Shown here: positions 1-64,000 of the stretch, one piece after another
Numbering within the stretch: position 1 is the first letter of the stretch
How the letters are laid out: each line of letters starts with the position of its first letter
Notes under the pieces: model-generated
What the model was told of the DNA's origin: nothing
The model's input: only the letters and a program-made list of their open reading frames with translations
Databases searched by the model: none
Source: Streptomyces sp. DG1A-41
Lineage (GTDB): Bacteria > Actinomycetota > Actinomycetes > Streptomycetales > Streptomycetaceae
Direction of reading: 5' to 3'
Length of the DNA: 64,000 nt
Assembly: GCF_037055355.1 (NCBI RefSeq)
Contig: NZ_CP146350.1
Span: forward strand, 3,805,001 to 3,869,000
Program-made: the position numbers and the translations under genes

Positions 1-1002
1 GAGTTCGGCGAGGAACTTCAGCGGCCGGTCCAGAGCTCCCGTCGCTGTCTCGGCACCCTTGGTGGCGTACTTCGCGATGTACGCGGCGACGGCCCGTTCG
101 GTCAGCTCCTGGCCGCCGTCGAAGTCGGCCGAGCGGATGGTGCGCACGTCGAGCTGACGGCCGAAGGCGAAGGCATGCGCCCGCCCGTCGATGACCGGGC
201 CGTCCACGCGGGCGGCGGCGGTGGCGGCCTGGATGGCGTCGGTCAGCAGATCGGCGGTGGCCCAGGCAGGTGCCGGGGTGTCGCCCCCCTCGGGGCCGTC
301 GATGCGGATTACGGCATGGAAGTGGACGGCTCCGCGCTTCTGGTACTCGGCGACCTTGGCAAAGGACACCCGGGCGTACTCGCGGAAGGCCCGCTGAGTC
401 AGTCCGGCGCGCTTGGCGACCTCTCGGCGCAGGTAGGTCGAGAAGCGCCGCCACAGCGGACCGGCGTGCGCGTTCCAGAGCACGGCCGCTTCGTAGTCGT
501 AGCTGTCCGGGTCGAGGGGGGTACCGAGTGCGGGGTCGTCCTGGTCGTGGCGGGCTCCGCAGCGGCAGCGGCGTACCGAACCGGTCGGGCCGGTGGGGCG
601 GTTGTGGACCGGGCCGAAGCTCGGTGCGGTGAAGGTGGCGAAGACGCGCGGATGTGCGGCAACGCGTTCGGGGACGCCCTTGCCGCCGCGCAGTCCGGAG
701 GTGATCAGGTGGAAGGTGTCGCGGCGGTAGACCTCGGCGCAGGCCGCGCAGCGGGTGGTGCGGCGGTTGTTGCAGCGGACCAGGAGGTGCCCGGCCGGGA
801 GGCTGGCGGAGTCGAGGTGGTGGAGGACATTGCCGATCTCGCCGGTGCGGGTGACGTCGCACTCGGTGCGGTGCCCGTCGAGGCGGATCGGGTGCGTGCA
901 GCCGCCGAGGCCGGCGAGCTGGCGCAGGAGTGCGGGCATGGTGCCCAGGGCGGCCAGTTCGCCGAGTTCGTGGAGCGGGGGCGGAGTGGCGCGGGTGATG
1001 AT
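1..1002 (-). CDS. RepSA-type replication initiator (3' end off the left edge)
   Basis: Replication initiator of an actinomycete integrative and conjugative element, expected to act at the element's own origin. The visible part reads LGELAALGTMPALLRQLAGL near the start, then a Cys pair (CAAC) and the HFHAVIRIDG segment (rolling-circle-type HxH motif). It continues to AAYIAKYATKG, the usual place of the catalytic Tyr helix, before leaving the window. An AAGGAG box lies five bases upstream of two ATC codons (999-1002), where homologues begin. The first in-frame ATG is 21 codons in, at 939, so the start is uncertain: either a rare ATC start at 1002 or the ATG at 939. It is the last visible gene of the transfer/replication block. 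xis and int are expected beyond the edge. Family assignment is strong. Confidence 0.9.
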   Translation of the reverse strand, partial: MITRATPPPLHELGELAALGTMPALLRQLAGLGGCTHPIRLDGHRTECDVTRTGEIGNVLHHLDSASLPAGHLLVRCNNRRTTRCAACAEVYRRDTFHLITSGLRGGKGVPERVAAHPRVFATFTAPSFGPVHNRPTGPTGSVRRCRCGARHDQDDPALGTPLDPDSYDYEAAVLWNAHAGPLWRRFSTYLRREVAKRAGLTQRAFREYARVSFAKVAEYQKRGAVHFHAVIRIDGPEGGDTPAPAWATADLLTDAIQAATAAARVDGPVIDGRAHAFAFGRQLDVRTIRSADFDGGQELTERAVAAYIAKYATKGAETATGALDRPLKFLAEL

Positions 1003-1037
1003 GGCTTCTCCTTCTGGTTTCGGCTGGAGGGAGAGGG

Positions 1038-1083
1038 CCCCCGGGGCGGCGGATGCTTGGCGGTATCGAGGCCGCCCCGGGGG
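1038..1083. terminator. GC-rich hairpin between spd gene and rep
   Basis: A perfect 13-bp stem (1038-1050 pairs with 1071-1083, arm CCCCCGGGGCGGC) with a 20-nt loop lies in the only real gap of the minus-strand block, just upstream of rep. No T-run follows on the minus strand, so it may be an attenuator or mRNA-stability element that uncouples rep from spd expression rather than a true terminator. Confidence 0.55.
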
Positions 1084-1092
1084 TCTGGTGTG

Positions 1093-1338
1093 TCAGCGGC
1101 GGTGCTGGTCGCGGAGCATCGAGCGCAGGACCACGGCGGCGACGGCCACCGAGACGGCCGTGACGGCGACGGCGGCCAGGAGCGCGGTCAGCACGACGCC
1201 ACCGACGAGGACGGCCGCGACCGCTCCCGTGCTGACGGAGATCTGAGCGGCGGGACGCCGCGCGGGTGCCTGGTCGGCCACGGTGTGGGTGTACGCGGGC
1301 GGCGGCGTCGGGCTGTCGGGGTACTTGGGCAGGAACAC
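1093..1338 (-). CDS. SpdD-like small membrane protein of the AICE spread locus
   Basis: A protein of about 81 residues that starts VFLPKYPDSPTPPPAY and has two adjoining hydrophobic stretches (VAAVLVGGVVLTALLAAVAV and the following VAVAAVVL) before a basic tail. This is the layout of SpdD-type spread proteins of Streptomyces conjugative elements, thought to help distribute the plasmid between mycelial compartments. I chose GTG at 1338 because AAGGAG lies nine bases upstream. A longer reading from the ATG at 1371 would place the operator-like motif inside the coding sequence. Its 5' side touches the 3' end of the next small gene. Function is inferred from family and position only. Confidence 0.7.
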   Translation of the reverse strand: MFLPKYPDSPTPPPAYTHTVADQAPARRPAAQISVSTGAVAAVLVGGVVLTALLAAVAVTAVSVAVAAVVLRSMLRDQHRR

Positions 1339-1357
1339 AGCGAAGCTCTCCTTACCT

Positions 1358-1367
1358 ACTCGTCTAG
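1358..1367 (+). promoter_or_regulatory. ACTCGTCTAG operator-like motif before the spdD-like gene
   Basis: One copy of the motif ACTCGTCTAG that recurs at 4458, 4533 (as a palindrome), 5403 (inverted) and 5890. It lies just upstream of the ribosome-binding site of the SpdD-like gene and overlaps the stop codon of the preceding small gene. Best read as a binding site of the GntR repressor at 4599-5384. Confidence 0.5.
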
Positions 1368-1558
1368 TCATGTGAGCCGTTGACGATGTCCACGCCAGAG
1401 CGCGTACCGGACTCGATGGCCGGGGCCATGAACGTGTGCGAGAGCCAGAACCCGAAGAGGGCGATCAGGACGACGATCCACGTGCGGACGCCGAGGAACT
1501 TGACCGCTCCCCAGGCGAAGAAGCCGAGGACGACGACGAGCGGCAGGCTGACGGTCAC
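1364..1558 (-). CDS. Small single-span membrane protein of the AICE
   Basis: A 64-residue protein whose first half is almost entirely hydrophobic (LPLVVVLGFFAWGAVKFLGV, then WIVVLIALFGFWL), giving two short membrane segments and a polar tail. It starts with GTG and has AAAGGA about ten bases upstream. It belongs to the run of tiny genes between spdB and rep that is typical of pSAM2-like elements. The spread (Spd) role is inferred from location; no enzymatic motif is visible. Confidence 0.6.
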   Translation of the reverse strand: MTVSLPLVVVLGFFAWGAVKFLGVRTWIVVLIALFGFWLSHTFMAPAIESGTRSGVDIVNGSHD

Positions 1559-1573
1559 GGTGTGCGGGTCCTT

Positions 1574-1765
1574 TCAGCGGACGGGGCAACGGTGGGTACG
1601 GGCCGCCAGCTCGGCGGCAGCGCGGCTGTCGTAGTCGGCGGAGAAGCCGCAGCGCGGGGCCGTGCAGGCGGCGGTGTGCTTCTCCCGGCCGCGACCGTCG
1701 TACGAGGTGCCGACCTGAACTGGGCCGATGCGGGTGACGTCGCGGAAGCGCTTCGGTGCGGACAT
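1574..1765 (-). CDS. Mobile element transfer protein (small, Cys-containing)
   Basis: A 63-residue protein with the pattern PVQVGTSYDGRGREKHTAAC followed by a CGFSADYDSRAAAELAARTH segment and a late Cys. This small family is found next to rep and spd genes in Streptomyces AICEs and is usually labelled mobile element transfer protein. The paired Cys/His residues (C..C..H..C) could bind a metal. It lies two bases from the next minus-strand gene, so it is cotranscribed. Confidence 0.75.
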   Translation of the reverse strand: MSAPKRFRDVTRIGPVQVGTSYDGRGREKHTAACTAPRCGFSADYDSRAAAELAARTHRCPVR

Positions 1766-1767
1766 GG

Positions 1768-1950
1768 TCAGTTCTCCTGTCGCAGGCTGGGGCCGTGGAA
1801 TTCGCGCAGGATCCGGGCAGCTTCCTCGGGATCCGGCGTGCGGTCGGCAGCTTCTCCGGCGAGGAGCCGAGCGAGCGTCGACCGGCCGCTCACGGCCATT
1901 TCGCGGGCCGCTTGGAGGTAGTCGGCGGCGGTGTTGAAGCAGAGAGGCAT
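1768..1950 (-). CDS. Small hypothetical AICE protein
   Basis: A 60-residue soluble protein starting MPLCFNTAADYLQAAREMAV, with predicted helices and an acidic/basic C-terminus. It is packed between the transfer protein and the SpdB-like gene with gaps of 2 and 16 bases, so it is part of the same transcript. I do not recognise a domain. Confidence 0.6.
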   Translation of the reverse strand: MPLCFNTAADYLQAAREMAVSGRSTLARLLAGEAADRTPDPEEAARILREFHGPSLRQEN

Positions 1951-1966
1951 GATTCCCCTTTGGTGG

Positions 1967-2617
1967 TCAGGTGAGTTGGGCGGCGATGGCGTCGGCCATG
2001 GGCGGCGGGACGCCGAGGCGGGCGCGCAGAGTTGGGGTGTCGATGGCCGTCCCGGTGCGGGTGTGGTGTTCGGCGGCGACTTTGCGGGCGTGCTCGACCA
2101 GGGCGGCCGGGACGGCGACCGACGACGGAGCCGGTACCGGCTCGACTGCTGGAGGCGCTGGGGCTTCCCGTACGGAGTAGGGCTCGCCCTCCTGGTCGCC
2201 GATGTCCTCGGACGTCTTCCCGTCCACGGGGTCACTGGTCTCGTCGTGCGATGCCGGCGAGGAGTGGACGAGGAGGGTTCCGCCGAGGAAGGCGACCGCG
2301 GGCCAGCCCGCGACGAGGATGCGGAGCCAGGCCGGTACGTGGTCCAGGTCGAGCAGCCCGGCAGTGGCGACGTTCGCACCGAGGGACGCGGCGAGCGCGA
2401 TCAGGAACCAGCACCACCCGGCCGCTTTCGCCTCCCCGGACCGCAGTCGGCGCCAGGCGGCGACAAGCAGCAGGTCGACGCTGATCGGGTAGGCCCACGC
2501 CTTCCACCCGTCCTGTCCGGCCGCCGAGGCGACGTCGTGCAGGTGGGCGAAGGACAGCGCGGCGGCGATGACCGCTTGGACGAGCACCGCGTCGACACGG
2601 GCCAGGTGGGCGCGCAT
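1967..2617 (-). CDS. DUF2637 (SpdB-like) integral membrane spread protein
   Basis: A 216-residue protein. The N-terminal 130 residues carry four hydrophobic segments (AVIAAALSFAHLHDVASAAG, AWAYPISVDLLLVAAW, WCWFLIALAASLGANVATAG and ILVAGWPAVAFLGGTLLV), the pattern of DUF2637. This is followed by a proline/acid-rich linker and a small C-terminal helical domain (ALVEHARKVAAEH onward). Such proteins act with TraB in intramycelial spread of Streptomyces elements. I chose the ATG at 2617 over one 15 codons upstream because AAGGAG sits seven bases before it. Confidence 0.8.
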   Translation of the reverse strand: MRAHLARVDAVLVQAVIAAALSFAHLHDVASAAGQDGWKAWAYPISVDLLLVAAWRRLRSGEAKAAGWCWFLIALAASLGANVATAGLLDLDHVPAWLRILVAGWPAVAFLGGTLLVHSSPASHDETSDPVDGKTSEDIGDQEGEPYSVREAPAPPAVEPVPAPSSVAVPAALVEHARKVAAEHHTRTGTAIDTPTLRARLGVPPPMADAIAAQLT

Positions 2618-2706
2618 GCTACGGCTCCTTTTCGGGTTTAGGCATGGGAGGGGTAGGGACATGGCGTGAGGCGGTCACGCCGACCGGGGGTGCGTGCGGA
2701 CGTGGA

Positions 2707-4086
2707 TCAGTCGGTCACTGGCCGGGGCCACACGAGCGGACCCGGCGTCTCGGCGGTCGGCGGTACGGGCACGTCGGGCCGGAAGGGCTTGAGTGCGGGC
2801 AGGTCGGGGACCAGATGGGCCCACTCGCGGCAGGTCTCGGCGGCGTCGTCGAGGGAGAGGTACGGGGTGCGGATGCGGGACCAGCCGCCGGAGGTGTCAC
2901 CGGCAACGGCGAGGCCGGGCCGTTCGGGAGCGATGGCGCAGGCAGCAGAGACCGCTTCGGGGGCGATGTCGCCGAGCGCCATCTTGGCGGACGCTTCGTC
3001 GTTGACGCGGTGGCAGACGCGGCCGGTCAACTGGGCCCGCAGCATGGTCGCGCCCTTGCCGAGTTCGGCGCCGAAGCGCTGGCCGCAGACCTCCAGGTAG
3101 ATGCCGGCGGCCCGGCCGAGCTGGGCGAGGCGGATGAGCTGGGTGACCATCTCGTCCCGGCGTTCCTCGTCCTTCTTCGTGGCGACCAGGAACAGTTCTG
3201 CCACCTCGTCGACGAACAGCACGACAGGCACCGGGCGTTCATGCTCGGGCAGGCCCCAGATGTCGGAGGTGATCTTCTCGTCCGGGGTGCTCGGCGCGAT
3301 GCCCTGCCGGTCCTTGATCAGGTCATATCGGTCCTCCATTTCCTTGATGAGCACGGGCAGCAGCTCGGCGGCCTGCTCTGGGTCGGTGGCGAGCGCCGAC
3401 AGGCGCGGAGCGAAGGGCGCCAGTTCCACGCCCCGCTTGCAGTCGATGCCGACCAGGGCGACGGGCTGACGGGCGAGGCCGGTGACGAGGTGACGCAGGT
3501 ACATGGACTTGCCGGACAGCGTGGCGCCGAGGGTGAGTTGGTGCGGCACGGTGCGGTAGTCGCGTACGAACGGGGTGGCGTCCTCTCGCAGCGCGACCGG
3601 GACCCGCAGAAGGTCCGGGTGGAGCTTGCGAGGCATACGGACCTTCCGCAGAACGTCGAAGCCGACCAGCCGCAGTTCGACCACACCCGGCTTGACGGTG
3701 GTCACGTAGACGGCATGAACACCCCAGGCGTGCCGCAGCCGTTCAGCGGAGGCGGCCACATCGGCAGGTTCCTGGCCAGGAGCGAGCCGCAGACGGACCC
3801 GCAACCCCGTCGAGGTCGGCCGGACGATCCCCCGACGCGGCGGCACGGACCGGACCTCACGGCGGGTGGTGGCCTTGACCGCCAGGACCCGCAGCCGGGA
3901 GGGCGCCACCGTCAGCCCGCACGCCTCCATGACCGAGCCGTAGGAGCTGAGCAGCCGGACCGTGGATATCGGTAAGCCGACCGTGGACCAGTAGATGCCG
4001 GGGCGCTTGGCCCGGGCGTAGGCGGCCCCACCGCCGAGTGCGGCAACGGGACCACCCACCTCCAGAAGCGTCGTCAGGTCGGTCAT
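2707..4086 (-). CDS. TraB-like FtsK/SpoIIIE DNA translocase
   Basis: A 459-residue protein and the main conjugation motor: in this family a membrane-associated hexamer pumps double-stranded DNA between mycelia. It has a short N-terminal hydrophobic region, Walker A GATLSGKS at about 187-194, Walker B VVLFVDE at about 288-294, and the FtsK-type LGRAAGIYLEVCGQR segment that follows. Its start overlaps the stop of the upstream SCO3933-family gene by one base (TGATG), so translation is coupled. The gap to the SpdB gene (about 90 bases) is small. Identification as a Tra translocase is firm; strict orthology to pSAM2 TraSA is not tested. Confidence 0.9.
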   Translation of the reverse strand: MTDLTTLLEVGGPVAALGGGAAYARAKRPGIYWSTVGLPISTVRLLSSYGSVMEACGLTVAPSRLRVLAVKATTRREVRSVPPRRGIVRPTSTGLRVRLRLAPGQEPADVAASAERLRHAWGVHAVYVTTVKPGVVELRLVGFDVLRKVRMPRKLHPDLLRVPVALREDATPFVRDYRTVPHQLTLGATLSGKSMYLRHLVTGLARQPVALVGIDCKRGVELAPFAPRLSALATDPEQAAELLPVLIKEMEDRYDLIKDRQGIAPSTPDEKITSDIWGLPEHERPVPVVLFVDEVAELFLVATKKDEERRDEMVTQLIRLAQLGRAAGIYLEVCGQRFGAELGKGATMLRAQLTGRVCHRVNDEASAKMALGDIAPEAVSAACAIAPERPGLAVAGDTSGGWSRIRTPYLSLDDAAETCREWAHLVPDLPALKPFRPDVPVPPTAETPGPLVWPRPVTD

Positions 4087-4442
4087 CAGGCCGTGGCTCC
4101 CACAGCGGCCGGGAAGGAGGCCGGAGTGACAGCGGCAGCGCGGAAAGCGATGCCGTGGCGCTGCTGCCCGTTGAAGACGCTCTCCCAGGGCCGGGCGACC
4201 AGACCCGGCAGAGAGACCGGGGCACCCAGGGCAAGCCCTTCCGACACCCCGCTCTCCGGAACGGTCACCTTGATCAGGGACGACTCCCCCTCCTCGATGT
4301 AGACGACGCCGATCGTCATCAGCGCCTCACCGCTGACGGCGTCCTTGGCAATCTCGCCGGTCTGCCGGTCGCGGACCTTGGGCTCGGGCGCCTCAGTCAG
4401 CAGGATCGTCGCGGCCGAGGTCTCCACACGGATGGTGCGCAA
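4086..4442 (-). CDS. SCO3933-family regulatory protein of AICE
   Basis: A 118-residue protein of the SCO3933 family, consistently found directly upstream of the tra gene in Streptomyces integrative elements. It reads as a beta-rich small domain with no transmembrane segment. I infer a TTG start at 4442 preceded by GGGAAAG; there is no ATG or GTG near. It is the first gene of the minus-strand transfer operon, and an ACTCGTCTAG box lies about 15 bases upstream of its start, so the whole operon is probably held down by the GntR repressor. The biochemical role is unknown. Confidence 0.75.
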   Translation of the reverse strand: MRTIRVETSAATILLTEAPEPKVRDRQTGEIAKDAVSGEALMTIGVVYIEEGESSLIKVTVPESGVSEGLALGAPVSLPGLVARPWESVFNGQQRHGIAFRAAAVTPASFPAAVGATA

Positions 4443-4457
4443 GATTCTTTCCCATCT

Positions 4458-4467
4458 ACTCGTCTAG
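4458..4467 (+). promoter_or_regulatory. ACTCGTCTAG operator-like motif upstream of the transfer operon
   Basis: A copy of the repeated motif placed just before the ribosome-binding site of the first transfer gene. It continues as ACTCGTCTAGACAAGA, an imperfect palindrome. Expected to be bound by the KorSA-like repressor. Confidence 0.55.
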
Positions 4468-4532
4468 ACAAGATGCAGTCTTCGAACCCGGTGACGCCGG
4501 GAACGTCGACCACTCTGCCACACCACTTGCCC

Positions 4533-4548
4533 ACTCGTCTATACGAGT
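4533..4548. promoter_or_regulatory. Palindromic operator ACTCGTCTATACGAGT
   Basis: Arms ACTCGT and ACGAGT around a four-base centre: the best palindrome among the repeated motifs and a good fit to the short inverted operators used by GntR/HutC proteins. It lies between the transfer operon start and the 3' end of the repressor gene, with a further half-site ACGAGT at 4565-4570. Confidence 0.6.
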
Positions 4549-4598
4549 ATGCGTGTTGAGGTGTACGAGTCCGGGGAACTGGCCTCGCGCACCGCCGA

Positions 4599-5384
4599 TC
4601 AGGTTGCCGGAAGCTGATAGGAGAGGACGTAGGCGTCCGCCGCCATGACCGTGTCACAGACCTCCACGGCCCGCCCCGCAGTATCGAAAGCGGTACGGAT
4701 CAGGTGGATCACCGGTACACCGGACGCCAGTTGCAGCGTCTTGACCTCGGACGGCGAGGGCATCCGGGCCCTGATCTCCTCCTCGAAGTGGTCGAGCTGG
4801 TGGCCCAGCTCCTCAAGCCGGGCGTAAATACCGCCGGGGCCCGGGTTGGGTTCGGCGATCTGTGTTCCGCGGGCGATGTCGAGCGGGAGGTATGACGTGG
4901 CGAACTCGACCGGTCGGCCGTCGAGCAGGTACCGGCGACGCCGGGCGAGCACGCGCCGCACGGAGCCGAGGCGGGTGGAGATGTCCTGGCTGGCCTTCTC
5001 CTCCTTGACCTCCAGACTGTCCACCTTCGGGTGACTGCCGGCGGCGTCGGCCTCCACGATGAACGCGGATTTGCCCTGCTCACGGTGGCGCCGGGCGAAC
5101 CGGTCCGAGGCGAGCCGCCGCACCGGGGGCCGGGGCCGGACGAAGACGCCCTTGCCGTGCTCGGCGTGCACCAGGCCCTCACCCTGGAGCACCGAGAAGG
5201 AGTTGCGGACCGTCATCCGGGAAACGCCGTAGTGCTCGACCAGCTCAGCTTCAGAAGGCAGCTTCTCCCCCTCCTTGAATCGCCCACGGTCGATGGCCTC
5301 GCGCAGCTGATCGGCGATCTGCCGGAAGACCGCACGATCACTGGTCGGGTCGAGGCCGCCGAGAATGCTCGGTAGAGACGTCAC
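4599..5384 (-). CDS. GntR/HutC-family repressor (KorSA-like)
   Basis: A 261-residue regulator with an N-terminal GntR winged helix (FRQIADQLREAIDRGRFKEG and LPSEAELVEHYGVSRMTVRN, residues about 20-75) and a C-terminal UTRA effector domain ending in the usual YVLSYQLP region. In pSAM2, KorSA of this family silences the element by repressing the replication/transfer activator. This gene sits in the same place and is surrounded by the repeated ACTCGTCTAG sites. GTG start at 5384 with AAAGGAG six bases upstream. Its own promoter region, shared with the divergent Nudix gene, holds an inverted copy of the motif at 5403-5412, so autorepression is likely. Confidence 0.85.
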   Translation of the reverse strand: MTSLPSILGGLDPTSDRAVFRQIADQLREAIDRGRFKEGEKLPSEAELVEHYGVSRMTVRNSFSVLQGEGLVHAEHGKGVFVRPRPPVRRLASDRFARRHREQGKSAFIVEADAAGSHPKVDSLEVKEEKASQDISTRLGSVRRVLARRRRYLLDGRPVEFATSYLPLDIARGTQIAEPNPGPGGIYARLEELGHQLDHFEEEIRARMPSPSEVKTLQLASGVPVIHLIRTAFDTAGRAVEVCDTVMAADAYVLSYQLPAT

Positions 5385-5402
5385 GCGTACTCCTTTAGGT
5401 AT

Positions 5403-5412
5403 CTAGACGAGT
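5403..5412 (-). promoter_or_regulatory. Inverted ACTCGTCTAG motif between repressor and Nudix gene
   Basis: CTAGACGAGT on the plus strand, that is, the same operator-like motif in reverse. It lies in the 83-base divergent gap between the GntR repressor and the Nudix gene, just upstream of the repressor's ribosome-binding site, where it could control both promoters. Confidence 0.55.
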
Positions 5413-5467
5413 GGGCGAGTGTTGTTGCTACGGTGGAGAGCCTAGCCAGCCGAGAGGGCCGAGGAAC

Positions 5468-5899
5468 GTGAGCACAGAACGCCCGCACTCCGTGAGCGTC
5501 GCCGGGGTCATCGTCGATGACCAAGGCCGGGCCCTGCTGATCAAGCGCCGCGACAACGGTCACTGGGAGCCCCCGGGCGGCGTCCTCGAACGTGAGGAAA
5601 CCATCCCTGAGGCCCTCCAGCGTGAAGTTCACGAAGAGACCGGCATCAAGATCGAGCTTCCTGCGACCCTGACCGGCGTCTACAAGAACATGACGGGCCT
5701 GATCGTCTCCATGGTCTTCCGCTGCCAGGCAGCCGACGGCACACCCACCACCGGGTACGAGACCCGCGCACTGCGCTGGGCCACCCGCGAAGAGGTCATC
5801 GAACTCGCCGACGAGGCCTACGCGATCCGCGTCCTTGACGCACTCGACGCGGCGTCCCCGCCGGCCATACGCGCCCACGACGGCGTGAAACTCGTCTAG
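5468..5899 (+). CDS. Nudix hydrolase-like protein (Pif-type immunity factor)
   Basis: A 143-residue protein with a full Nudix box: GGVLEREETIPEALQREVHE followed by ETGIKIE (GX5EX7REUXEEXGU). pSAM2 Pif is a Nudix-box protein that stops redundant transfer between cells already carrying the element. The position beside the KorSA-like gene makes this the natural candidate here, though a housekeeping Nudix activity cannot be excluded. I chose GTG at 5468 because GAGGAA precedes it; an earlier in-frame GTG lies inside the operator. The TAG stop is itself part of another ACTCGTCTAG copy. Confidence 0.75.
   Translation: MSTERPHSVSVAGVIVDDQGRALLIKRRDNGHWEPPGGVLEREETIPEALQREVHEETGIKIELPATLTGVYKNMTGLIVSMVFRCQAADGTPTTGYETRALRWATREEVIELADEAYAIRVLDALDAASPPAIRAHDGVKLV
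5890..5899 (+). promoter_or_regulatory. ACTCGTCTAG motif at the Nudix stop codon
   Basis: The last codons of the Nudix gene (LV and stop) are written in the operator-like motif. It lies about 50 bases before the next gene's start and could serve as an internal operator for the downstream genes. Confidence 0.4.
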
Positions 5900-5945
5900 C
5901 CCGAACCCGCTGCACATGGCGGCCTACCAGCACGAAGGAACTTGT

Positions 5946-6377
5946 ATGCACGAGTATACGAGTACAGCCCGGGTCTGGGGACTGTCTTGCCCAGGTTTCC
6001 CGGAAGAGGTCAGCCGGGCCCGCCGCTGGACGCGGGACATCCTGCGCGGATCTCCCCTGGCCGACGACGCCGAACTGATCGTGAGCGAGCTGAGCGCGAA
6101 CGCGATCCTCCACACCGCCAGCGGCACTCAGTCCGGCAGCTTCCATCTGGCACTCGCGGTGTCCCCGCAGGTGGTCGCCCTGTCGGTCACCGACGAGGGA
6201 GGCACCGGTACCGCTCCGAAGGTCGAGCACCAGGACGACCAGGCCGAGCACGGCCGGGGCCTGGGCATGGTCAGCGCGATCGCACACCGTGTCGTAGTCC
6301 ACGACAGCCACAGCGGCTACACGGTCACCGCGGAACTTTTCACCGAGCCCCGCCCGACAAGGGGACGCCCGTGCTGA
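5946..6377 (+). CDS. ATP-binding anti-sigma-like protein (HATPase_c_2 fold)
   Basis: A 143-residue RsbW/SpoIIAB-type protein. The N box is LIVSELSANAILHT (about residues 47-60), the G1 region VVALSVTDEGG and the G2 region GRGLGMVSAIAH. Streptomyces has very many of these orphan kinase-like proteins, acting on anti-anti-sigma factors or binding other regulators. Start at 5946 was chosen for the AAGGA box eight bases before. An ATG 30 bases upstream lacks one. The codons just after the start contain a direct repeat ACGAGTAT-ACGAGTAC that resembles operator half-sites. It overlaps the next gene by seven bases. Confidence 0.75.
   Translation: MHEYTSTARVWGLSCPGFPEEVSRARRWTRDILRGSPLADDAELIVSELSANAILHTASGTQSGSFHLALAVSPQVVALSVTDEGGTGTAPKVEHQDDQAEHGRGLGMVSAIAHRVVVHDSHSGYTVTAELFTEPRPTRGRPC
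5950..5963 (+). repeat. Tandem ACGAGT half-sites inside a start region
   Basis: ACGAGT occurs twice, eight bases apart (ACGAGTATACGAGT), directly after the ATG of the anti-sigma-like gene. The hexamer is one arm of the operator palindrome at 4533. Whether the repressor binds here is inference. Confidence 0.35.
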
Positions 6378-6718
6378 CGTCTCCTCGTCCCGAAGCACCG
6401 CACACAGACAGCCGACGTCTCCCCTACCAGTGCCGAGCCGCCGCCTACCCCTCGAACCAGGCCCGAGCCATCCCCATGGGGAGATACGACACCACGAGCC
6501 CGCGCCTGGCCCTGCGCTGGTTACAGGAGCGCACCCGCCACATCACCGACCAACTCGACGCCGCATACGCACAGCCCGGACTGCACTGGCTGACGGACGA
6601 AGCGGAACACGAACGAGCCCTTGCCTACATGACGGCAGGCACGGGCTACCAACTCACCCTGTACGACGAGAACACCCGCTACGTCCTCGTGGCCTACCCG
6701 ACGGGACCGACCTCGTGA
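6371..6718 (+). CDS. Hypothetical small protein of the AICE
   Basis: About 115 residues from GTG at 6371, which has AAGGGGA upstream and overlaps the previous stop by seven bases. The well-formed part begins MGRYDTTSPRLALRWLQERT and contains a helical half and a beta-strand half (YQLTLYDENTRYVLVAYPT). It has no domain I recognise. Overlaps on both sides (ATP-binding gene before, GTGA overlap after) show it is the middle gene of a coupled trio. Confidence 0.55.
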   Translation: MLTSPRPEAPHTDSRRLPYQCRAAAYPSNQARAIPMGRYDTTSPRLALRWLQERTRHITDQLDAAYAQPGLHWLTDEAEHERALAYMTAGTGYQLTLYDENTRYVLVAYPTGPTS

Positions 6719-7092
6719 ACGGGCCAACTCACGGCTACTGGTGCGAATGCTGGACCGAGGACGTCAGCACCACAGAACCGCCGGCACTCCGGGCATCGTT
6801 CGACGCGCACTCAGCGCCCCAGGCAGACCGATGGGTCGCCATCGCCCTGCGCACAATCTCACCCGCGCTCGACTCCGACGCATCGGGCGAGGCATGGACG
6901 TGGCTGTACGACGGACGCGCCGAGACCCGGAGAGCTCTCCTGCGCTCCGAGCCGTGCACAGTGACCATCAGGCACGCAGACGTCCGCATCACGTGGGACA
7001 TCCGGCCAGTGCTCTTTCTGCCGCTCGCACACCGACAGGGCGCCGAACTCCCAGCCTGCGCCCATGCTTTCAAGCCCCAGCAGACCGACTGA
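6715..7092 (+). CDS. Hypothetical protein, last of the coupled trio
   Basis: About 125 residues from GTG at 6715, whose GTGA overlaps the TGA of the preceding gene. The protein has a short N-terminal Cys pair (CECW) and a WDIRPVLFLPLAH C-terminal region. Family unknown. It closes the plus-strand group and is followed by strong hairpins at 7119-7158. Confidence 0.5.
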   Translation: MNGPTHGYWCECWTEDVSTTEPPALRASFDAHSAPQADRWVAIALRTISPALDSDASGEAWTWLYDGRAETRRALLRSEPCTVTIRHADVRITWDIRPVLFLPLAHRQGAELPACAHAFKPQQTD

Positions 7093-7118
7093 GTTACAAC
7101 TTTCTCTACTGGTTCAAG

Positions 7119-7158
7119 GCCCGCGCACGGCGCGGGCGCGCGCCGCCTCTGCGGCGCG
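7119..7158. terminator. Two adjacent GC-rich hairpins after the trio
   Basis: GCCCGCGC (7119-7126) pairs with GCGCGGGC (7130-7137) across ACG, and CGCGCCGC (7139-7146) pairs with GCGGCGCG (7151-7158) across CTCT. No T-run follows. They lie 27 bases after a stop codon and could terminate transcription in high-GC fashion, or belong to a replication or transfer locus with the inverted repeat downstream. Confidence 0.5.
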
Positions 7159-7262
7159 GCCTGCCTCCTGTCTGCGCCCCGGCTGGCCGCGCCCGGCGGC
7201 GCGCTCGGCGGCTGCGGGCATGAAGTGGGAGACACCCTCTGTGGCTGGGGCGGTCGGCTCCA

Positions 7263-7409
7263 CGGCTTTAGGCAGCCACTTTGGGGCGAGCCTCTAAGAT
7301 CATGGCCCCAACGTCGTGCTTTAACGGGCAGGTCCACAGACTGCCCGACTCGCCGGAAGCTTACGGGGCCATGATCACTCGCCCCAAAGCAGCTCCAGCC
7401 CAAAGCCGC
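7263..7409. repeat. Long nested inverted repeat between AICE core and Pycsar genes
   Basis: TTTGGGGCGAG (7280-7290) and GATCATGGCCCC (7298-7309) are matched in reverse by GGGGCCATGATC (7365-7376) and CTCGCCCCAAA (7378-7388). The arms extend outward through CGGCTTT. A second stem, CGGGCAG (7325-7331)/CTGCCCG (7341-7347), is nested inside. The rest of the 426-base gap 7093-7518 contains no gene I can support. Possible roles are clt transfer site, single-strand origin, or a small non-autonomous insertion. Confidence 0.65.
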
Positions 7410-7518
7410 TCCGCCGACCTCGCGAGCGCGACTGGCCTAGGACACCTCAGTTGTTGAAAGTAGGTAGCCCGGAGCCCGTCGCGTCGGCATACTGGCATAT
7501 CGAGCGATTGGGGAAAGT

Positions 7519-8427
7519 ATGACCGAGAGACCGCCGGTATCCGAGATGATGGATGAATTCGGCGAACATGTCACCTCACAGTTGCGACAAACCCCGCAGG
7601 TGATTGAAACCGACGGCTCGATTGATACAGCGGACCTTTTCATCGACGCCTCAAAGTGGCGAAAGTACCCGCAGGTATCCTGCGTTTTCGCCGACTTGGC
7701 TGGCTCGACAACTCTGCGAGATGGGCGATGGGAGGCGTCAACCGCTTCAATTTATGACGCTGCCGTCAAACCCGCCGTGCGTATTCTCTCAGATTTCGGC
7801 GCCGACTTCATCGATGTGCAAGGAGATGCAGCATTTGGCCTTTTTACTGGCAAGTATTCTCAACGGCGAGCGATTTGCGCTGGAATCACGATTAAGACTT
7901 TCGGTCAGCGCATTCTCATACCCGCTCTCGAGAACAAGTGGCCGATGAACCCGCCGCAGACTGGGTTCAAGATCGGATGTGCGATCAGTGACCTCTTGAG
8001 CAAAAAGATTGGAATCTCGCGCACTGATCATCACGCCCCGGTGTGGGCGGGCCGCGCTGTCAACTATGCGGCTAAGTGTTCACAGCAGGCCGACGCCCAC
8101 GAGATGATCGTCACTAAGCCCATTGCGGACATCATTCGCCGTACCGAGTACCTATGGTATTCCTGCGAATGTGGCGAAGAGTCTGTTCCTCTATGGTCGG
8201 AGCGCCATGTAGAAAAGGTCTCCGGGAAGGACTCTGAGGGTCTGCTCCTCACAAGCAGCTGGTGTGAGAACTGCGGGGACTCGTACTGCGAAAAGGTCTG
8301 CTCCGGTTCCTGGCGAAGGCCGGACCTGGACACGAAACGTCACCGCTTGGAGTATGGCAAGTACCAGGAAGTGATCAAGTTCCGCGATCAAAACAGTCGC
8401 CAAATTCGGCGAGGTATCAGTGGCTAG
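7519..8427 (+). CDS. pycC: Pycsar-type class III nucleotide cyclase (PycC)
   Basis: A 302-residue cyclase whose central class III domain carries the metal-binding Asp in CVFADLAGSTT (D59), the second acidic site in DVQGDAAFGLF (D103) and the late motif GRAVNYAAKC (N181). In Pycsar systems such cyclases make cCMP or cUMP when phage infection is sensed, and the product triggers a membrane or TIR effector. Here the next gene is a PycTM effector whose start overlaps the stop by eight bases, which fixes the assignment. The C-terminus has a Cys-rich segment (C215, C217, C248, C251, C256, C260) that may bind zinc. The usual Arg of the last motif is Lys (K185). The gene looks less GC-rich than its neighbours, as expected for acquired defence cargo. 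Base specificity cannot be read from sequence. Confidence 0.85.
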   Translation: MTERPPVSEMMDEFGEHVTSQLRQTPQVIETDGSIDTADLFIDASKWRKYPQVSCVFADLAGSTTLRDGRWEASTASIYDAAVKPAVRILSDFGADFIDVQGDAAFGLFTGKYSQRRAICAGITIKTFGQRILIPALENKWPMNPPQTGFKIGCAISDLLSKKIGISRTDHHAPVWAGRAVNYAAKCSQQADAHEMIVTKPIADIIRRTEYLWYSCECGEESVPLWSERHVEKVSGKDSEGLLLTSSWCENCGDSYCEKVCSGSWRRPDLDTKRHRLEYGKYQEVIKFRDQNSRQIRRGISG

Positions 8428-8935
8428 TGGAAATTCACCCCGGCCGGATTGCCTACCGCTGACCCAATCCCTCCTGTCGGAGACTCGCGAGGAACTGGCC
8501 AAAGCAGACCAAAAGGCAAACCTTCTCCTTGCGGCGCTCGGGGTGGCAGCTGCGGCGCTAATTGGAGCTTTTGCTAGCGCCAAAATCAATCCGATCAAGT
8601 TTGACTCCGCAGCGCAATGGACTTTTTGGTCCGGCTGCGGATTGGCAACCCTGGCATTGGTGTTTCTCGGTATGGCCGTATACCCCTATCCGGGCAACGG
8701 AAAGCAGGGGCGCATGTACTACTTCGGTGACATGCATGCCAACGGCGAATTGACAGAATCCGAGATTCTGAACCTAATCCAAACGGCGAATCACGCGGAG
8801 CGGAACGTCCAACAGTTTTCGGTGCTGGCCCCATCTGTTGCTCGTAAATACAGGAACATCCGCTTTGGTATGTTCTTCTCGGGTGCAGCGCTTGCCCTTC
8901 TGGCGGTCGGCACCCTGCTAGGGGTGGCGCACTGA
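8420..8935 (+). CDS. pycTM: Pycsar membrane effector (PycTM, DUF5706)
   Basis: A 171-residue effector with the family signature LLSETREELAKADQKANLLL, leading straight into a membrane segment (about 34-54), a second one (about 69-90), a cytosolic helical part (TESEILNLIQTANHAERNVQ) and a third membrane segment at the C-terminus (about 147-168). PycTM proteins respond to cyclic pyrimidine nucleotides by disrupting the inner membrane, stopping growth of the infected cell. GTG start at 8420 lies inside the cyclase's last codons, so the two proteins are translationally coupled, as is usual for these two-gene operons. Confidence 0.85.
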   Translation: MASGNSPRPDCLPLTQSLLSETREELAKADQKANLLLAALGVAAAALIGAFASAKINPIKFDSAAQWTFWSGCGLATLALVFLGMAVYPYPGNGKQGRMYYFGDMHANGELTESEILNLIQTANHAERNVQQFSVLAPSVARKYRNIRFGMFFSGAALALLAVGTLLGVAH

Positions 8936-8989
8936 CTCGACCGAAACCAGGGTCTTCGTGCGCCGTTGACGCCTACCTACGGCTCCAGG

Positions 8990-9574
8990 TCAATCTCTGG
9001 TTGGCAGCGGCTCGTGACGGTGCCAGATCAGGTACCGGTCCTCGCGGCGCAACTCCGCGGAACCCCACTCAATGCGCATGACACCCGTCTCCATGGAGCA
9101 GGCGTAGGCGACGAGAACGAGTTGCACGTCTTCGGGAAGCAGCTCCAGGTCTGGGTGTACCTCGGAGTCATCGAGTTCTCCCCAGTCCAGGTCGAATGCC
9201 GGTTGCCTGGGAGGAGGGCCGTGGCGGCGGATCAGGTCTGCTCGGAACCCTGTGGCCCGACGGAGGCGTGCAGCCGTGACGGGTACGTCTTTCTTCGCAT
9301 AGCGGAGTGGGTAGATGAGGTGGCCGCGGACGAGCATCATCGTGCGTCCTTGCAGGCGCACAGCTTCCCCAAGCCCGGAGATGCCGGCGGCCAGTTCCTC
9401 GTATTGCACCGCATAGAGGCCATGTCCGTAGGCTTCGAGCGTCTGAGTGTGGACACCCTCGTGCCCAGTGCGGGCCCGATCATGCGCCCGGAGGAGGCAA
9501 GCCGGGATGATGTCCGCCAGTTCACCAGCTATGTCCCCGAAGGTCTCACGTGCCCATTGACTGGCTGAACCCAC
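8990..9574 (-). CDS. Hypothetical protein convergent to the Pycsar operon
   Basis: About 194 residues starting GTG at 9574 (GGGGAGGG box eight to ten bases upstream); an upstream ATG at 9613 is less likely. Mixed alpha/beta with a basic middle (YAKKDVPVTAARLRRATGFR) and an acidic stretch (FDLDWGELDDSEVHPDLELL). I do not recognise a family. It faces the Pycsar effector with 54 bases between and is probably a separate cargo gene. Confidence 0.5.
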   Translation of the reverse strand: MGSASQWARETFGDIAGELADIIPACLLRAHDRARTGHEGVHTQTLEAYGHGLYAVQYEELAAGISGLGEAVRLQGRTMMLVRGHLIYPLRYAKKDVPVTAARLRRATGFRADLIRRHGPPPRQPAFDLDWGELDDSEVHPDLELLPEDVQLVLVAYACSMETGVMRIEWGSAELRREDRYLIWHRHEPLPTRD

Positions 9575-10068
9575 GACGTACCGCCCTCCCCTGGTGGTTT
9601 TGCAGCACAGCACCGAGCAGCGTCCACCTAAACCGTGCTGCGCCCAGGCGAGTCACACAAGGTGGCAACCAGCGCACAGAGGGGGCGCACATCACCTGAA
9701 CAAGGTTCATCGCAATCGCCACTCGCGTGCTACAAGCAGCGGATACTCCCCTGGCTCTGTCGCTCGCAGTGACGGCAATCCTGACGGCAACGACGGCGGA
9801 TGGTAGCGACACTCGACAACCCGGGACAGAGGCACAATGGTGCTGTTGGACCGCCCCATCAACGCCTGCCCGCATCTCTAAGCGCCGGATCGCATCTTGG
9901 GTGAGTGTCTTACTGCGTGACAACGCCCACGGACAGCGGCGGACAACCACGCATACCTACGGACCATCGCAGCAGGTGAGAGCCGCACGGCCCCATGGTC
10001 GGAGGCCCAGCCAAGTTGCTTCGGGACGAAGAGGTCCTGGCTTCAAACCCCACCGCCCCGCGCGGTTC
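9575..10068. other. Gene-poor stretch between two cargo genes
   Basis: About 490 bases with no reading frame that looks coding in either direction. A segment near 9990-10050 vaguely resembles the 3' part of a tRNA (GGCTTCAAACCC) but does not fold as one. Probably recombination debris of earlier integrations. Confidence 0.4.
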
Positions 10069-10824
10069 TCAGCTGGAACCGGCGGCAATCTGCCCGACAA
10101 CGGAAAAGCGCTGCTCACACTCCGGGCAAGTCGCCTCACCGAAGGCATAAGTCAGGGCGCGCACGACTTCCTCGTGGCCGTCAGCCAATGCGAGGTCATA
10201 GAGGCGGCGGCCCAGACCTTCCAGGGCGCGGGGGTCGGCCGGATGCAGAGGAACGGTTTCGATGTCATCAGAGAGGGCGTAGTCCTCTGCCGCACTGAAG
10301 AAGCCCCGCTCTCCGATGATCACCCATAGCGACGCGCACCCGTCGGGATCCGGGCACTCGAGCTCGTATTCCTCGCTGACGATGCCCCAGATCAAGTCCT
10401 CCGCCCAGTGGATGTCGCCCTCCAGGTTCAGGGCCGCCTCAACCAGATAGCAGTAGTCGTTCCGGTCGGCGGTGGCCTGCCTCCACCGGTTCGCAGCGCC
10501 CAGTAGGCGTGTGACTTCCGACGCGTACTGGTACCGCAGATTCCGGGTCTCGTAGCGCTGGTCGGCCTGGACGAGCAGGGCGCCGGCCAGGTGGAGGGCC
10601 GAAGCTGCCACGTCGGCTTTGTCGGCCTCCGCCATGTCGGCCAGCGTGGGCAGCACCAGCGGATGGGCGACGTCCAGAGAGCCGTTGTGGTAGAGCTCCG
10701 TCCAGAGGTCGCTCCAGGCCTGACTGTCCCGCCCCTTGGCGGCACGTTCCAGCAGGGCCCTCAGGCGGTCGGAATCGGCGCCGTCTGCGCGGGGAACAGG
10801 AGAACTCGTCGTCATCTCCGGCAT
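10069..10824 (-). CDS. Hypothetical cargo protein with C-terminal CxxC
   Basis: About 251 residues from the ATG at 10824 (a second ATG follows at 10815); the frame is open further upstream but only through the repeat at 10948-10979. The first half is helical with HEAT/TPR-like spacing (HPLVLPTLADMAEADKADVA then SALHLAGALLVQADQRYETR). The second half is acidic, and the end has CPECEQRF, a possible zinc knuckle. Function unknown. It lies between the Pycsar module and an att copy, so it is cargo of the first integrated element. Confidence 0.5.
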   Translation of the reverse strand: MPEMTTSSPVPRADGADSDRLRALLERAAKGRDSQAWSDLWTELYHNGSLDVAHPLVLPTLADMAEADKADVAASALHLAGALLVQADQRYETRNLRYQYASEVTRLLGAANRWRQATADRNDYCYLVEAALNLEGDIHWAEDLIWGIVSEEYELECPDPDGCASLWVIIGERGFFSAAEDYALSDDIETVPLHPADPRALEGLGRRLYDLALADGHEEVVRALTYAFGEATCPECEQRFSVVGQIAAGSS

Positions 10825-10947
10825 CCAAGCAGACTGCCGCAACCGCACTTTCGCCGACCTGTCGATTGCTGTGGAAGTGTGCCGTTCGGCATGTCCGGTG
10901 AGGCTGGGCACGTTCCTGCAAGTCTGCCCGGTGCCGGTGCCGTTCCG

Positions 10948-10979
10948 CTGACATCCAACATTGACATCAACGACCACGG
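10948..10979 (+). repeat. Integrase-arm-like repeat, CTGACATC type
   Basis: Contains CTGACATCC and, after a few bases, TTGACATCAACG. Related copies occur at 12924, 14341 and 15289. It lies 77 bases before an att core, the spacing expected for integrase or Xis arm sites beside attP. Confidence 0.5.
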
Positions 10980-11055
10980 ACAGCAGTGGCGTCTGGCAAT
11001 CATGTGCGGCGCCCGTACGCACAGGGGGCCGCCACCACATGGGGCACTGATCGAA

Positions 11056-11086
11056 CTCCTAAAGCGGGTGTCGCAGGTTCGAATCC
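11056..11086 (+). repeat. att core: 3' segment of tRNA-Arg(CCU), copy 1
   Basis: A 31-base match to the anticodon loop, anticodon 3' stem, variable region and T-arm of a tRNA-Arg(CCU) (loop CTCCTAA, T-loop TTCGAAT). It is identical over that length to the copy at 12830 and then diverges. There is no 5' half, so this is not a tRNA gene but the right-hand att site of an element integrated in that tRNA. The rest of the gap 10825-11264 holds nothing else I can support. Confidence 0.75.
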
Positions 11087-11264
11087 CTAGAAACCGCCCG
11101 GAACTGCTTCCACTTGTTCACCGCGAACACATGAACATGCCCCGGCGTTCGTCCCCCACCTGTTGCCATCCCCGCAGCACCGAGCGTAACCCGCGCGGAG
11201 CAACCTCACCGCTGCTTCATCAATGACGACAGAGGGTGTCGGGTTTACGGCCGACGATGGACGT

Positions 11265-11786
11265 ATGCGCGAAACCCCGGAAGAACTCGACAAGCTCCAG
11301 TCCCTCCTCGACTCCTCCCTCTCCGGCTCGACCGCACACCTCCGCTCGATCGTCGAGGGCCGCACCATCACGGCGGCGCAGCTCACCGGGGTCCTCACCG
11401 GCATGTGCACGCTTGCCCTCTCCACGGTGACCGCAAAGGGCGAACCGCGGATCAGCGGCGCCGACGGGCACTTCCTGCACGGCCGGTGGCACTTCGGCAC
11501 GGCGCGCAACGCCGCCAAGGCCCGTCATCTCGCGGCCCGTCCGGCCGCCAGCGTCGCGTACATGCGCGGCGAGGGCCTCGGCGTGTTCACCCACGGCACG
11601 GTGGAGGAGCTGAACCCCGAGGACGCCGAGACCACAGCCGACTGGCAGGAACTCCTGGCCTACTTGAAGGACTTCTACGGCGACGACGACGCCTTCGACT
11701 GGAACCGCGAGGTCGTCTACTACCGGCTGAACCCACACTGGATGACCGTCTACGCCCCCGACTTCGACAAGCTCACCGGCACGTGA
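11265..11786 (+). CDS. Pyridoxamine 5'-phosphate oxidase-fold protein
   Basis: About 173 residues of the split-barrel flavin/F420-binding superfamily. It opens MRETPEELDKLQSLLDSSL, then shows the strand pattern LALSTVTAKGEPRISGADGH and WHFGTARNAAKARHLAARP typical of PPOX-class proteins. Substrates of this subgroup are unknown; the fold supports FMN or F420 redox chemistry. An open frame begins 14 codons earlier, but the ATG at 11265 matches the family start. It lies just inside the DNA following att copy 1, so it is cargo of a second, reduced integrated segment. Confidence 0.75.
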   Translation: MRETPEELDKLQSLLDSSLSGSTAHLRSIVEGRTITAAQLTGVLTGMCTLALSTVTAKGEPRISGADGHFLHGRWHFGTARNAAKARHLAARPAASVAYMRGEGLGVFTHGTVEELNPEDAETTADWQELLAYLKDFYGDDDAFDWNREVVYYRLNPHWMTVYAPDFDKLTGT

Positions 11787-11836
11787 CGCCGGACCCGTCG
11801 ACGAGGGCCTGCACAACCGCCACACGAGGACCCAGC

Positions 11837-12061
11837 GTGGTGCGAGTCCGCGCATACGACCTGCGTTCCAACGCCCAAGAAGCTCTCTTCCGGGTGCAGA
11901 TGCTCACCGATGACGATGCCTTGAGCGAGGCGGCAGAAGCCGTACTTGCGGACGTCACAGCCCTGCCCAAGACGGACAGCAGGCCCGAACTGGACCAGCG
12001 CAGGGTGAAGACCCGCGACGACATCAGTCGACTGGTCAGAGCGTCCAAGCGCCATCTCTGA
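11837..12061 (+). CDS. Small hypothetical protein or gene remnant
   Basis: A 74-residue frame from GTG at 11837 with GAGGA seven bases upstream. It is helical and charged (SNAQEALFRVQMLTDDDALS, ending RLVRASKRHL). It may be an intact small gene or the 3' end of a longer one. No family recognised. Confidence 0.35.
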   Translation: MVRVRAYDLRSNAQEALFRVQMLTDDDALSEAAEAVLADVTALPKTDSRPELDQRRVKTRDDISRLVRASKRHL

Positions 12062-12335
12062 GGCGCCTGCCAACGCGGCTGCACGCACGGTCAGTCCGTC
12101 AGAGCCGGGCGCCGGGCGCCGGGCCGACCGCACCACAAGCGCACCAGATCAGGCGGGGAACAGCGGGGAATCACGGTGAAAGCGGCCCAGCCTGAGGAGG
12201 CGGCAACCAGGGGTGTTCCCCCAGGTCATTGCACGGACAGGCGCCAAATGCTCGCAGCTTCCCAAGCTGATGGCCTACCGCCAGCTTCTCAGCGGCCGGC
12301 TTCCCTTCGCCGCATTCCGGACCGATCATGGGGTC

Positions 12336-12683
12336 ATGGTGTCAAGCATCGTCGTCCAGTACACCGATCTCCTGCGGACCAGCGACTACGACCTGTGGAG
12401 CCGGTTGCGGGAGCTTCTGAGGGCCCAGGGACTTGATCCGGACCGAACGATCGTCGTCGACCTCTTGCAGGAGGGCCCCGATCACGAGGACGGCCAGGTG
12501 ATTTCCGAGGAAGGCAGGGTCTATAGGTTCACTCTCTACTATGACCAAGCAGCAGAGCACGGCGCGCGCAGCGCCCGCCTTGGCCGCTGGACCGACATAA
12601 CCGATTCTTGGCGGCGCGGATCGCTGGCTACCCGAACAGCCGACGCTTTCGCTTGGATGTCATCGCCCGAAAGCCTGACCTGA
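12336..12683 (+). CDS. Hypothetical cargo protein
   Basis: About 115 residues from the ATG at 12336 (an earlier in-frame ATG at 12213 would add 41 residues of low-quality sequence). Short alpha/beta protein starting MVSSIVVQYTDLLRTSDYDL and containing a VYRFTLYYDQAAEH strand-turn-helix. No recognised domain. It is the last gene before the att region at 12719-12874. Confidence 0.45.
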   Translation: MVSSIVVQYTDLLRTSDYDLWSRLRELLRAQGLDPDRTIVVDLLQEGPDHEDGQVISEEGRVYRFTLYYDQAAEHGARSARLGRWTDITDSWRRGSLATRTADAFAWMSSPESLT

Positions 12684-12718
12684 GGTACTTCGAACCGAAC
12701 AGCCGCCGTGCCACAGCC

Positions 12719-12757
12719 GTGCCAGATACAGGGGTCAGCAGCGGTCAACAAGGGTGG
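12719..12757 (+). repeat. att-flanking repeat, copy A
   Basis: Begins GTGCCAGATACAGGGGTCAG and continues with a GGTCAACA.GGGTG block. A near copy is at 16916-16954. Each lies about 70-110 bases upstream of a tRNA-Arg 3' copy, so these are probably integrase arm-binding regions of related elements. Confidence 0.6.
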
Positions 12758-12829
12758 CTGGCGGGTGCGTCCGTGCCCGCCAGCTCGGTCCGCGAAGCGG
12801 CAGGTCACCGACCCGATGCCCCAGCCTCT

Positions 12830-12874
12830 CTCCTAAAGCGGGTGTCGCAGGTTCGAATCCTGCCGGGGGCACCA
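12830..12874 (+). repeat. att site: 3' half of tRNA-Arg(CCU), copy 2
   Basis: Forty-five bases from anticodon loop CTCCTAA through the T-arm (GCAGG-TTCGAAT-CCTGC), acceptor 3' strand CGGGGGC, A and an encoded CCA. The 5' half (acceptor GCCCCCG and D-arm) is absent. It is followed by a terminator hairpin and an integrase on the opposite strand, the standard att-int arrangement. Confidence 0.8.
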
Positions 12875-12879
12875 GCCAA

Positions 12880-12911
12880 AAGGCCCCGGACCGATCATGG
12901 TCCGGGGCCTT
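12880..12911 (+). terminator. Strong hairpin terminator after att copy 2
   Basis: AAGGCCCCGGACC (12880-12892) pairs perfectly with GGTCCGGGGCCTT (12899-12911) across GATCAT and is followed by a short T-run. It probably travelled with the tRNA 3' end and can also end the integrase transcript arriving from the right. Confidence 0.8.
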
Positions 12912-12923
12912 TGCCATCTACTT

Positions 12924-12939
12924 CTGACATCAACGCGGG
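12924..12939 (+). repeat. CTGACATCAACG repeat between att and integrase
   Basis: A single arm-like repeat (CTGACATCAACGCGGG) four bases before the 3' end of the integrase gene. It matches the second unit of the repeats at 10948 and 15289. Confidence 0.45.
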
Positions 12940-12942
12940 CGG

Positions 12943-13854
12943 TCAGCCGCGGATGGGGCGTCTCCTGAGCAGCCGGTCCATGTGGCTCATGGCTTCGCGC
13001 TGCGTGTCCTGTACGACGTGGGTGTAGACGTCCATGGTGATGCTGATCTGGCTGTGCCCGAGGATCTCCATCACCACGCGGGGCGCGACTCCGGCTGCCG
13101 TGAGCAAGGTGGCCGTTCCATGGCGTGCGTCGTGCAGCCGGATCACACGGAGGCCGGGGTACTGGGCGACGCGGGTGAAGGAGCGGTACAGGTTGCGCGG
13201 CTCGACAGGCCGACCGGTGCGGGTGGCAAAGATGTAGTCCGACTCCTGCCACCTCTCCCCCGCCTTGGCGCGAGCGTCCGCCTGCCGCAGGCGGTGCCAG
13301 CGCAGGGGCGCGATGCAGAGAGCGGGCAGAGGGACTGCGCGGCGACGGCGGCTCTTGGGATCGTCGTCGTACAGGACGCCACGGCGGCGCTGGACCTGGT
13401 GGCGGACGTAGAGGACGCGGTTGTCGAGGTCGACGTCCGACCAGCGCAGGCCTACGATCTCTCCCCGGCGGAGTCCCATGGCGATGGCGAGGACGAAGGC
13501 CGCGTAGAGCGGATCCTTGCGGGAGGCCGCGAGGAAGTCGAGCGTCTCGTCGAGGGCCCATGGGCTCAGATCGGGCTTATCCGTGCGGGGCGGCTCGACG
13601 AGCTTGGCGACGTTACGCGTGATCAATTCCTCGCGGCAGGCCGAGGACAGCGCCGAGCGCAGAACTCGGTGCGCTTCCTTGGCCGTTGCGGCGGTGGTCT
13701 CCTTCTCCAGGCGGACGCTCCCGTCGCGGTGGGGTGTCGCCGCCGCTGGGGCCGTCGATGCGGATGACGGCGTGGCAGTGGACGGCTCCGCGCGTCCAGG
13801 TCGTTCGTACAGTGGCGCGCTCCACCTGGACGCCATGAACCACGCCCGCTCCAC
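12943..13854 (-). pseudogene. int: Tyrosine integrase lacking its N-terminal domain
   Basis: The open frame encodes 303 residues, of which about 255 are a site-specific tyrosine recombinase. The core-binding helices start near KETTAATAKEAHRVLRSALS. The catalytic residues are all present: R129 in GLRRGE, H241 and R244 in RLHDARHG, H267 in LGHS and Y277 in MDVYTHV. The first 45 or so residues are not integrase: the DNA there is a piece of repSA read out of frame. A deletion has joined rep to int, removing xis and the integrase arm-binding domain, so site-specific integration by this protein is unlikely although the catalytic core is intact. It sits directly beside att copy 2. Confidence 0.8.
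13731..13792 (-). pseudogene. repSA fragment fused upstream of the integrase
   Basis: On the minus strand this reads RGAVHCHAVIRIDGPSGGDT in one frame, matching the RepSA segment RGAVHFHAVIRIDGPEGGDT encoded near 285-345. It marks the rep side of a rep-int deletion junction. Confidence 0.75.
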
Positions 13855-14004
13855 GGTGTGTGGGTCGACGGCGGACGGGATGGGAGCTGTGGACAGTGGT
13901 GGGTTGGGGCGGTGTGGCTGCTGACGCTCATGCCGCCGAGTACACCGCCAGCCACAGACAGAAGCCGTTCCGCCCGTGCAGTAACCTCCCCATGGAGGGG
14001 TGCA

Positions 14005-14295
14005 ATGTCCGCGTGGATCATGTTTAGTTCCGGCTGCTTTTTCGCAGTTCTGGGCGTGTTGACCTTGAACGGCCGGGGAACCGCAGCGTATGCGCGGTCG
14101 CCTAGGGTTGGTTGGGGGTGGATAGCGATGGGTGGCGGCTTCATCTTGGACGGAGGACCCAAAATCCTCGGTTTCTCTTCCGAAGCGGCGGCGAATCTTT
14201 CCGCCGTGGCTCTGGGGCTCATCGTGCTCGGCGCGGCGCTTCAGGTTCGGGGCGGAGCGTTCACCAGAGCTCGTCGTGCTGGCGACGGCGACTGA
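14005..14295 (+). CDS. Small membrane protein
   Basis: A 96-residue protein from ATG at 14005, preceded by GGAGGGG. It has three hydrophobic segments (MFSSGCFFAVLGVLTL, GWGWIAMGGGFIL and LSAVALGLIVLGAAL) and a basic tail. Its frame is open upstream but without a start signal. Cargo of the segment between att copies 2 and 3; role unknown. Confidence 0.55.
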   Translation: MSAWIMFSSGCFFAVLGVLTLNGRGTAAYARSPRVGWGWIAMGGGFILDGGPKILGFSSEAAANLSAVALGLIVLGAALQVRGGAFTRARRAGDGD

Positions 14296-14340
14296 GCGGC
14301 GCCTCTACTCCCTATCTAGGGCGACCGTCAAGTGAGCCAC

Positions 14341-14378
14341 TGATGTTTGACACCAGCGGCTGACACCAACAGCGGCGG
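14341..14378 (+). repeat. TGACACCA-type arm repeats
   Basis: Two units, TTTGACACCAGCGGC and CTGACACCAACAGCGGC, related to the CTGACATCAACG repeats elsewhere in the island. Position and spacing suggest the edge of another degraded element. Confidence 0.4.
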
Positions 14379-14552
14379 ATGAAGGCGTAGCACGGCGAAC
14401 CCTAGCGACCGCTCCCACGCCGCATGGAGGCCAAGATCCAGTGCCTAGAGCTCGCGATGATCGACCTGATAAGGGCCGTCCCTCTATAGGGGCGGTGGAG
14501 GCACCGATCAGTCGTCGCCGACCACGTAGGCCCTGCCGAGTACGCTCCGCGC

Positions 14553-15305
14553 ATGGCTGTTTCTGTGCACGTCCCGGAGTATTTCGAGGACTGCGAACTG
14601 GTATCTGGCGAGGACCTCGCGCTGGAGCCCGCCTTCTGGCTCGCCCATCTCTTGTTGACTGTGGGTGATCCGAGCGAGGATCCACAGCGCTACGGGGTTG
14701 ACGCAGCAGCCTACGAGGAGATGGCGGAGCGCCTCAGCGATCCCGAAGAGCCCTGGCCTGTCCTGCGCGCTTCCCTGGCTGGTGGGCATACGGCCTACGT
14801 CGTGTACGCCAACTTCGAAGACGTGAACAACGTCGACTTCTTCGTCCGCCATCCTGACTGGGGACGGCTCGGTTACCTCGGCCAGTGCGGCGCCGACGAT
14901 GCCGGCCCCGGGCTGTCCTGGACGGAACTCACCACGCTGGCAGCATCCACGCCGGACCACGGTGAAGGCTTGACCGACAGGTCACAGCGCCTGTTGCTCC
15001 TCCTTCCGATGCTCGGGGATGCGGAAATACCCAACGAAGCTCACGGCACAGTGACACTGGCGCTGATCCACTGCGGGGTGCCTTCCGATGCAGCCCGCGA
15101 GTTGGCGACAAGCTTGCTGGGGGAGCCTGAGCCAGGTGAGGGCCCCCGCTGGACCGCGACTGCCGACAACCCGATCGCGGTTTGTTCGTCGCCCTACAGT
15201 CCCCGCCGGGTGCCGCTCGCACTCGGTATCACGCCGGGCCAGGCGCAGGCTCTCGCCGACGTCCTCAATGGGCGAGGGACGCCACCCCCTGACATCCATG
15301 ACTGA
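14553..15305 (+). CDS. Hypothetical cargo protein
   Basis: A 250-residue soluble protein starting MAVSVHVPEYFEDCELVSGE. The first part is acidic, with HTAYVVYANFEDVNNVDFFV strands, then a helical second half with SDAARELATSLLG. No domain recognised. The last codons (PPPDIHD) are written in the CTGACATC repeat, so the native C-terminus may have been replaced when the flanking element inserted. Confidence 0.5.
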   Translation: MAVSVHVPEYFEDCELVSGEDLALEPAFWLAHLLLTVGDPSEDPQRYGVDAAAYEEMAERLSDPEEPWPVLRASLAGGHTAYVVYANFEDVNNVDFFVRHPDWGRLGYLGQCGADDAGPGLSWTELTTLAASTPDHGEGLTDRSQRLLLLLPMLGDAEIPNEAHGTVTLALIHCGVPSDAARELATSLLGEPEPGEGPRWTATADNPIAVCSSPYSPRRVPLALGITPGQAQALADVLNGRGTPPPDIHD

Positions 15306-15330
15306 CATCAACGCCGACGAACACCAGCGG
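15289..15330 (+). repeat. Double CTGACATC arm-like repeat
   Basis: CTGACATCC followed by CTGACATCAACGCCGACGA and CACCAGCGGC, closely matching 10948-10979 and the bases after it. No att core follows here, so this end has decayed. Confidence 0.45.
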
Positions 15331-15405
15331 CCCGGAACAGTCAGAGGTGGCCGTGCTGTCGCGGGCTGAAGTACCTCTCTGGTAACCGGTCCACCGCAGG
15401 TCAGC

Positions 15406-16086
15406 GTGGTGGCCATGCGCAGAGAACCCAAGCTTCCCAAGCTCAGAGCTTGCCCTGGTGCCCGTGCTGGCGCCTCACCTCTGTCAGTGCTTGCCCGTAG
15501 GGTGCAGTGCGCCGCGCAGGATGGGTTGTGGGAGGCTGGTTTGGACACTGCCGTGCTTGTCAATCCGGACCGTCTGTGGTCTGCAAGCGAGGTCTTGGGG
15601 CGTCCCAGCCCTGTCCCGCCGGTTTCAGGTGTGTACGGCTGGCACTTCGACGCCTCTCCGTTCTCCGGACTCGCTGCCGCTCAGTTGCTTTACGTGGGCA
15701 TCGCCCCGCGCCACATGGCCACGCGGACGAGTAGCCAGAACCTTCGCAAGCGTATGCGATACCACTTCAGGGGCAATACGGCCGGCTCGACGCTGCGGCT
15801 CACGCTCGGCTGCCTGCTCGGGCTGGAGCTCCGGCGTGTGGGCAGCGGGAAGCGCATGACTTTCGGCAAGGCCGGGGAAGCCGTGCTCAGCCAGTGGATG
15901 GCAGAGCACGCCCGGGTGTGCTGGGTGGAGCATCCGGAGCCATGGACCGCGGAGTCCGAGCTGATAGCGCGGCTCGATGTGCCACTCAACCTCGACCAGA
16001 ACCAGCACAACGCTTTCCACCCGCGTCTGAAGGAACTCCGGGCCCAGGCTCGTCAGCGAGCGAGGGAGCTACCGGTCACCTCATGA
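15406..16086 (+). CDS. GIY-YIG nuclease family protein
   Basis: About 226 residues with a GIY-YIG fold: GVYGW (75-79) and LLYVGIA (95-101) form the two strands, then LRKRMRYHFRGN with the conserved Arg and His, and a late Glu/Asn region ESELIARLDVPLNLDQNQ. The family includes homing, repair and restriction endonucleases; this subgroup, with a C-terminal PLNL..N...HP tail, is common as a stand-alone gene in Streptomyces islands. Start could be GTG at 15406 or ATG at 15415. The next frame overlaps its stop (ATGA), and an HNH nuclease follows, which suggests a two-nuclease module. Confidence 0.75.
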   Translation: MVAMRREPKLPKLRACPGARAGASPLSVLARRVQCAAQDGLWEAGLDTAVLVNPDRLWSASEVLGRPSPVPPVSGVYGWHFDASPFSGLAAAQLLYVGIAPRHMATRTSSQNLRKRMRYHFRGNTAGSTLRLTLGCLLGLELRRVGSGKRMTFGKAGEAVLSQWMAEHARVCWVEHPEPWTAESELIARLDVPLNLDQNQHNAFHPRLKELRAQARQRARELPVTS

Positions 16087-16156
16087 GCGACCACGTCGAA
16101 GGCACGTCGGCACAACTGAGTCGGGACAAGAGGAGGACGGACATGGGATCGCGACC

Positions 16157-16852
16157 GTGAAGTCCATGCCGGCGATGGTGATGCAGAAGTTCCACAATCT
16201 GGGAGGCGGCACTCAGACGGCGCACCACTTCTACGATCTGACCGGCAGATCGGGCAAGCGCATAGTGCACCTGACTGCCGACTTGCGCAGGATCGCCCAA
16301 AGTGAGCAGACATCCGTGCTGCGTGGCGAGCTGGACGCACGGTGGAACATCGTCGAGAACTCCTTCGCCGCAGGGATCGGCCGCAGCCTCATCGAAGAGG
16401 GAGTGGCAGTGGACTTGGAGACGCTGAAGATCACCGACAAGCGACGCCGCCGCCCGGTTACCGGCGTCACCGAAGCCCTGATCGGCTTCCAGCACGGACG
16501 CTGTCTCATCTGCACCCAACCGATCGGCCCCGGCGACGAGACCGCCGTCGACCACGTCTTCCCGTTTTCCCTCATGACACGTTTCGGCGGTCTGTCCGGC
16601 TGGCAGGGGCCAGACCTGGACCTCATCTGGAACCTCGCCCCGGCACACAAGTCATGCAACAGCACCAAAAGTGACCGACTCCCCACCTCCGCCGAACTGC
16701 ACCGCCTCGCTCAACGAAACGAGGCGATCATGCAGTCGCCTCACCCGCTGAAGCGAACCCTTCAGGTCAGTCTCCGAGACGTGCGGCACAGCAGCAGCAT
16801 CGGCCATCAGTGGCCGCACTTCCTTCGCCACGTCCAAGCGTCCTGCGGCTGA
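16157..16852 (+). CDS. HNH endonuclease domain protein, possibly N-truncated
   Basis: About 231 residues. The C-terminal half is an HNH domain: zinc pair C116/C119 in GRCLICT, DH at 132-133 in AVDHVFPF, Asn in IWNLAPAHK and C167-N168 in SCNSTK. The N-terminal half (MQKFHNLGGGTQTAHHFYDL and on) is helical and lacks an obvious start signal. A 25-codon frame (16083-16160, MSDHVEGTSAQLSRDK) overlaps the GIY-YIG stop and runs into this gene in another frame, so the true N-terminus may have been lost to a frameshift. With the GIY-YIG gene it could form a restriction-type defence pair; no methylase is nearby. Confidence 0.75.
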   Translation: MKSMPAMVMQKFHNLGGGTQTAHHFYDLTGRSGKRIVHLTADLRRIAQSEQTSVLRGELDARWNIVENSFAAGIGRSLIEEGVAVDLETLKITDKRRRRPVTGVTEALIGFQHGRCLICTQPIGPGDETAVDHVFPFSLMTRFGGLSGWQGPDLDLIWNLAPAHKSCNSTKSDRLPTSAELHRLAQRNEAIMQSPHPLKRTLQVSLRDVRHSSSIGHQWPHFLRHVQASCG

Positions 16853-16869
16853 TCACGACGGATCAGAAG

Positions 16870-16899
16870 GGCGGCCTACAGCCCCAGGGTTGGGCCGCC
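16870..16899 (+). terminator. Hairpin after the HNH gene
   Basis: GGCGGCC (16870-16876) pairs with GGCCGCC (16893-16899) over a 16-base loop, 17 bases after the HNH stop codon. Weak but well placed. Confidence 0.4.
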
Positions 16900-16915
16900 G
16901 CGTGCCACCACAACC

Positions 16916-16954
16916 GTGCCAGACACAGGGGTCAGCCACGGTCAACACGGGTGC
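16916..16954 (+). repeat. att-flanking repeat, copy B
   Basis: Near copy of 12719-12757 (GTGCCAGACACAGGGGTCAG and a GGTCAACA.GGGTG block), again upstream of a tRNA-Arg 3' copy. Confidence 0.6.
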
Positions 16955-17023
16955 CCAGCGGACGCGCTGAAACTCGGTAGCTCCACCAACAGAGCTGCAG
17001 GTCACCAAGACGCCCCCGCCTCT

Positions 17024-17066
17024 CTCCTAAAGCCGGTGTCGCAGGTTCGAATCCTGCCGGGGGCAC
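17024..17066 (+). repeat. att site: 3' half of tRNA-Arg(CCU), copy 3
   Basis: Same element as 12830-12874 with one change in the anticodon stem (AGCCGG for AGCGGG) and loss of the CCA end. The T-arm and acceptor 3' strand are intact. Followed on the opposite strand by an integrase remnant. It marks the far right att of the tandem array. Confidence 0.75.
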
Positions 17067-17106
17067 AGCATTACCGCTCTGACCTGGGGTTTCTCCCCAA
17101 GGAGGG

Positions 17107-17290
17107 CTCCTGCTCGGCCTGGAACTCCTTGTCCGGGGCCGTTTGCGTGAGCGGACGAAGTTTGATCCCCCAGGAATCCGACGGATCAGCATGACCCAAC
17201 GCGAGCGGTACGTCGCGCGGCTCGACCGGGCGACCGGTGCGGGTCGTGAAGACGTAAGCAGACTCCTGCCACCGCTCCCCCCGCCTGGGC
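17107..17290 (-). pseudogene. Second integrase remnant
   Basis: On the minus strand GERWQESAYVFTTRTGRPVE is a clear match to the integrase at 12943-13854 (GERWQESDYIFATRTGRPVE). After that segment the homology continues in a different frame and then stops. Only about 50 codons remain and no catalytic motif survives. It lies beside att copy 3 just as the better integrase lies beside copy 2. Confidence 0.7.
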
Positions 17291-17439
17291 TCGGGCAGCG
17301 GCCTGCCGTATCCAGCACCCACCTGCTACCCGAGCGGCCCGCGTGCGTACGCGGTGTGGGTGCCGTCACCGAGCCGCGGGCGGTGCGCCCCGAGCCCAAG
17401 TCCGTCCACGGCCAGGCGCAATGCCAGGTCGAAGCCTAC

Positions 17440-17786
17440 GGCTACGCCTGCGACGGCTCACCGCGACCTGTTCGCCCACCCCGACCGAGCCCTGCGCCAC
17501 CTCGAAGAACGCGCCGCTGGCCGCCATGTCGTCCTCCTCGACGTCGGCGGCTACTTCGCCCCTGCGCTCGACGCCCTGTGCGACCATTTCTCCGGCCAGA
17601 TCCTGGGTGTCGTCGAGGACACCGAGAACGGCCACCGCCGCTGCGCCGACCAGGACAAACTCCGCTGCCGGCTGATCTTCCTGGCCCGATCTCCGCTGAA
17701 GGTTCCCGAGGACTTCCTCGTCGTCCGTTCCGTCGTCTTCTCCACCGAGGCCCTGCGCGGCCGGGGCGACAACCTGCACGGCCGTC
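17440..17786 (+). pseudogene. Fragment of an adenosylhomocysteinase-like Rossmann protein
   Basis: The frame contains HVVLLDVGGYFAPALDAL, then HFSGQILGVVEDTENGH and ARSPLKVPEDFLVVRSVVFS, the middle part of the S-adenosylhomocysteine hydrolase-like NAD-binding proteins often seen in Streptomyces. Both ends are missing: nothing recognisable precedes about 17440, and the 3' side runs directly into the ABC transporter's stop codon at 17787. It marks the right edge of the integration-scarred region. Confidence 0.6.
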
Positions 17787-19502
17787 TCAGTCCCGCGCCG
17801 CCCCGGCCCGGGACAGGTCCCAGTACGCGGCGTACCGGCCGGCGCGCCGCAGCAACTCCTCGTGGCTGCCCTGTTCGACCACCCGCCCGGCGTCCAGGAA
17901 GGCGACGCGGTCGGCCCGGCGCACGGTCCCCATGCGGTGCGCCACCAGCACCACGGTCCGGCCCGCCATCAGCTCCTCGATGCCGGCGTGCACAGCCGCC
18001 TCGTTCACCGGGTCCAGGGCCGAAGTGACCTCGTCGAGCAGCACGATCGGCGCGTCCTTCAGCAGCGCGCGGGCGATGGAGACGCGCTGCCGCTCGCCGC
18101 CCGACAGCAGCGCCCCGCCCTCGCCCACGTCCGTCGACCAGCCGCCGGGCATCCGCTCGATCACCTCGTCGAGACGGGCCGCGGCGGCCGCGGCCCGTAC
18201 CTCGGCGTCGGTGGCGTCCGGGCGGCCGAGGCGCACGTTCTCCTCGATCGTGCCGTCGAAGAGGTAGACGTCCTGGAAGACGATGGCCATCCGCGCCATC
18301 AGCGCCGCGGTGTCCATCTCCCGTACGTCCACGCCGCCGATCCGCACCGCGCCCGCGTCGACGTCGTAGAAGCGGGCGAGCAGCTGCAGCAGCGTCGTCT
18401 TGCCCGCGCCCGACGGCCCGACGACGGCGAGCCGCCGGCCCTCGGGTACGGACAGCGTCACCCCGTCGGCGACCGCGCGGTCGCCGTGCCGGAAGGTGAC
18501 CGCGTCGAACGCGACGTCGTGACCGGCCGGTTCGCGCGGCGCGCGAGGCTCCGGCAGCGGCTTGGTGTTGAGGACATCGTCGAGGCGGGTGAGCTCGGCG
18601 CGGGCGGCGCGGATGCCACCACTCATCTCGGCGAGGGACAGCAGCGGGTCGGCGCAGCGGGCGGCGAGCACCAGAACTGCAAGCACCTCGGCCGCGCCGA
18701 TGTCCCCGCCGAGGGCGAGGTACGCACCGAGTGCGAGCAGCGCGGTGAACACCGTCTGCACGGTGACCGCAAGACCCAGCACACCTGGCAGCGCCGAAAT
18801 GGTGGAGCGACGCGAGGCGCGGCGCAGTTCCTTCAGGGAGTCGTCCAGCAAACCGAATCGCTCGCCGGTGCGGCCGCCGGCGCGCAGCACGGGCTGGGCC
18901 TGGAGGTACTCGATGACGCGGCCGGTGGCCGCGCGCTCGCGTTCCACGCGCTCCGTGTCGGTCGCCGTCGTCGCGCGGGCCGTGCGCAGCTGGACCGCGG
19001 CTACCAACGGCACAGCAGCCAGGCCGGCAAGCCCCAGCTGCCAGTTGAAGGCGAGCATCACGGCGACGATCGTCAGCGGCGTCACACAGGCGGAGATGTA
19101 CGGCGCCAGCAGGTGCGCGATCACGCCCATCGCCCGCAACACGCCCTGGCTGGCGAGGACGGACACCTCGCCGGTGCGGCCGGGTTGATACCAGCCGATG
19201 GGCAACCGGGCGAGGTGTTCGCCGAGGCGCTCGTACATGCCGTGCAGCATCGTCGTGCCCACGCGGAAACCGGAGCGGTCGCTGATGTACCGCAGCACCG
19301 CATAGACCGCCACCGCCGCGCCGAAGGCGGCCAGCCAGGGCCGGGCGTCCTCGGGTGTGCTGCCGAAGAGCGCGCGCAGCACAGGCACCAGCAGGGCGTA
19401 CGACAGTCCCTCGGCGAGGGCGGTCGCCGTCATCAGGGCAACGGTGCGGCGCACCGGCCCGGCATACTCGTGGCCGAGCACACGCAGCAGTGTGCTGATC
19501 AT
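17787..19502 (-). CDS. ABC exporter-fold permease/ATPase, second half of a heterodimer
   Basis: A 571-residue fused protein: six membrane helices in the first 320 residues (starting ALMTATALAEGLSYALLVPV), then an ATPase domain with Walker A GPSGAGKTT near 361-369, signature LSGGERQR near 464 and Walker B IVLLDEVTSALD. Its GTG/ATG start overlaps the stop of the other transporter gene by four bases, so the two make one heterodimer. The pair with a divergent AraC regulator resembles the YbtPQ/IrtAB group, exporter-fold pumps that import iron-siderophores, but drug or peptide export is equally possible from sequence. Confidence 0.85.
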   Translation of the reverse strand: MISTLLRVLGHEYAGPVRRTVALMTATALAEGLSYALLVPVLRALFGSTPEDARPWLAAFGAAVAVYAVLRYISDRSGFRVGTTMLHGMYERLGEHLARLPIGWYQPGRTGEVSVLASQGVLRAMGVIAHLLAPYISACVTPLTIVAVMLAFNWQLGLAGLAAVPLVAAVQLRTARATTATDTERVERERAATGRVIEYLQAQPVLRAGGRTGERFGLLDDSLKELRRASRRSTISALPGVLGLAVTVQTVFTALLALGAYLALGGDIGAAEVLAVLVLAARCADPLLSLAEMSGGIRAARAELTRLDDVLNTKPLPEPRAPREPAGHDVAFDAVTFRHGDRAVADGVTLSVPEGRRLAVVGPSGAGKTTLLQLLARFYDVDAGAVRIGGVDVREMDTAALMARMAIVFQDVYLFDGTIEENVRLGRPDATDAEVRAAAAAARLDEVIERMPGGWSTDVGEGGALLSGGERQRVSIARALLKDAPIVLLDEVTSALDPVNEAAVHAGIEELMAGRTVVLVAHRMGTVRRADRVAFLDAGRVVEQGSHEELLRRAGRYAAYWDLSRAGAARD

Positions 19503-21274
19503 CGGTCCTCTTCCCCTTTCATGGCACCGGCGTGGATCTTCCAGAATTCGGCGAATGCGCCGTTTAGCGCGAGGAGTTCCGCGGCCGTGCCCCGCTCCAC
19601 GATCTCGCCGTCGCGCAGCATCACGACGGTGTCGGCGTCGGCGATCGTCTCCAAGCGGTGGGCGATGACCAGCGTCGTCCGCTTCTCCCGGGTCTGCGCC
19701 AGCGCCTCACGCACCGCCTGCTCGGTCTGCGGGTCGGCGAAGGCGGTGGCCTCATCGAGGACCAGGACGGGGGCGTCTGCGAGCAGGGCGCGGGCGATCG
19801 AGACGCGCTGCGCCTCGCCGCCGGAGAGGCGGGCGTCCTCGCCGATCACCGAGTCGTAGCCGCGGGGCAGTTCGAGAAGGCGGTCGTGGATGCTCGCCCG
19901 GCGGGCGGCGCGGACAACGGCGTCGCGGTCGGCGTGCGGGACGGCGAGGGCGATGTTCTCCGCGACCGAGGCGCGCAGCAGCCGGACGTCCTGGAAGACG
20001 AAGGACACCCGCCGGTACAGCTCCTGGCTGCCCACCTCACGCAGGTCGACGCCGCCGAGGAGCACGGAGCCGTGCGTCGGGTCGTAGAACCGCGGCAGCA
20101 GCTGCACCAGCGTGGACTTGCCGCTGCCGGACGGCCCGACCACGGCCGTGATCGTCCCCGGCTCCAACACCAGGTCGATACCGCGCAGCACCTCGCGCCC
20201 GGCCGCGGCACCCTCATACCCGAAGCGGACGTCCCGCAGTTCCACTCGGTGTCCCTCGGGCGCCACCGGCCGTACGGGCTCGGGCAGCGACGGCTCGGCG
20301 AGTACGTTCCGGATGCGGCCGACGGCGCGCCGCGCGGCCTGCAGGTCGTCGAAGCCGTGCCCGAGCGCGGCCACGGGCGCGGTCAGCCCGAGGCCGAGAA
20401 GCACGAAAGGCAGCAGGTCCGCCGGGGCGAGCCCGCCCCCGGTGATCCGGTACGCGCCGCCGACCAGCACCGCCAGCAGCACGAACGGCGGCGACAGCGC
20501 CACCTGCATCCCGGCGGCGACCCCGGAAAGACCGCGCACCATCCGGTAGAAGCTCCGGGTGAAATCGCCCACCGCGATACGGAACTTGCCGTGCGCCCGC
20601 TCCGACCCGCCGAACGCCTTCACCACCGCGATACCCTGCACGAACTCGACCACCGACGCGGAGATCCGCCCCATCGCGGCGTCGAACTCCTTCTGCTCGC
20701 GCAGCCGCGTAGGGGTCATCATCAGCGGCACCAGCGCGACCGCCAGCAGCACGGGGATCAGCGTGATCAGGGTCAGCCGCCAGTCCACGGTGAGGAGGTA
20801 GCCGAGCGAGACCAGCGGCACCACGAAGGCGGAGACCAGCTCGCCCGGCGTGTGCGCGATGAGCGGGTGCACGGCGCTGACGTCCTCACCCACCAGCTTC
20901 GCCAGCTCCCCGTTGCGCCGCCGCGCCAGCCAGCCGATCGGCACCCGCCCGAGCCGCGCGGCGAGTTGCCGGCGCAGCGACAGTTGCACCCGGGTGTCGA
21001 GGAGGTGTCCGACGCCGGACGAGGCGGCCGTGAACAGTAGCCGTACGAGCAGCCCTGCCGCGCCCGCGATCACAACGTTGCGCACCTGCCCGTCGTCGGC
21101 CGGCCCCGGCGTTAGCAGCGTACGGCCGAGCTCGACGACCGCGAGGAGCGGCGCCAGGCCGGCGACAGCGCCGATGACCTGCAGGACGACGACGACGGCG
21201 AAGCCGCCCGCGTACGGGCGCAACAGACGGGCCACGCCCGGTGGTGGCGGCGCGGTGGTTCCGGTGGAAGTCAT
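19499..21274 (-). CDS. ABC exporter-fold permease/ATPase, first half of a heterodimer
   Basis: A 591-residue fused transporter from ATG at 21274 (AAGGTGAG box upstream; the frame is open for another 250 codons but that DNA belongs to the divergent regulator). Six membrane helices, beginning [20 protein letters not shown], are followed by an ATPase with Walker [10 protein letters not shown] near 378-386, signature LSGGEAQR near 481 and Walker [13 protein letters not shown]. The TAFADP form of the D-loop region is seen in the YbtP/IrtA-like side of such pairs. Translationally coupled to the downstream partner. Confidence 0.85.
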
Positions 21275-21350
21275 GCGCTCACCTTCGCCGCGTCTGCGGC
21301 CCGCTGGATTGAAGAAATGTTCCGTCCAGGCGGGCCCGTAGCATGGACGC

Positions 21351-22316
21351 ATGTCAACTGCCGTGCGCCAGCGCGTCGCTGCCCCCGTGTGGCAGGTCAC
21401 GCGTCCGGCCCGGCCCGGCCGCGTACCCGGCGTCGTCCTGGCGGGGCTGCGCGACCGCGGCCCGGCTCCGGTCGACCACCGGCTCGACCCGCACCCCGTG
21501 CTGACGCTGGCGCTGGCCTGCGGCGAGGCGGCGCTCGGCATCGACGAGTCGACGGGGCGGCAGCACCGCGGCAGCATTGTCACCGGGCTCGGGTTCGGCG
21601 TCGGCGGTACGGCGCGGGTGCGGGCCGCGAACGTCGAGTGGGTGCAGGTGCGCCTGTCCCCCGCCATCGCGCGCGCCGTGCTGAGCGTGGGCCCTGCTGA
21701 GCTGGAGAGCTCCGTGGTGGCCCTGGGCGACCTGTGGGGAGAGCGGCGGGCAGCCCGGCTGTGCGAGCAGCTGGCCGGGACCGCCTCGTGGGAGGAACGT
21801 TTCGCACTCGTCGAAGCTTTCCTCGCCCGGCTGACCGCCGCCGGGCCCGCCATCGAGCCGGAGCTGGCCTGGGCCTGGGACCGCATCGTCGCCGAGCACG
21901 GCCGGGTGCGGGTCGAGGAGCTGGCCGACGAGCTGGGCTGGAGCCGCAAGCGCCTGTGGTCCCGCTTCCACGCGCAGCTCGGCCTGCCGCCCAAGCGCGC
22001 CGCGAAGCTCGTCCGCTTCGACTGGGCCGCCACCCGCCTGGCCGGGGGCCAGGAGGCGGCCAGGGTCGCGGCCGACTGCGGCTACGCCGACCAGTCGCAT
22101 CTGCACCGGGACGTCGTGGCGTTCACCGGTGTGACCCCCGCAACCGTGGCCGGTCAGTCGCTCATCGCGACGGCCGACATGGCGTGGGTGGACCACGTGC
22201 CGCGCCTCTCGGCACGATGGGGCAATGCCCCAGCCTCCTGGGCCCTACGACGTGCCGACCTCCTCGGCGACCGGAACCCGCAAAGTGGTTGTGCGCTAGG
22301 TGCTTTGGCGAGGTGA
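21351..22316 (+). CDS. AraC-family transcription regulator
   Basis: A 321-residue regulator with an N-terminal ligand-binding part rich in beta strands and a C-terminal double HTH (about residues 185-270): RVRVEELADELGWSRKRLWS, then FHAQLGLPPKRAAKLVRFDW and CGYADQSHLHRDVVAFTGVT. It is divergent from the ABC transporter pair with a 76-base gap, which makes it the likely activator of those genes, as YbtA is for YbtPQ. Confidence 0.85.
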   Translation: MSTAVRQRVAAPVWQVTRPARPGRVPGVVLAGLRDRGPAPVDHRLDPHPVLTLALACGEAALGIDESTGRQHRGSIVTGLGFGVGGTARVRAANVEWVQVRLSPAIARAVLSVGPAELESSVVALGDLWGERRAARLCEQLAGTASWEERFALVEAFLARLTAAGPAIEPELAWAWDRIVAEHGRVRVEELADELGWSRKRLWSRFHAQLGLPPKRAAKLVRFDWAATRLAGGQEAARVAADCGYADQSHLHRDVVAFTGVTPATVAGQSLIATADMAWVDHVPRLSARWGNAPASWALRRADLLGDRNPQSGCALGALAR

Positions 22317-22424
22317 AGCAGGGCCGCACCCAACAGGACCGTGTGGCGCATCGCCGGGGTCACCGGTGACCGCGCTTCACCGGGGTTGAGGCTTCCCTGA
22401 AGAGGCGGAGGTGGCGGTCCCGGC

Positions 22425-23369
22425 TCAGCAGGCGGAGGCGTGGGCCGGGGAGGGCGTGTCGGCGGGGCACGGCTCGGTGGTCGGCTCTGGAGGGTTCGAG
22501 GGGGCCGACCTCGGTCGGGTGTCCGCGGACTCCAGGCGGAGCATGGCCGTTTCGTCCGGGGTGCCGGGGGCGGCCTGGTAGACCACCATGCGCTGGCCGC
22601 CCGTCCGGGCCAGTCGCATGACCTCGTAGGTCAGGGTCATCGGGCCGGCCTTCGGATGCCGGAAGCACTTCTGTCCGCCGCTGCGTTCGCAGACGTCGTA
22701 CCGCTCCCAGAGCGGTGCGAACTCCGGTGACTTCAGCATGAGTTCGCCGACCAGCGCGGTCAGCTCCGGATCGTCCGGATCGGCCCCGGAGACCGCCCTC
22801 AGATGTGCCACCGAGAGGGCGACGGTCTGCTCCCACGGCTCGTACAGCGTCCGGCCGACCGGGTGGAGGAAGAGGTAGCGGGTGAGGTTGCGCTTGTCCT
22901 CCGGCCAGTCCCAGAGCCCGGGCATCAGCCGTCGGCCGGGCGGGTTCGCGGCCAGTACGCGGTTGTAGCGGCTCACCACATAGGCGGGCAGTGGGCGCAC
23001 CGACTCCAACATGCGCAGGACCGAGTCGCGGACGGTGTGGTCCGAGCAGGCCGGCAGCGCGGAGGGCCGGCCGGAGGCCAGTTCCGCGAGCTCGTGCAGG
23101 CGTTCGTAACCGTCGCCACGCAGCCGCAGGGCGCGGCCGAGGGCGTCCACGACGGCGGGTGAGGGGTTGGTCTCGCGGCCGCGCTCCAGGCGGATGTAGT
23201 AGTCGACGCTCACTCCGGCCAGCGCGGCCAGCTCCTCACGGCGCAGTCCGGGGGTGCGGCGCAGGCCCGTGCCGGCCGGGAGACCGACGTCCTCCGGGCG
23301 TACCTGCGCCCTGCGGGCCTTCAGGTATCGGCCGAGCTCCGTGCCCCTCGTATCCGCTGCTGCTGCCAT
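22425..23369 (-). CDS. XRE-family regulator with MmyB-like ligand domain
   Basis: A 314-residue protein. The N-terminal HTH (about 30-85) reads PGLRREELAALAGVSVDYYI, then RLERGRETNPSPAVVDALGR, and is followed by the MmyB-like PAS-related domain (VSRYNRVLAANPPGRRLMPG up to GGQRMVVYQAAPGTPDE), which binds small hydrophobic ligands in related proteins. Divergently arranged to a DHA2 MFS transporter 211 bases away, so it probably regulates that pump. The proline-rich tail after residue 285 is not part of the domain. Confidence 0.85.
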   Translation of the reverse strand: MAAAADTRGTELGRYLKARRAQVRPEDVGLPAGTGLRRTPGLRREELAALAGVSVDYYIRLERGRETNPSPAVVDALGRALRLRGDGYERLHELAELASGRPSALPACSDHTVRDSVLRMLESVRPLPAYVVSRYNRVLAANPPGRRLMPGLWDWPEDKRNLTRYLFLHPVGRTLYEPWEQTVALSVAHLRAVSGADPDDPELTALVGELMLKSPEFAPLWERYDVCERSGGQKCFRHPKAGPMTLTYEVMRLARTGGQRMVVYQAAPGTPDETAMLRLESADTRPRSAPSNPPEPTTEPCPADTPSPAHASAC

Positions 23370-23580
23370 CCGGTCATTGTCGCAGGCGGTCGAGGAGCGT
23401 GGGGGGCCGCGTCAGGGCCAGGAACGCGGCACCCCGGGCACAGCGCGGTCTTCCGGGCGGCCGTGCGCGGGCGAAGAGTTGACCCCGCCGGAGCGGGCGG
23501 CCCGTCCGCCGGGGCCCAGGGGGTGCGAGACACCGGTCCGCGGCCCCGGCGGGCTGGGACCGCCCGCCCGGTCATCTCTG

Positions 23581-25137
23581 ATGAGCCGTCAGAGCGGTCA
23601 GGAACCGTCAGAGTCGTCCCTTGCAGTCGCCGTCGTCCAGGAGTTCACCGTGCCGGCCACCCCTGCCCCGCCCCCGTCCCCATCCCCGTCCACCACCTCC
23701 ACCCCCGGGCACGACTCCGAGCCGTCGGCGCCCGAGCTGCGGCGACGGCAGCCGGACCGGGGCCTGGCCGCGCCGCCCGCGGAGGCTCCGGCCGTGCCGC
23801 GGCGGAGCGGCGTCGCGCTGGTCGCCTCGCTGCTCGGTTTCACCGTGATCACCATCGACGTCTCGGCCGTGAACATCGCGCTGCCCGCGATCCGGGACTC
23901 CCTCAGCGGCGGGATGACCGGGCTCCAGTGGGTGGTTGACGCGTACACCCTGATGTTCGCCGCCCTGATGCTCTCCGCGGGCGCCCTCGCCGACCGCACC
24001 GGCGCCCGCCGCGCCTACGCCTGGGGCGTGGCCTTGTTCACCGTCGCCTCGCTCGGCTGCGCGCTCGCGCCCGGCATCGGAGTGCTGGTCGGCGCACGCG
24101 TGGCGCAGGGCGCCGCCGCCGCGATCGTGATGCCGGCCTCGCTGGCGCTGATCCGGCAGGCCTACGAGGACGCCCGGGCGCGTGCCCGCGCCATCGCGCT
24201 GTGGACGGTCGGCGGCTCGGTGGCGATGGCCGCGGGTCCGGTGCTGGGCGGGCTGCTCACCGACTCGGCCGGCTGGCGGGCGGTCTTCCTGCTCAACCTC
24301 CCGGTGGGCGCGGTGATCCTGGGCCTGCTGGTCCGGGTGGAGCGCTCCCCGCGCCGGCCCGCCGCACTGGACGGCGGCGGCCAGCTCACCGCCGTACTGG
24401 CCCTGGCCGGGCTGGCCTTCGCGGTGATCGAGGGCGGCCGCCTGGGCTGGACCAGCGGACCCGTGCTGGCCGCCGCCGCGCTCGCCCTCGTCTCCGGGTG
24501 CGCCTTCCGCGTGGTGGAGGCCCGGCACCCCCGGCCCATGGTCCCACTGGGCATGCTGACGGACCGCCGGGTGGCCGTCCCGCTCGCGGTCGGTTTCGCT
24601 GTCAACGCCGCCTTCTACGGCGGAATCTTCCTGCTCGGGCTGTACTACCAGCAGCTGCGCGGGATGTCGGCGATCGCGGCCGGGCTGATGTTCGTCCCGA
24701 TGTCGGTTGTGGTGACGGCGACCAACCTGGTGTCGCCGCGGCTGGCGGAGCGGATCGGGCGGCGGCCGGTGATCGTCGCCGGGCAGCTGATCTTCACCGG
24801 CGCGATGCTGGCCCTGCTGCCGCTGGCCGTGCACACCCCGGTATGGCTGGTGCTCGTCCTGCTGCTGCCGCTGAGCGTCGGCGGGGCGCTCGCGGTGCCC
24901 GCGCTGACCGCGCTGCTGATGGACGCGGTCCCGCAGGAGCGCGCGGGGACCGCGTCCGGGCTGCTCAACTCCCTTCGCCAGACCGGCGGTGCGCTGGCCG
25001 TCGCCCTCTTCGGCAGCCTGCTCGCCGGCCCCGGCGGTGCCTTCTCCCTGCCGGGCATGCGCATCGGCCTCCTCGCCGTCGCCGCCCTCCTCCTCGCCAC
25101 CACCGCCCTCTCCCGCCTCCTCCTGCCCCGTGGCTGA
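23581..25137 (+). CDS. DHA2-family MFS multidrug transporter
   Basis: A 518-residue transporter with a long disordered N-terminus (Pro/Ser-rich, about 75 residues) and then about 14 membrane segments. The first is FTVITIDVSAVNIALPAIRD, carrying the D..VN.ALP motif D1 of DHA2 pumps; GALADRTGARRAYAWGV is motif A. Such proteins expel hydrophobic drugs or dyes using the proton gradient. The ATG at 23581 is the most likely start, though initiation further in cannot be excluded. Paired with the divergent XRE regulator. Confidence 0.85.
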   Translation: MSRQSGQEPSESSLAVAVVQEFTVPATPAPPPSPSPSTTSTPGHDSEPSAPELRRRQPDRGLAAPPAEAPAVPRRSGVALVASLLGFTVITIDVSAVNIALPAIRDSLSGGMTGLQWVVDAYTLMFAALMLSAGALADRTGARRAYAWGVALFTVASLGCALAPGIGVLVGARVAQGAAAAIVMPASLALIRQAYEDARARARAIALWTVGGSVAMAAGPVLGGLLTDSAGWRAVFLLNLPVGAVILGLLVRVERSPRRPAALDGGGQLTAVLALAGLAFAVIEGGRLGWTSGPVLAAAALALVSGCAFRVVEARHPRPMVPLGMLTDRRVAVPLAVGFAVNAAFYGGIFLLGLYYQQLRGMSAIAAGLMFVPMSVVVTATNLVSPRLAERIGRRPVIVAGQLIFTGAMLALLPLAVHTPVWLVLVLLLPLSVGGALAVPALTALLMDAVPQERAGTASGLLNSLRQTGGALAVALFGSLLAGPGGAFSLPGMRIGLLAVAALLLATTALSRLLLPRG

Positions 25138-25182
25138 CACCGTCTCCACGTCTCCAAGGTGCGCAGCGGAAGAGGAGCCGGA

Positions 25183-25947
25183 TCAGTCGGTGCCCAGGCC
25201 CTCGATCAGGCGGTTGAGGAAGCGGGTGAAGGTGGCTTCGGGGGTCAGGGTGCGTGCGGGAGACGAGAGGGCCTCGGCGAGTTCCGGGTGGTGGCCGTCC
25301 GCGGCGACGGTGGCGAGGTAGCGGGCTTCAGCCGCGGCCCGGTCGGGGGACTTGGCGGCTGCCGTCTGCGTGATCTCGTAGGTGACGTGTCCGGCGACGA
25401 ACGCGGTGAGCTGGGCGAAGATCTCCAGCTTCGCCGCGCCGTCCAGGCCGGTGGGGCGCAGGGCGGCGAGGGCGTGTTCCAGGAACGCCAGGGTGTGGGG
25501 GCCGAGGCTGCGGCGGGTGGAGAGGGCGGCGGGCAGCCAGGGGTGGCGGAGCATGAGGTCGCGCTGGAGGTGGGCGATGGTCTTCAGGTCGGCGCGCCAG
25601 TCGCCGGTGAGAGGGCCCGACGCGGGCAGTTCGCCGCTGACCTGGTCGACCATCAGTTCCAGCAGCGTTTCCTTGTCGGAGGCGTAGCTGTAGAGCGACA
25701 TGACTCCGGCTCCGACCTGTGCGGCGACCCGCCGCATGGTGACCGCTTCGAGCCCTTCCGCATCGGCCAGGGCCACGGCGGCCGCCGTGATCGCCTCGCG
25801 ACTGAAGCCCGGCCTGCGGCCCCTGCGGGGCTGATGGGCCGTCAGCCACAGCTGGTGAGGGTCGACGCCCCCGGTTCCGGACCCGCCGTCACGCGTCACC
25901 GTCTTCGTACTCCTGTTGATGTGGGTCGCCGTGGTGGTGCCTGCCAT
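25183..25947 (-). CDS. TetR-family repressor
   Basis: A 254-residue protein with a TetR HTH at about 55-100 (SREAITAAAVALADAEGLEA then MRRVAAQVGAGVMSLYSYAS) and a TetR_C_1-like ligand domain. I chose the ATG at 25947; the longer frame would run through the divergent promoter. The palindrome CGTACGACGTACG in the 50-base gap to the hydrolase gene is the obvious operator for both genes. Confidence 0.85.
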   Translation of the reverse strand: MAGTTTATHINRSTKTVTRDGGSGTGGVDPHQLWLTAHQPRRGRRPGFSREAITAAAVALADAEGLEAVTMRRVAAQVGAGVMSLYSYASDKETLLELMVDQVSGELPASGPLTGDWRADLKTIAHLQRDLMLRHPWLPAALSTRRSLGPHTLAFLEHALAALRPTGLDGAAKLEIFAQLTAFVAGHVTYEITQTAAAKSPDRAAAEARYLATVAADGHHPELAEALSSPARTLTPEATFTRFLNRLIEGLGTD

Positions 25948-25965
25948 CCAAGCATCCTCTATTCT

Positions 25966-25978
25966 CGTACGACGTACG
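25966..25978. promoter_or_regulatory. TetR operator CGTACGACGTACG
   Basis: Perfect 6+1+6 palindrome in the short divergent gap between the TetR gene and the CocE/NonD hydrolase. Its placement next to both starts fits autoregulation and control of the hydrolase. Confidence 0.6.
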
Positions 25979-25997
25979 TAAATTGAGGAGAGGGACC

Positions 25998-27713
25998 ATG
26001 ACGTTACGCAGCCACGACCCTGCGGCGAGGCCGGCCTGGACACCGCCCGGCCGGAAGCCGCCGCTGTCCTCACGGATGATGAGGGCGACCTGGCGCGGTC
26101 TCCCGGACAAGCGGCACGACATCGGGTGGGAGCCGGGGCTGGCGGTGCCGGGCGCCGACGGCAGTCCGTTGGTCACGGACCACTACTTCCCCCGGACGAC
26201 CGGCGACTTCCCGACCCTCCTGGTGCGGTCGCCGTACGGCAGGGGCCTGCCCTGGTCCCCCATGTACGGCATGCTCTTCGCCGAGCAGGGTTTCCACGTG
26301 GTCCTCCAGAGCTGCCGCGGCACCGGCGGCTCAGGCGGTGAGTTCCATCTGTGGCGCAACGAGGCCGCCGACGGCCGGGCCACGGTGTCCTGGCTGCGCG
26401 AACAGCCCTGGTTCAACGGGACGCTGGGGACGGTCGGCCCCAGCTACCTGGGATACGTGCAGTGGGCACTCGCCCTGGACCCCCCACCGGAGCTGAAGGC
26501 CATGGTGGTGCAGGTGGGTCTGCACGACCCCTACGCCCTGTTCTACGCGGACGGTGCCCTCCGGCTGGAGAACGCCCTGCTCGTCGGCCTGGGGATGACG
26601 TACCAGCATCGGGGGATCGCACCGTTCGCCAGGGCGACGCTGCGCATGCAGCGCCGTTTGCGCGACATCGTCACCGCACGGCCGCTGCGCGGGGCGTACG
26701 CGTCGGCTCTCGGAGACGTGCCGTGGCTGGAAGACGTGATGACGCACCCGGACGCCGGCGACCGGTACTGGCACGGCGCGTCCCTGGCACGGGCGGCCGA
26801 GCGGCTGAGCGTCCCGACGAGTCTGGTCTCCGGCTGGCACGACGCCCTGGTCGACCAGACCTTCGAGCAGTACGCCCGGCTGCGTCAGGCCGGATGCGAC
26901 ACCGCCCTGCTCGTCGGCCCCTGGACCCATACCTCCGCCTTGCAGCAGGGCTGGCCCGAGGTCTTCGCCGAAAGCCTCGCCTGGCTGCGCGCGCACCTGT
27001 GCACCGAGCCCTCCGGTCTGCGTCCCACGCGCGTGCGCGTGCACGTGGGCGGCGAGGACGCATGGCGGGACCTCGACGACTGGCCGTCCCTCTCCCCCGT
27101 GACCACCGAATGGGTTCCCGCCGCCGGCGGGCAGTTCGGCCGGCGAGCCGACGCGGCTCCCGCGGACGGCAAGGCTCCCGCGGACGGCGCGGGGTCCGCG
27201 CCCCTGGCGTCCCTGCTCTACGATCCGGCCGACCCCACGCCGTCCATCGGCGGCCCTCTGCTCTCCCGCACGGCCGGCCCCCGCGACAACAGCGCCCTGG
27301 AAGGCCGAGAGGACGTCCTGACCTTCACGGGCCCACCGCTGGCCGAACCCGTGGACATCCTCGGTCCGGTCTCCGCCCGGCTGAGCGTCTCCACGGACAC
27401 CGGGTACGCCGACGTCTTCACCCGCCTGTGCGACGTGGACGCGCAGGGCCGCTCCACCAACGTCTGTGACGGGCTGGCCCGGCTGGAGACGGTGGGGCAG
27501 GCGCCCTCGGAGGTCACCGTGCGGATGAGCTCCACCGCCTACCGCTTCCCGGCCGGGCACCGGATGCGGTGGCAGATCAGCGGGGGTGCCCATCCGCGCT
27601 ACGCCCGCAATCCGGGTACCGGCAAGTCCGCGGTGGACGCCGTCGACTTCACACCGACACGCATCACGCTGCACACCGGATCCGTGCTGACGCTTCCCCT
27701 GCTTCCCACGTGA
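25998..27713 (+). CDS. CocE/NonD-family hydrolase (peptidase S15 fold)
   Basis: A 571-residue alpha/beta hydrolase. The nucleophile is Ser 149 in GTVGPSYLGY (GxSYxG), the acid lies in VSGWHDALVDQ and the base His in VGPWTHTS, and the last 200 residues form the jelly-roll domain of the X-Pro dipeptidyl-peptidase/cocaine esterase family. Substrate unknown: esters or acyl amides. ATG at 25998 follows GAGGAGAGG. Probably repressed by the divergent TetR protein. Confidence 0.85.
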   Translation: MTLRSHDPAARPAWTPPGRKPPLSSRMMRATWRGLPDKRHDIGWEPGLAVPGADGSPLVTDHYFPRTTGDFPTLLVRSPYGRGLPWSPMYGMLFAEQGFHVVLQSCRGTGGSGGEFHLWRNEAADGRATVSWLREQPWFNGTLGTVGPSYLGYVQWALALDPPPELKAMVVQVGLHDPYALFYADGALRLENALLVGLGMTYQHRGIAPFARATLRMQRRLRDIVTARPLRGAYASALGDVPWLEDVMTHPDAGDRYWHGASLARAAERLSVPTSLVSGWHDALVDQTFEQYARLRQAGCDTALLVGPWTHTSALQQGWPEVFAESLAWLRAHLCTEPSGLRPTRVRVHVGGEDAWRDLDDWPSLSPVTTEWVPAAGGQFGRRADAAPADGKAPADGAGSAPLASLLYDPADPTPSIGGPLLSRTAGPRDNSALEGREDVLTFTGPPLAEPVDILGPVSARLSVSTDTGYADVFTRLCDVDAQGRSTNVCDGLARLETVGQAPSEVTVRMSSTAYRFPAGHRMRWQISGGAHPRYARNPGTGKSAVDAVDFTPTRITLHTGSVLTLPLLPT

Positions 27714-28446
27714 GCGCCCAGTGGTGGGTCCGCTCGGCGATCCACCCCGCCATCGCCCCTACGCCGATGCCGATGGAACGCTCGTCCGGGGCGAAGTCGG
27801 GGAAGTGCGGGACGCTGACCGTCCTCGCGACGGCCGTGACCACCACCGCCACCCCGTCCCAGGCCGCCGCCTGCACCGGATACGTCGGACTCACCTTCGA
27901 CGACGGCCCGTCCGGCAACACGACCGGACTGCTCAACTCGCTCCGCCAAAGCGGCCTACGGGCCACGATGTTCAACGAGGGCCGGTACGCCGCCGCCCAC
28001 CCGTCCCTGGTCCGGGCCCAGGCGGCGGCCGGTATGTGGATCGGCAACCACAGCTACACCCACCCGCACCTGACCCGCCTGAACCAGGCACAGATCGACT
28101 CCGAGATCTCCCGGACCCAGCAGGCCATCGCCAACGCGGGAGGCGGCACAGCGAAACTGTTCCGCCCGCCGTACGGCGAGACGAACGCGACGGTGAAGTC
28201 GGTCGCGGCCCGGCACGGCCTCACCGGGATCATCTGGCACGTCGACTCCCAGGACTGGAACGGCGCGAGCACCGACGCGATCGTCCAGGCCGCCGGCCGC
28301 CTCACCAACGGCCGGATCCTCCTCATGCACGACTGGTCCGCCAACGCCCTCGCAGCGATCCCCGCATCGCCCAGGGGCTGACGGCCCGGGGCCTGTGCGC
28401 GGGGACGATCTCCCCACAGACGGGGCGCGCGGTGGCTCCGGGCTGA
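27710..28446 (+). pseudogene. Secreted polysaccharide deacetylase, frameshifted near the end
   Basis: Carbohydrate esterase family 4 (NodB homology) domain with all motifs: LTFDDGPSG, HSYTH, RPPYG, DSQDW and ILLMHD, expected to remove N- or O-acetyl groups from chitin, xylan or peptidoglycan. A TVLATAVTTTATPSQAAA stretch before the domain is an imperfect signal peptide. The frame stops at 28381, but the normal tail (RIAQGLTARGLCAGTISPQT) continues in the next frame to 28446. Adding one C to the CCCC run at 28360-28363 restores it. The catalytic motifs precede the break, so a truncated enzyme might still work. Confidence 0.75.
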
Positions 28447-28587
28447 GTGAGCGGCGCGATGGCCTCCAGCGCCGTCGCGCCACCCTGGCAGGACCGGACG
28501 GCCCTGTTGCCGTACCCGCTCCTACGATTCGCCGCATGCCTGAATGGGTGACGCCCGCCTGATCCTGGGCAACGGCGCCGGTACGCG

Positions 28588-28912
28588 GTGCCCCACTGTG
28601 CCGCGCGTCCGTACCAGTTCGCCTTCAGCGAGCTCGACTACGCCTATCAGCCGTGGGACATCGGGGACGGGGTGGACGCCGGCGTCGGTGGGGTCGCGCT
28701 GGTGCTGGCCGGGGTCGGGGCCGCGGGGATCGTCGGGGCCGACATCGGTGCCGGGCTGCCGATCATCTTCGGTACGCCGGTCGCCACCGGCTGGTGCTGT
28801 GGGCCCTGGGGCGGGGCGTGTGGCTGGCGACGCGGCGGCACGGCAACGACGGCGGGACCGGCGGCCGACGCCCGGGCGGTTTCGCCCCCGGCGGGGTATG
28901 ACGGGCGGCACT
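28588..28912 (+). pseudogene. Possible degraded small membrane protein gene
   Basis: The 600-base gap 28447-29052 holds no clear gene. A hydrophobic run (GVGGVALVLAGVGAAGIVGA) lies in one frame, and a continuation (LVLWALGRGVWLATRR) lies in another, which would fit a decayed membrane protein. Support is weak. Confidence 0.25.
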
Positions 28913-29052
28913 CGCTACGGGCGGCGGCTCGCTTCCGGTGGCCGAAACTTTACGGTGGCCCGGTGGCGGGGCGGACAACATCCGTATGCGACCAGGGGGT
29001 TCACCTAGGTTGGTGGACCGGTCCCCCTTCCCCACCCCCAGGAGGCCCTGCC

Positions 29053-29859
29053 ATGCCCGACGACAGCCTGCGTGCCCGTATCGACACGTCCAAGCCGCAC
29101 TCGGCCCGCTTCTGGAACTACTTCGTCGGCGGCAAGGACAACTACGAGGTCGACCGCGAGATCGGCGACCAGATCAAGTCGATCTTCCCGGGTCTGGTCG
29201 ACGTGGCCGCCACGAGCCGTCGGTTCCTCGGGCGGGCCGTGCGGTATCTGGCCGTCGAGCAGGGTGTGCGGCAGTTCCTGGACATCGGCACCGGGCTGCC
29301 GACCGCCGACAACACGCACGAGGTCGCCCAGCGCGTGGCACCGGACTCCCGGATCGTGTACGTCGACAACGACCCCGTCGTGCTGGCCCACGCGGGCGCC
29401 CTGCTCACCAGCACGCCCGAGGGCACGACCGCCTATCTGGACGCCGACCTGTACGACCCGGAGGCGGTCCTGGCCGCCGCCGCGGGCACGCTCGACCTGT
29501 CCCGGCCTGTCGGCCTGATGATCCTCAACACGCTGGGGCACGTCGCCGACTACGAGCAGGCCCGTGACCTGGTGCGGCGGCTCATGGCCGGGCTGCCGGC
29601 CGGCAGCCACCTGGTGATCAGTGACAGCACCGCGACGAGTGAGGGCATGATCGCCGCGTCGGAGGCTTACAACGCGAGCGGGGCCGTGCCGTATTACGTC
29701 CGTGAGGTCGCCGAGATCGCCGGGCTCTTCGACGGGCTGGAGCTGGTGGAGCCAGGAGTTGTACGGGTGCCCGAGTGGCGGCAGGAGCCTGCCGAGGGGC
29801 CGGTCGGTGAGGGCGCCGCCGGTGTGGACGCGTACTGCGGCGTGGGCCGCAAGCCCTAG
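29053..29859 (+). CDS. SAM-dependent methyltransferase, DUF574 family
   Basis: A 268-residue methyltransferase of the actinobacterial PF04672 family. It opens with the family signature PHSARFWNYFVGGKDNYEVD; SAM motif I is FLDIGTGLPTADNTHEVAQ, followed by the acidic loop VDNDPVVLAHAGALL and LMILNTLGHVADY. Substrates are not known for the family, which is expanded in Streptomyces. ATG at 29053 with AGGAGG upstream. Confidence 0.85.
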   Translation: MPDDSLRARIDTSKPHSARFWNYFVGGKDNYEVDREIGDQIKSIFPGLVDVAATSRRFLGRAVRYLAVEQGVRQFLDIGTGLPTADNTHEVAQRVAPDSRIVYVDNDPVVLAHAGALLTSTPEGTTAYLDADLYDPEAVLAAAAGTLDLSRPVGLMILNTLGHVADYEQARDLVRRLMAGLPAGSHLVISDSTATSEGMIAASEAYNASGAVPYYVREVAEIAGLFDGLELVEPGVVRVPEWRQEPAEGPVGEGAAGVDAYCGVGRKP

Positions 29860-29955
29860 GGGAATCCGTACCGTTCCGTGCGGCGCCGTGGGGCCCTGTC
29901 ACCCGTACGGGCCGATCACCCAAGCCCTTCCCACCGCCCACGCGATAATCAGCAC

Positions 29956-30654
29956 ATGTCCGAACCACCCCCCGCCCCCGAGCCGGTCCGGCGGCTCATC
30001 GGTGATCTTCTCGCGGTGGGTGAGGCGTACGACCTCGTCCTCGCGGGCGGGTACGCGGTGCTGGCGCACGGGCTGGTGCGGCGGGCCGGGCGGGACGTGG
30101 ACGTCGCCACGGAGCACCCCGCCGGGATGGACGGCATCGCCGACACCGTCCGGACGGGGCTCGTGGGACGCGGCTGGCTCGTGCGGACACTGGAGAGCGA
30201 TCCGCTGTCCGCCCAGTTCCTCGTCACCGACGCGGCGACCGCTGCGGAGTACGAGACCGGCATCCGCAAGGAGGTGCTGTGGCGCCCGCCCGTGGCGACC
30301 GGGCTCGGGCAGGCCCTCTCCCTCGACGACCTCGTCGGCACCCGCGTGCGGGACCTGGCCGATCGCGGACTCGCCCGCGACCTGGTCTACGTACACGCCG
30401 CCTCGGCCCGCTGGAGCCATCCCGAACTGGAGGAACTCGGCCGCCGTCACGCCCCCGAACCCTTCGACCTCACCGATCTCCAGGCCCGGCTGACCGGCAC
30501 GGACTGGCTCGACGACAGAGCGTTCACCGCCCACGGCCTCGACGCCGCTGCCGTCGCCGGACTCCGCCGCTGGGCCCAGGAGTGGGCCGACGACATCGCG
30601 GAACGGCTCATCGAGGGCCGGGCCCCGGACGAGAGCGCCCCGGACGAGGAGTGA
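29956..30654 (+). CDS. Nucleotidyltransferase AbiEii-like protein
   Basis: A 232-residue protein with a nucleotidyltransferase core: LVLAGGYAVLAHGLVRRAGR followed by DVDVAT, giving the GG and DxD features, then an all-helical second half. This subgroup resembles AbiEii/MenT-like enzymes, but no antitoxin gene is adjacent, so a toxin role is doubtful. Start at the ATG 29956; an upstream in-frame codon lacks support. Confidence 0.65.
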   Translation: MSEPPPAPEPVRRLIGDLLAVGEAYDLVLAGGYAVLAHGLVRRAGRDVDVATEHPAGMDGIADTVRTGLVGRGWLVRTLESDPLSAQFLVTDAATAAEYETGIRKEVLWRPPVATGLGQALSLDDLVGTRVRDLADRGLARDLVYVHAASARWSHPELEELGRRHAPEPFDLTDLQARLTGTDWLDDRAFTAHGLDAAAVAGLRRWAQEWADDIAERLIEGRAPDESAPDEE

Positions 30655-30689
30655 GCGCACCGGGACTGGCCGGTCGGTACCCTGACCGG

Positions 30690-31166
30690 ATGGGGAAAGG
30701 GGCAACCGGGCAGGTGGGGGTGGTCGCCGCGCTCGTACGGGCGGCGTTCCTGGTGGACGGTGTGTATGCGGAGGCCAGCCGGGCGTACGGGCTGACACCG
30801 CAGCAGGGGCAGCTGCTCTGCGTACTGATGCCGCAGCCTTACGGGATGGGCGAGCTCGGGGAGATGCTCGGGCTGGCGAAGTCGAGTCTGACCGGGCTGG
30901 TGGACCGGACGGTGCAGCGCGGACTGGTACGGCGGGAGGCCGACCCGCGCGACGGGCGGGCCGTGCGGGTGGGGCTGACGGAGGAAGGCGCCGCGCTCGC
31001 CGAGGCGTTCTACACAGAGACCTGCCGCCGGATGGAGGCCCTGCCGTCCGGGCTCAGCGGCGCCGAGCGGGAACGGCTGGCCGTACTGCTGTCGCGGGTC
31101 GTGGTCGACAACGAGGTTCCCGAGGTGTTCGTGGAGGCCGAGCAGGTCTTCGGCGGCGTCGAGTAG
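30690..31166 (+). CDS. MarR-family regulator
   Basis: A 158-residue MarR winged-helix protein: TPQQGQLLCVLMPQPYGMGE, then MLGLAKSSLTGLVDRTVQRG and the wing VRREADPRDGRAVRVGLTEE. It dimerises and represses nearby or stress genes in response to phenolic ligands in related cases. 35 bases downstream of the nucleotidyltransferase gene and convergent with the MFS gene; target not evident. Confidence 0.85.
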   Translation: MGKGATGQVGVVAALVRAAFLVDGVYAEASRAYGLTPQQGQLLCVLMPQPYGMGELGEMLGLAKSSLTGLVDRTVQRGLVRREADPRDGRAVRVGLTEEGAALAEAFYTETCRRMEALPSGLSGAERERLAVLLSRVVVDNEVPEVFVEAEQVFGGVE

Positions 31167-31204
31167 CGGACCTTCCGAAGCTCACCGGACCTTCCGTCAG
31201 AAGC

Positions 31205-32392
31205 TCACCGTCCAGGCGCCGGGGCCATCGCCCGCTGCTCCCGCCTCCCCGCCGCCATCAGCGCCAGCGTCACCCCGGCCGACAGCGTCGCCATGGCCGT
31301 CATCGCTGCGGCCGGGGAGGTCAGTTGGGCCACCGAGCCGGCGAGCGCCGCGGCCACGCCCTGCATCGTGAGCATGCCGGCCGAGTGCAGTCCCAGGGCG
31401 TGACCCGTCAGTTCGTCGTGCGTCAGGGCCACCAGGCGCTCCTGCTGGACGAGGCTGGCGCCGAAGCCGACGGAGGCCAGCGTGACGGCGGCCGCCGCGA
31501 GCGGCAGCGGCGGGTGCAGCAGGAAGGGCACGTACGGGACGGCCAGGAGCAGCAGGAGCGGGAAGCCCAGGCGGGGGCGAAGCCGCGGTGGGACCAGGCG
31601 GCCCACCAGCACGTCCCCGGCCAGCATGCCCAGCGCGGCGAAGGCGAACAGGGTGCCGGCGGAGTCGGGGGCGTAGGAGACGTAGAGGGATTCGCAGCCC
31701 ACGACCAGGCCGTTGGGGATCCAGAGGGCCAGATAGACCTGGCGGCGGGGCGGGGACGACCACAGCAGGGCGTTGGCGCGCCACGTCGCCGACACCGAGG
31801 GGCGGCCGGTCGTACGGGGTGGGCGGCTGGTCAGGCCGAGGCGGACGACCGCGGCCGACAGCAGGTAGAGGACGGCGGACACCAGCAGGGAGATCCGCGG
31901 GGACAGCAGGGCCACGAGGGCACCGCCGGTCGCGTACCCGGCGATCTGCATGAGGCCGCTCATCATGTTGAAGACCGAGCGGCCCAGCAGATAGCCGTCC
32001 TTGGAGAGGATTTCGTTCAGCAGGCCCCAGCGCACTCCCCCGCCCACCGACTTCGCCAGCCCCATGGCCAGGACGATCGCGAAGAGGGTCCAGATCGGCA
32101 GTCCGGGCAGGGCCAGGGCCGCCGTGCCCGCAGCGAAGAGGAGGGGCAGGGCCGTCAGGGCCGCGCGCGGGGGCAGCCGGTCGGCCGCCGAGAGCAGGAA
32201 CATCGCGCCCACCACCTGCACCAGCGACGAGCCGGACATGCTCAGCGCGGACAGCAGCGGCGACTCGGTCGCCCGGTACACCAGGGTGCCCAGCGCCAGT
32301 TCGCCCATCGTCTGGGCGACCGTCTGCGCCGACGCGGCCAGGAAGAACGGGGTGAACTCGGGGGTACGGAACAGTTCGCGGTAGCTGCGCAT
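31205..32392 (-). CDS. MFS transporter
   Basis: A 395-residue, about 12-helix transporter starting MRSYRELFRTPEFTPFFLAA. The usual inter-helix loop motif A is weak. It resembles actinobacterial drug/metabolite exporters of the MFS_1/MFS_3 type. The ATG at 32392 abuts a divergent promoter with a perfect palindrome, and the ArsR protein on the other side presumably represses it. Confidence 0.8.
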   Translation of the reverse strand: MRSYRELFRTPEFTPFFLAASAQTVAQTMGELALGTLVYRATESPLLSALSMSGSSLVQVVGAMFLLSAADRLPPRAALTALPLLFAAGTAALALPGLPIWTLFAIVLAMGLAKSVGGGVRWGLLNEILSKDGYLLGRSVFNMMSGLMQIAGYATGGALVALLSPRISLLVSAVLYLLSAAVVRLGLTSRPPRTTGRPSVSATWRANALLWSSPPRRQVYLALWIPNGLVVGCESLYVSYAPDSAGTLFAFAALGMLAGDVLVGRLVPPRLRPRLGFPLLLLLAVPYVPFLLHPPLPLAAAAVTLASVGFGASLVQQERLVALTHDELTGHALGLHSAGMLTMQGVAAALAGSVAQLTSPAAAMTAMATLSAGVTLALMAAGRREQRAMAPAPGR

Positions 32393-32429
32393 CCGCGGAG
32401 TCTCCGGCGTCCCGGATCGCGTGGTTATT

Positions 32430-32449
32430 GTTTCGCACAGGTGCGAAAC
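32430..32449. promoter_or_regulatory. Perfect operator palindrome GTTTCGCACAGGTGCGAAAC
   Basis: Nine-base arms with a two-base centre, placed 14 bases upstream of the ArsR start codon and 37 bases upstream of the divergent MFS gene. An ideal site for a dimeric winged-helix repressor controlling both directions. Confidence 0.75.
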
Positions 32450-32462
32450 ATCGGGGGTGCGC

Positions 32463-33458
32463 ATGGGCTGGTGGCAGATCAACGCCGACACCCTGGCCGG
32501 GAGCCGGTTCGTACTCTCCCCGCTCGCCGAGACCTTCGCCTGCCTCCAGTTGCTGCACCGGGGCACGCCCGCACACCCGGGCGAACGGGCCTGGCTGCGC
32601 GAGCACCTGCCCGGCTACCGGGCCCGGCTCGCCGCCGACCCCGTGACCGCGCTGCTCGTCCGCGCCGGGCTGGGCCGGTCCTGGATCGCCGACTTCCTCA
32701 CGCCCACGCCGGGAGACCGGGAGACCTTCGAGGAAGGGGTGGCGCGGGTACGGGCCGCCCACCCCGACGAGGCCCGCGCCCATCTGCGGACCTCCCTCGC
32801 CGGCCCGCTTCCCTCCACCCTGGACCGGGACGACCTCCCCGAGCGCGCGGCCGGCCTGCTGACATACGTCTGGACCGAGACCGTACGGCCGGACTGGGAC
32901 CGGCGCCGGCGGGTGCTGGAGGCGGACGTCGTCGCCCGGACCGCGCAGGTGAGCCGGGGCGGCTGGGCGGCGGTGCTGGACGCGCTGCGACCGGGCAGGA
33001 CCCGGTGGCTGGGGGACAACCGGCTCCAGGTGAATCTGCACGAGTACCCGCCCCGCGAGATCTCCGGCGCCGAGCTCCTGTTCGTGCCGGTCACCCCGAA
33101 GACCGGCTGGGTGTCCTGGGAGGAGCCCCACCGGTACGCGGTGATCTACGCGTGCGCGGGCGCGCTCGCCGACCCCGGCAGCAGGCCGGTACCCGCGAGC
33201 CTCGCCGCCCTGCTCGGCACCGCCCGGGCCCGTGTCCTCGTCCTGCTGGACTCCCCTCTGAGCACCAGTCAGCTGGTCGCCGTGACCGGGCAGGGCCTCG
33301 GCTCGGTCGGGCGGCATCTGCGGGTCCTGCTGGACGCGGGCCTGGTGGAACGGGGCCGGGCGGGCCGGTCGGTGCTCTACGCGCGGACGGCCGCGGGGCA
33401 GGTGCTGGTCGAGGCCGGAACCGGCCCGGCACCCGCCGGAGCTAGCATCCGCTCATGA
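32463..33458 (+). CDS. ArsR-family winged-helix regulator
   Basis: A 331-residue regulator with a long N-terminal effector region (DUF5937-like layout, MGWWQINADTLAGSRFVLSP) and the winged helix near the C-terminus: LGTARARVLVLLDSPLSTSQ, then GSVGRHLRVLLDAGLVERGR. No Cys metal site is visible, so it is not a classical metal sensor. ATG at 32463; a GTG two codons earlier is possible. Probably autoregulated through the adjoining palindrome. The stop overlaps the glutathione peroxidase start by four bases. Confidence 0.75.
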   Translation: MGWWQINADTLAGSRFVLSPLAETFACLQLLHRGTPAHPGERAWLREHLPGYRARLAADPVTALLVRAGLGRSWIADFLTPTPGDRETFEEGVARVRAAHPDEARAHLRTSLAGPLPSTLDRDDLPERAAGLLTYVWTETVRPDWDRRRRVLEADVVARTAQVSRGGWAAVLDALRPGRTRWLGDNRLQVNLHEYPPREISGAELLFVPVTPKTGWVSWEEPHRYAVIYACAGALADPGSRPVPASLAALLGTARARVLVLLDSPLSTSQLVAVTGQGLGSVGRHLRVLLDAGLVERGRAGRSVLYARTAAGQVLVEAGTGPAPAGASIRS

Positions 33459-33958
33459 CGACTGACAACGGTTCCTCTCCCCTCGACGTCGAGATCGGTG
33501 CCCTCCAGGGCGGCTCCGCCGACCTGTCCCAGTACGCGGGCCAGGCGGTGCTCGTGGTGAACGTGGCCTCCAAGTGCGGCCTGACCCCGCAGTACAACGG
33601 GCTGGAGAAGCTCCACGAGCGCTACGCCGAGCGCGGCTTCACCGTCCTCGGCGTGCCCTGCAACCAGTTCCTCGGGCAGGAGCCCGGCAACGCCGAGGAG
33701 ATCGCCGAGTTCTGCTCGGCGACGTACGGCGTGACCTTCCCGATGACCGAGAAGGTCGAGGTCAACGGCGAGAACCGGCACCCGCTGTACGACCGCCTGA
33801 CCGGCTTCGCCGACGCCGAGGGGCACAGCGGGGACATCCGCTGGAACTTCGAGAAGTTCCTCCTCGGCCGGGACGGCCGGGTCGTCGCCCGCTTCTCCCC
33901 GCAGACCGAGCCGGAGGCGGCGGAGGTCGTGGCGGCGATCGAGGCGCAGCTGGCCTGA
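33455..33958 (+). CDS. Glutathione peroxidase-family thiol peroxidase
   Basis: A 167-residue peroxidase with catalytic Cys 41 in NVASKCGLTPQY, the NQF(LGQEPG) motif and the late IRWNFEKFL motif that completes the Cys/Gln/Trp/Asn tetrad. Bacterial Cys-type GPx enzymes reduce peroxides with thioredoxin (mycothiol in actinobacteria is possible). ATGA overlap with the ArsR gene suggests coupled expression. Confidence 0.9.
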   Translation: MTTDNGSSPLDVEIGALQGGSADLSQYAGQAVLVVNVASKCGLTPQYNGLEKLHERYAERGFTVLGVPCNQFLGQEPGNAEEIAEFCSATYGVTFPMTEKVEVNGENRHPLYDRLTGFADAEGHSGDIRWNFEKFLLGRDGRVVARFSPQTEPEAAEVVAAIEAQLA

Positions 33959-34026
33959 CACCCCTGCTTGACCTTGCCCCTGGGGCAGGGCCGAGCGTCC
34001 TCGTCGTCGGGCGGAAGAGCTGCCCG

Positions 34027-34920
34027 ATGACGGAGGATGCCGTGGTGGACGCACCGGACCGGGACCTGCTCACCATCGGGGCGTTCGCCGCGCGCGCCCG
34101 GCTGTCGGCCAAGGCCCTGCGGCTGTACGACCGGCTGGGGCTGCTGTCCCCGGCGCACGTCGACGAGGCCACCGGCTACCGCTACTACCGCGCCGGCCAG
34201 GTCGAACGGGCCCGGCTGGTGGCGATGCTGCGGCAGCTGGACATGCCGCTCGCCCGGATCGCCGAGGTGGTCGCGGCGGGCGACGGGCCGGCGGCGGCGG
34301 AGCTGCTCGGCACGTACTGGGCGGATGTCGAGGCGCGGGTGGCGGGGCAGCGGACGCTCGCCGAGTACCTCCGTGGACGGCTGTCGGGGAGGAGCTCCGA
34401 GATGTACCGGAAGTTCGTGATCGAGACGGTGGACGTGCCCCAGCAGGTGGTGATCACCGAGAAGCGGCACACGCTGGCGGATGAGCTGCCGGCCTGGATC
34501 GGGGCGGCGCTGGGCCGGCTGGAGGGGGCGGCCCGGGAGTGCGGGGGCGTGGCCGGGGTGCCGTACGTCGCCTACCACGCCGAGGTGTCGATGGAGAGCG
34601 ACGGCCCCGCCGAGGCGTGCGTGCCGGTCGCCGACGAGGAGGCGGCACGGGCCTGGGCCGAACAGCACGGGCGGGCGTGGGAGACGGCGGTGCGGGTGGA
34701 GGCGGCCCAGCGGCTGGCGTACACCCGGATCACCAAGGCGCAGGTGGCGCACCCGCAGATCCTGGCCGCGTTCGAGGCGGTGGAGGAGTGGATGGCGACC
34801 GGGGGACTGACCCCGGCCGGCCCGTGCCGGGAGCTGTACTTCGCCGACTGGGAGGCGGCGGGAGCCGACGATCCCGTGTGTGACGTGGCGTTCCCGGTGA
34901 ACCGACTGCCGGTGGGCTGA
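34027..34920 (+). CDS. MerR-family regulator with GyrI-like effector domain
   Basis: A 297-residue protein with an N-terminal MerR HTH (LTIGAFAARARLSAKALRLY, DRLGLLSP, YRYYRAGQVERARLVAMLRQ), a linking coiled helix and a C-terminal GyrI/AraC-E-like small-molecule domain of about 150 residues. Such regulators (BmrR type) activate efflux genes on binding drugs. It is followed by a strong terminator. Confidence 0.85.
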   Translation: MTEDAVVDAPDRDLLTIGAFAARARLSAKALRLYDRLGLLSPAHVDEATGYRYYRAGQVERARLVAMLRQLDMPLARIAEVVAAGDGPAAAELLGTYWADVEARVAGQRTLAEYLRGRLSGRSSEMYRKFVIETVDVPQQVVITEKRHTLADELPAWIGAALGRLEGAARECGGVAGVPYVAYHAEVSMESDGPAEACVPVADEEAARAWAEQHGRAWETAVRVEAAQRLAYTRITKAQVAHPQILAAFEAVEEWMATGGLTPAGPCRELYFADWEAAGADDPVCDVAFPVNRLPVG

Positions 34921-34963
34921 ATCCCCGTGGGCTGATCTCCCTCGGGATCCGCGGGCACAAGCG

Positions 34964-35005
34964 GAGCCCTCTCGGCAAGGACGGCGAGGCTGGTCGAGAG
35001 GGCTC
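34964..35005. terminator. Bidirectional terminator between MerR and DUF397 genes
   Basis: GAGCCCTCTCG (34964-34974) pairs with CGAGAGGGCTC (34995-35005), 11 perfect pairs with a 20-base loop, between two convergent genes. Confidence 0.8.
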
Positions 35006-35039
35006 TTCGGTGGTGCTTGTGCTGTTGTCGAGCGGTGGC

Positions 35040-35231
35040 TCAGGCCTTGACCGAGGCCACGAAGGCGCTCCACGCATCGGCGGGAAACGCCAGCTTGGGA
35101 CCCTCGGGGACCTTGGTGTCCCCGAGTTCCAGGGCCTCTTCGACGGTCGACCTGACCATCACACAGGCGCCGTTGTTGTTGGTGTAGGAGGACGTCGTCC
35201 ACGTTTCCGTGGCGCCCAGACGAATTGCCAT
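35040..35231 (-). CDS. DUF397 small protein
   Basis: A 63-residue DUF397 protein (WTTSSYTNNNGACVMV, then LGDTKVPEGPKLAFPADAWS and AFVASVKA). DUF397 proteins are the small partners of Scr1-type XRE/DUF5753 regulators; such pairs affect development and antibiotic production in Streptomyces and behave like loose toxin-antitoxin or sensor pairs. The XRE partner lies 211 bases upstream on the same strand. Confidence 0.85.
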   Translation of the reverse strand: MAIRLGATETWTTSSYTNNNGACVMVRSTVEEALELGDTKVPEGPKLAFPADAWSAFVASVKA

Positions 35232-35256
35232 GTTCGCTCCGTAGCAGTTGCGTTTG

Positions 35257-35281
35257 CGCCAACCCGTGCTGGTGGTTGGCG
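35257..35281. promoter_or_regulatory. Inverted repeat upstream of the DUF397 gene
   Basis: CGCCAACC (35257-35264) and GGTTGGCG (35274-35281) with a nine-base centre, about 25 bases before the DUF397 start codon. Possible operator for the partner XRE protein. Confidence 0.4.
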
Positions 35282-35442
35282 TGATCGACGCTACTCGCCC
35301 ACATCCTCGCTCGGAGCAGTCATTCACTCGACTGGATGGCATATTCCAGGGGAGACTTCCAGTCAGGCGTGTCAGAGGTGTAGCATCCCGCACTTTGCCG
35401 GACGGAAGGTCTCACGCCACGAAGGTCTCGCGCCGCGGAGAG

Positions 35443-36300
35443 TCAGCGCGCGTAGTCCTTCGCCAGGCGCTCGACGAGCTGCCGCGACTGGTCCACGTTC
35501 AGCGACTGCGCGCGCAGGTGCTCGTACATCACCGTGTACTTCTGCACGTCGAGCGGCTTCTCCAGGTACAGGTCGCTGGTCACGCCCTCGATGTACACCA
35601 CGCTGGAGTCGGCCGCGTCGGCGAACTCCAGGATCGAGTACTGGCCGTTGATGCCGGCGTGCGCGCCGACCTCGAACGGCAGCACCTGCACGGTGATGTG
35701 GGGCAGCTGCGACATCTCGATGAGGTGCTCCAGCTGCTCGCGCATCACCTGCCGGCTCCCGACGACCCGGTGCAGGGACGCCTCGTCCAGGACCACCCAC
35801 AGCCGCAACGGGTCCGTCTCGGCGGTGATACGGCCCTGCCGGCGCAGGCGGACCTCGACGCGCTTGTCGTTGTCCGCCTCCGACGCCTCGGGCGAGCCGC
35901 CCCGGATGATGGCCTCGGCGTACGCACGCGTCTGCAACAGGCCGGTGATGATCTGGGGTTCGTAGACCCTGAGCGACTCGGCGTCCGTCTCCAGGCCGAT
36001 GTAGACGCTGTACGGGATGTCCCCGAAGGCGTGCCACCAGCCCTGCTGCCGGGAGTCCTTGGCCATCTGCATCAGCGAGTCGACGATCCGCTGGTCCTCG
36101 ACCTCGTAGACCCCGCACAGGTCGCGGACATCGCGCTGGCTGATGCTGCGCCGGCCGTTCTCCAGCCGGCTGATCTTCGACTGCGACACCAGCAGCCGCT
36201 CGGCGACCTCTTCGGCCGTCATGCCCTTGAGCTCACGGAGCCGGCGCAGCTCCTGGCCCAGCCGGCGCCGCCTGACGGTGGGATTGACATTCGACGCCAC
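35443..36300 (-). CDS. Scr1-family XRE regulator with DUF5753
   Basis: A 285-residue regulator: HTH in the first 75 residues (LRELKGMTAEEVAERLLVSQ, then SKISRLENGRRSISQRDVRD) and a DUF5753 effector domain (LRVYEPQIITGLLQTRAYAE onward, up to VVYIEGVTSDLYLEKP). GTG start at 36300 with GGAGGTG upstream. Forms the usual pair with the DUF397 gene downstream. Confidence 0.9.
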   Translation of the reverse strand: MASNVNPTVRRRRLGQELRRLRELKGMTAEEVAERLLVSQSKISRLENGRRSISQRDVRDLCGVYEVEDQRIVDSLMQMAKDSRQQGWWHAFGDIPYSVYIGLETDAESLRVYEPQIITGLLQTRAYAEAIIRGGSPEASEADNDKRVEVRLRRQGRITAETDPLRLWVVLDEASLHRVVGSRQVMREQLEHLIEMSQLPHITVQVLPFEVGAHAGINGQYSILEFADAADSSVVYIEGVTSDLYLEKPLDVQKYTVMYEHLRAQSLNVDQSRQLVERLAKDYAR

Positions 36301-36432
36301 GGGACGTGCACCTCCGGCTGCATGCCTCTACTACTTCGCGTATCTGCTGTTGAGCAGACTGCCACCAAGATGCTTCCTACCGCTGGGAAACGGTGGATAT
36401 GCGACGGGTACACGCCAGTTCGGACAGGCACG

Positions 36433-36476
36433 CCGAGCGGGGCGGGGAGAGTGTGTGCTCTCCCCGCCCCGCTCGG
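36433..36476 (-). terminator. Very strong hairpin terminator after GPP34
   Basis: A perfect 19-bp stem (36433-36451 with 36458-36476; arm starts CCGAGCGGGGCGGGG) and a TGTGTG loop, about 60 bases past the GPP34 stop codon and upstream of the XRE gene. Confidence 0.85.
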
Positions 36477-36535
36477 ACAGCGGCTCCCGTGACCGGGTTC
36501 GTGGGTGCGGCGTCGTGCTCGTGCTGCCGCGCGGC

Positions 36536-37291
36536 TCAGTGGGCCACGGCACGCGCCATGGTTCCGTGGCGCGGTTGCATCGGAACGCCTCGGGCGGGTT
36601 CCGGTGCGGACCTGGCTCCGCCGGCGGCCTGGCGGCCGGACGGGGCCGGGCTGCGGCGCGGCTGGGCCGCCACGCCGTTCTGGACGTCCATCACGGCGTG
36701 CGCGACGAGACCGCCCATGGGGTCGTGCCTGATCAGGTCCCGCAGCCGGGACCGAGAGGAACGCCCCTCGTTGCCCGGATACAGGTGCTTGCCGAGGCCG
36801 ACCGCGTGTGCCAGGGCGGCGAGCGCGGCGGTCCGCGGGTCCGGCGGTACGCCGGTGCGGATCGCCGAGTCCAGCCGGGCCCTGATCTCCCGGCTGATGT
36901 CGTTGTCCGTCGCCTGGTAGCGAGTCGTCGGCAGCACTCCGCACATCTGGCCCGCCACGGCATGCACCATGCCGCACCGCTCCAGATGCGAGAGGTAGGT
37001 CTGGCGGAGCCCCAATCGTGGTCCGCCGATCCAGTGAACCGCCCGTACGGGAGCGCCGCGCCTTCGCAGCAACTCCAACGCGCAGTCCAGAGTTGGATCT
37101 CCAGTCGGCCGTGGTACAACCACGGCGATACGATCCCCGTCTGGGGCTATCCGTCCGGCCAGCGCCAGCTCTACTAGCTGTGCTCCGGCCAGACCGAGGT
37201 CGAGCGACTGCGGCTGTGCAGTGGTACCCGTGGCCGGGTCCAACGCCAGCAGCAGAAGCTCCTCCGGAAGTGTTCTGCGGCTCCTGCCCAT
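36536..37291 (-). CDS. GPP34/GOLPH3-family protein
   Basis: A 251-residue protein with a GOLPH3/VPS74-like domain: LPEELLLLALDPATGT, then LGLAGAQLVELALAGRIAPD and a late RTAALAALAHAVGL. Eukaryotic members bind phosphoinositides. The bacterial role is unknown; Streptomyces has many copies. The last 45 residues are low-complexity. SD GGGGAGG directly before the ATG. Confidence 0.85.
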   Translation of the reverse strand: MGRSRRTLPEELLLLALDPATGTTAQPQSLDLGLAGAQLVELALAGRIAPDGDRIAVVVPRPTGDPTLDCALELLRRRGAPVRAVHWIGGPRLGLRQTYLSHLERCGMVHAVAGQMCGVLPTTRYQATDNDISREIRARLDSAIRTGVPPDPRTAALAALAHAVGLGKHLYPGNEGRSSRSRLRDLIRHDPMGGLVAHAVMDVQNGVAAQPRRSPAPSGRQAAGGARSAPEPARGVPMQPRHGTMARAVAH

Positions 37292-37527
37292 CCATGCCTC
37301 CCCGCGTGGATGAATGACAGGGTGACCCCTCTCACATTGGTCTGTCGAGGGTGCGTGACCGGTTCGTAGTGGAACCAGTAGGTATGTCGTTCTCGTCTAC
37401 CGGATGGGTTCAGTCCGCGCACAGGACACTGGTACAGGTTCGGACAGCGCCGGGGAGCGGTGTCACGGGCGGCGGTTCACGGTTCGGTACGCGCACGCGG
37501 GGAGTGCGGCGCGAGGAGGAGGCATCG

Positions 37528-40278
37528 GTGGCGGGCGAGTCCCCCGACAGGTCGAAGCAGCGCGAGTCGTCGGCACAACCGACGTCGGGGAGCGCGAGTC
37601 CGGTTCCCGAGGCCAGGAGCGAGGCCCCACCCACACGCGACCCGCGCCTCGCGGTGGCCCGGGACACGGAGAGGTCCGCGAAGCGGGGCAGCACCGACAC
37701 GGCGACCCGCGTGCAGCCCGCCCGGACGGCGGAGCAACGGGAGGGAGCGGCTGACGCCGAGCGGGACGCGGGCGAGGCGGGCTCGGTGGCCGGCGCCGAG
37801 CAGCGTGCCGGTGCCGCGAAGGCGGGGGCTGACGCCGAGCAGGGCGAGAGTGACGCCGGTGCCGAGGGCGCGGCGGCCGATGCGTCCCAGCGGCTTGCGG
37901 AGGAGCCCGTGAAGGGCTCCGGCGGGTCTTCGGGGGCGACCGGGGCCTCGGCCTCGGTCGAGCCCTCCGAGCCTGGCGAGTCCACCGGCTCCGGCAAGGC
38001 TTCCGGATCCGCCGACGGTTCCGAGTCCGGTGAGGGGTCCTCCGGCTCCGGTGAGCGCGAGGACGACGCTGCCGCCAGTGGCGGGCGGCTGCGGGACACC
38101 GTGGCCGCGTGGGTCGCGTCGGCCGACGAGGACGAGGAGTCTGCGGCAGCCGAGGGCCGGGGCGAGCGGGCCGAGGGCGCCGGCAAGGGCTCTGGGGACG
38201 GCCAGGAGGCGGCTGAGAGGGCGGAAGAGCCCACGGAGGCCGCGGAGGCCGACACGGACGGCCAGAAGCCTGAGAAGGCCGCTGAGGCCGACGTAGACGC
38301 CCGGGACGACCGAGAGGCCGAAGGCTCGGACGAGGTCGCGGACGCTGAGGCGAACGTCCAGGACCGGCCGAAGACCGCAGGCACGGCTGACTCTGCCGAC
38401 GCCGCCACCCACGCCCCCGACCGGCCGAAGACCGAAGACCCGGACGACGCCGCCGACGCCGCCACCCACGCCCCCGACCGGCCGGAGACCGAAGACCCGG
38501 ACGACGCCGCGGAGGCCGGTGCCGGGGATCAGGGCGGGCAGGAAAAGGGCGACGAGGCTGAGGCGGACCGTTCCGCCACCGGCGATGGCGCGGGTGCTTC
38601 CGAGGCCGGCTCGGCGGGCGCCGCCGCCGACGTCGGCACCGGCGACACCCCGGAGAAGCCCGAGCCGGCCGAGGCCGACTCCCCCGAGCCCGATGCCGAG
38701 GACACCCCCGACACAGACACCGGCAAGGGCGACGCCGGACCCCCCGTCGACCAGCCCACCGCCGTCTTCAAAGCCGTGCGGCCCCCGGTCGATCAGCCGA
38801 CCACCATGCTGAAGCTCGGCGGTGCCGCCAAGGACGCCGAGGACGCCCCCGAGAAGGACGCCGAGCGGACCAGCAAGTTCGTCGCGCTCAAGCCGCTGGA
38901 CGACCCGGCGACCCGTAAGCCCGCCCCCGCCCCCGCCGACGCCACCGCACCCGTGCCCACCGTCGGCCCCGAGCGGACCACCCAGCAGCCCATGCCGCCG
39001 AAGCCGCCGCTGGATCTGCTGGCCGAGCTGACGAACACCCCGCCGCCGCCGGACACCCCGCTGCGGACGGCCGTGCGGCGGGTGAAGATCTGGACGCCGC
39101 TGGTGCTGCTGCTGGTGGTCGTCCTCGGTGTCGTGCAGAGCGTGCGCCCGCTGCCCGCGCCCACCCTGGAACTCACCGCCGAGGACAGCTACACCTTCGA
39201 GGGCGGCAAGGTCGACATCCCCTGGCCGGCCAAGGGCCAGGCCGCGCTGGACGTGCAGGGCATCGGCACGTTCGGGTCGTCCGGCGAGCAGAAGCCCGTG
39301 CCGATCGCGAGTGTCGCCAAGGTCATGACCGCCTATGTGATCCTCCGCGATCACCCGCTCAAGAGCGGTGAGGACGGGCCGAAGATCGAGATCGACCAGG
39401 CCGCCGAGGACCAGTCCGACGCCGGCCAGGAGTCCACCGTCGACGTCACCAAGGGCGACAAGATCAGTGAGCGGGAGGCTCTGGAGAGCATCCTCATCGC
39501 TTCCGCGAACAACGTGGCGCGGCTGCTCGCCCGCTGGGACGCGGGTTCCGAGAAGGCGTTCGTGCGGAAGATGAACCAAGCCGCCCTGGACCTCGGCATG
39601 AAGAACACGACGTACACCGACCCCTCGGGCCTGAACAACACCACCGTGTCCACGGCCGTGGACCAGGTGAAGCTCGCCAAGGCGGCCATGGAGCAGCCCG
39701 CCTTCCGCGAGGTCGCGGCGATGATGTCGTACGTCGACTACAAGGGCACCAAGCACGACAACTGGAACCGCCTGGTCGGCTACAACGACGTCACCGGCAT
39801 CAAGACCGGCACCACCACCTCGGCACTCGGCAACCTCGTCTTCTCGGCGAGGAAGGACGTCGACGGCGGGACCCGCCGGATCGTCGGCGCCGTGGTGCGC
39901 CAGCCCGCCGGCGGCCCGGACAACACCATCCTGGGTGCCGCGCTGTACGAGGGCGACAAGCTGATCAAGGCCGCGCAGGGCGCGCTGGAGTCGGCGACGA
40001 TCCTGAAGAAGGGCACGGTCGTCGGGTACGCGGACGACGGCCTCGGCGGCCGTACGCCGGTCGCCGTCACCGAGGACGTCACGGCCGTCGGCTGGGCGGG
40101 CCTGTCCGTCAAGCTGACGTTCGCCGCGGACGAGCTGCCGCACACGGCGAAGGCCGGCACGAAGGTGGGTACGCTCACCGTCGGTGACGGCAGCACCAAC
40201 GCGGTCAAGGTCCCGGTCGCCCTCCAGAAGGACCTCGTGGAGCCGGGCTTCACGGACAAGCTCACGCGCATCGGCTGA
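37528..40278 (+). CDS. D-alanyl-D-alanine carboxypeptidase with long acidic cytosolic region
   Basis: A 916-residue protein from GTG at 37528 (GAGGAGG upstream). Residues 1 to about 515 are disordered, acidic and Ala/Glu/Asp-rich, with a 19-residue tandem repeat. One membrane anchor follows (about 521-541), then a periplasmic penicillin-binding domain with S595-V-A-K598, S659-A-N661 and K759-T-G, the complete PBP5/DacC active site, and a C-terminal beta domain. It trims the terminal D-Ala of peptidoglycan stems. The N-terminal half is far longer than needed for anchoring and may hold regulatory contacts or phosphosites. Confidence 0.85.
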   Translation: MAGESPDRSKQRESSAQPTSGSASPVPEARSEAPPTRDPRLAVARDTERSAKRGSTDTATRVQPARTAEQREGAADAERDAGEAGSVAGAEQRAGAAKAGADAEQGESDAGAEGAAADASQRLAEEPVKGSGGSSGATGASASVEPSEPGESTGSGKASGSADGSESGEGSSGSGEREDDAAASGGRLRDTVAAWVASADEDEESAAAEGRGERAEGAGKGSGDGQEAAERAEEPTEAAEADTDGQKPEKAAEADVDARDDREAEGSDEVADAEANVQDRPKTAGTADSADAATHAPDRPKTEDPDDAADAATHAPDRPETEDPDDAAEAGAGDQGGQEKGDEAEADRSATGDGAGASEAGSAGAAADVGTGDTPEKPEPAEADSPEPDAEDTPDTDTGKGDAGPPVDQPTAVFKAVRPPVDQPTTMLKLGGAAKDAEDAPEKDAERTSKFVALKPLDDPATRKPAPAPADATAPVPTVGPERTTQQPMPPKPPLDLLAELTNTPPPPDTPLRTAVRRVKIWTPLVLLLVVVLGVVQSVRPLPAPTLELTAEDSYTFEGGKVDIPWPAKGQAALDVQGIGTFGSSGEQKPVPIASVAKVMTAYVILRDHPLKSGEDGPKIEIDQAAEDQSDAGQESTVDVTKGDKISEREALESILIASANNVARLLARWDAGSEKAFVRKMNQAALDLGMKNTTYTDPSGLNNTTVSTAVDQVKLAKAAMEQPAFREVAAMMSYVDYKGTKHDNWNRLVGYNDVTGIKTGTTTSALGNLVFSARKDVDGGTRRIVGAVVRQPAGGPDNTILGAALYEGDKLIKAAQGALESATILKKGTVVGYADDGLGGRTPVAVTEDVTAVGWAGLSVKLTFAADELPHTAKAGTKVGTLTVGDGSTNAVKVPVALQKDLVEPGFTDKLTRIG
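38398..38511 (+). repeat. Two tandem 57-base coding repeats
   Basis: Two successive copies (38398-38454, 38455-38511) encoding DAATHAPDRPKTEDPDDAA and a near-identical unit, inside the acidic region of the carboxypeptidase. A decayed third unit precedes them. Such repeats vary in number by slippage. Confidence 0.75.
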
Positions 40279-40472
40279 GCCGGCTCGCAGGACCGCACGA
40301 CCGCACCCCGCCGGTAACGGTCCGTCCGGGCGCCGCAGGCGGGGTGCGTGCTAGCGTCGCGAACCGGTCAGGGTCGCCGTCCGCGGCGGCGCGGCCGTGA
40401 ACCGCTGACCAACGGGACACGGCCGGGAAGTGAAGACGAGAACAGAAGACGGGACACGGGGAGTGCCTTCGA

Positions 40473-42362
40473 GTGGCCACTGCGGAGCCGACACGCGCCG
40501 ACGACGCCGATCCGGGCCCGGTATCCGGCCCGCGAATACGCCTGCCCGCAGCCGGGGAAGGCGGCGGCCGGGACGGCCGTGAGGCCGGCGCCTCCAGCGA
40601 CTCCACTGGCTCCCCCGGCTCCCCTGACTCCCGGCTGCGGACCGCCGTACTGACGCTGCGTGAGCGCATGCTGCGCCACCCGGTCCTGTCCGTCACGGGT
40701 CTGGCCGGAGTGCTCCACGTCGTCTGGTTCTTCACGTTCGCGAACAGCGGCGGCGATCTGGCCGCGCAGGACGCCTGGGCCGAGTTCGTCGGCCGGCACC
40801 CGGACTCGGCGTACAACCTCGCCTGGTACGGCGGGATGCACCCGGTGTCGTACAGCATGGTGTCGCCGTATCTGATGTCGGTGCTCGGCGTGCGGACCAC
40901 GATGATGATCGCGGGGACGGTCTCGGCGGGACTGCTGACCCTGCTCCTGCTGCGCAGCCGGTCCGTCCGCAACCCCCTGTGGGCCTCGCTGGCGGGCGTG
41001 TTCGGGCTGTTCTGCAACGCGGTGTCCGGGCGGGTGACGTTCGGCCTGGGCATGATGTTCGCGCTCGGCGCGGTCGCCGTCGTGTTCTGCTGGCCGTACC
41101 GGTGGCGTTACAAGCGCTGGGCGAAGGCCCTGTCCGCGGCGCCGCTGGCCGCGCTGGCCACCATGGCGTCGCCGGTCGCGGGGCTGTTCGTGGGCCTGGT
41201 CGCGGTGGCGCTGTTCCTCCAGAAGCGGCGCCCGGGCGCGTGGGCGCTGGGGCTGGCGCCGAGTGCGGTGGTGGCGATGTCGGCGTGGCTGTTCCCGTTC
41301 TCGGGGACGCAGCCGATGACGTACGCCTCGGTGATCCTGCCGCTCACGTACTCGATTCTCGCCTTCGCCCTCGTGCCGAAGGACTGGAGGACAGTCCGGC
41401 TGACGGCCGCGGTGTACGGGCTGGGTGTCGTGCTGGTGTGGCTGATCAGCTCCCAGATCGGTTCGAACATCACGCGGCTGGCGATGCTGTTCGCCGGGGT
41501 GGTACTGGTCGTCGCGCTGCCGTTCGCGGTGCCGCGCAGCCGCAAGTGGTACGCGATCGTCGTCGCGTTCGTCGGTTTCACCGGGTGGATCGGCTTCAAG
41601 ACGGTCGACGACGTCGTGCACACGGCCCCGGCGGCGTCCTGGTCGCGCGAGCTGGCGCCGCTGGTGAACGAGTTGCAGGAGGTCGGCGCCGAGAAGGGCC
41701 GCGTGGAGGTCGTCCCCGCCCGCTCCCACCGCGAGGCCTCCGCCCTCGCCCCCTACGTCAACCTGGCCCGCGGCTGGAACCGGCAGGCCGACATGGAGCG
41801 CAACCCCCTCTTCTACGACGACACGCTCAACTCGGCGAACTACCACGAGTGGCTGAAGCGCTGGGCGGTGCACTACGTGGTGCTGCCGAAGGACGAGCCG
41901 GACGGCGACGGGGGTCAGCGGGAGCGGGCGCTGGTGCAGCGCGGGCTGCCGTATCTGACCCAGGTCTGGGGCGACGCCAACTGGCAGCTGTTCAAGGTGG
42001 CCGACCCCACCCCGCTGGCCGCGCCGAACGCGGTCGTCGACCGGGCCGAGCAGGGCGAGATGATCCTCCAGGTGAAGAAGGCGGGCCGGGTCCTGATCCG
42101 TATCCCGTACTCGCCGTGGCTGAGCATCGTCGACGCCGAGGGCAAGAGCCTGAAGCCGCCGCAGGAGACGGAGGAGTCCAGGAGGCGTCCCGAGGGCGAG
42201 CCGAGGACGTACGTCAACGTCAACGGCTGCCTGGCGGAGACGGAGGAGGACGAGGAGGGCGATAGGTGGACGGTGCTGGTCGCGCCGAAGCCGGGCACCT
42301 ACCACCTGGCGGCGCCCTACCAGCTGCCCCGGGGCACGCCGTGCCCGGAGGAGCTGCGCTGA
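40473..42362 (+). CDS. Polytopic membrane protein with extracytoplasmic C-terminus
   Basis: A 629-residue protein: about 65 disordered residues, about 10 membrane helices (first LSVTGLAGVLHVVWFFTFAN; others around FGLGMMFALGAVAVVFCWPY and LLTLLLLRSR) and a 200-residue soluble C-terminal domain (SWSRELAPLVNELQEVGAEK and on, ending CPEELR). The helix layout resembles GT-C-like or YfhO-like membrane proteins that handle polyprenyl sugars, but I see no catalytic Asp motif to prove it. GTG start. It follows the carboxypeptidase by about 195 bases and may also act in the envelope. Confidence 0.6.
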   Translation: MATAEPTRADDADPGPVSGPRIRLPAAGEGGGRDGREAGASSDSTGSPGSPDSRLRTAVLTLRERMLRHPVLSVTGLAGVLHVVWFFTFANSGGDLAAQDAWAEFVGRHPDSAYNLAWYGGMHPVSYSMVSPYLMSVLGVRTTMMIAGTVSAGLLTLLLLRSRSVRNPLWASLAGVFGLFCNAVSGRVTFGLGMMFALGAVAVVFCWPYRWRYKRWAKALSAAPLAALATMASPVAGLFVGLVAVALFLQKRRPGAWALGLAPSAVVAMSAWLFPFSGTQPMTYASVILPLTYSILAFALVPKDWRTVRLTAAVYGLGVVLVWLISSQIGSNITRLAMLFAGVVLVVALPFAVPRSRKWYAIVVAFVGFTGWIGFKTVDDVVHTAPAASWSRELAPLVNELQEVGAEKGRVEVVPARSHREASALAPYVNLARGWNRQADMERNPLFYDDTLNSANYHEWLKRWAVHYVVLPKDEPDGDGGQRERALVQRGLPYLTQVWGDANWQLFKVADPTPLAAPNAVVDRAEQGEMILQVKKAGRVLIRIPYSPWLSIVDAEGKSLKPPQETEESRRRPEGEPRTYVNVNGCLAETEEDEEGDRWTVLVAPKPGTYHLAAPYQLPRGTPCPEELR

Positions 42363-42374
42363 CCCTGCCGGCTC

Positions 42375-42632
42375 TCAGCGGAGGCGGTCGACGTACCGGT
42401 CCGTTCCCGGCACCGTCGGGACGAAGGGCGCGACCAGCTCCACCCGCCCGAGCCCGGATTCGCCGACCGCCGTGTCGAGGCCGGTTAAAAAGGTTGCCCA
42501 GCATTCGCGCGGATCCGCCTGGAGGAACCACAGCAGGGTCAGCCGGGTGCCGACGCCCTCGACCTGCTTGACGTAGGTCATGCGGTCGCCGGGGAGCGGG
42601 GTCGGGCGGAGGTGAGAGAACCCACTCTCCAA
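42375..42632 (-). pseudogene. C-terminal fragment of an EthD-like (dimeric barrel) protein
   Basis: Encodes about 75 residues (RPTPLPGDRMTYVKQVEGVG, then a LTLLWFL segment and VPTVPGTDRYVDRLR at the end) closely matching the last 75 residues of the intact gene at 42663-43520. Everything upstream of TPLP is missing. The N-terminal piece of the same kind of gene is found on the same strand at 51944-52048, on the other side of the chaperone/protease island. Confidence 0.75.
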
Positions 42633-42634
42633 AT

Positions 42635-42649
42635 CTGACGCCTAGTCAG
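42635..42649. promoter_or_regulatory. Operator-like palindrome CTGACGCCTAGTCAG
   Basis: CTGAC/GTCAG arms five bases apart, 14 bases upstream of the start codon at 42663. It resembles the perfect palindrome at 52081-52095 upstream of the SDR gene. Confidence 0.5.
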
Positions 42650-42662
42650 GTAGACCGGACCC

Positions 42663-43520
42663 ATGACAGAGGATGCGACGCACACCCATGAAACCCACAG
42701 CCGCGCGTATGCGGACCTGGCCGCCGTCGGCCCCTACGGAGCCGACCTCGGACACGCCCTGATCACCATGGTCGAGCCGCACCCCGGCCACGAACGCCAG
42801 TACAATCGCTGGTACGAAGACGACCACTTCATTGCCGGCGCGATGGCCATGCCGTGGATGTACGCGGGCCGCCGCTGGGTCGCCACACGGGACTTGCAGC
42901 TTCTGCGCTATCCCCAGACCTCTGCCGTCGCGCAGCCGGTGACGGCAGGGTGCTACCTCTCCGTCTACTGGATGACCGCGGGCCGCTACGCCGACCACAT
43001 GCGGTGGACCGTCAGCATCAACAAGCGCCTCAACCGCGACCACCGCGTCTTCCAGGAACGTACGCACATTTTCACGGCCTTCCAGGACCATGCGGCGACG
43101 GTCTACCGCGACGGCGACCACGGCCCGCGTGACATCCACGCCCTCGACCACCCCTTCGCCGGGCTCGTCGTCCAGGTCATCGACGCCAGTTCCCCCGACG
43201 GGCGCGGGGAACTGCTCGCGTGGCTGCGCGACGACCACCTTCCGAAACGGCTGGAGGGCTCGCCCGCGGCCATGGTGGCCGTCTTCACGCCAACGCCGTT
43301 GCCAGTGGACCGGATGAGCTATGTCAAACAGGTCGAGGGGGTCGGGATCCGGCTGACCCTTCTGTGGTTCTTCCTGCACGATCCCCGCGACCACTGGCAG
43401 GAGCACTTCGCGGACCTGGACACGGCGGTGGCGTCGTCCGGGCTGGGCGAGGTGCAGTTCGTCGCTCCGTTCATACCGACGGTGCCCGGGACGGACCGTT
43501 ACGTGGACGAGTTGCGGTGA
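42663..43520 (+). CDS. EthD-like tandem alpha/beta-barrel protein
   Basis: A 285-residue protein built of two similar halves: GHALITMVEPHPGHERQYNR with WYEDDHF near residues 34-60, and GLVVQVIDASSPDGRGELLA with LRDDHLPKRL in the second half. The RWYEDDHF-type motif is that of EthD/dimeric ferredoxin-like barrel proteins, which act in small-molecule oxidation or as binding partners. The family's exact role is not known to me. It is the first gene of the island and stands in reverse orientation to the two fragments of its homologue. Confidence 0.55.
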   Translation: MTEDATHTHETHSRAYADLAAVGPYGADLGHALITMVEPHPGHERQYNRWYEDDHFIAGAMAMPWMYAGRRWVATRDLQLLRYPQTSAVAQPVTAGCYLSVYWMTAGRYADHMRWTVSINKRLNRDHRVFQERTHIFTAFQDHAATVYRDGDHGPRDIHALDHPFAGLVVQVIDASSPDGRGELLAWLRDDHLPKRLEGSPAAMVAVFTPTPLPVDRMSYVKQVEGVGIRLTLLWFFLHDPRDHWQEHFADLDTAVASSGLGEVQFVAPFIPTVPGTDRYVDELR

Positions 43521-43632
43521 GCCCTGGGTCAGCAGCGCGAGCCTGGGAGATACGCTGAAGCGGCGGTCAACCGCCGCTGGAATGGGCATGATTGCGGTGG
43601 TAGCAGTTCCGTGCGCTAAGGGGGAATCAGCG

Positions 43633-45252
43633 GTGACGCGTGTGGTGGGCATCGACCTGGGGACGACGTACTGCGCCGTGGCGGTCGCCGACCGGTCGGG
43701 AAGCCCGTCCATCGTCCGCAACCGGGAGGGCGAGAACATCACACCGTCCGTGGTGATGTTCCAGGGCGACACCGTTGTCGTCGGCTCCCAGGCGAAGCGG
43801 TCTGCGGCCACGGCTCCCGACCACGTGGTGCAGTTCGTCAAGCGCTACATGGGGGAGACCAACCCGGTCTACCACTCGGAGTCCGGTACGCCGTACCGGC
43901 CTGAGGAGATCTCCGCTCTGCTACTCAAACGCCTCAAGGAAGATGCCGAGATCATGTTGGGCGAGCCCGTCGAGCAGGCGGTGATCACCGTACCCGCGTA
44001 CTTCGACGACGTCCGGCGCAAGGCGACGCAGGACGCCGGGCGGCTCGCCGGGCTCGAGGTGCTGCGTATCGTCAACGAGCCCACCGCGGCCGCGCTCGCC
44101 TATGGCCTCGAGCAGTCCTCCGCGGACGGCGGGGAAGACGGGGAGGGTGGTGGGAGCATCGGCACCGTACTCGTCTACGACCTGGGCGGCGGCACCTTCG
44201 ACGTCACCGTCATGCGGGTCGAGGACGGCGACTACACGGTGATTGCCACCGACGGGGACCGCAACCTCGGCGGATTCGACTGGGACGGCGCGCTGATGAA
44301 CCACCTCAACGGCGCGTTCATGGCCTCGGGCGGTCCGGACCTCAATGAGGACAGCGCGCTTCAGGCTGAGCTGCGCGACAAGGCGGAGATCGCCAAGCGG
44401 ACCCTCTCCAACGCCCCACAGGCCGTCGTGATGCTCTCCGCCGGCGGCCGCCACGAGCAGATCCGGGTGACCCGCGAGAAGTTCGAGGAGATCACCGCCG
44501 AGCTGCTCGACCGCACCCGCATCATCACCGAGGGTGTGCTGGAGGAGGCCGGCCTCGGCTGGGACGGCATCGACCGGATACTGCTGGTCGGCGGCTCCAC
44601 CCGGATGCCCATGGTGCAGGAGCTGATCCAACGGCTCTCCGGCAGGGAGCCGGAGCGCGGCATCGCCCAGGACGAGGTGGTCGCGCTCGGCGCCGCACTG
44701 GTCGCGCTGGATGCCGCGGTGCGCGCCGAGGAGGCGGAGGAGAAGCGGAAGTACGTCGGCAGCGGCGCGAGCGTCGAGTCCGCCCCCGGCGACGGCCTGG
44801 CCCGCCTCACCAAGGGGAAGGTGAAGTCCATCAAAGACGTCACCTCGCAGTCTCTCGGCATGGTCACGACCAACTCGGAGAACCACGACCACCAGTACAA
44901 CACGGTGATCATCCCGCACAACACGCCCGTGCCGGCCAAGAAGAGCGACATCTTCTGCACTCTCTTCGACCGGCAACGGCGGCTCCTGGTACGGGTGACG
45001 GAGGGCGACGACGAGGACCTGGCGTACGTGAAGACGGTCGGGGAGAGCACCATCGAGATCCCGCAGTACCCGAAGGGCGCGCCGTTCGAGGTGTTCTACT
45101 CCTACGACGTCGACGGCATCATCCACGTCGAGGTGAAGGACGGCACCACGGGCAAGTGGCTCGGCGAGTTCGAGCTCGAACGTCCCGACAACCTGAGCCC
45201 GGAAGAGCTGGCCGAGTTCGGTGACCGTGTCGCCCGCGTCTCGACCCTGTAG
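43633..45252 (+). CDS. Hsp70-family chaperone, lidless
   Basis: A 539-residue Hsp70. ATPase motifs: phosphate 1 VVGIDLGTTYCAVAVAD, connect 1 VNEPTAAALAYGL, phosphate 2 VLVYDLGGGTFDVTVM and adenosine site ILLVGGSTRMPMVQEL. A beta-type substrate domain follows (about 420-539, TSQSLGMVTT, VIIPHNTPVPAKKS), but the helical lid of DnaK (about 100 residues) is absent. I chose GTG at 43633 with AGGGGGAA upstream. It is not the housekeeping dnaK locus: the partners here are a J-like TPR protein, GrpE, caspase and CHAT proteases, suggesting a dedicated sensor or switch. It is followed after 30 bases by the J-like gene. Confidence 0.9.
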   Translation: MTRVVGIDLGTTYCAVAVADRSGSPSIVRNREGENITPSVVMFQGDTVVVGSQAKRSAATAPDHVVQFVKRYMGETNPVYHSESGTPYRPEEISALLLKRLKEDAEIMLGEPVEQAVITVPAYFDDVRRKATQDAGRLAGLEVLRIVNEPTAAALAYGLEQSSADGGEDGEGGGSIGTVLVYDLGGGTFDVTVMRVEDGDYTVIATDGDRNLGGFDWDGALMNHLNGAFMASGGPDLNEDSALQAELRDKAEIAKRTLSNAPQAVVMLSAGGRHEQIRVTREKFEEITAELLDRTRIITEGVLEEAGLGWDGIDRILLVGGSTRMPMVQELIQRLSGREPERGIAQDEVVALGAALVALDAAVRAEEAEEKRKYVGSGASVESAPGDGLARLTKGKVKSIKDVTSQSLGMVTTNSENHDHQYNTVIIPHNTPVPAKKSDIFCTLFDRQRRLLVRVTEGDDEDLAYVKTVGESTIEIPQYPKGAPFEVFYSYDVDGIIHVEVKDGTTGKWLGEFELERPDNLSPEELAEFGDRVARVSTL

Positions 45253-45282
45253 GTCCCGACCCTCCAGCCGGAGCCGGCAGCG

Positions 45283-46392
45283 ATGACGACCGACGACATC
45301 CCCGACTACTACGCGGAGTTCGGCATCGACCGTGCCGCGACCGCGGACCAGGTCTCCCGGCAGCTCGACCGGGCCTTCCGCACCTGGTCGAGCCGGGCCA
45401 GCCGGGGCCCCGACGCCAAGAAGCGACGGGAGGCCGAGGACAAGGTCGAGCTGATCTACGAGGCACGGAAGGAACTGCTCGACGCCACCCGGCGCCACGC
45501 CTACGACCGCCGGCTGGACCAGGCGCGGCAGCGCCCCCGCTCACCGGAGCCCGCGCCGCAACCGCAACCGCAACCGCAGTCAGCCCAGCACGGCCGGGAC
45601 TGGGTGAAGCACGCCCGCAGGCTGATGAGCGAGGGCGACGACGAGGGCGCGCTGTACGAGCTGCGGCAGGCCGTGCACCACGACGAGGGCAACGGCGACG
45701 CCTGGCGGCTGCTCGGTGCCCTCCACGCCAAGCAAGGTCAGTTGGGCGACGCGTTGCAGGAGTTCCAGCGGGCTCGTGCACTGTACCCCGGCGACGCGCT
45801 CACCCACTCTCTGATCGCCCGGGTCTACGAGCAGCTAGGCGATCACGTCACCGCCGCCAACTGGCACCTGACGGCGGCTCAGCTCGCACCCGCCGACGTC
45901 GACCTCCAGATCACCGCCGCCGACAGCCTCTACCGGACCGGCCGCTACGACGAGGCACTGAGCACATACGAACGAGCCCTGGCGGAGTGGCCCGGCCACA
46001 ACGGCGTCAGCAACCAGATCGGCTGGATCTGGTTACGGCGCGCCGAGGGCGCCATGGTCTGGCACCCGACCAGGCAGCGGTACGTCATCGCCTCGGCGGA
46101 CAGTGTCCCGGTGGTCACGCACTGCGTGGGCCAAGCGCTGGCCGTCGGTGTCTCGGATGTCGAGCTCCGCGACCGGCTGACCGCGTACCGGGTGGATGCG
46201 GCCGAGGCACTCGGCAGGACCTGGCGCTGGTACAAGAGCATGGCCTCGGTCATGGGCGTCTGCGTCGCGCTGATGCTCACGCTGCCGGATCCGCTCGGTC
46301 TGCTGCCCCTTGCCGGGTTCTTCGGGCTGCCGATCGCGATGGGCGTCAAGCCGCGATGGCGGCACACCTACAACGACCTGCGCCCGCGCTGA
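45283..46392 (+). CDS. J-domain-like TPR membrane protein
   Basis: A 369-residue protein. Residues 5-80 follow a J-domain (DYYAEFGIDRAATADQVSRQ, helix II, loop, then KVELIYEARKELLDATRRHA with YDRRL), but the HPD tripeptide is GPD (42-44). After a PQPQ linker come at least three TPR units (about 100-245: HARRLMSEGDDEGALYELRQ, GDAWRLLGALHAKQGQLGDA, AADSLYRTGRYDEALSTYER). Two membrane helices near the C-terminus (SVMGVCVALMLTLPDPLG, LLPLAGFFGLPIAMGV) anchor it. Likely the co-chaperone that brings clients or effectors to the adjacent Hsp70. Confidence 0.8.
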   Translation: MTTDDIPDYYAEFGIDRAATADQVSRQLDRAFRTWSSRASRGPDAKKRREAEDKVELIYEARKELLDATRRHAYDRRLDQARQRPRSPEPAPQPQPQPQSAQHGRDWVKHARRLMSEGDDEGALYELRQAVHHDEGNGDAWRLLGALHAKQGQLGDALQEFQRARALYPGDALTHSLIARVYEQLGDHVTAANWHLTAAQLAPADVDLQITAADSLYRTGRYDEALSTYERALAEWPGHNGVSNQIGWIWLRRAEGAMVWHPTRQRYVIASADSVPVVTHCVGQALAVGVSDVELRDRLTAYRVDAAEALGRTWRWYKSMASVMGVCVALMLTLPDPLGLLPLAGFFGLPIAMGVKPRWRHTYNDLRPR

Positions 46393-46415
46393 AGGCCGCA
46401 ACCCGGGAGAGATTC

Positions 46416-47039
46416 ATGACCACACCACCGTTCGTGCCCCAGCCGGGGGAGCCGCACGTCCCACCGCCCCCGGAGCCGGCCGAACCGCCGCAGGACCCGC
46501 GGCCCGGCCCTGTCGCGGAACCCGGGCCCGACCCCGCTCCCGCTCCCCCGGCCACCGCGCCGGGGCCCGACCCGTTCGCCGTCGTGGCCGACGCGGTCGA
46601 CGGCATGCGCGACGAACTGGCCGCACTCGGTGACCAGTTTCGCCGACGGCTGCTCAACGACCGGGAGGCCCGCCGCAGCCTCGACGGTCTGCTGACCGAG
46701 CTCGACCACACGCGCAAGGCCGCCGAGGGCCGCATCGTGCAGCCGCTGCTCTACGACCTCGTACTCCTCGTCGACCGGGTCGAGCGGCAGGCCGCGCAGG
46801 GCGACGCCTTCGCCGGCTCCGTCGCCGCGGAGCTGCTGGCTCTGCTGGAGAAGTACGGCATGACCCGCATCCCCGTCACCCGCGGCCCGTTCAACCCCGA
46901 CATGCAGGAGGCCGTCGGGGCGATCGCCGCGCTCTCCCCGGAACAGAGCGGCGAGATCGCGGAAGTGGTGCGGCACGGCTACCGGATGGATGAGCGCGTC
47001 GTGCGGCCGCAACAAGTCCGCGTCTATAACGACCGGTGA
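46416..47039 (+). CDS. GrpE-like nucleotide exchange factor
   Basis: A 207-residue protein: a proline-rich N-terminus (about 55 residues), a long helix with coiled-coil character (VVADAVDGMRDELAALGDQF, LLNDREARRSLDGLLTELDH) and a GrpE beta-wing (GPFNPDMQEAVGAIAALSPE, then VVRHGYRMDERVVRPQQVRV). GrpE proteins release ADP from Hsp70. Having its own exchange factor argues that the island's Hsp70 cycles independently of DnaK. Its stop overlaps the caspase start (GTGA). Confidence 0.85.
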   Translation: MTTPPFVPQPGEPHVPPPPEPAEPPQDPRPGPVAEPGPDPAPAPPATAPGPDPFAVVADAVDGMRDELAALGDQFRRRLLNDREARRSLDGLLTELDHTRKAAEGRIVQPLLYDLVLLVDRVERQAAQGDAFAGSVAAELLALLEKYGMTRIPVTRGPFNPDMQEAVGAIAALSPEQSGEIAEVVRHGYRMDERVVRPQQVRVYNDR

Positions 47040-48994
47040 GCGGCTGCCGGATGGGAACCGTTTACGCCCTGCTCACGGGCATCAACACCTACACCGCCAA
47101 CCGTTGCACACCGCTCGCAGGGTGTCTCAACGACATCGAGGCCGCCGAAGAGATGCTGCTGCGACGCGCCGGCGGGCGGCTCGAGCTCAGTAAGTCGCTG
47201 AACGGCGACGCCACCGTGAGCGCTGTCGAGACGGCCATCCGACGCCACCTCGGACAGGCGGGGCCCGGGGACACGGCGCTGTTCTGGTTCTCCGGCCACG
47301 GCACCGAGAAGCCGGCCACCGAACGAGTGCACCTGGACATCGAGGCCACCGGCCGCTACCAGGCCCTCGTCTGCGCGGACGGCCTGCTCGTCGACAAACG
47401 CCTCGGCGCGCTCCTCAACGAGGTGGCCGCGGGCGGCGCCCACACGGTCGCGGTCCTGGATTGCTGCTACGCCGGCGGCGCCACCCGCGGCCGGCACCTC
47501 ACTCCGCGCTTCGCGTCCCCCGACCCCGCCTGGTTCGCGGCGGCCGCACGCGACGCCCGCCTTCCCGAGCAGCCGGCCCGGCATGTGCTGCTCGCCGCCA
47601 CCCGGCTCGACCAGCCCTCCTACGAGGGCCGGTTCGGCGGCCGGACGCATGGTCTGTTCACGTACGCCCTGCTGGGCGCGCTGCGCGCGGCAGGGCCGGC
47701 CGCGACGTACCGCGAGGTGCACGCCGCCACCCGGTCCCGGCTGCAGGTCTCCTGCGAGTACCAGCGGCCGACGCTGACACCCGCCGAACCCGGCGGGGTT
47801 GCCGACCAGCCGTTCCTCGGCGGAGCCGGGGCGCGCGAGCCCAGCCCGTACCTGCTGTGGGAGGACCGGCAGGACGGCTGGCAGGTCGACTGCGGCAGCG
47901 GCCACGGCCTACCCCCGGGGCCGGGCACCGAGTTCCGGGTGACCCGGCCCGATACTCCCCGGCGGGCTCCTGAGCGGACGGAGGCCGTGGGCCGGACGGT
48001 CAGGGCCGTGACCGTGGACTCGGAACGCACGCTCGTCGAGCCGGTGGGCTGGGCCCCGGAGCCGGCGCGGGTCTACCCGGTGGCTCTCTCCGCACTGGCC
48101 GTGCCGGCGGCCTCGGTCGCCCTGTCCGCACCCGGCGACCCCGCCGCGGCTCGGGCGCTGGAGCGGGCGGTCGCCGAAGCCGGGCCCGGCGCCGGGCCCT
48201 CCCCGCTGCTGCGCCTCGTCGGTCGGCCGGAGGAGGCCGGCGGCCTGCTGTTCCGGGTCGAGGCCCGCGAGGGCCTGGCTCACGTGCTGCGGCGCGACGG
48301 CTCCCCCTTCGTCCACCCGCTGCCGATGGCCGGGGCCGAGGACGCGGACCGGGTCGCGGCCTGCCTCATCCACCTGACCCGCTGGCACCGGCTCCGCGAC
48401 CTCGAGGCGCCTTTCGGCCCACTGACGGGACGGGTCCGGCTGGAGATCACGCCATGGGACAGCGACGTCCCGCTGGTGCCGGACGGCAACGGAGAGGTCG
48501 TCTGCCGGTACGGCCTCGGACCCGCCGGCCCCGTGCCGCCACTGGTCTCCGTACGGATCCGCCACCGGGCCACCACGGGCCGCCGGCTGTGGTGCGTCCT
48601 GCTCGACCTCACCGACAGCTACGCCTCCCACACCGGGCTCTTCGACGACGGCCGGTTCGTCGGCCCCGGCCGCATCGCGTACGCCCTGGACAACCGGCCC
48701 GTCCAGCTGTCCCTGCCGCCGCACCGGCCGCCGCGGCCCGGCGCGTTCGTACGGGACTGGCTGAAGCTGATCGTCTGCGAGGGCGAGCTGAACACCGTGC
48801 CCTTCCATCTCGACCGCTGGGACCCGCTCGCGCCCCTCGGCAGCCGGGATACCGCCCTCCGGCACGCGGACGGGGTGCTGCGGTTCGACGCGCCGGAGCG
48901 GAGCAGCAGGGACGCCGGGCCGGGGGAAGCGGGCGGGCCTGGGCAGTGGGCCACGCAGACGGTTCAGGTGCGCACCGTCGTGCCCCAGTGGTGA
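47036..48994 (+). CDS. Caspase-like (C14) protease with C-terminal beta region
   Basis: A 652-residue protein. The first 260 residues are a caspase/metacaspase p20-p10 unit: YALLTGINTYTANRC strand, catalytic His 88 in FWFSGHGTE, catalytic Cys 144 in AVLDCCYAGGA, and the p10-like RTHGLFTYALLGALR. The remaining 390 residues are mostly beta, with no motif I recognise (ending in a Gly-rich tail), perhaps an interaction or substrate domain. Bacterial caspases of this kind execute cell suicide or act downstream of sensors in conflict systems. GTG start overlaps grpE by four bases. Confidence 0.85.
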   Translation: MSGCRMGTVYALLTGINTYTANRCTPLAGCLNDIEAAEEMLLRRAGGRLELSKSLNGDATVSAVETAIRRHLGQAGPGDTALFWFSGHGTEKPATERVHLDIEATGRYQALVCADGLLVDKRLGALLNEVAAGGAHTVAVLDCCYAGGATRGRHLTPRFASPDPAWFAAAARDARLPEQPARHVLLAATRLDQPSYEGRFGGRTHGLFTYALLGALRAAGPAATYREVHAATRSRLQVSCEYQRPTLTPAEPGGVADQPFLGGAGAREPSPYLLWEDRQDGWQVDCGSGHGLPPGPGTEFRVTRPDTPRRAPERTEAVGRTVRAVTVDSERTLVEPVGWAPEPARVYPVALSALAVPAASVALSAPGDPAAARALERAVAEAGPGAGPSPLLRLVGRPEEAGGLLFRVEAREGLAHVLRRDGSPFVHPLPMAGAEDADRVAACLIHLTRWHRLRDLEAPFGPLTGRVRLEITPWDSDVPLVPDGNGEVVCRYGLGPAGPVPPLVSVRIRHRATTGRRLWCVLLDLTDSYASHTGLFDDGRFVGPGRIAYALDNRPVQLSLPPHRPPRPGAFVRDWLKLIVCEGELNTVPFHLDRWDPLAPLGSRDTALRHADGVLRFDAPERSSRDAGPGEAGGPGQWATQTVQVRTVVPQW

Positions 48995-49009
48995 GGAGCG
49001 GTTATCCGT

Positions 49010-51963
49010 ATGCCTGATCCCCTCGACCTCGAGTCTCTGGTGCGCTCTGTGAAGGCGGTGATCGGTGACCGGGCGTGGATCACGGCGACCGAGCGACTCA
49101 GCGCGATGGTCGCGGAGCACGCGGGCACGGCCGATGCCGCGGCGGCCTTCGACCTCTACTACGCCCACTGGCGGAGCATGCCCGCCACCGACCCGCGCCA
49201 CCCGGCCTTCGCCGGCTATCTGCTCCAGCTCGTACCACTGATGCGGCAGAGCGGGCCGTGCTGCACGCACGAACAGGCGCAGGAACTGGCGGCGGCGGCG
49301 CGGACCAGGCGGGATCCGGAGTGGCAGGCGTTCATCAAGGGTGTCCTGGCGCTCGTCGTGCTTCAGGACGCCACCGCCACGCACACGGATCCGGGGCTGC
49401 TCCAGCAGGCGGTGGAGGACCTCGAGTCGGCTTCCGGCCTGCTCCCGGCCATGGACGGGACGCCTGACGCCACCGCCACCGGCTTTGTCATCGGCCGTGC
49501 GGTGGCGCGGGCGGAGCACGCACGGCTGCGCGGGGGCGAGGGCGAACTCGACGTGGCAATCGAGGAGTTGGCCGCGGCCCGGCGGGGCCTGGCCGACCGG
49601 CCGGACGACCAGGTGTACCTCACCTGCTACATCGCCTGCCTTCGCGCCGGCCGGGCCTACCTCGGCAGGGACGAGGAGGCACTGGCCCGGTACATCCGCG
49701 AGCAGGAGATCGCCCTGGCCCGGCTGCCGCGCCACCACCCGGGGCGGGACAGCGCCGAGTCGTGGCTCGCCACCGACCGGTTGAAGCTCCGGAGCCTGAT
49801 CGCCGACCGGACGGGCGAGCCCTGGCCGGGATCGCGGCCCCGGCTCGGCGCCCACAAGCGGCCCGACCCGACGGACCCTTACGCGCTGGTGCAGGCCGCA
49901 CTCGAAGTGATCCCCGGAGCTGCGTACGACGAGAACCCGGAGGCGATGGCCGAGGCCATCGGCCTGCTCCAGGAGGCTCTGGAGCAGTGCGAGGAGGACG
50001 GCGAGCACTGGATGCGGTGCGCGGCCCAACTGGCCACCGCTCACCTCCTGCGGGCCGGACTCATCCGCTGGGAACCGAAGCCGCTCAGCCACCTGTCTCC
50101 TGCGGGCCGACGGATCATCGCCCACATCGACCAGGCCATCTCCCTGCTGCGTCGGGTCCGGCGCACCGCCGAGGGGCCGGCCCACCCGCTGTGGACCGGC
50201 GTCGGCCGCCTCCTCGCCGACGCGCTGCGCTTGCGGTCGATGATGATGCCGCAGGCCCGGTCGGCCGCCGCCGCGCGGCTGTGGAAGGAGTCACGGGAGA
50301 TCGGCCTCGCCGCGCTGTCCGGCCTCGCCTGGAACGTCATCCTCCAATCCGGTACCGGGCACGCCATGGAGGCGGGCAGCAGGGCGATGGAGGAACACTG
50401 CCTCGATATCGCCCGCTGGTGCGTCGTGGACGGCGAACTCGATACCGCGGTACGGGCGCTGGACAGCGGCCGCGCATTGATGCTGCACGCGGCGCAGGTC
50501 AGCGCCACCGTGCCGGACATGCTGAGCCAACTCGGCCAGGACGAGCTGGCCGAGGAATGGCGCGCGGCCGGACCGGTGCCGTTCGAGCCGGAGCCCGGCC
50601 CGCTCGGCCGCCTCGACCCCACGGCCGCGCTCCGCACGACCGGCCCCGATGTGCGGCTGCGGCGCCGGGTACTGAAGGTGCTGGCCGCATCGCCGTACCG
50701 CAACAGGCTGCTCGCGACGCCGGCCCCTGCCGAGATCGCCCGGGGGCTGCGGACCCTCGGCGCCGACGCGCTCATCTACCTGGTGCCGGCGGGGAACCTG
50801 GAGCTGCCAGTGCCGCGGAGCCGGACGGTTCCCGGCGCCGCGCTGATCGTCGGGGCCGGCGGGGCACTGCGCTCGGTCGAGCTGCCGGACCTGCGCCTCG
50901 ACGCCCCGGAGCTCACGGCGTACCGGGCCGCCGGCGGCGCGGGCCGGGACCCGCGCAGGCGCGGGGGTGGGAGCCCGCGCAGGGACGCGGGTCCGGTGAC
51001 GGCCCCCCAGGGCGGGGTGCCACCGCGAGGGGCCGAGGCGCTGGACCGGCTGTGCGGCTGGGCCTGGAGGTCCGTACTGGCGCCGCTGACGGCGGAGTTC
51101 CGCGGAAACGGCGGCTCCTACGACGCCCAGTCCGGCCCCTCCCGTATCCCCTCCGTCGTTCTCGTCCCCCTCGGCGCGCTCGGCGCCGTACCGTGGCACG
51201 CCGCCTGGCGCGCCGAGGGGCCAGGCCGGCGCTATGCGCTGGAGGAACTACAGGTCTCGTACGCGCCCTCGGCCCGGACGCTATGCGAGGTCGCCGGGCG
51301 CACGCCCCCCGACGCCGGGGCATCCGGCAGCCCAGCGTTGGTGATCGGCAACCCCACCGGAGACCTGAGGTACGCGGGCGAGGAGGCCAAGGCGATCCAC
51401 CGTGTGTTCTACCCGGACGGTACGTATCTCGACGCGGACACCGCTGATGCCACAGAAGTGTCCGCACGGCTGGCGGACCAGCGCGGCGGCGTGCTGCACC
51501 TGGCCTGTCACGCACGGGTCGACCCCGGCGAGCGGCACAGCGCGTACCTGGACCTGGCCGGGGGCAGCAGGCTGGCCGCGGAGGAACTGACCGAGGGCAC
51601 GGCCCGGCGGATCGAGCCCGGCCTGGTGTGCCTCGCCGCCTGCTGGAGCAACGTCTCGAGCCGCGGCTACGACGAGGCGTACAGCCTGGCCACCGCCTTT
51701 CTGGCGGCCGGCGCGCACACAGTGCTCGGCTCGCTGTGGCCGGTGCCGGACGAGGACACCTCCTTGCTGATGTACATGACCCATCACTACCTGCGGCGCG
51801 AGGCGCTGCCGCCGGGACAGGCCCTGCGCCGGGCCCAGCTGTGGATGCTGGACCCGCGGCGCAGGACTCCCCCGAGATGCCGGCCCGCCTCGCCGTCCGG
51901 GCCCGGTACATCCGCCCCGACAACCTGGTCGGCTGGGCGGGCTTCACCCACCAGGGCTGGTGA
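49010..51963 (+). CDS. TPR-CHAT protease, with a frameshift near the 3' end
   Basis: About 985 residues: a long helical TPR-like region (1 to about 560; e.g. EEALARYIREQEIALARLPR and SREIGLAALSGLAWNVILQS) and a C-terminal CHAT domain with His in VLHLACHARVD and Cys in LVCLAACWSNVSS, the caspase-related catalytic pair. CHAT proteases cut partner proteins once activated, as in TPR-CHAT effectors. The reading frame breaks at a CCCCC run (51869-51873). Adding one C gives the normal ending (MPARLAVRARYIRPDNLVGW, AGFTHQGW, stop at 51963). Without it the frame runs on to 52084 through unrelated DNA. The catalytic residues lie before the break. Confidence 0.8.
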
Positions 51964-52048
51964 TCAGGGCGTGGCCGGGACGGGTGCCGTAGGGGCCGAC
52001 GGCGGCCAGTTCGGCGTACAGCTCGCTGCGGGTGTCGTCGTCGTTCAT
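51944..52048 (-). pseudogene. N-terminal fragment of an EthD-like protein
   Basis: From ATG at 52048 (AAGGGGAAGG upstream) this reads 34 codons: MNDDDTRSELYAELAAVGPY, then GTRPGHALIT, matching the start of the intact homologue (YADLAAVGPYGADLGHALIT). Homology ends exactly where the CHAT gene's 3' end begins. Together with 42375-42632 it is one gene split by the island. Confidence 0.7.
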
Positions 52049-52080
52049 GCCTTCCCCTTCGTAGGCGGCCGGCTCATACT

Positions 52081-52095
52081 CTGACGCTACGTCAG
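52081..52095. promoter_or_regulatory. Operator palindrome CTGACGCTACGTCAG
   Basis: Perfect 6+3+6 palindrome in the divergent gap between the broken EthD-like gene and the SDR gene. A similar site stands before the intact EthD-like gene at 42635, so one repressor (TetR-type by site shape) probably controls both. Confidence 0.65.
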
Positions 52096-52144
52096 ATACA
52101 GCGCCAGGGTCCGGTGTTCGGTCCGGCTTCCGGGAGGTACTGCC

Positions 52145-52933
52145 ATGTCACTGCTCGCGGGGAAGACGGTCGTCGTGTCGGGGGTCGGGGCGGGCCTGGG
52201 GCGGCAGGTGGCGGCGGCCGTCGTACGGGACGGGGGCCGGGCCGTGCTCGGGGCCCGTACGGAGGCGAAGCTGGCGAAGACGGCCGCCGAGCTCGATCCG
52301 GACGGGTCGCGCACGGCGTACCGGGTGACCGACATCGCCGACGAGGGGCAGTGCGAAGCGCTGGCGGGGCTGGCGCTGGAGCGGTTCGGGCGGCTCGACG
52401 CGGTGATTCACGTGGCCGCGACGGACAGTTACTTCGGCGGTCTGGAGGATGCGGACTTCGAGGCGTGGCGCACGGTGCTGGACGTGAACCTGCTGGGCAC
52501 GCTCCGGATGACCCGGGCGTGCCTGCCGGCGCTGAAGGAAGGCGGCGGGGGCTCGGTGGTGTTCGTCGGGACGCAGTCGGCGGTGGCGGCTCCGTCGCGG
52601 GTGCGACAGGCGGCGTACGCGGCGTCGAAGGGGGCGCTGACGAGCGCGATGTACTCGCTGGCGCGAGAGCTGGGGCCGTACCGGATCCGGGTCAACACCG
52701 TGCTGCCGGGCTGGATGTGGGGCCCGCCAGTGCGGGCGTACGTACGGTTCGCCGCCGACGAGGAAGGCGTGTCGGAGGCGGAGGTGCTGGGCAGGCTGAC
52801 GGGTCGTACGGCACTGCCGGATCTCGCGACGGACGCGGACGTGGCGGACACGACGGTGTTCCTGGCCTCGGACCGGGCGCGGGCGATCACGGGCCAGTCG
52901 CTGCTGGTGAACGCAGGTGAGCTGATGCGCTGA
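52145..52933 (+). CDS. Short-chain dehydrogenase/reductase
   Basis: A 262-residue classical SDR: cofactor motif VVVSGVGAGLGRQ (TGxxxGxG variant), NNAG position replaced by HVAATD, catalytic Ser in VFVGTQSA, YAASK active site, and the LPGWMWGP C-terminal loop. NAD(P)-dependent oxidation or reduction of an unknown alcohol/ketone. The palindrome at 52081 lies 50 bases upstream. It was probably the divergent partner of the split EthD-like gene. Confidence 0.85.
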   Translation: MSLLAGKTVVVSGVGAGLGRQVAAAVVRDGGRAVLGARTEAKLAKTAAELDPDGSRTAYRVTDIADEGQCEALAGLALERFGRLDAVIHVAATDSYFGGLEDADFEAWRTVLDVNLLGTLRMTRACLPALKEGGGGSVVFVGTQSAVAAPSRVRQAAYAASKGALTSAMYSLARELGPYRIRVNTVLPGWMWGPPVRAYVRFAADEEGVSEAEVLGRLTGRTALPDLATDADVADTTVFLASDRARAITGQSLLVNAGELMR

Positions 52934-53095
52934 GGGCGATTTCCAGTCACACCCACTTGTTCATGTACGTAAACAGTAATCACCTCACCGAACTTTTTTA
53001 CGGTCTCTTGACCTTCCCATTCCTTGCCGTGCGTACGTCACCGAACCCAGAGTTCACATGCCTGACCCTGGCGGCGCACCCGTGGAAGGGGACTC

Positions 53096-54667
53096 ATGAA
53101 CGGTCTCGACTGGGCCGTGCTCATCGGCTACTTCGCCGTGATGGTCGCGATCGGCGTCTGGTCGCACAAACGCGTGGACAACGTCAGCGACTTCTTCACC
53201 GCCGGCGGCAAGATGCCGTGGTGGCTCTCCGGCATCTCCCACCACATGTCGGGCTACAGCGCGGTGATGTTCACCGGGTACGCGGGCATCGCCTACACCT
53301 ACGGCGTCACGTCCTTCGTCACCTGGTCCTTCCCGATCGCCCTCGGCATCGCCATCGGTTCCAAGCTGTTCGCGCCGCGCATCAACCGGCTGCGCTCACG
53401 ACTCCATGTGGCCTCCCCGCTGGAGTACCTGAAGAACCGTTACGACCTGAAGACCCAACAGGCGCTGGCCTGGTCCGGCATGCTGCTGAAGATCGTGGAC
53501 GTGGGCGCGAAGTGGGCGGCGATCGCGACGCTGCTGTCCGTCTTCACGGGGATCTCCCTCAACCAGGGCATCCTCATCACCGGCGGCATCACGGCGATCT
53601 ACTGCACGATCGGCGGCCTCTGGGCGGACGCGCTGACCGAACTCGGCCAGTTCATCATCCAGTTGCTGGCCGGCATCGCGATGTTCGTGGCCGTGTTCGT
53701 ACGGCTCGACGACCACGGCGGCTTCTTCGGCGTCTGGGACTCCCCCGAGCTCCAGGGCCATGAGAAACCGCTGGTCGGCCCCTACGGCACGGTGTTCCTG
53801 CTGGCGTTCCTCTTCATCAAGCTCTTCGAGTACAACGGCGGCATGCTCAACCAGGCCCAGCGCTACATGGCCACGCCCAACGCCAAGGAGGCCGAGCGGT
53901 CGGCCCGGCTGTCGGCGATCCTCTGGCTGGTCTGGCCGCTGGTGCTGTTCTTCCCCATGTGGATGTCCCCGCTGCTGGTCGAGTCGCAGAAGGCCGACGG
54001 CTCCGACTCCTACGCCCTGATGACCGAACAGCTCCTGCCGCACGGCCTGCTGGGCCTGGTCATCGTCGGCTTCTTCTCGCACACCATGGCCATGTGCTCC
54101 TCGGACGCCAACGCCATCGCGGCCGTGTTCACCCGGGACTGCGCGCCGGTGATCTGGGCACGGGCCCGGGCCTGGAACCAGAGCCAGGGCCTGCGGGTCG
54201 CCCGGATCGCGACGGTCGTCTTCCTCGGTCTGTCCATGGCGGCGGCGACGCAGGTCAACTCCCCGACGTTCAAGGACATCATCACGGTCGTCATCAAGTG
54301 GGTGGCCGGTCTGATGGGCCCGATGGCGATCCCGATGATGCTGGGCCTGCTGCGGGCGTTCCGCCGCTCCGGCCCGACGGCGGCCCTCGTCAGCTGGTCG
54401 ATGGGCCTGCTCGCCTTCTGGCTGGTGAACTACCCGATCAACTGGAACGTCGAGGGCGGCGTGCCGCTCCAGTACCAGGTGTCGATCCCGCTGGCGGTGT
54501 CCCTGGTCCTCTACATCCTCGTCGGCTACGTCAAGCCGGAGGACACCCCGGAGCGGCTGGCGCTCATCGAAAAGATCAACACGGACGGGGACGGGACGGC
54601 GGCGGCCGCGGTTCCGGCACCGACCGGGCCGGCGGACGAGGTGGTGCGGACGACGGTCAAGGACTGA
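53096..54667 (+). CDS. Sodium:solute symporter family transporter
   Basis: A 523-residue SSS transporter with about 13 membrane helices. The first is WAVLIGYFAVMVAIGVWSHK; DFFTAGGKMPWWLSGISHHM is the SSS helix-1 region with the family's typical GG...W pattern. These carry sugars, amino acids or myo-inositol with Na+. The substrate is not clear; the sugar/SGLT-like subgroup is closest by eye. The C-terminal 40 residues are low-complexity. Convergent with, and overlapping by 11 bases, the next gene. Confidence 0.85.
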   Translation: MNGLDWAVLIGYFAVMVAIGVWSHKRVDNVSDFFTAGGKMPWWLSGISHHMSGYSAVMFTGYAGIAYTYGVTSFVTWSFPIALGIAIGSKLFAPRINRLRSRLHVASPLEYLKNRYDLKTQQALAWSGMLLKIVDVGAKWAAIATLLSVFTGISLNQGILITGGITAIYCTIGGLWADALTELGQFIIQLLAGIAMFVAVFVRLDDHGGFFGVWDSPELQGHEKPLVGPYGTVFLLAFLFIKLFEYNGGMLNQAQRYMATPNAKEAERSARLSAILWLVWPLVLFFPMWMSPLLVESQKADGSDSYALMTEQLLPHGLLGLVIVGFFSHTMAMCSSDANAIAAVFTRDCAPVIWARARAWNQSQGLRVARIATVVFLGLSMAAATQVNSPTFKDIITVVIKWVAGLMGPMAIPMMLGLLRAFRRSGPTAALVSWSMGLLAFWLVNYPINWNVEGGVPLQYQVSIPLAVSLVLYILVGYVKPEDTPERLALIEKINTDGDGTAAAAVPAPTGPADEVVRTTVKD

Positions 54668-55826
54668 GGCGCGAAGACCGGGGGCTGGGCTCAGGCCCTC
54701 GGATAGCGGGCGAGCCACCCCGGCGACGACCCCCGGGCCCGTGCAGGGCGGGCCCCTGGGTCATCTCCATGGCGAAGTCGTCGGCCAGTTCCAGGATCGT
54801 GGGACGGCCCTCCAGCTCGGCCAGCCAGGCCGGAGGGAGGGCCGTTTCGCCGTGCAGGGCGCCGAGCAGGCCGCCCGTCAGCGCGCCGGTGGCGGCGGAG
54901 GGGCCGTCGTGGTTGACGGCGAGCCTCAGTCCGTGCCGGACGTCGGCGGCGACGAGGGCGCAGTACGCGGCGGCACCGACGAGGCTCTCCGCCGTACCGG
55001 CCCCGCACAGCTCCGCCACGCGCTCCGGCCCGGGCAGCCCCTGGCGTACGGCACCGAGCGCCTGCTGGAGCGCGTCCGACACGGGCTGGTGCCCGGGCCG
55101 GGCGGCCAGCAGTGCGAAGGCCCGCTGCACGGCACCGTCGAGGCTCTCCCCCAGGGCGAGGGCGTGCACGATCGCGGCGTACGCACCCGCCGCGAGATAC
55201 GCCGTGGGATGACCGTGGGTCTGCGCCGCGCACTCCACCGCGAGCTGGACCACGAGCTGCGGCTCCCACCCCACGAGGAGCCCGAACGGGGCGGACCGGA
55301 CGGCGGCCTCGGGCCCCAGCTCACCGGGATTCTTGGGCGCCTCGGGGATCCCCATGGTCTCGTCGGCGAGCCCGAGGAGCAGCGCACGACCCGGATCCCT
55401 GCGCGCGTACAGCCACTCCTCCCGCGCGAGCCACCCGTCGTCCTTGCGCCGCTCGTCGGGCCCCCAGTCCCGCTGCGTGGCGGCCCAGCGCAGATAGGCC
55501 CGGTGCAGGTCGGTGGGCGGATGCCAGGCGCCGGTGTCCCGCCGCACCTGGGCCCGTATCAGCCCGTCCACGGAGAACAGGGTGAGCTGGGTGAGATGGG
55601 TGACGGCACCGCGTCTGCCATAGGCGGGAGCCAGATCGACCAGCCCCTCCGCCCCGTACGCCTCCCTGATCCCGTCGATCCCCAGCCCGTCCACGGGCGC
55701 ACCCAGCGCGTCCCCGACGGCCAAGCCGAGGAGCGTCCCCCGCACCCGGCTACGAAAGTCCTGCTGCTCCGTACGCCCCCAGACGGCACCGGCAGTCGCA
55801 CCCACCTTGACCTCCCAGGGGTCCAT
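54657..55826 (-). CDS. ADP-ribosylglycohydrolase homologue without metal ligands
   Basis: A 389-residue protein with the ARH helical fold (RGTLLGLAVGDALGAPVDGL at the start, NHDGPSAATGALTGGLLGAL near 305-325). Active family members use TDDT and DxDST/DSDT motifs to hold two Mg ions. Here they read THLT (76-79) and PSAA (309-312), so all the key Asp residues are gone. It is probably a catalytically dead binding protein, or one with altered chemistry. ATG at 55826 is assumed; the homologous part starts near residue 22. Confidence 0.75.
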   Translation of the reverse strand: MDPWEVKVGATAGAVWGRTEQQDFRSRVRGTLLGLAVGDALGAPVDGLGIDGIREAYGAEGLVDLAPAYGRRGAVTHLTQLTLFSVDGLIRAQVRRDTGAWHPPTDLHRAYLRWAATQRDWGPDERRKDDGWLAREEWLYARRDPGRALLLGLADETMGIPEAPKNPGELGPEAAVRSAPFGLLVGWEPQLVVQLAVECAAQTHGHPTAYLAAGAYAAIVHALALGESLDGAVQRAFALLAARPGHQPVSDALQQALGAVRQGLPGPERVAELCGAGTAESLVGAAAYCALVAADVRHGLRLAVNHDGPSAATGALTGGLLGALHGETALPPAWLAELEGRPTILELADDFAMEMTQGPALHGPGGRRRGGSPAIRGPEPSPRSSRLSP

Positions 55827-55897
55827 ACGTACGCCGGCTCAGCACTGTAATCGAACAGGGACGGTACGCCTCCAATAGTGCGTTCACTTTCAATCCA

Positions 55898-55948
55898 TTG
55901 CAACGAACACCCTTCCTTCGTTGCGTTAATTCCAGAGACGTTGCAACG
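55898..55948. promoter_or_regulatory. Cluster of TTGCAACG motifs upstream of the DUF4097 gene
   Basis: TTGCAACGAA at 55898-55907, CGTTGCG at 55919-55925 and the perfect palindrome CGTTGCAACG at 55939-55948, with related CGCAAC and TGCAACG pieces near 55984 and 56012. The AT-richer 234-base gap before the DUF4097 gene looks like a multi-site operator, perhaps for a PadR- or MarR-type regulator encoded elsewhere. Confidence 0.45.
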
Positions 55949-56060
55949 ATTTACCACCTTGACCTGCATTTATTCTGAGCGTACGCAACAAAGTGGTTGC
56001 CACATCCGTGAATGCAACGTAGCTTTCCATTGTCCGAAACGAAGAGCCAAGGAGAGCACG

Positions 56061-56726
56061 ATGCAGAAGTTCGACACCCCCGCCCCGATCTCCGCCGTCC
56101 TGGACGTCCCGGCCGGACGCATCCAGTTCATCGCCGCGGACCGCGCCGACACCACCGTCGAGGTCCTGCCCGCCAACCCCTCCAAGAGGCGCGACACCGA
56201 GACCGCCGAGCGGACCACCGTCGCCTACGCCGACGGCGTCCTGCGGATCACGGCCTCGGCCTCCGGCAACCAGCTCCTCGGCCCGTCCGGAGCCCTGGAG
56301 GTCACGGTCCAACTGCCCGCCGGCTCCCGCGTCGAGGCCAGGGCCGACAGCGCCGAGCTCCGCGGCGTCGGGCGCCTCGGCGACGTCGTCTTCGACGGCG
56401 CGTACCGCCGGATCAAGATCGACGAAGCCGCGAGCCTCCGCCTCACCGCGATCGACGGCGACGTCGAGGTCGGCCGGCTGGGCGGGCCCGCGGAGATCAG
56501 CTCCGCGAGGGGCGACATCCGGATCGCCGAGGCCGTGCGCGGCACGGTCGTGCTCCGCACCCAGTCCGGCGACATCTCGGTCGTCGCCGCCGCGGGTGTC
56601 CCGGCCGCCCTGGACGCCGGCACCGGCTACGGACGCGTCAGCAACTCCCTCAAGAACGACGGCACCGCCGAACTCGACATCCGCGCCACCACCTCGCACG
56701 GCGACATCACCGCCCGCAGCCTCTGA
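56061..56726 (+). CDS. DUF4097 beta-repeat protein
   Basis: A 221-residue protein of repeating short beta strands (VTVQLPAGSRVEARADSAEL, GDVEVGRLGGPAEISSARGD, IRIAEAVRGTVVLRTQSGDI), the DUF4097/DUF4098 beta-helix. No signal peptide, so it is cytosolic here. AAGGAG box six bases before the ATG. Its role is unknown; such genes often sit with PadR/MarR regulators and ABC genes. The next gene follows after 49 bases and is probably cotranscribed. Confidence 0.8.
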   Translation: MQKFDTPAPISAVLDVPAGRIQFIAADRADTTVEVLPANPSKRRDTETAERTTVAYADGVLRITASASGNQLLGPSGALEVTVQLPAGSRVEARADSAELRGVGRLGDVVFDGAYRRIKIDEAASLRLTAIDGDVEVGRLGGPAEISSARGDIRIAEAVRGTVVLRTQSGDISVVAAAGVPAALDAGTGYGRVSNSLKNDGTAELDIRATTSHGDITARSL

Positions 56727-56775
56727 ACGAACAGCACCAGGACTATCCGGCCGAGCCCACCACCAGGGAGAACAC

Positions 56776-57600
56776 ATGACGAAGAACAGCACTTCCTCGA
56801 CCAGTTCGAGCAGTTCGACGTGGACCGGCATGGTGCCGGTCGACGACACGGCCCTGGCCGTCACCGACACCGGCGGCCCCGGGATCCCGGTGGTCTACCT
56901 CAACGGCCAGTTCGCCACCCAGGGGTACTGGCGACGGGTCATCGCCGAACTGGGCACGGGGTGGCGGCACATCACCTACGACGAGCGGGCCCGCGGCAAG
57001 TCGAAGCGTTCGGCGGACTACTCCTTCGAGGCCGCCGTCCGGGATGTCGACGCCGTTCTCGCGGCCAGGGGCGTGGACCGGGCGCTGATGGTCGGCTGGT
57101 CCTACGGGGCGGTCGTCGCGGCGCACTGGGCCAACCGGAATCCGGAGCGTGCCGTGGGCGCGGTCCTGGTCGACGGCGCGTTCCCGTACGACTGGCTGGA
57201 CGAGGCCATGGAGCGGCAGATCCGGAAGCTGTTTCGGCGGTTGGGCTGGTTCATGCCGCTGCTGCGCCCGACGGGCCTGACCCCGCGGATGACCGCCGGC
57301 CAGCAGGCCGACAGCAACATCGAGCTCGGCAAGCTCTCCCGGGAGCGCGAGCTGGGCCCCGTGCTGGACGGCATCACCGTCCCGGTGCGGTACGTGGTCG
57401 CCTCCGGGTCGTCCTTCGGAAGCCGCGGTGATGAGCAGGAACGGATACGCACCGGCCTCGACGCGGTGACCGCCGGCAACCCGAACATCCGGATCAGCGC
57501 GAAGGTCGCCAGCAACCACGGCGCGCTCCTCAAGAAGGACTTTCCGGCCATCGCCGAGGCCGTACGCGAGGTCGCCGCCCTCGACCGCGGGGGGCGCTGA
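56776..57600 (+). CDS. Alpha/beta-fold hydrolase
   Basis: A 274-residue hydrolase: oxyanion region YLNGQFATQGYWRRVIAELG, nucleophile in VGWSYGAVVAA (GxSxG), late His in SNHGALLKKD. A Ser/Thr-rich N-terminus of about 15 residues is unstructured. Close in layout to haloperoxidase/esterase-type enzymes. Start has GGGAG upstream. Confidence 0.8.
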   Translation: MTKNSTSSTSSSSSTWTGMVPVDDTALAVTDTGGPGIPVVYLNGQFATQGYWRRVIAELGTGWRHITYDERARGKSKRSADYSFEAAVRDVDAVLAARGVDRALMVGWSYGAVVAAHWANRNPERAVGAVLVDGAFPYDWLDEAMERQIRKLFRRLGWFMPLLRPTGLTPRMTAGQQADSNIELGKLSRERELGPVLDGITVPVRYVVASGSSFGSRGDEQERIRTGLDAVTAGNPNIRISAKVASNHGALLKKDFPAIAEAVREVAALDRGGR

Positions 57601-57742
57601 TCGTCATCACCGTCCGGCTCGACCGCGTCCGTCCCGCGCAGGGTGAGCAACGCCCCCGAGCAGTTGGTGGACAGCGTCGTATCGTCAAGGGCCGGTGTCC
57701 GGCTCAGGCTTCGCACAGAGTGCCGTGTCGATCGCTGCGATG

Positions 57743-57982
57743 AAGGCCGTGGTGCTCGCGTCGGTGGTCGGGGACTCGTTGATGAGCACGGTCGCCCGGC
57801 GGCCGTCGGGGGCGACGGATGTCGCCCTGCCCTCGATCGGCGCCGACTTCGGGGCCGACGGTCACGCCCTGACCTGGGTCGTGGTCGGGTACACGATCAC
57901 CGGCGGTGGGCTGCTGCTGCTCGGCGGCCGGCTGGGCGACGTGCTCGGCAGGCGCCGCATTCTCTCGCTCGGCACTGGCTGT
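57743..57982 (+). pseudogene. N-terminal fragment of an MFS (DHA2) transporter
   Basis: About 80 codons read [20 protein letters not shown], then [20 protein letters not shown] and [13 protein letters not shown]: helices 1-2 and motif A of a DHA2 pump. The sequence then passes without a break into unrelated DNA. A remnant. Confidence 0.6.
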
Positions 57983-58046
57983 TCCACGCAGCACCAAAGG
58001 CACCGACGGGCAATGTGGCGAAGGGAAAGCAAAAGGCAGGGCGACA

Positions 58047-58350
58047 AGCTGCGCCACATCACCACCCGCAACACCGCCCGGGACATGGACGTCATCCGCG
58101 CCGTGCTCGGCGAGAAGAAGATCTCCTACCTCGGATACTCCTACGGCACCTGCCTCGGCGCCGTCTACACACAGATGTTCCCGAGCGCTCCGACCGCTTC
58201 GTGCTGGACAGCGCCGTCGACCCGGCCCGGGGCTGGCGCGGGATGATCCAGGTCTGGGCGGAGGGCGCCGAGCCCGCCTTCACCCGATGGACCGAGGGGA
58301 CCGCCGCGCGGCATGCCACCTACAAGCTGGGCCGGACTCCCGAGGCGGTC
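58047..58350 (+). pseudogene. Fragment of a TAP-like peptidase S33 hydrolase
   Basis: Internal piece of a secreted tripeptidyl-aminopeptidase-like hydrolase: [20 protein letters not shown] and LGYSYGT with the nucleophile Ser, then after a one-base loss near 58178 (CCGAG for CCGGAG) the frame changes and continues [20 protein letters not shown]. Both ends are missing. The whole interval 57601-58644 has no intact gene. Confidence 0.65.
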
Positions 58351-58644
58351 CGCACGAACTGCAAGGCCGCTCCGGCCGCAGACGAACGCAACGCCCCGAA
58401 CCGGCTGCCGCTCCCGACACCCCCGGGCATCCCGGGGATGGTCAGCCGCTTCTGATCGCCAGGGGCCCCTGGGAGGCCACCCGCCTGCGGGAGGCCTCCA
58501 GCCCGGCCTCCGGGCTGCGAACGAGCCGAGGAGGAGTCACCTGCGCGGTGGGAAACGATCACTTCGAGCGCGGGAAACGGTCTTTGGAGTCTCTGGGGCA
58601 TCACACCGACCGGTCAGGACACACAGCGGGCCCCGACGCGTGAG

Positions 58645-59052
58645 CTACCTCACGGGACGAGGAGCCAGGCGGTCGGTCACCCAGCGGGTGATGTCCGGGG
58701 TGGGGCATCCGGGAGTGAAGACCGCGGCCACGCCCATCTCCCGGAGCAGCGGGATGTCGGCCTCGGGGATGATGCCGCCCCCGAACACCGTGATGTCGCG
58801 CGCGTCCGCTTCGTCGAGGAGTCCGAGGACCTCCGCGAAGAGCGTCATATGGGCGCCGGAGAGCACCGAGAGGCCGATGCCGTCGGCGTCTTCCTGGATC
58901 GCCGTGTCGACGATCCGGCGCGGTGTCTGGTGGAGCCCCGTGTAGACGACCTCGACACCCGCGTCCCGCAGGGCACGGGCGACTACCTTGGCTCCACGGT
59001 CGTGCCCGTCCAGGCCGGGCTTGGCGATCACGACACGGATCGGTGCGGTCAT
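58645..59052 (-). CDS. Cobalamin-binding small subunit of an acyl-CoA mutase
   Basis: A 135-residue B12-binding domain: DxHxxG motif D15-G-H17-D-R-G20 in KPGLDGHDRGAK gives the lower axial His. SVLSGAHMTLFAEVLG and FGGGIIPEADIP complete the SxL and GGG motifs. It forms the mutase with the large subunit encoded 25 bases upstream. Separate small subunits occur in isobutyryl-CoA, 2-hydroxyisobutyryl-CoA and some methylmalonyl-CoA mutases. Confidence 0.9.
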   Translation of the reverse strand: MTAPIRVVIAKPGLDGHDRGAKVVARALRDAGVEVVYTGLHQTPRRIVDTAIQEDADGIGLSVLSGAHMTLFAEVLGLLDEADARDITVFGGGIIPEADIPLLREMGVAAVFTPGCPTPDITRWVTDRLAPRPVR

Positions 59053-59077
59053 TGGTCCCCCTGTCGGGTGCGAGTCC

Positions 59078-60664
59078 TCATGTGACGGGGACGTACGTGC
59101 CCCACACGTCGCGCAGCGCGTCGCAGACCTCGCCGACGGTGGCGCGGGCGCGCAGGGCGTCCTTCATCGGGTAGAGGAGGTTGTCGTCTCCCTGGGCGGC
59201 CTTCCGCAGGGCTGCGAGGGCCGCGTCGACCGCATGCTGGTCGCGCGCGGCGCGTAGTCCGGCCAGGCGTTCGGCTTGCTCGGCTTCGATGGCGGGGTCG
59301 ACGCGCAGGGGTTCGTAGGGCTCTTCCTCGTCGAGCTGGAAGCGGTTGACGCCGACCACGACACGTTCGCCGGAGTCGGTCTCCTGGGCGATGCGGTAGG
59401 CGTTGTGCTCGATCTCGTTCTTCTGGAAGCCGCGCTCGATGGCGCCGACCGCGCCGCCCAGTTCCTCCACCTTCGCCATCAGCCCCAGCACCGCCGCCTC
59501 CACGTCGTCGGTCATCTCCTCGATGACGTACGAGCCCGCGAACGGATCCACCGTGGCGGTCACGTCCGTCTCGTGGGCCAGGACCTGCTGGGTGCGCAGT
59601 GCCAGGCGGGCGGACTTGTCCGTGGGCAGGGCGATGGCCTCGTCGAAGGAGTTGGTGTGCAGGGACTGGGTGCCGCCCAGGACCGCCGCCAGGGCCTGGA
59701 CCGAGACGCGGACCAGGTTCACCTCCGGCTGCTGGGCCGTCAGCTGGACGCCCGCCGTCTGCGTGTGGAAGCGCAGCATCAGCGACTTGGGGTTCTCCGC
59801 GCCGAACTCCTCCCTCATCACCCGCGCCCAGATCCGGCGCGCTGCACGGAACTTGGCCACCTCCTCCAGAAGCGTCGTACGGGCGACGAAGAAGAAGGAC
59901 AGGCGGGGCGCGAAGTCGTCGACGTCCATGCCGGCCTCGACCGCCGTGCGGACGTACTCGATGCCGTCGGCGAGGGTGAACGCGATCTCCTGCGCCGGGG
60001 AGGCTCCCGCCTCGGCCATGTGGTAGCCGGAGATCGAGATCGTGTTCCACTTCGGGATCTCGGCCCGGCAGTACTTGAAGATGTCGGCGGTCAGCCGCAG
60101 CGACGGCTTCGGCGGGAAGATGTACGTCCCGCGCGCGATGTACTCCTTCAGCACGTCGTTCTGGATCGTGCCCGTCAACCGCTCCGCGGGCACCCCCTGC
60201 TCCTCGGCGACGAGTTGGTACAGGAGCAGCAGCACAGCGGCCGGGGCGTTGATCGTCATCGACGTGGAGACCTGGTCCAGCGGGATCCCGTCGAACAGCA
60301 CCCGCATGTCGTCGACGGAGTCGACGGCGACGCCCACCTTGCCGACCTCGCCGTGGGCGAGCGGGGCGTCGGAGTCGTGGCCCATCTGGGTGGGCAGGTC
60401 GAAGGCGACCGACAGGCCCGTCGTGCCGTTGGCGATCAACTGCCGGTACCGCGCGTTGGACTCCCTGGCCGTGCCGAAACCGGCGTACTGGCGCATCGTC
60501 CACGGCCGGCCCGTGTACATCGACGGATACACACCCCGGGTGAACGGAAACCTCCCCGGCTCCCCCAGCTTCTCCGCCGCATCCCAGCCCTGAAGGACCT
60601 CCGGCCCGTAGACCGGCTCGATGGGCAGTCCGGACTCCGACTCGCGCATGTCAGGACCGGACAT
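59078..60664 (-). CDS. Methylmalonyl-CoA mutase-type large subunit
   Basis: A 528-residue catalytic subunit with the TIM-barrel motif set ([78 protein letters not shown]). Residues that pick the substrate, Tyr and Arg 118 residues apart in methylmalonyl-CoA mutase (human Y110 and R228), are present here with the same spacing (Y60, R178). Isobutyryl-CoA mutase has Phe and Gln there. So a carboxylated acyl-CoA such as methylmalonyl/succinyl-CoA is the likely substrate. No B12 domain in this chain. It overlaps the oxidoreductase gene upstream by 14 bases. Confidence 0.85.
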
Positions 60665-61697
60665 CCAGGACGTACTTCCCCGTGGACGCGCGTGTCTCCA
60701 GCAGCTCGTGGGCGTGGGCCACGTCCTTCAGCGGCAGTACCTTCACGTCCACGCGGACGGTGCCCTTGGCGACCTCCGTCAACGCCTGCTCCAGGTGGGC
60801 GCGGAGCAGCTGCGGGGCTCGGCCCGCGACGCCGCCGAGGTTGTAGCCGACGAGCGAACTGTTGGTGTACCAGGGGTGGTTGCCCTCGAAGGTGACGTCC
60901 TCGGCCGCCGCGTTGCCGAAGATCACATGGCGTCCGAACGCCGCCAGCAGGCCGGTCACGGACGAGCGGAACGCGCCGCCGACGGAGTCCAGGACCAGGT
61001 TGGCGCCCGCTCCGCCGGTCCTCTCGGCCACTTCCCGCTCGATCCTGTCGTACGACACCACGCTGTCGTAGCCGAAGCCGCGGGCGTACTCGACCTTCAC
61101 CGGAGAGCTCGTCACGCCGATCACGCTGCCCGCGCCCAGCGACCGGGCCAGCTGGGCGGCGGCCGTGCCGACTCCGCCCGCGGCGGCGAGGACGACCACC
61201 GTCTCGCCCCGCGCGAGATGTCCGGCCGAGGTGAGCACGCCGAGTGCGGTGGTGACGTTGCACAGGGCGCCCGCCGCCACGGCGCCGTCCAGTGCGGCGA
61301 GGTCGCCGTCCAGCCGTACGACGTGTTCCGCGCCGACGGCGACGACCTCGGCGTTGCCGCCGCCGCCCAGGGTGAGGGCGGCCACGCGGTCGCCGGGCCC
61401 GAAGCCGGTGACGCCGTCGCCCACGGCGCGTACGCTGCCGACCGCCTCCAGGCCGGGGCAGTGCGGCAGGTCGACCGGGAACTGGCCGCGCCGGAACATC
61501 ACTTCGGCGAAGTTCACGCCCGCGTACTCGACGTCGATCGTGAGCTGCCCCGGCTGGGGCTCGGGCACGGCGATCTCGGCGACGTCCAGGACGGAGGGGC
61601 CGCCGAAGGACTCGAAACGGACGGTACGCATAACGCTCCCGGAGGTCGTGGCGGCGGTGTCGGAGGGGTTCGTCGGGGTCTCGGAGGGGTTCGTCAT
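60651..61697 (-). CDS. Zinc-independent quinone oxidoreductase-type MDR enzyme
   Basis: A 348-residue medium-chain reductase: [20 protein letters not shown] start, [24 protein letters not shown] motif [20 protein letters not shown] and the end [20 protein letters not shown]. No zinc ligands. A 22-residue Thr/Ser-rich leader precedes the domain. ATG at 61697 overlaps the stop of the metallo-hydrolase (ATGA), so it is the second gene of the mutase operon. Possibly an acyl-CoA or quinone reductase serving the same pathway. Confidence 0.85.
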
Positions 61698-62365
61698 CGG
61701 ATTCCCGTCTCGCTGAGGGTGGTGGTGGGGCCGTGCCCGGTGAGCAGTCGCGTGTCGTCCGGGCAGGTGGCCGCGATCATGCCGAGGGAGGCCCGCAGGC
61801 CGGCCGGGCTGGCACCGGGGGCGTCCGCGCGCCCCGGGCCGGCGGCGAGCAGGGTGTCCCCGGTGGCCAGCAGCGGGACGTCGTCGCCGCCGAAGCGGAA
61901 CATGACGGAGCCGCCGGTGTGGCCGGGCGTGTGCAGCACCGTCACCTCGGCCGCGGCGAAGGCCAGCTCCCCGCCCGATTCCGGGAGTTCGCTCACCTCG
62001 TCGGGTTCCTGGTCGGGATGGCCGACGAGCAGTTCTCGGGGGAAGGAGTCCGGCAGACCCTTGGCCGGGGCGCCGAACTGGTAACGGTCGGCGGGGTGGA
62101 TCCAGGCCGGGACGCCGTAGTGCCGGGCGAGCGGCACCGCGTCCCAGGTGTGGTCCATGTGGCCGTGCGTGATGAGGATGGCCTCGGGCTCCAGACGGTG
62201 GGCGCGGACGGCTTCGAGAACCGCTTCGGCGGCGCCGTGCCCTGGGTCGACGATGAGGCAGGGATGTCCCGGGCCCGCGGCGACGAGATGGACGTTCGTG
62301 CCGAACTTGCCGGTGGTGGCGGACAGTACGAGCATGACCGCGACTCTGACGGAGTTCTCGGGCAT
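61694..62365 (-). CDS. MBL-fold metallo-hydrolase
   Basis: A 223-residue glyoxalase II-like enzyme with the metal motif THGHMDHTWD, a second His in LHTPGHTGGS and a late Asp in ATGDTLLAAG. Likely hydrolyses a thioester. It is the first gene of a four-gene minus-strand operon (MBL, oxidoreductase, mutase large, mutase small); perhaps it releases the acid product or removes a blocked acyl-thioester. Confidence 0.85.
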   Translation of the reverse strand: MPENSVRVAVMLVLSATTGKFGTNVHLVAAGPGHPCLIVDPGHGAAEAVLEAVRAHRLEPEAILITHGHMDHTWDAVPLARHYGVPAWIHPADRYQFGAPAKGLPDSFPRELLVGHPDQEPDEVSELPESGGELAFAAAEVTVLHTPGHTGGSVMFRFGGDDVPLLATGDTLLAAGPGRADAPGASPAGLRASLGMIAATCPDDTRLLTGHGPTTTLSETGIR

Positions 62366-62473
62366 ATGTCAATTGCCGATTGTGTAGCAGAACTCTGCCT
62401 CACGTCTGACCTATAGTGCGAGTGGCATCGCCCGGTCGCGCGTGCCGTCGTCGTTCCAGCAGGGGGTTTGTAC

Positions 62474-63402
62474 GTGAAGGCCATCGCCGTTCAGCGCTAC
62501 GGAGGTCCGGAGGTCCTGGAGCTGGTGGACCTCCCCGAACCGCGTCTCGGACCGGACGTCGTGCTCGTGCGCGTGAAGTACGCGGGTGTGAACCCGGCGG
62601 ACTGGAAGATCCGGGAGGGCTACATCGACGACTGGTTCGAGTCGCACTTCCCCATGGTGATGGGCTGCGACCTGTCCGGGGTCGTCGAGCGCACCGGCCT
62701 CGGGGTCACCGAGTTCTCCCGGGGGACGAGGTCGTCGGCTACGTCCGCGCGGACCACATGCAGCGCGGCACGTACGGCGAACTGGTGGCCGCGCCCGTGC
62801 GGACCCTGGCGCGAAAGCCGCGCGCTCTCGACTGGCGGGCCGCGGCCGGCCTTCCCGCCGCCGGTCTCACCGCCTACCAGGCGCTGCGCCGCCATCTGCG
62901 GATCGCCGCCGGTGACGTGCTGCTCGTCCACGCGGCGGCCGGCGGGGTCGGCTCGCTCGCCGTCCAGATCGGCCGGGCCCTCGGCGCGCGCGTCATCGGC
63001 ACGGCGAGCGAGCGCAACCACGAGTTCCTGCGCTCGCTCGGCGCCGAGCCGGTGGTCTACGGCCCCGGGCTCGCCGACCGGGTGCGTGCCCTGGCCCCGG
63101 AGGGCGTCGACGCCGTCTTCGACCTCATGGGCGGTGACACCCTGTTCGGTTCCCCGGCCCTGTTGCGGCCGGGCGGGCGGCTCGCGTCCATCTCCGGTGA
63201 CGTGACGCGGCTGGGCGGGCGCTACGTGTTCGTACGCCCCGATCCGGCCGACCTGGCCGAGCTGGTGGAGATGGCGGACCGGGGCGCGGTGCGGGTCCAC
63301 GTCAGCGCGGAGTTCCCGCTGGCCGACGCCGCCCGCGCCCATGAACTCGTGCAGACCGGCCATGTGCGCGGCAAGGTCGTCCTGGCGGTCGCACCGGACT
63401 GA
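62474..63402 (+). pseudogene. NADP-dependent oxidoreductase broken by a one-base deletion
   Basis: The gene starts GTG at 62474 (AGGGGG upstream): VKAIAVQRYGGPEVLELVDL up to VVERTGLGVTEFS, then continues in another frame as GDEVVGYVRADHMQRGTYGE through the NADPH motif HAAAGGVGSLAVQIGRALGA to VRGKVVLAVAPD. The break is at CCC, 62718-62720; a fourth C restores TEFSPGDEVVGYV, the family's normal sequence. Otherwise full length (about 309 residues). Divergent from the mutase operon. Confidence 0.8.
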
Positions 63403-63442
63403 TCCGGCACGGGAGCGCACACGGAGCAGCGGTACGGGTAAC

Positions 63443-63469
63443 AGGGCCGTCCCCGGTGGGGACGGCCCT
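63443..63469. terminator. Strong hairpin terminator
   Basis: AGGGCCGTCCCC pairs with GGGGACGGCCCT across GGT and is followed by TT, 40 bases after the oxidoreductase stop codon. Confidence 0.85.
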
Positions 63470-63654
63470 TTCGCGTGCCGGGGCGTCTGTGCCACGTCTC
63501 CAGCCAGTCTTGAGCGGCTCTCCACCGAGCCGCCCGCAAGCCGCCCGTCGGGCCCCTCGCCGTTCGCAGCCGAACCCACAGAGGCGGCTGTGAGGCTGAT
63601 TCCGCGCCCCTCGGGGTGCCGCCGAAGCAGACCCACGGACGAACGGAACGGGGC

Positions 63655-64000
63655 ATGACCATTGCTGAGCAGGAGCGGCCGGAAGCCGCTCCGGCCGCGG
63701 CCGAACTCGCCTACCAGCGTTCGATGGACCGCGTCCTGGTGCACCGCCGGGCCGTCATGGAGGTCTTCGTCACGGACGCGGTGCGGCTCGGCGACGACAC
63801 GTTCGCCGTGGCCGTCCAGGCGCCACGCGCGCACAGCTACTACAACGACCACACGCAGCGGCCCGCGCTGCTCGACCCGCTGTTCCTGCTGGAGGCCGCC
63901 CGCCAGGCGGTCACCGTCGTGGCGCACCAGTGGCTGGGCGTCGCCTATGACACGTCCTTCCTGATCAGCGACTGGACCACCGAGTTCACGGACCTGGCCG
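63655..64000 (+). CDS. AfsA/ScbA-like gamma-butyrolactone synthase (cut by right edge)
   Basis: The first 115 residues of an AfsA hotdog-domain protein: VHRRAVMEVFVTDAVRLGDD, FAVAVQAPRAHSYYNDH and DPLFLLEAARQAVTVVAHQW are the family's conserved blocks. AfsA proteins condense a beta-ketoacyl thioester with DHAP in the path to gamma-butyrolactone signals that switch on antibiotic genes. Usually a partner receptor (TetR type) lies next to it, here beyond the window. The start has GGAACGGGG about three bases before the ATG. Confidence 0.85.
   Translation, partial: MTIAEQERPEAAPAAAELAYQRSMDRVLVHRRAVMEVFVTDAVRLGDDTFAVAVQAPRAHSYYNDHTQRPALLDPLFLLEAARQAVTVVAHQWLGVAYDTSFLISDWTTEFTDLA

What the first reader, a model, noticed from the sequence alone, without database searches (positions are those of the whole stretch)
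43582..51963. Hsp70 / J-like TPR / GrpE / caspase / CHAT operon: candidate chaperone-gated protease conflict system
Seen: five genes, gaps of 30 and 23 bases, a GTGA overlap and 15 bases, one strand. They encode a lidless Hsp70, a membrane TPR protein with a J-like N-terminus, a GrpE homologue, a caspase with H88/C144 intact and a TPR-CHAT protease with its His/Cys pair. Known: each family is well defined; CHAT and caspase proteases act as suicide effectors in several defence systems. Inference: a dedicated chaperone cycle (own exchange factor, own co-chaperone) senses misfolded or foreign protein at the membrane and releases or loads two clan-CD proteases. I know of no experimental description of this five-gene combination.
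Basis: partly seen in the sequence, partly recalled or inferred. Interest (0 to 1): 0.9.

Follow-up and report, generated by a model that had tools for sequence, protein, structure and literature searches.

The report
Chaperone trio joined to suicide-type proteases
A Streptomyces operon joins two gene sets that usually live apart, a stripped-down Hsp70 chaperone trio and a caspase/CHAT protease pair that elsewhere often sits beside a predicted NAD-destroying toxin, which suggests a chaperone-controlled self-destruct or damage-response device that remains untested.

Summary
The five genes are there as described and recur elsewhere, but the operon is a composite of two separable modules. (A) Lidless Hsp70, J-like TPR protein, GrpE: in this order in 12 of 13 Streptomycetaceae loci found and in two genomes of another family. 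Some lack the proteases, and three lie near a clpB-type gene. The J domain is a true homologue but lacks the HPD histidine in all 58 readable family rows. (B) Caspase and CHAT protease: 12 of 150 sampled Streptomyces genomes have this caspase, and all 12 have CHAT beside it. In the ten without the trio the pair is convergent, and eight of these also carry a RES (NAD+-phosphorylase-type toxin) gene. The caspase tree is consistent with one joining of pair and trio; one locus shows a decayed caspase. Two genomes carry trio and RES system side by side. Tested flanking genes are not conserved with the operon. Most likely the trio gates the proteases; that coupling is inferred, not shown. CHAT in this assembly is frameshifted in its last ~31 codons, after the catalytic residues. 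The genome has no GAP1-N2 gene, so this is not the published Hsp70/GrpE GTPase system.

The parts
43566..43592 (+). conserved promoter-like element GTCAA-N11-ATGGGCATGAT upstream of the trio
   Evidence: exact in the window and in 5 other independent trio loci (L001, L002, L003, L006=L012, L013), so 6 of 13; none in 100 shuffles; a looser pattern has two hits in the 9-Mb genome
   Evidence: Pfam HSP70 5.5e-129, ends after the beta part of the substrate domain; ATPase motifs intact, linker VLLLD replaced
45283..46392 (+). J-like TPR protein with a C-terminal hydrophobic hairpin; GPD in place of HPD
46416..47039 (+). GrpE-family exchange factor, own subfamily
   Evidence: Pfam 9.7e-14 above cut-off; profile vs GrpE chain 3a6m 1.6e-11
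47036..48994 (+). caspase (metacaspase/orthocaspase fold) with a beta-rich C-terminal half of unidentified fold; start GTG 47036 or ATG 47051
   Evidence: Pfam C14 3.1e-19, H88/C144 invariant in 40 of 40, nearest solved folds metacaspases and GSU0716
49010..52084 (+). CHAT protease; frame changed after about residue 953, the relatives' frame would end at 51963
   Evidence: Pfam CHAT 4.6e-48; His834/Cys878 in 19 of 20 rows, one row cut off before them; one base fewer than 3 relatives near 51870

Best explanation
The operon is a composite of two separately inherited modules. Module A is a specialised Hsp70 machine: a lidless Hsp70, a membrane-anchorable TPR protein with an HPD-less J domain, and a dedicated GrpE. 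It may come from the proteostasis side of the genome, since three loci place it near a clpB-type gene. Module B is a caspase/CHAT protease pair from a Streptomyces conflict-type system whose usual partners are a RES (NAD+-consuming) toxin, a macro-like protein and an unknown protein. Shown: the composition, the separability, conservation of the five-gene unit in changing surroundings, and a caspase tree consistent with a single joining. Inferred: the trio acts as the sensor or threshold part for the proteases in place of the RES/macro partners. Without a lid and without HPD the Hsp70 would hold peptides loosely, and GrpE-driven exchange would set how long. Misfolded or foreign protein would compete for the Hsp70/TPR complex, free the caspase and CHAT proteases, and lead to limited proteolysis and growth arrest or death of the hyphal compartment.
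For: Five-gene order in window, L001, L005, L013, with three tested flanking genes not shared. Trio without caspase or CHAT homologues in L006, L010, L011 and, in another family, L033, L034. Caspase adjacent to CHAT in 12 of 12 Streptomyces genomes. RES in 8 of the 10 without the trio; Fisher 9e-11 for the eight closest RES genes, chosen after seeing the hits and uncorrected for kinship. Eleven caspases form one clade (100/99) nested in the family: four read from trio operons and seven whose link to the trio rests on equal contig lengths. L004 and L005 carry RES, Y and a caspase on the opposite strand beside the trio. The caspase is decayed in L002, and the standalone system of the own genome is reduced to a RES-CHAT remnant, as expected of costly effectors.
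Against: No interaction, activity, toxicity or protection data. The trio persists without the proteases, so it must have another job there. Trio and caspase coincide in only 2 of the 150 sampled genomes (Fisher 0.017). With only the four directly read trio rows labelled, the tree needs 4 label changes and no bootstrap tree has one, so the single joining leans on the contig-length links. PADLOC gives only a generic caspase model and weak BovA matches for the five proteins. The CHAT C-terminus is out of frame in this assembly. No plasmid hit for the GrpE. HPD and linker changes speak against a normal Hsp70 cycle. Outside actinobacteria, three plasmid stretches with the caspase (L025, L026, L027) show no CHAT homologue, so the pair is not universal.
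Confidence: 0.5

Rival explanations
1. Stress proteostasis unit: the trio is a KJE-like side machine that hands damaged proteins to two proteases for clearance, with no suicide or anti-phage role.
For: A ClpB-type gene lies 0.1-1.7 kb upstream on the opposite strand in L009, L010, L011, and housekeeping-type dnaK and grpE lie within 10 kb in L010 and L011; TPR and Hsp70 peptide-binding parts are kept.
Against: Caspases and CHAT proteases are site-specific proteases, not processive degraders (established knowledge, recalled); elsewhere the same pair often sits with a RES toxin gene; no HspR (HAIR) site at the window trio, best match 6 mismatches.
Confidence: 0.22
2. Developmental cell death: the unit serves programmed lysis during the Streptomyces life cycle rather than defence.
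For: The named GrpE and close TPR-J hits are from Streptomyces and its near relatives; a conserved promoter-like element without HspR site.
Against: Rare (3 of 150 Streptomyces genomes for the close trio) and with a decayed caspase in one locus, unlike a core developmental gene.
Confidence: 0.15
3. Passive co-transcription: the protease pair landed behind the trio promoter and the two do not work together.
For: Both modules live apart in most genomes sampled.
Against: The joined order survives at about 60-90% protein identity between the window and L001, L005, L013, with tested flanking genes not shared, and seven further caspase clusters share a contig length with trio genes.
Confidence: 0.13

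Closest known systems
GAP1-N2 GTPase-centric conflict systems with HSP70, GrpE and DnaJ/TPR-fused proteins (Kaur et al. 2020, PMC7159879; passages seen)
   Same: HSP70 plus GrpE plus a DnaJ- or TPR-containing protein in a predicted conflict neighbourhood of multicellular bacteria; a subset carries a second HSP70 lacking its peptide-binding domain
   Different: GAP1-N2 has no match in this genome and none of nine neighbours scanned is a GTPase; here Hsp70 keeps the beta substrate domain and lacks the lid; caspase and CHAT take the effector place
EACC1-caspase two-gene system (same paper, passages)
   Same: caspase at the N-terminus with a different C-terminal half, actinobacteria, membrane link
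   Different: caspase_w_EACC1 model 69.5 bits against a cut-off of 140; the gene upstream is GrpE, not EACC1
Craspase TPR-CHAT Csx29 (type III-E CRISPR)
   Same: CHAT protease with a long N-terminal part
   Different: 38.8 bits against 300; no CRISPR-associated gene among the nine neighbours scanned; CRISPR arrays were not searched for
RES NAD+-phosphorylase toxin-antitoxin modules (recalled; listings)
   Same: 9 of 12 standalone relatives of the protease pair carry a RES gene, with a small unknown gene Y next to it
   Different: no RES homologue in the window; Y matches no antitoxin family

Membership tests
Hsp70/DnaK | ATPase domain with phosphate and adenosine motifs | tested here: met
   GIDLGTT, DLGGGTFD, GGSTRMP present
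Hsp70/DnaK | helical lid of the substrate-binding domain | tested here: not met
   protein ends where the lid begins in the 11 trio-type rows that were readable
Hsp70/DnaK | hydrophobic interdomain linker VLLLD | tested here: not met
   reads KSIKDVTSQSLG; role of the linker recalled
J-domain protein (DnaJ/Hsp40) | J-domain homology | tested here: met
   profile vs DnaJ chains 2.1e-12; four N-terminal helices in the model
J-domain protein (DnaJ/Hsp40) | HPD tripeptide | tested here: not met
   His absent in 58 of 58 readable family rows and in L011, L033, L034; present in L014, L015
GrpE | GrpE domain above the Pfam cut-off | tested here: met
   51.8 bits against 25.8; chain match 1.6e-11
Caspase C14 (orthocaspase) | His/Cys dyad and caspase fold | tested here: met
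   H88, C144 invariant in 40 of 40; Foldseek best hits metacaspases
CHAT protease | CHAT domain with His/Cys dyad | tested here: met
   164.6 bits against 24; dyad in 19 of 20 rows, one cut off before it
GAP1-N2 GTPase-centric system | GAP1-N2 gene with a GTPase | tested here: not met
   no PF20013 match in the whole genome; 1 of 14 control genomes rings
EACC1-caspase system | caspase of the EACC1-associated type with an EACC1 gene upstream | tested here: not met
   69.5 bits, cut-off 140; upstream gene is GrpE
anti-phage defence system | protection against phage | not testable with these tools
   no experiment possible; PADLOC gives only a generic caspase and weak BovA matches

The most novel reading that the evidence does not exclude
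A dedicated, lidless, HPD-independent Hsp70 machine serves as a guard that holds a caspase and a CHAT protease off until protein damage or phage protein titrates it. This would be a bacterial chaperone-gated two-protease death switch, swapped in for the RES/macro partners that the same proteases have in other Streptomyces.
Probability: 0.3. Interest if true: 0.85.

Novelty: new variant of a known kind. Interest (0 to 1): 0.62.

Why it matters
If true, it would be a bacterial case in which an Hsp70 cycle itself sets the threshold for caspase-type proteases, a link known in animals as inhibition of apoptosis by Hsp70 (recalled). Independently of that, the work exposes a recurrent Streptomyces locus (macro-like, unknown Y, RES, CHAT and caspase genes) that my library searches did not show described. 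It also suggests that a protease pair of this kind is combined with alternative partner modules, which makes gating testable by swapping or deleting modules in one laboratory strain.

Tried and rejected
Rejected: GAP1-N2 GTPase system (absent from the genome); EACC1 system (below cut-off); HspR/HAIR control of the window trio (best match 6 mismatches). Controls in the same call: own dnaK2 0, L010 dnaK 1, L011 dnaK 2, L010 clpB 2, but own dnaK1 3, L011 clpB 3 and L009 clpB 6; the L011 trio has 3, in the stretch shared with clpB; no chance level was computed. Plasmid carriage of the GrpE: no match. Antitoxin identity of Y: no family or chain worth naming; a likeness to the C-terminus of MbcA-type antitoxins occurred to me from memory and is not shown. 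The 50 rows shown for the TPR-J model are mostly TPR chains, and residues 1-99 are barely tested by them. The caspase model gave no fold for residues 270-650 that I could name among the 50 rows shown. RES by sequence found no sensible PDB chain.

Literature: ten listings; one search found no paper with all its terms. I saw passages of PMC7159879 and PMC8195603 only; all other papers were seen as listings. No paper describing this five-gene combination turned up in these; most subscription papers are not held.

Limits and rows dropped: the genome scan used two exact peptide patterns, so its 11 loci are a lower bound (it did not list G136). In one search the rows L003, L005 and L009 were extracted from wrong start points and came out nearly empty, L008 was not included, and part of the output was cut, so the Hsp70 statements rest on the other rows. 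In one search one row (P0116) is N-terminally truncated and P0098 was missed by the search pattern and read by eye as APD. L007 and L009 end soon after grpE and cannot show a payload; L014 and L015 likewise. The caspase remnant in L003 is read by eye from one short stretch and is weak. Of 89 plasmid records with a caspase match I opened five: two have CHAT beside the caspase, three (Nostoc, Deinococcus, Nostoc) do not.
Full report
What is in the window. The window lies in a single-contig 9.0-Mb genome whose nearest named relatives are Streptomyces. I correct three points. The Hsp70 start is probably GTG 43633: the ATG at 43582 falls inside a 27-base element, GTCAA-N11-ATGGGCATGAT, that is exact upstream of the trio in the window and five other independent loci (6 of 13), and absent from 100 shuffles. 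A looser form occurs twice in the whole genome. The CHAT gene has one base fewer than three relatives near 51870, so its last ~31 codons are out of frame and the ORF runs to 52084; His834 and Cys878 lie before that point. The J-like domain is a real J homologue (2.1e-12 against DnaJ chains) but reads GPD instead of HPD.

Two modules, not one. A GrpE profile against 84,980 species genomes, through two exact peptide patterns, gave 11 loci, all in Streptomyces and genera that I know as Streptomycetaceae. With the window and G136 (L013) that makes 13 independent loci; L012 (G077) is the same as L006. Hsp70, TPR-J and GrpE occur in this order in 12 of 13; L008 shows no Hsp70 and has an integrase-type gene upstream. 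What follows GrpE varies: caspase and CHAT in 4 (window, L001, L005, L013); CHAT, with a caspase on the opposite strand upstream of the trio, in 1 (L004, contig ends inside CHAT); a decayed caspase in L002 (70.7% over 58 residues) and perhaps in L003 (by eye only); no pair in 4 (L006, L008, L010, L011); contig ends too soon in 2 (L007, L009). In the class-wide sample 3 of 246 genomes matched at E <= 1e-112: the own genome and two of another family, G245 and G324. Both have the trio in the same order at about 50-55% Hsp70 identity and no caspase or CHAT homologue in 20 kb. In the genus sample 5 of 150 matched at E <= 1e-100: three close members (G000, G077, G136) and two about 50% identical relatives. 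These two (L014, L015) have the order TPR-J, Hsp70, GrpE and keep HPD. The sample of relatives gave 3 of 199. In L009, L010 and L011 a ClpB-type gene lies 0.1-1.7 kb upstream on the opposite strand, and L010 and L011 have housekeeping-type dnaK and grpE within 10 kb.

The protease pair. Homologues of the caspase are common: 239 clusters at E <= 0.001 among the 7,996 candidates scored, the best 120 listed, nearly all of those over 90% or more of its length. In 150 Streptomyces genomes 12 carry it at E <= 1e-60, and in 12 of 12 a CHAT homologue is adjacent. Ten of these have no trio beside the pair. With the S. clavuligerus plasmid (L023) and an Embleya plasmid (L024) that makes 12 standalone loci. 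All 12 are convergent, caspase against CHAT, whereas in the window operon both genes run the same way. Of the 12, nine have a RES gene, nine the unknown gene Y, eight a macro-like gene and seven a membrane protein Z; Pfam names RES in the two tested, 7.3e-16 and 1.6e-20. The macro assignment is modest: 6 of 7 members match Pfam Macro, best 3.9e-4, and the best PDB chain has E 0.011. RES at E <= 1e-40 was found in 11 of 150 genomes. The eight closest all lie beside the pair. G096, G108 and a second copy in G120 are distant, lie near CHAT, Y and macro-like genes, and show no caspase. The own genome has only a RES fragment run into a CHAT tail, which I read as the wreck of a standalone system. 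Two loci join both worlds: L005 reads macro-like, Y, RES, caspase (opposite strand), then trio, caspase, CHAT; L004 reads Y, RES, caspase (opposite strand), trio, CHAT. Against a universal pair: the caspase homologues on two Nostoc plasmids and a Deinococcus plasmid (L025, L027, L026) have no CHAT homologue in the stretch fetched.

Joining. In a tree of 31 caspases the four read from trio operons and seven database clusters (P0133, P0135-P0138, P0140, P0141) form one clade of 11 (100/99). The opposite-strand caspases of L004 and L005 lie elsewhere (100/100 as a pair). The seven clusters share the length of their longest contig with a trio gene in the listings, which is indirect evidence of linkage. 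Without them, the label on the four rows alone needs 4 changes. So one joining is the simplest reading, not a proof. The flanking genes of the window operon that I tested (40473-42362, 42663-43520, 53096-54667) had no reportable match in the trio loci: the five genes stay together while these neighbours change. In the genus sample trio and caspase coincide in 2 of 3 trio genomes (Fisher 0.017), and the closest RES genes and caspase in 8 of 8 (9e-11, chosen after seeing the hits); neither is corrected for kinship.

The parts as machines. The Hsp70 keeps its ATPase motifs and the beta part of its substrate domain, ends where the lid would begin, and has KSIKDVTSQSLG where the own DnaKs have VLLLDVTPLSLG. 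The TPR-J protein models as four N-terminal helices, TPRs and two C-terminal helices in the hydrophobic stretch (pLDDT 83.5; hydropathy maximum 1.86 at 323). L011's copy lacks that end, so membrane anchoring is not universal. The HPD histidine is missing in 58 of 58 readable rows, mostly as APD, which looks like a conserved change rather than decay. The caspase half fits metacaspases and GSU0716, and its C-terminal half is beta-rich without an identified relative.

How it most likely works. Shown: a composite operon, separable modules, conserved protease active-site residues, and alternative partner genes around the same proteases. Inferred: the trio takes the sensing or threshold role that RES, Y and macro-like genes have elsewhere. 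A lidless Hsp70 with its own GrpE and a TPR partner would bind exposed peptides quickly and loosely. Load from damaged or foreign protein would then free or deliver the proteases, with arrest or death as output. I give this 0.5, including the looser forms of gating. A damage-clearing unit (0.22), developmental lysis (0.15) and no coupling at all (0.13) remain open.

Novelty. Kaur et al. 2020 describe HSP70/GrpE/DnaJ-or-TPR neighbourhoods in GAP1-N2 GTPase systems (passages). That is the nearest published idea I found, but GAP1-N2 is absent from this genome, and no listing I obtained reports the present combination. I call it a new variant of a known kind.

Noticed in passing
L052:2895-10133 and L023, L047, L050-L056: A recurrent Streptomyces locus: macro-like, unknown Y, RES, CHAT convergent with a caspase, often with a membrane protein Z; looks like a conflict system in its own right and was not seen described in the library searches made.
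   Followed up: partly
L057:8661-9194 (G000 C1, about 7463661-7464194): Apparent remnant of that system in the window's own genome: middle of a RES gene run into the tail of a CHAT gene.
   Followed up: partly
L047, L048, L049: In three caspase-CHAT loci an AAA ATPase and a ~620-660 aa protein (weak PADLOC LmuB match in the one tested) lie on the caspase side, perhaps a third partner module.
   Followed up: partly
window 54657-55826 (-): ADP-ribosylglycohydrolase gene (Pfam 1.2e-57) about 2.6 kb downstream of the operon; a link to the RES/macro chemistry of the relatives is possible but unproven.
   Followed up: no
L025, L027 (Nostoc plasmids), L026 (Deinococcus plasmid): Caspase homologues outside actinobacteria reaching into the C-terminal half: two caspases in tandem in Nostoc, and in Deinococcus two caspases with a C1 peptidase and an I42 inhibitor; no CHAT homologue in these stretches.
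   Followed up: no
L014, L015: Related chaperone set in another order (TPR-J, Hsp70, GrpE) that still has the HPD motif; may show the ancestral state.
   Followed up: partly
window about 42378-42605 (-): A reverse-strand stretch 72% identical to the C-terminal 76 residues of the protein encoded at 42663-43520 (seen on L028), perhaps a partial inverted duplicate just upstream of that gene.
   Followed up: no
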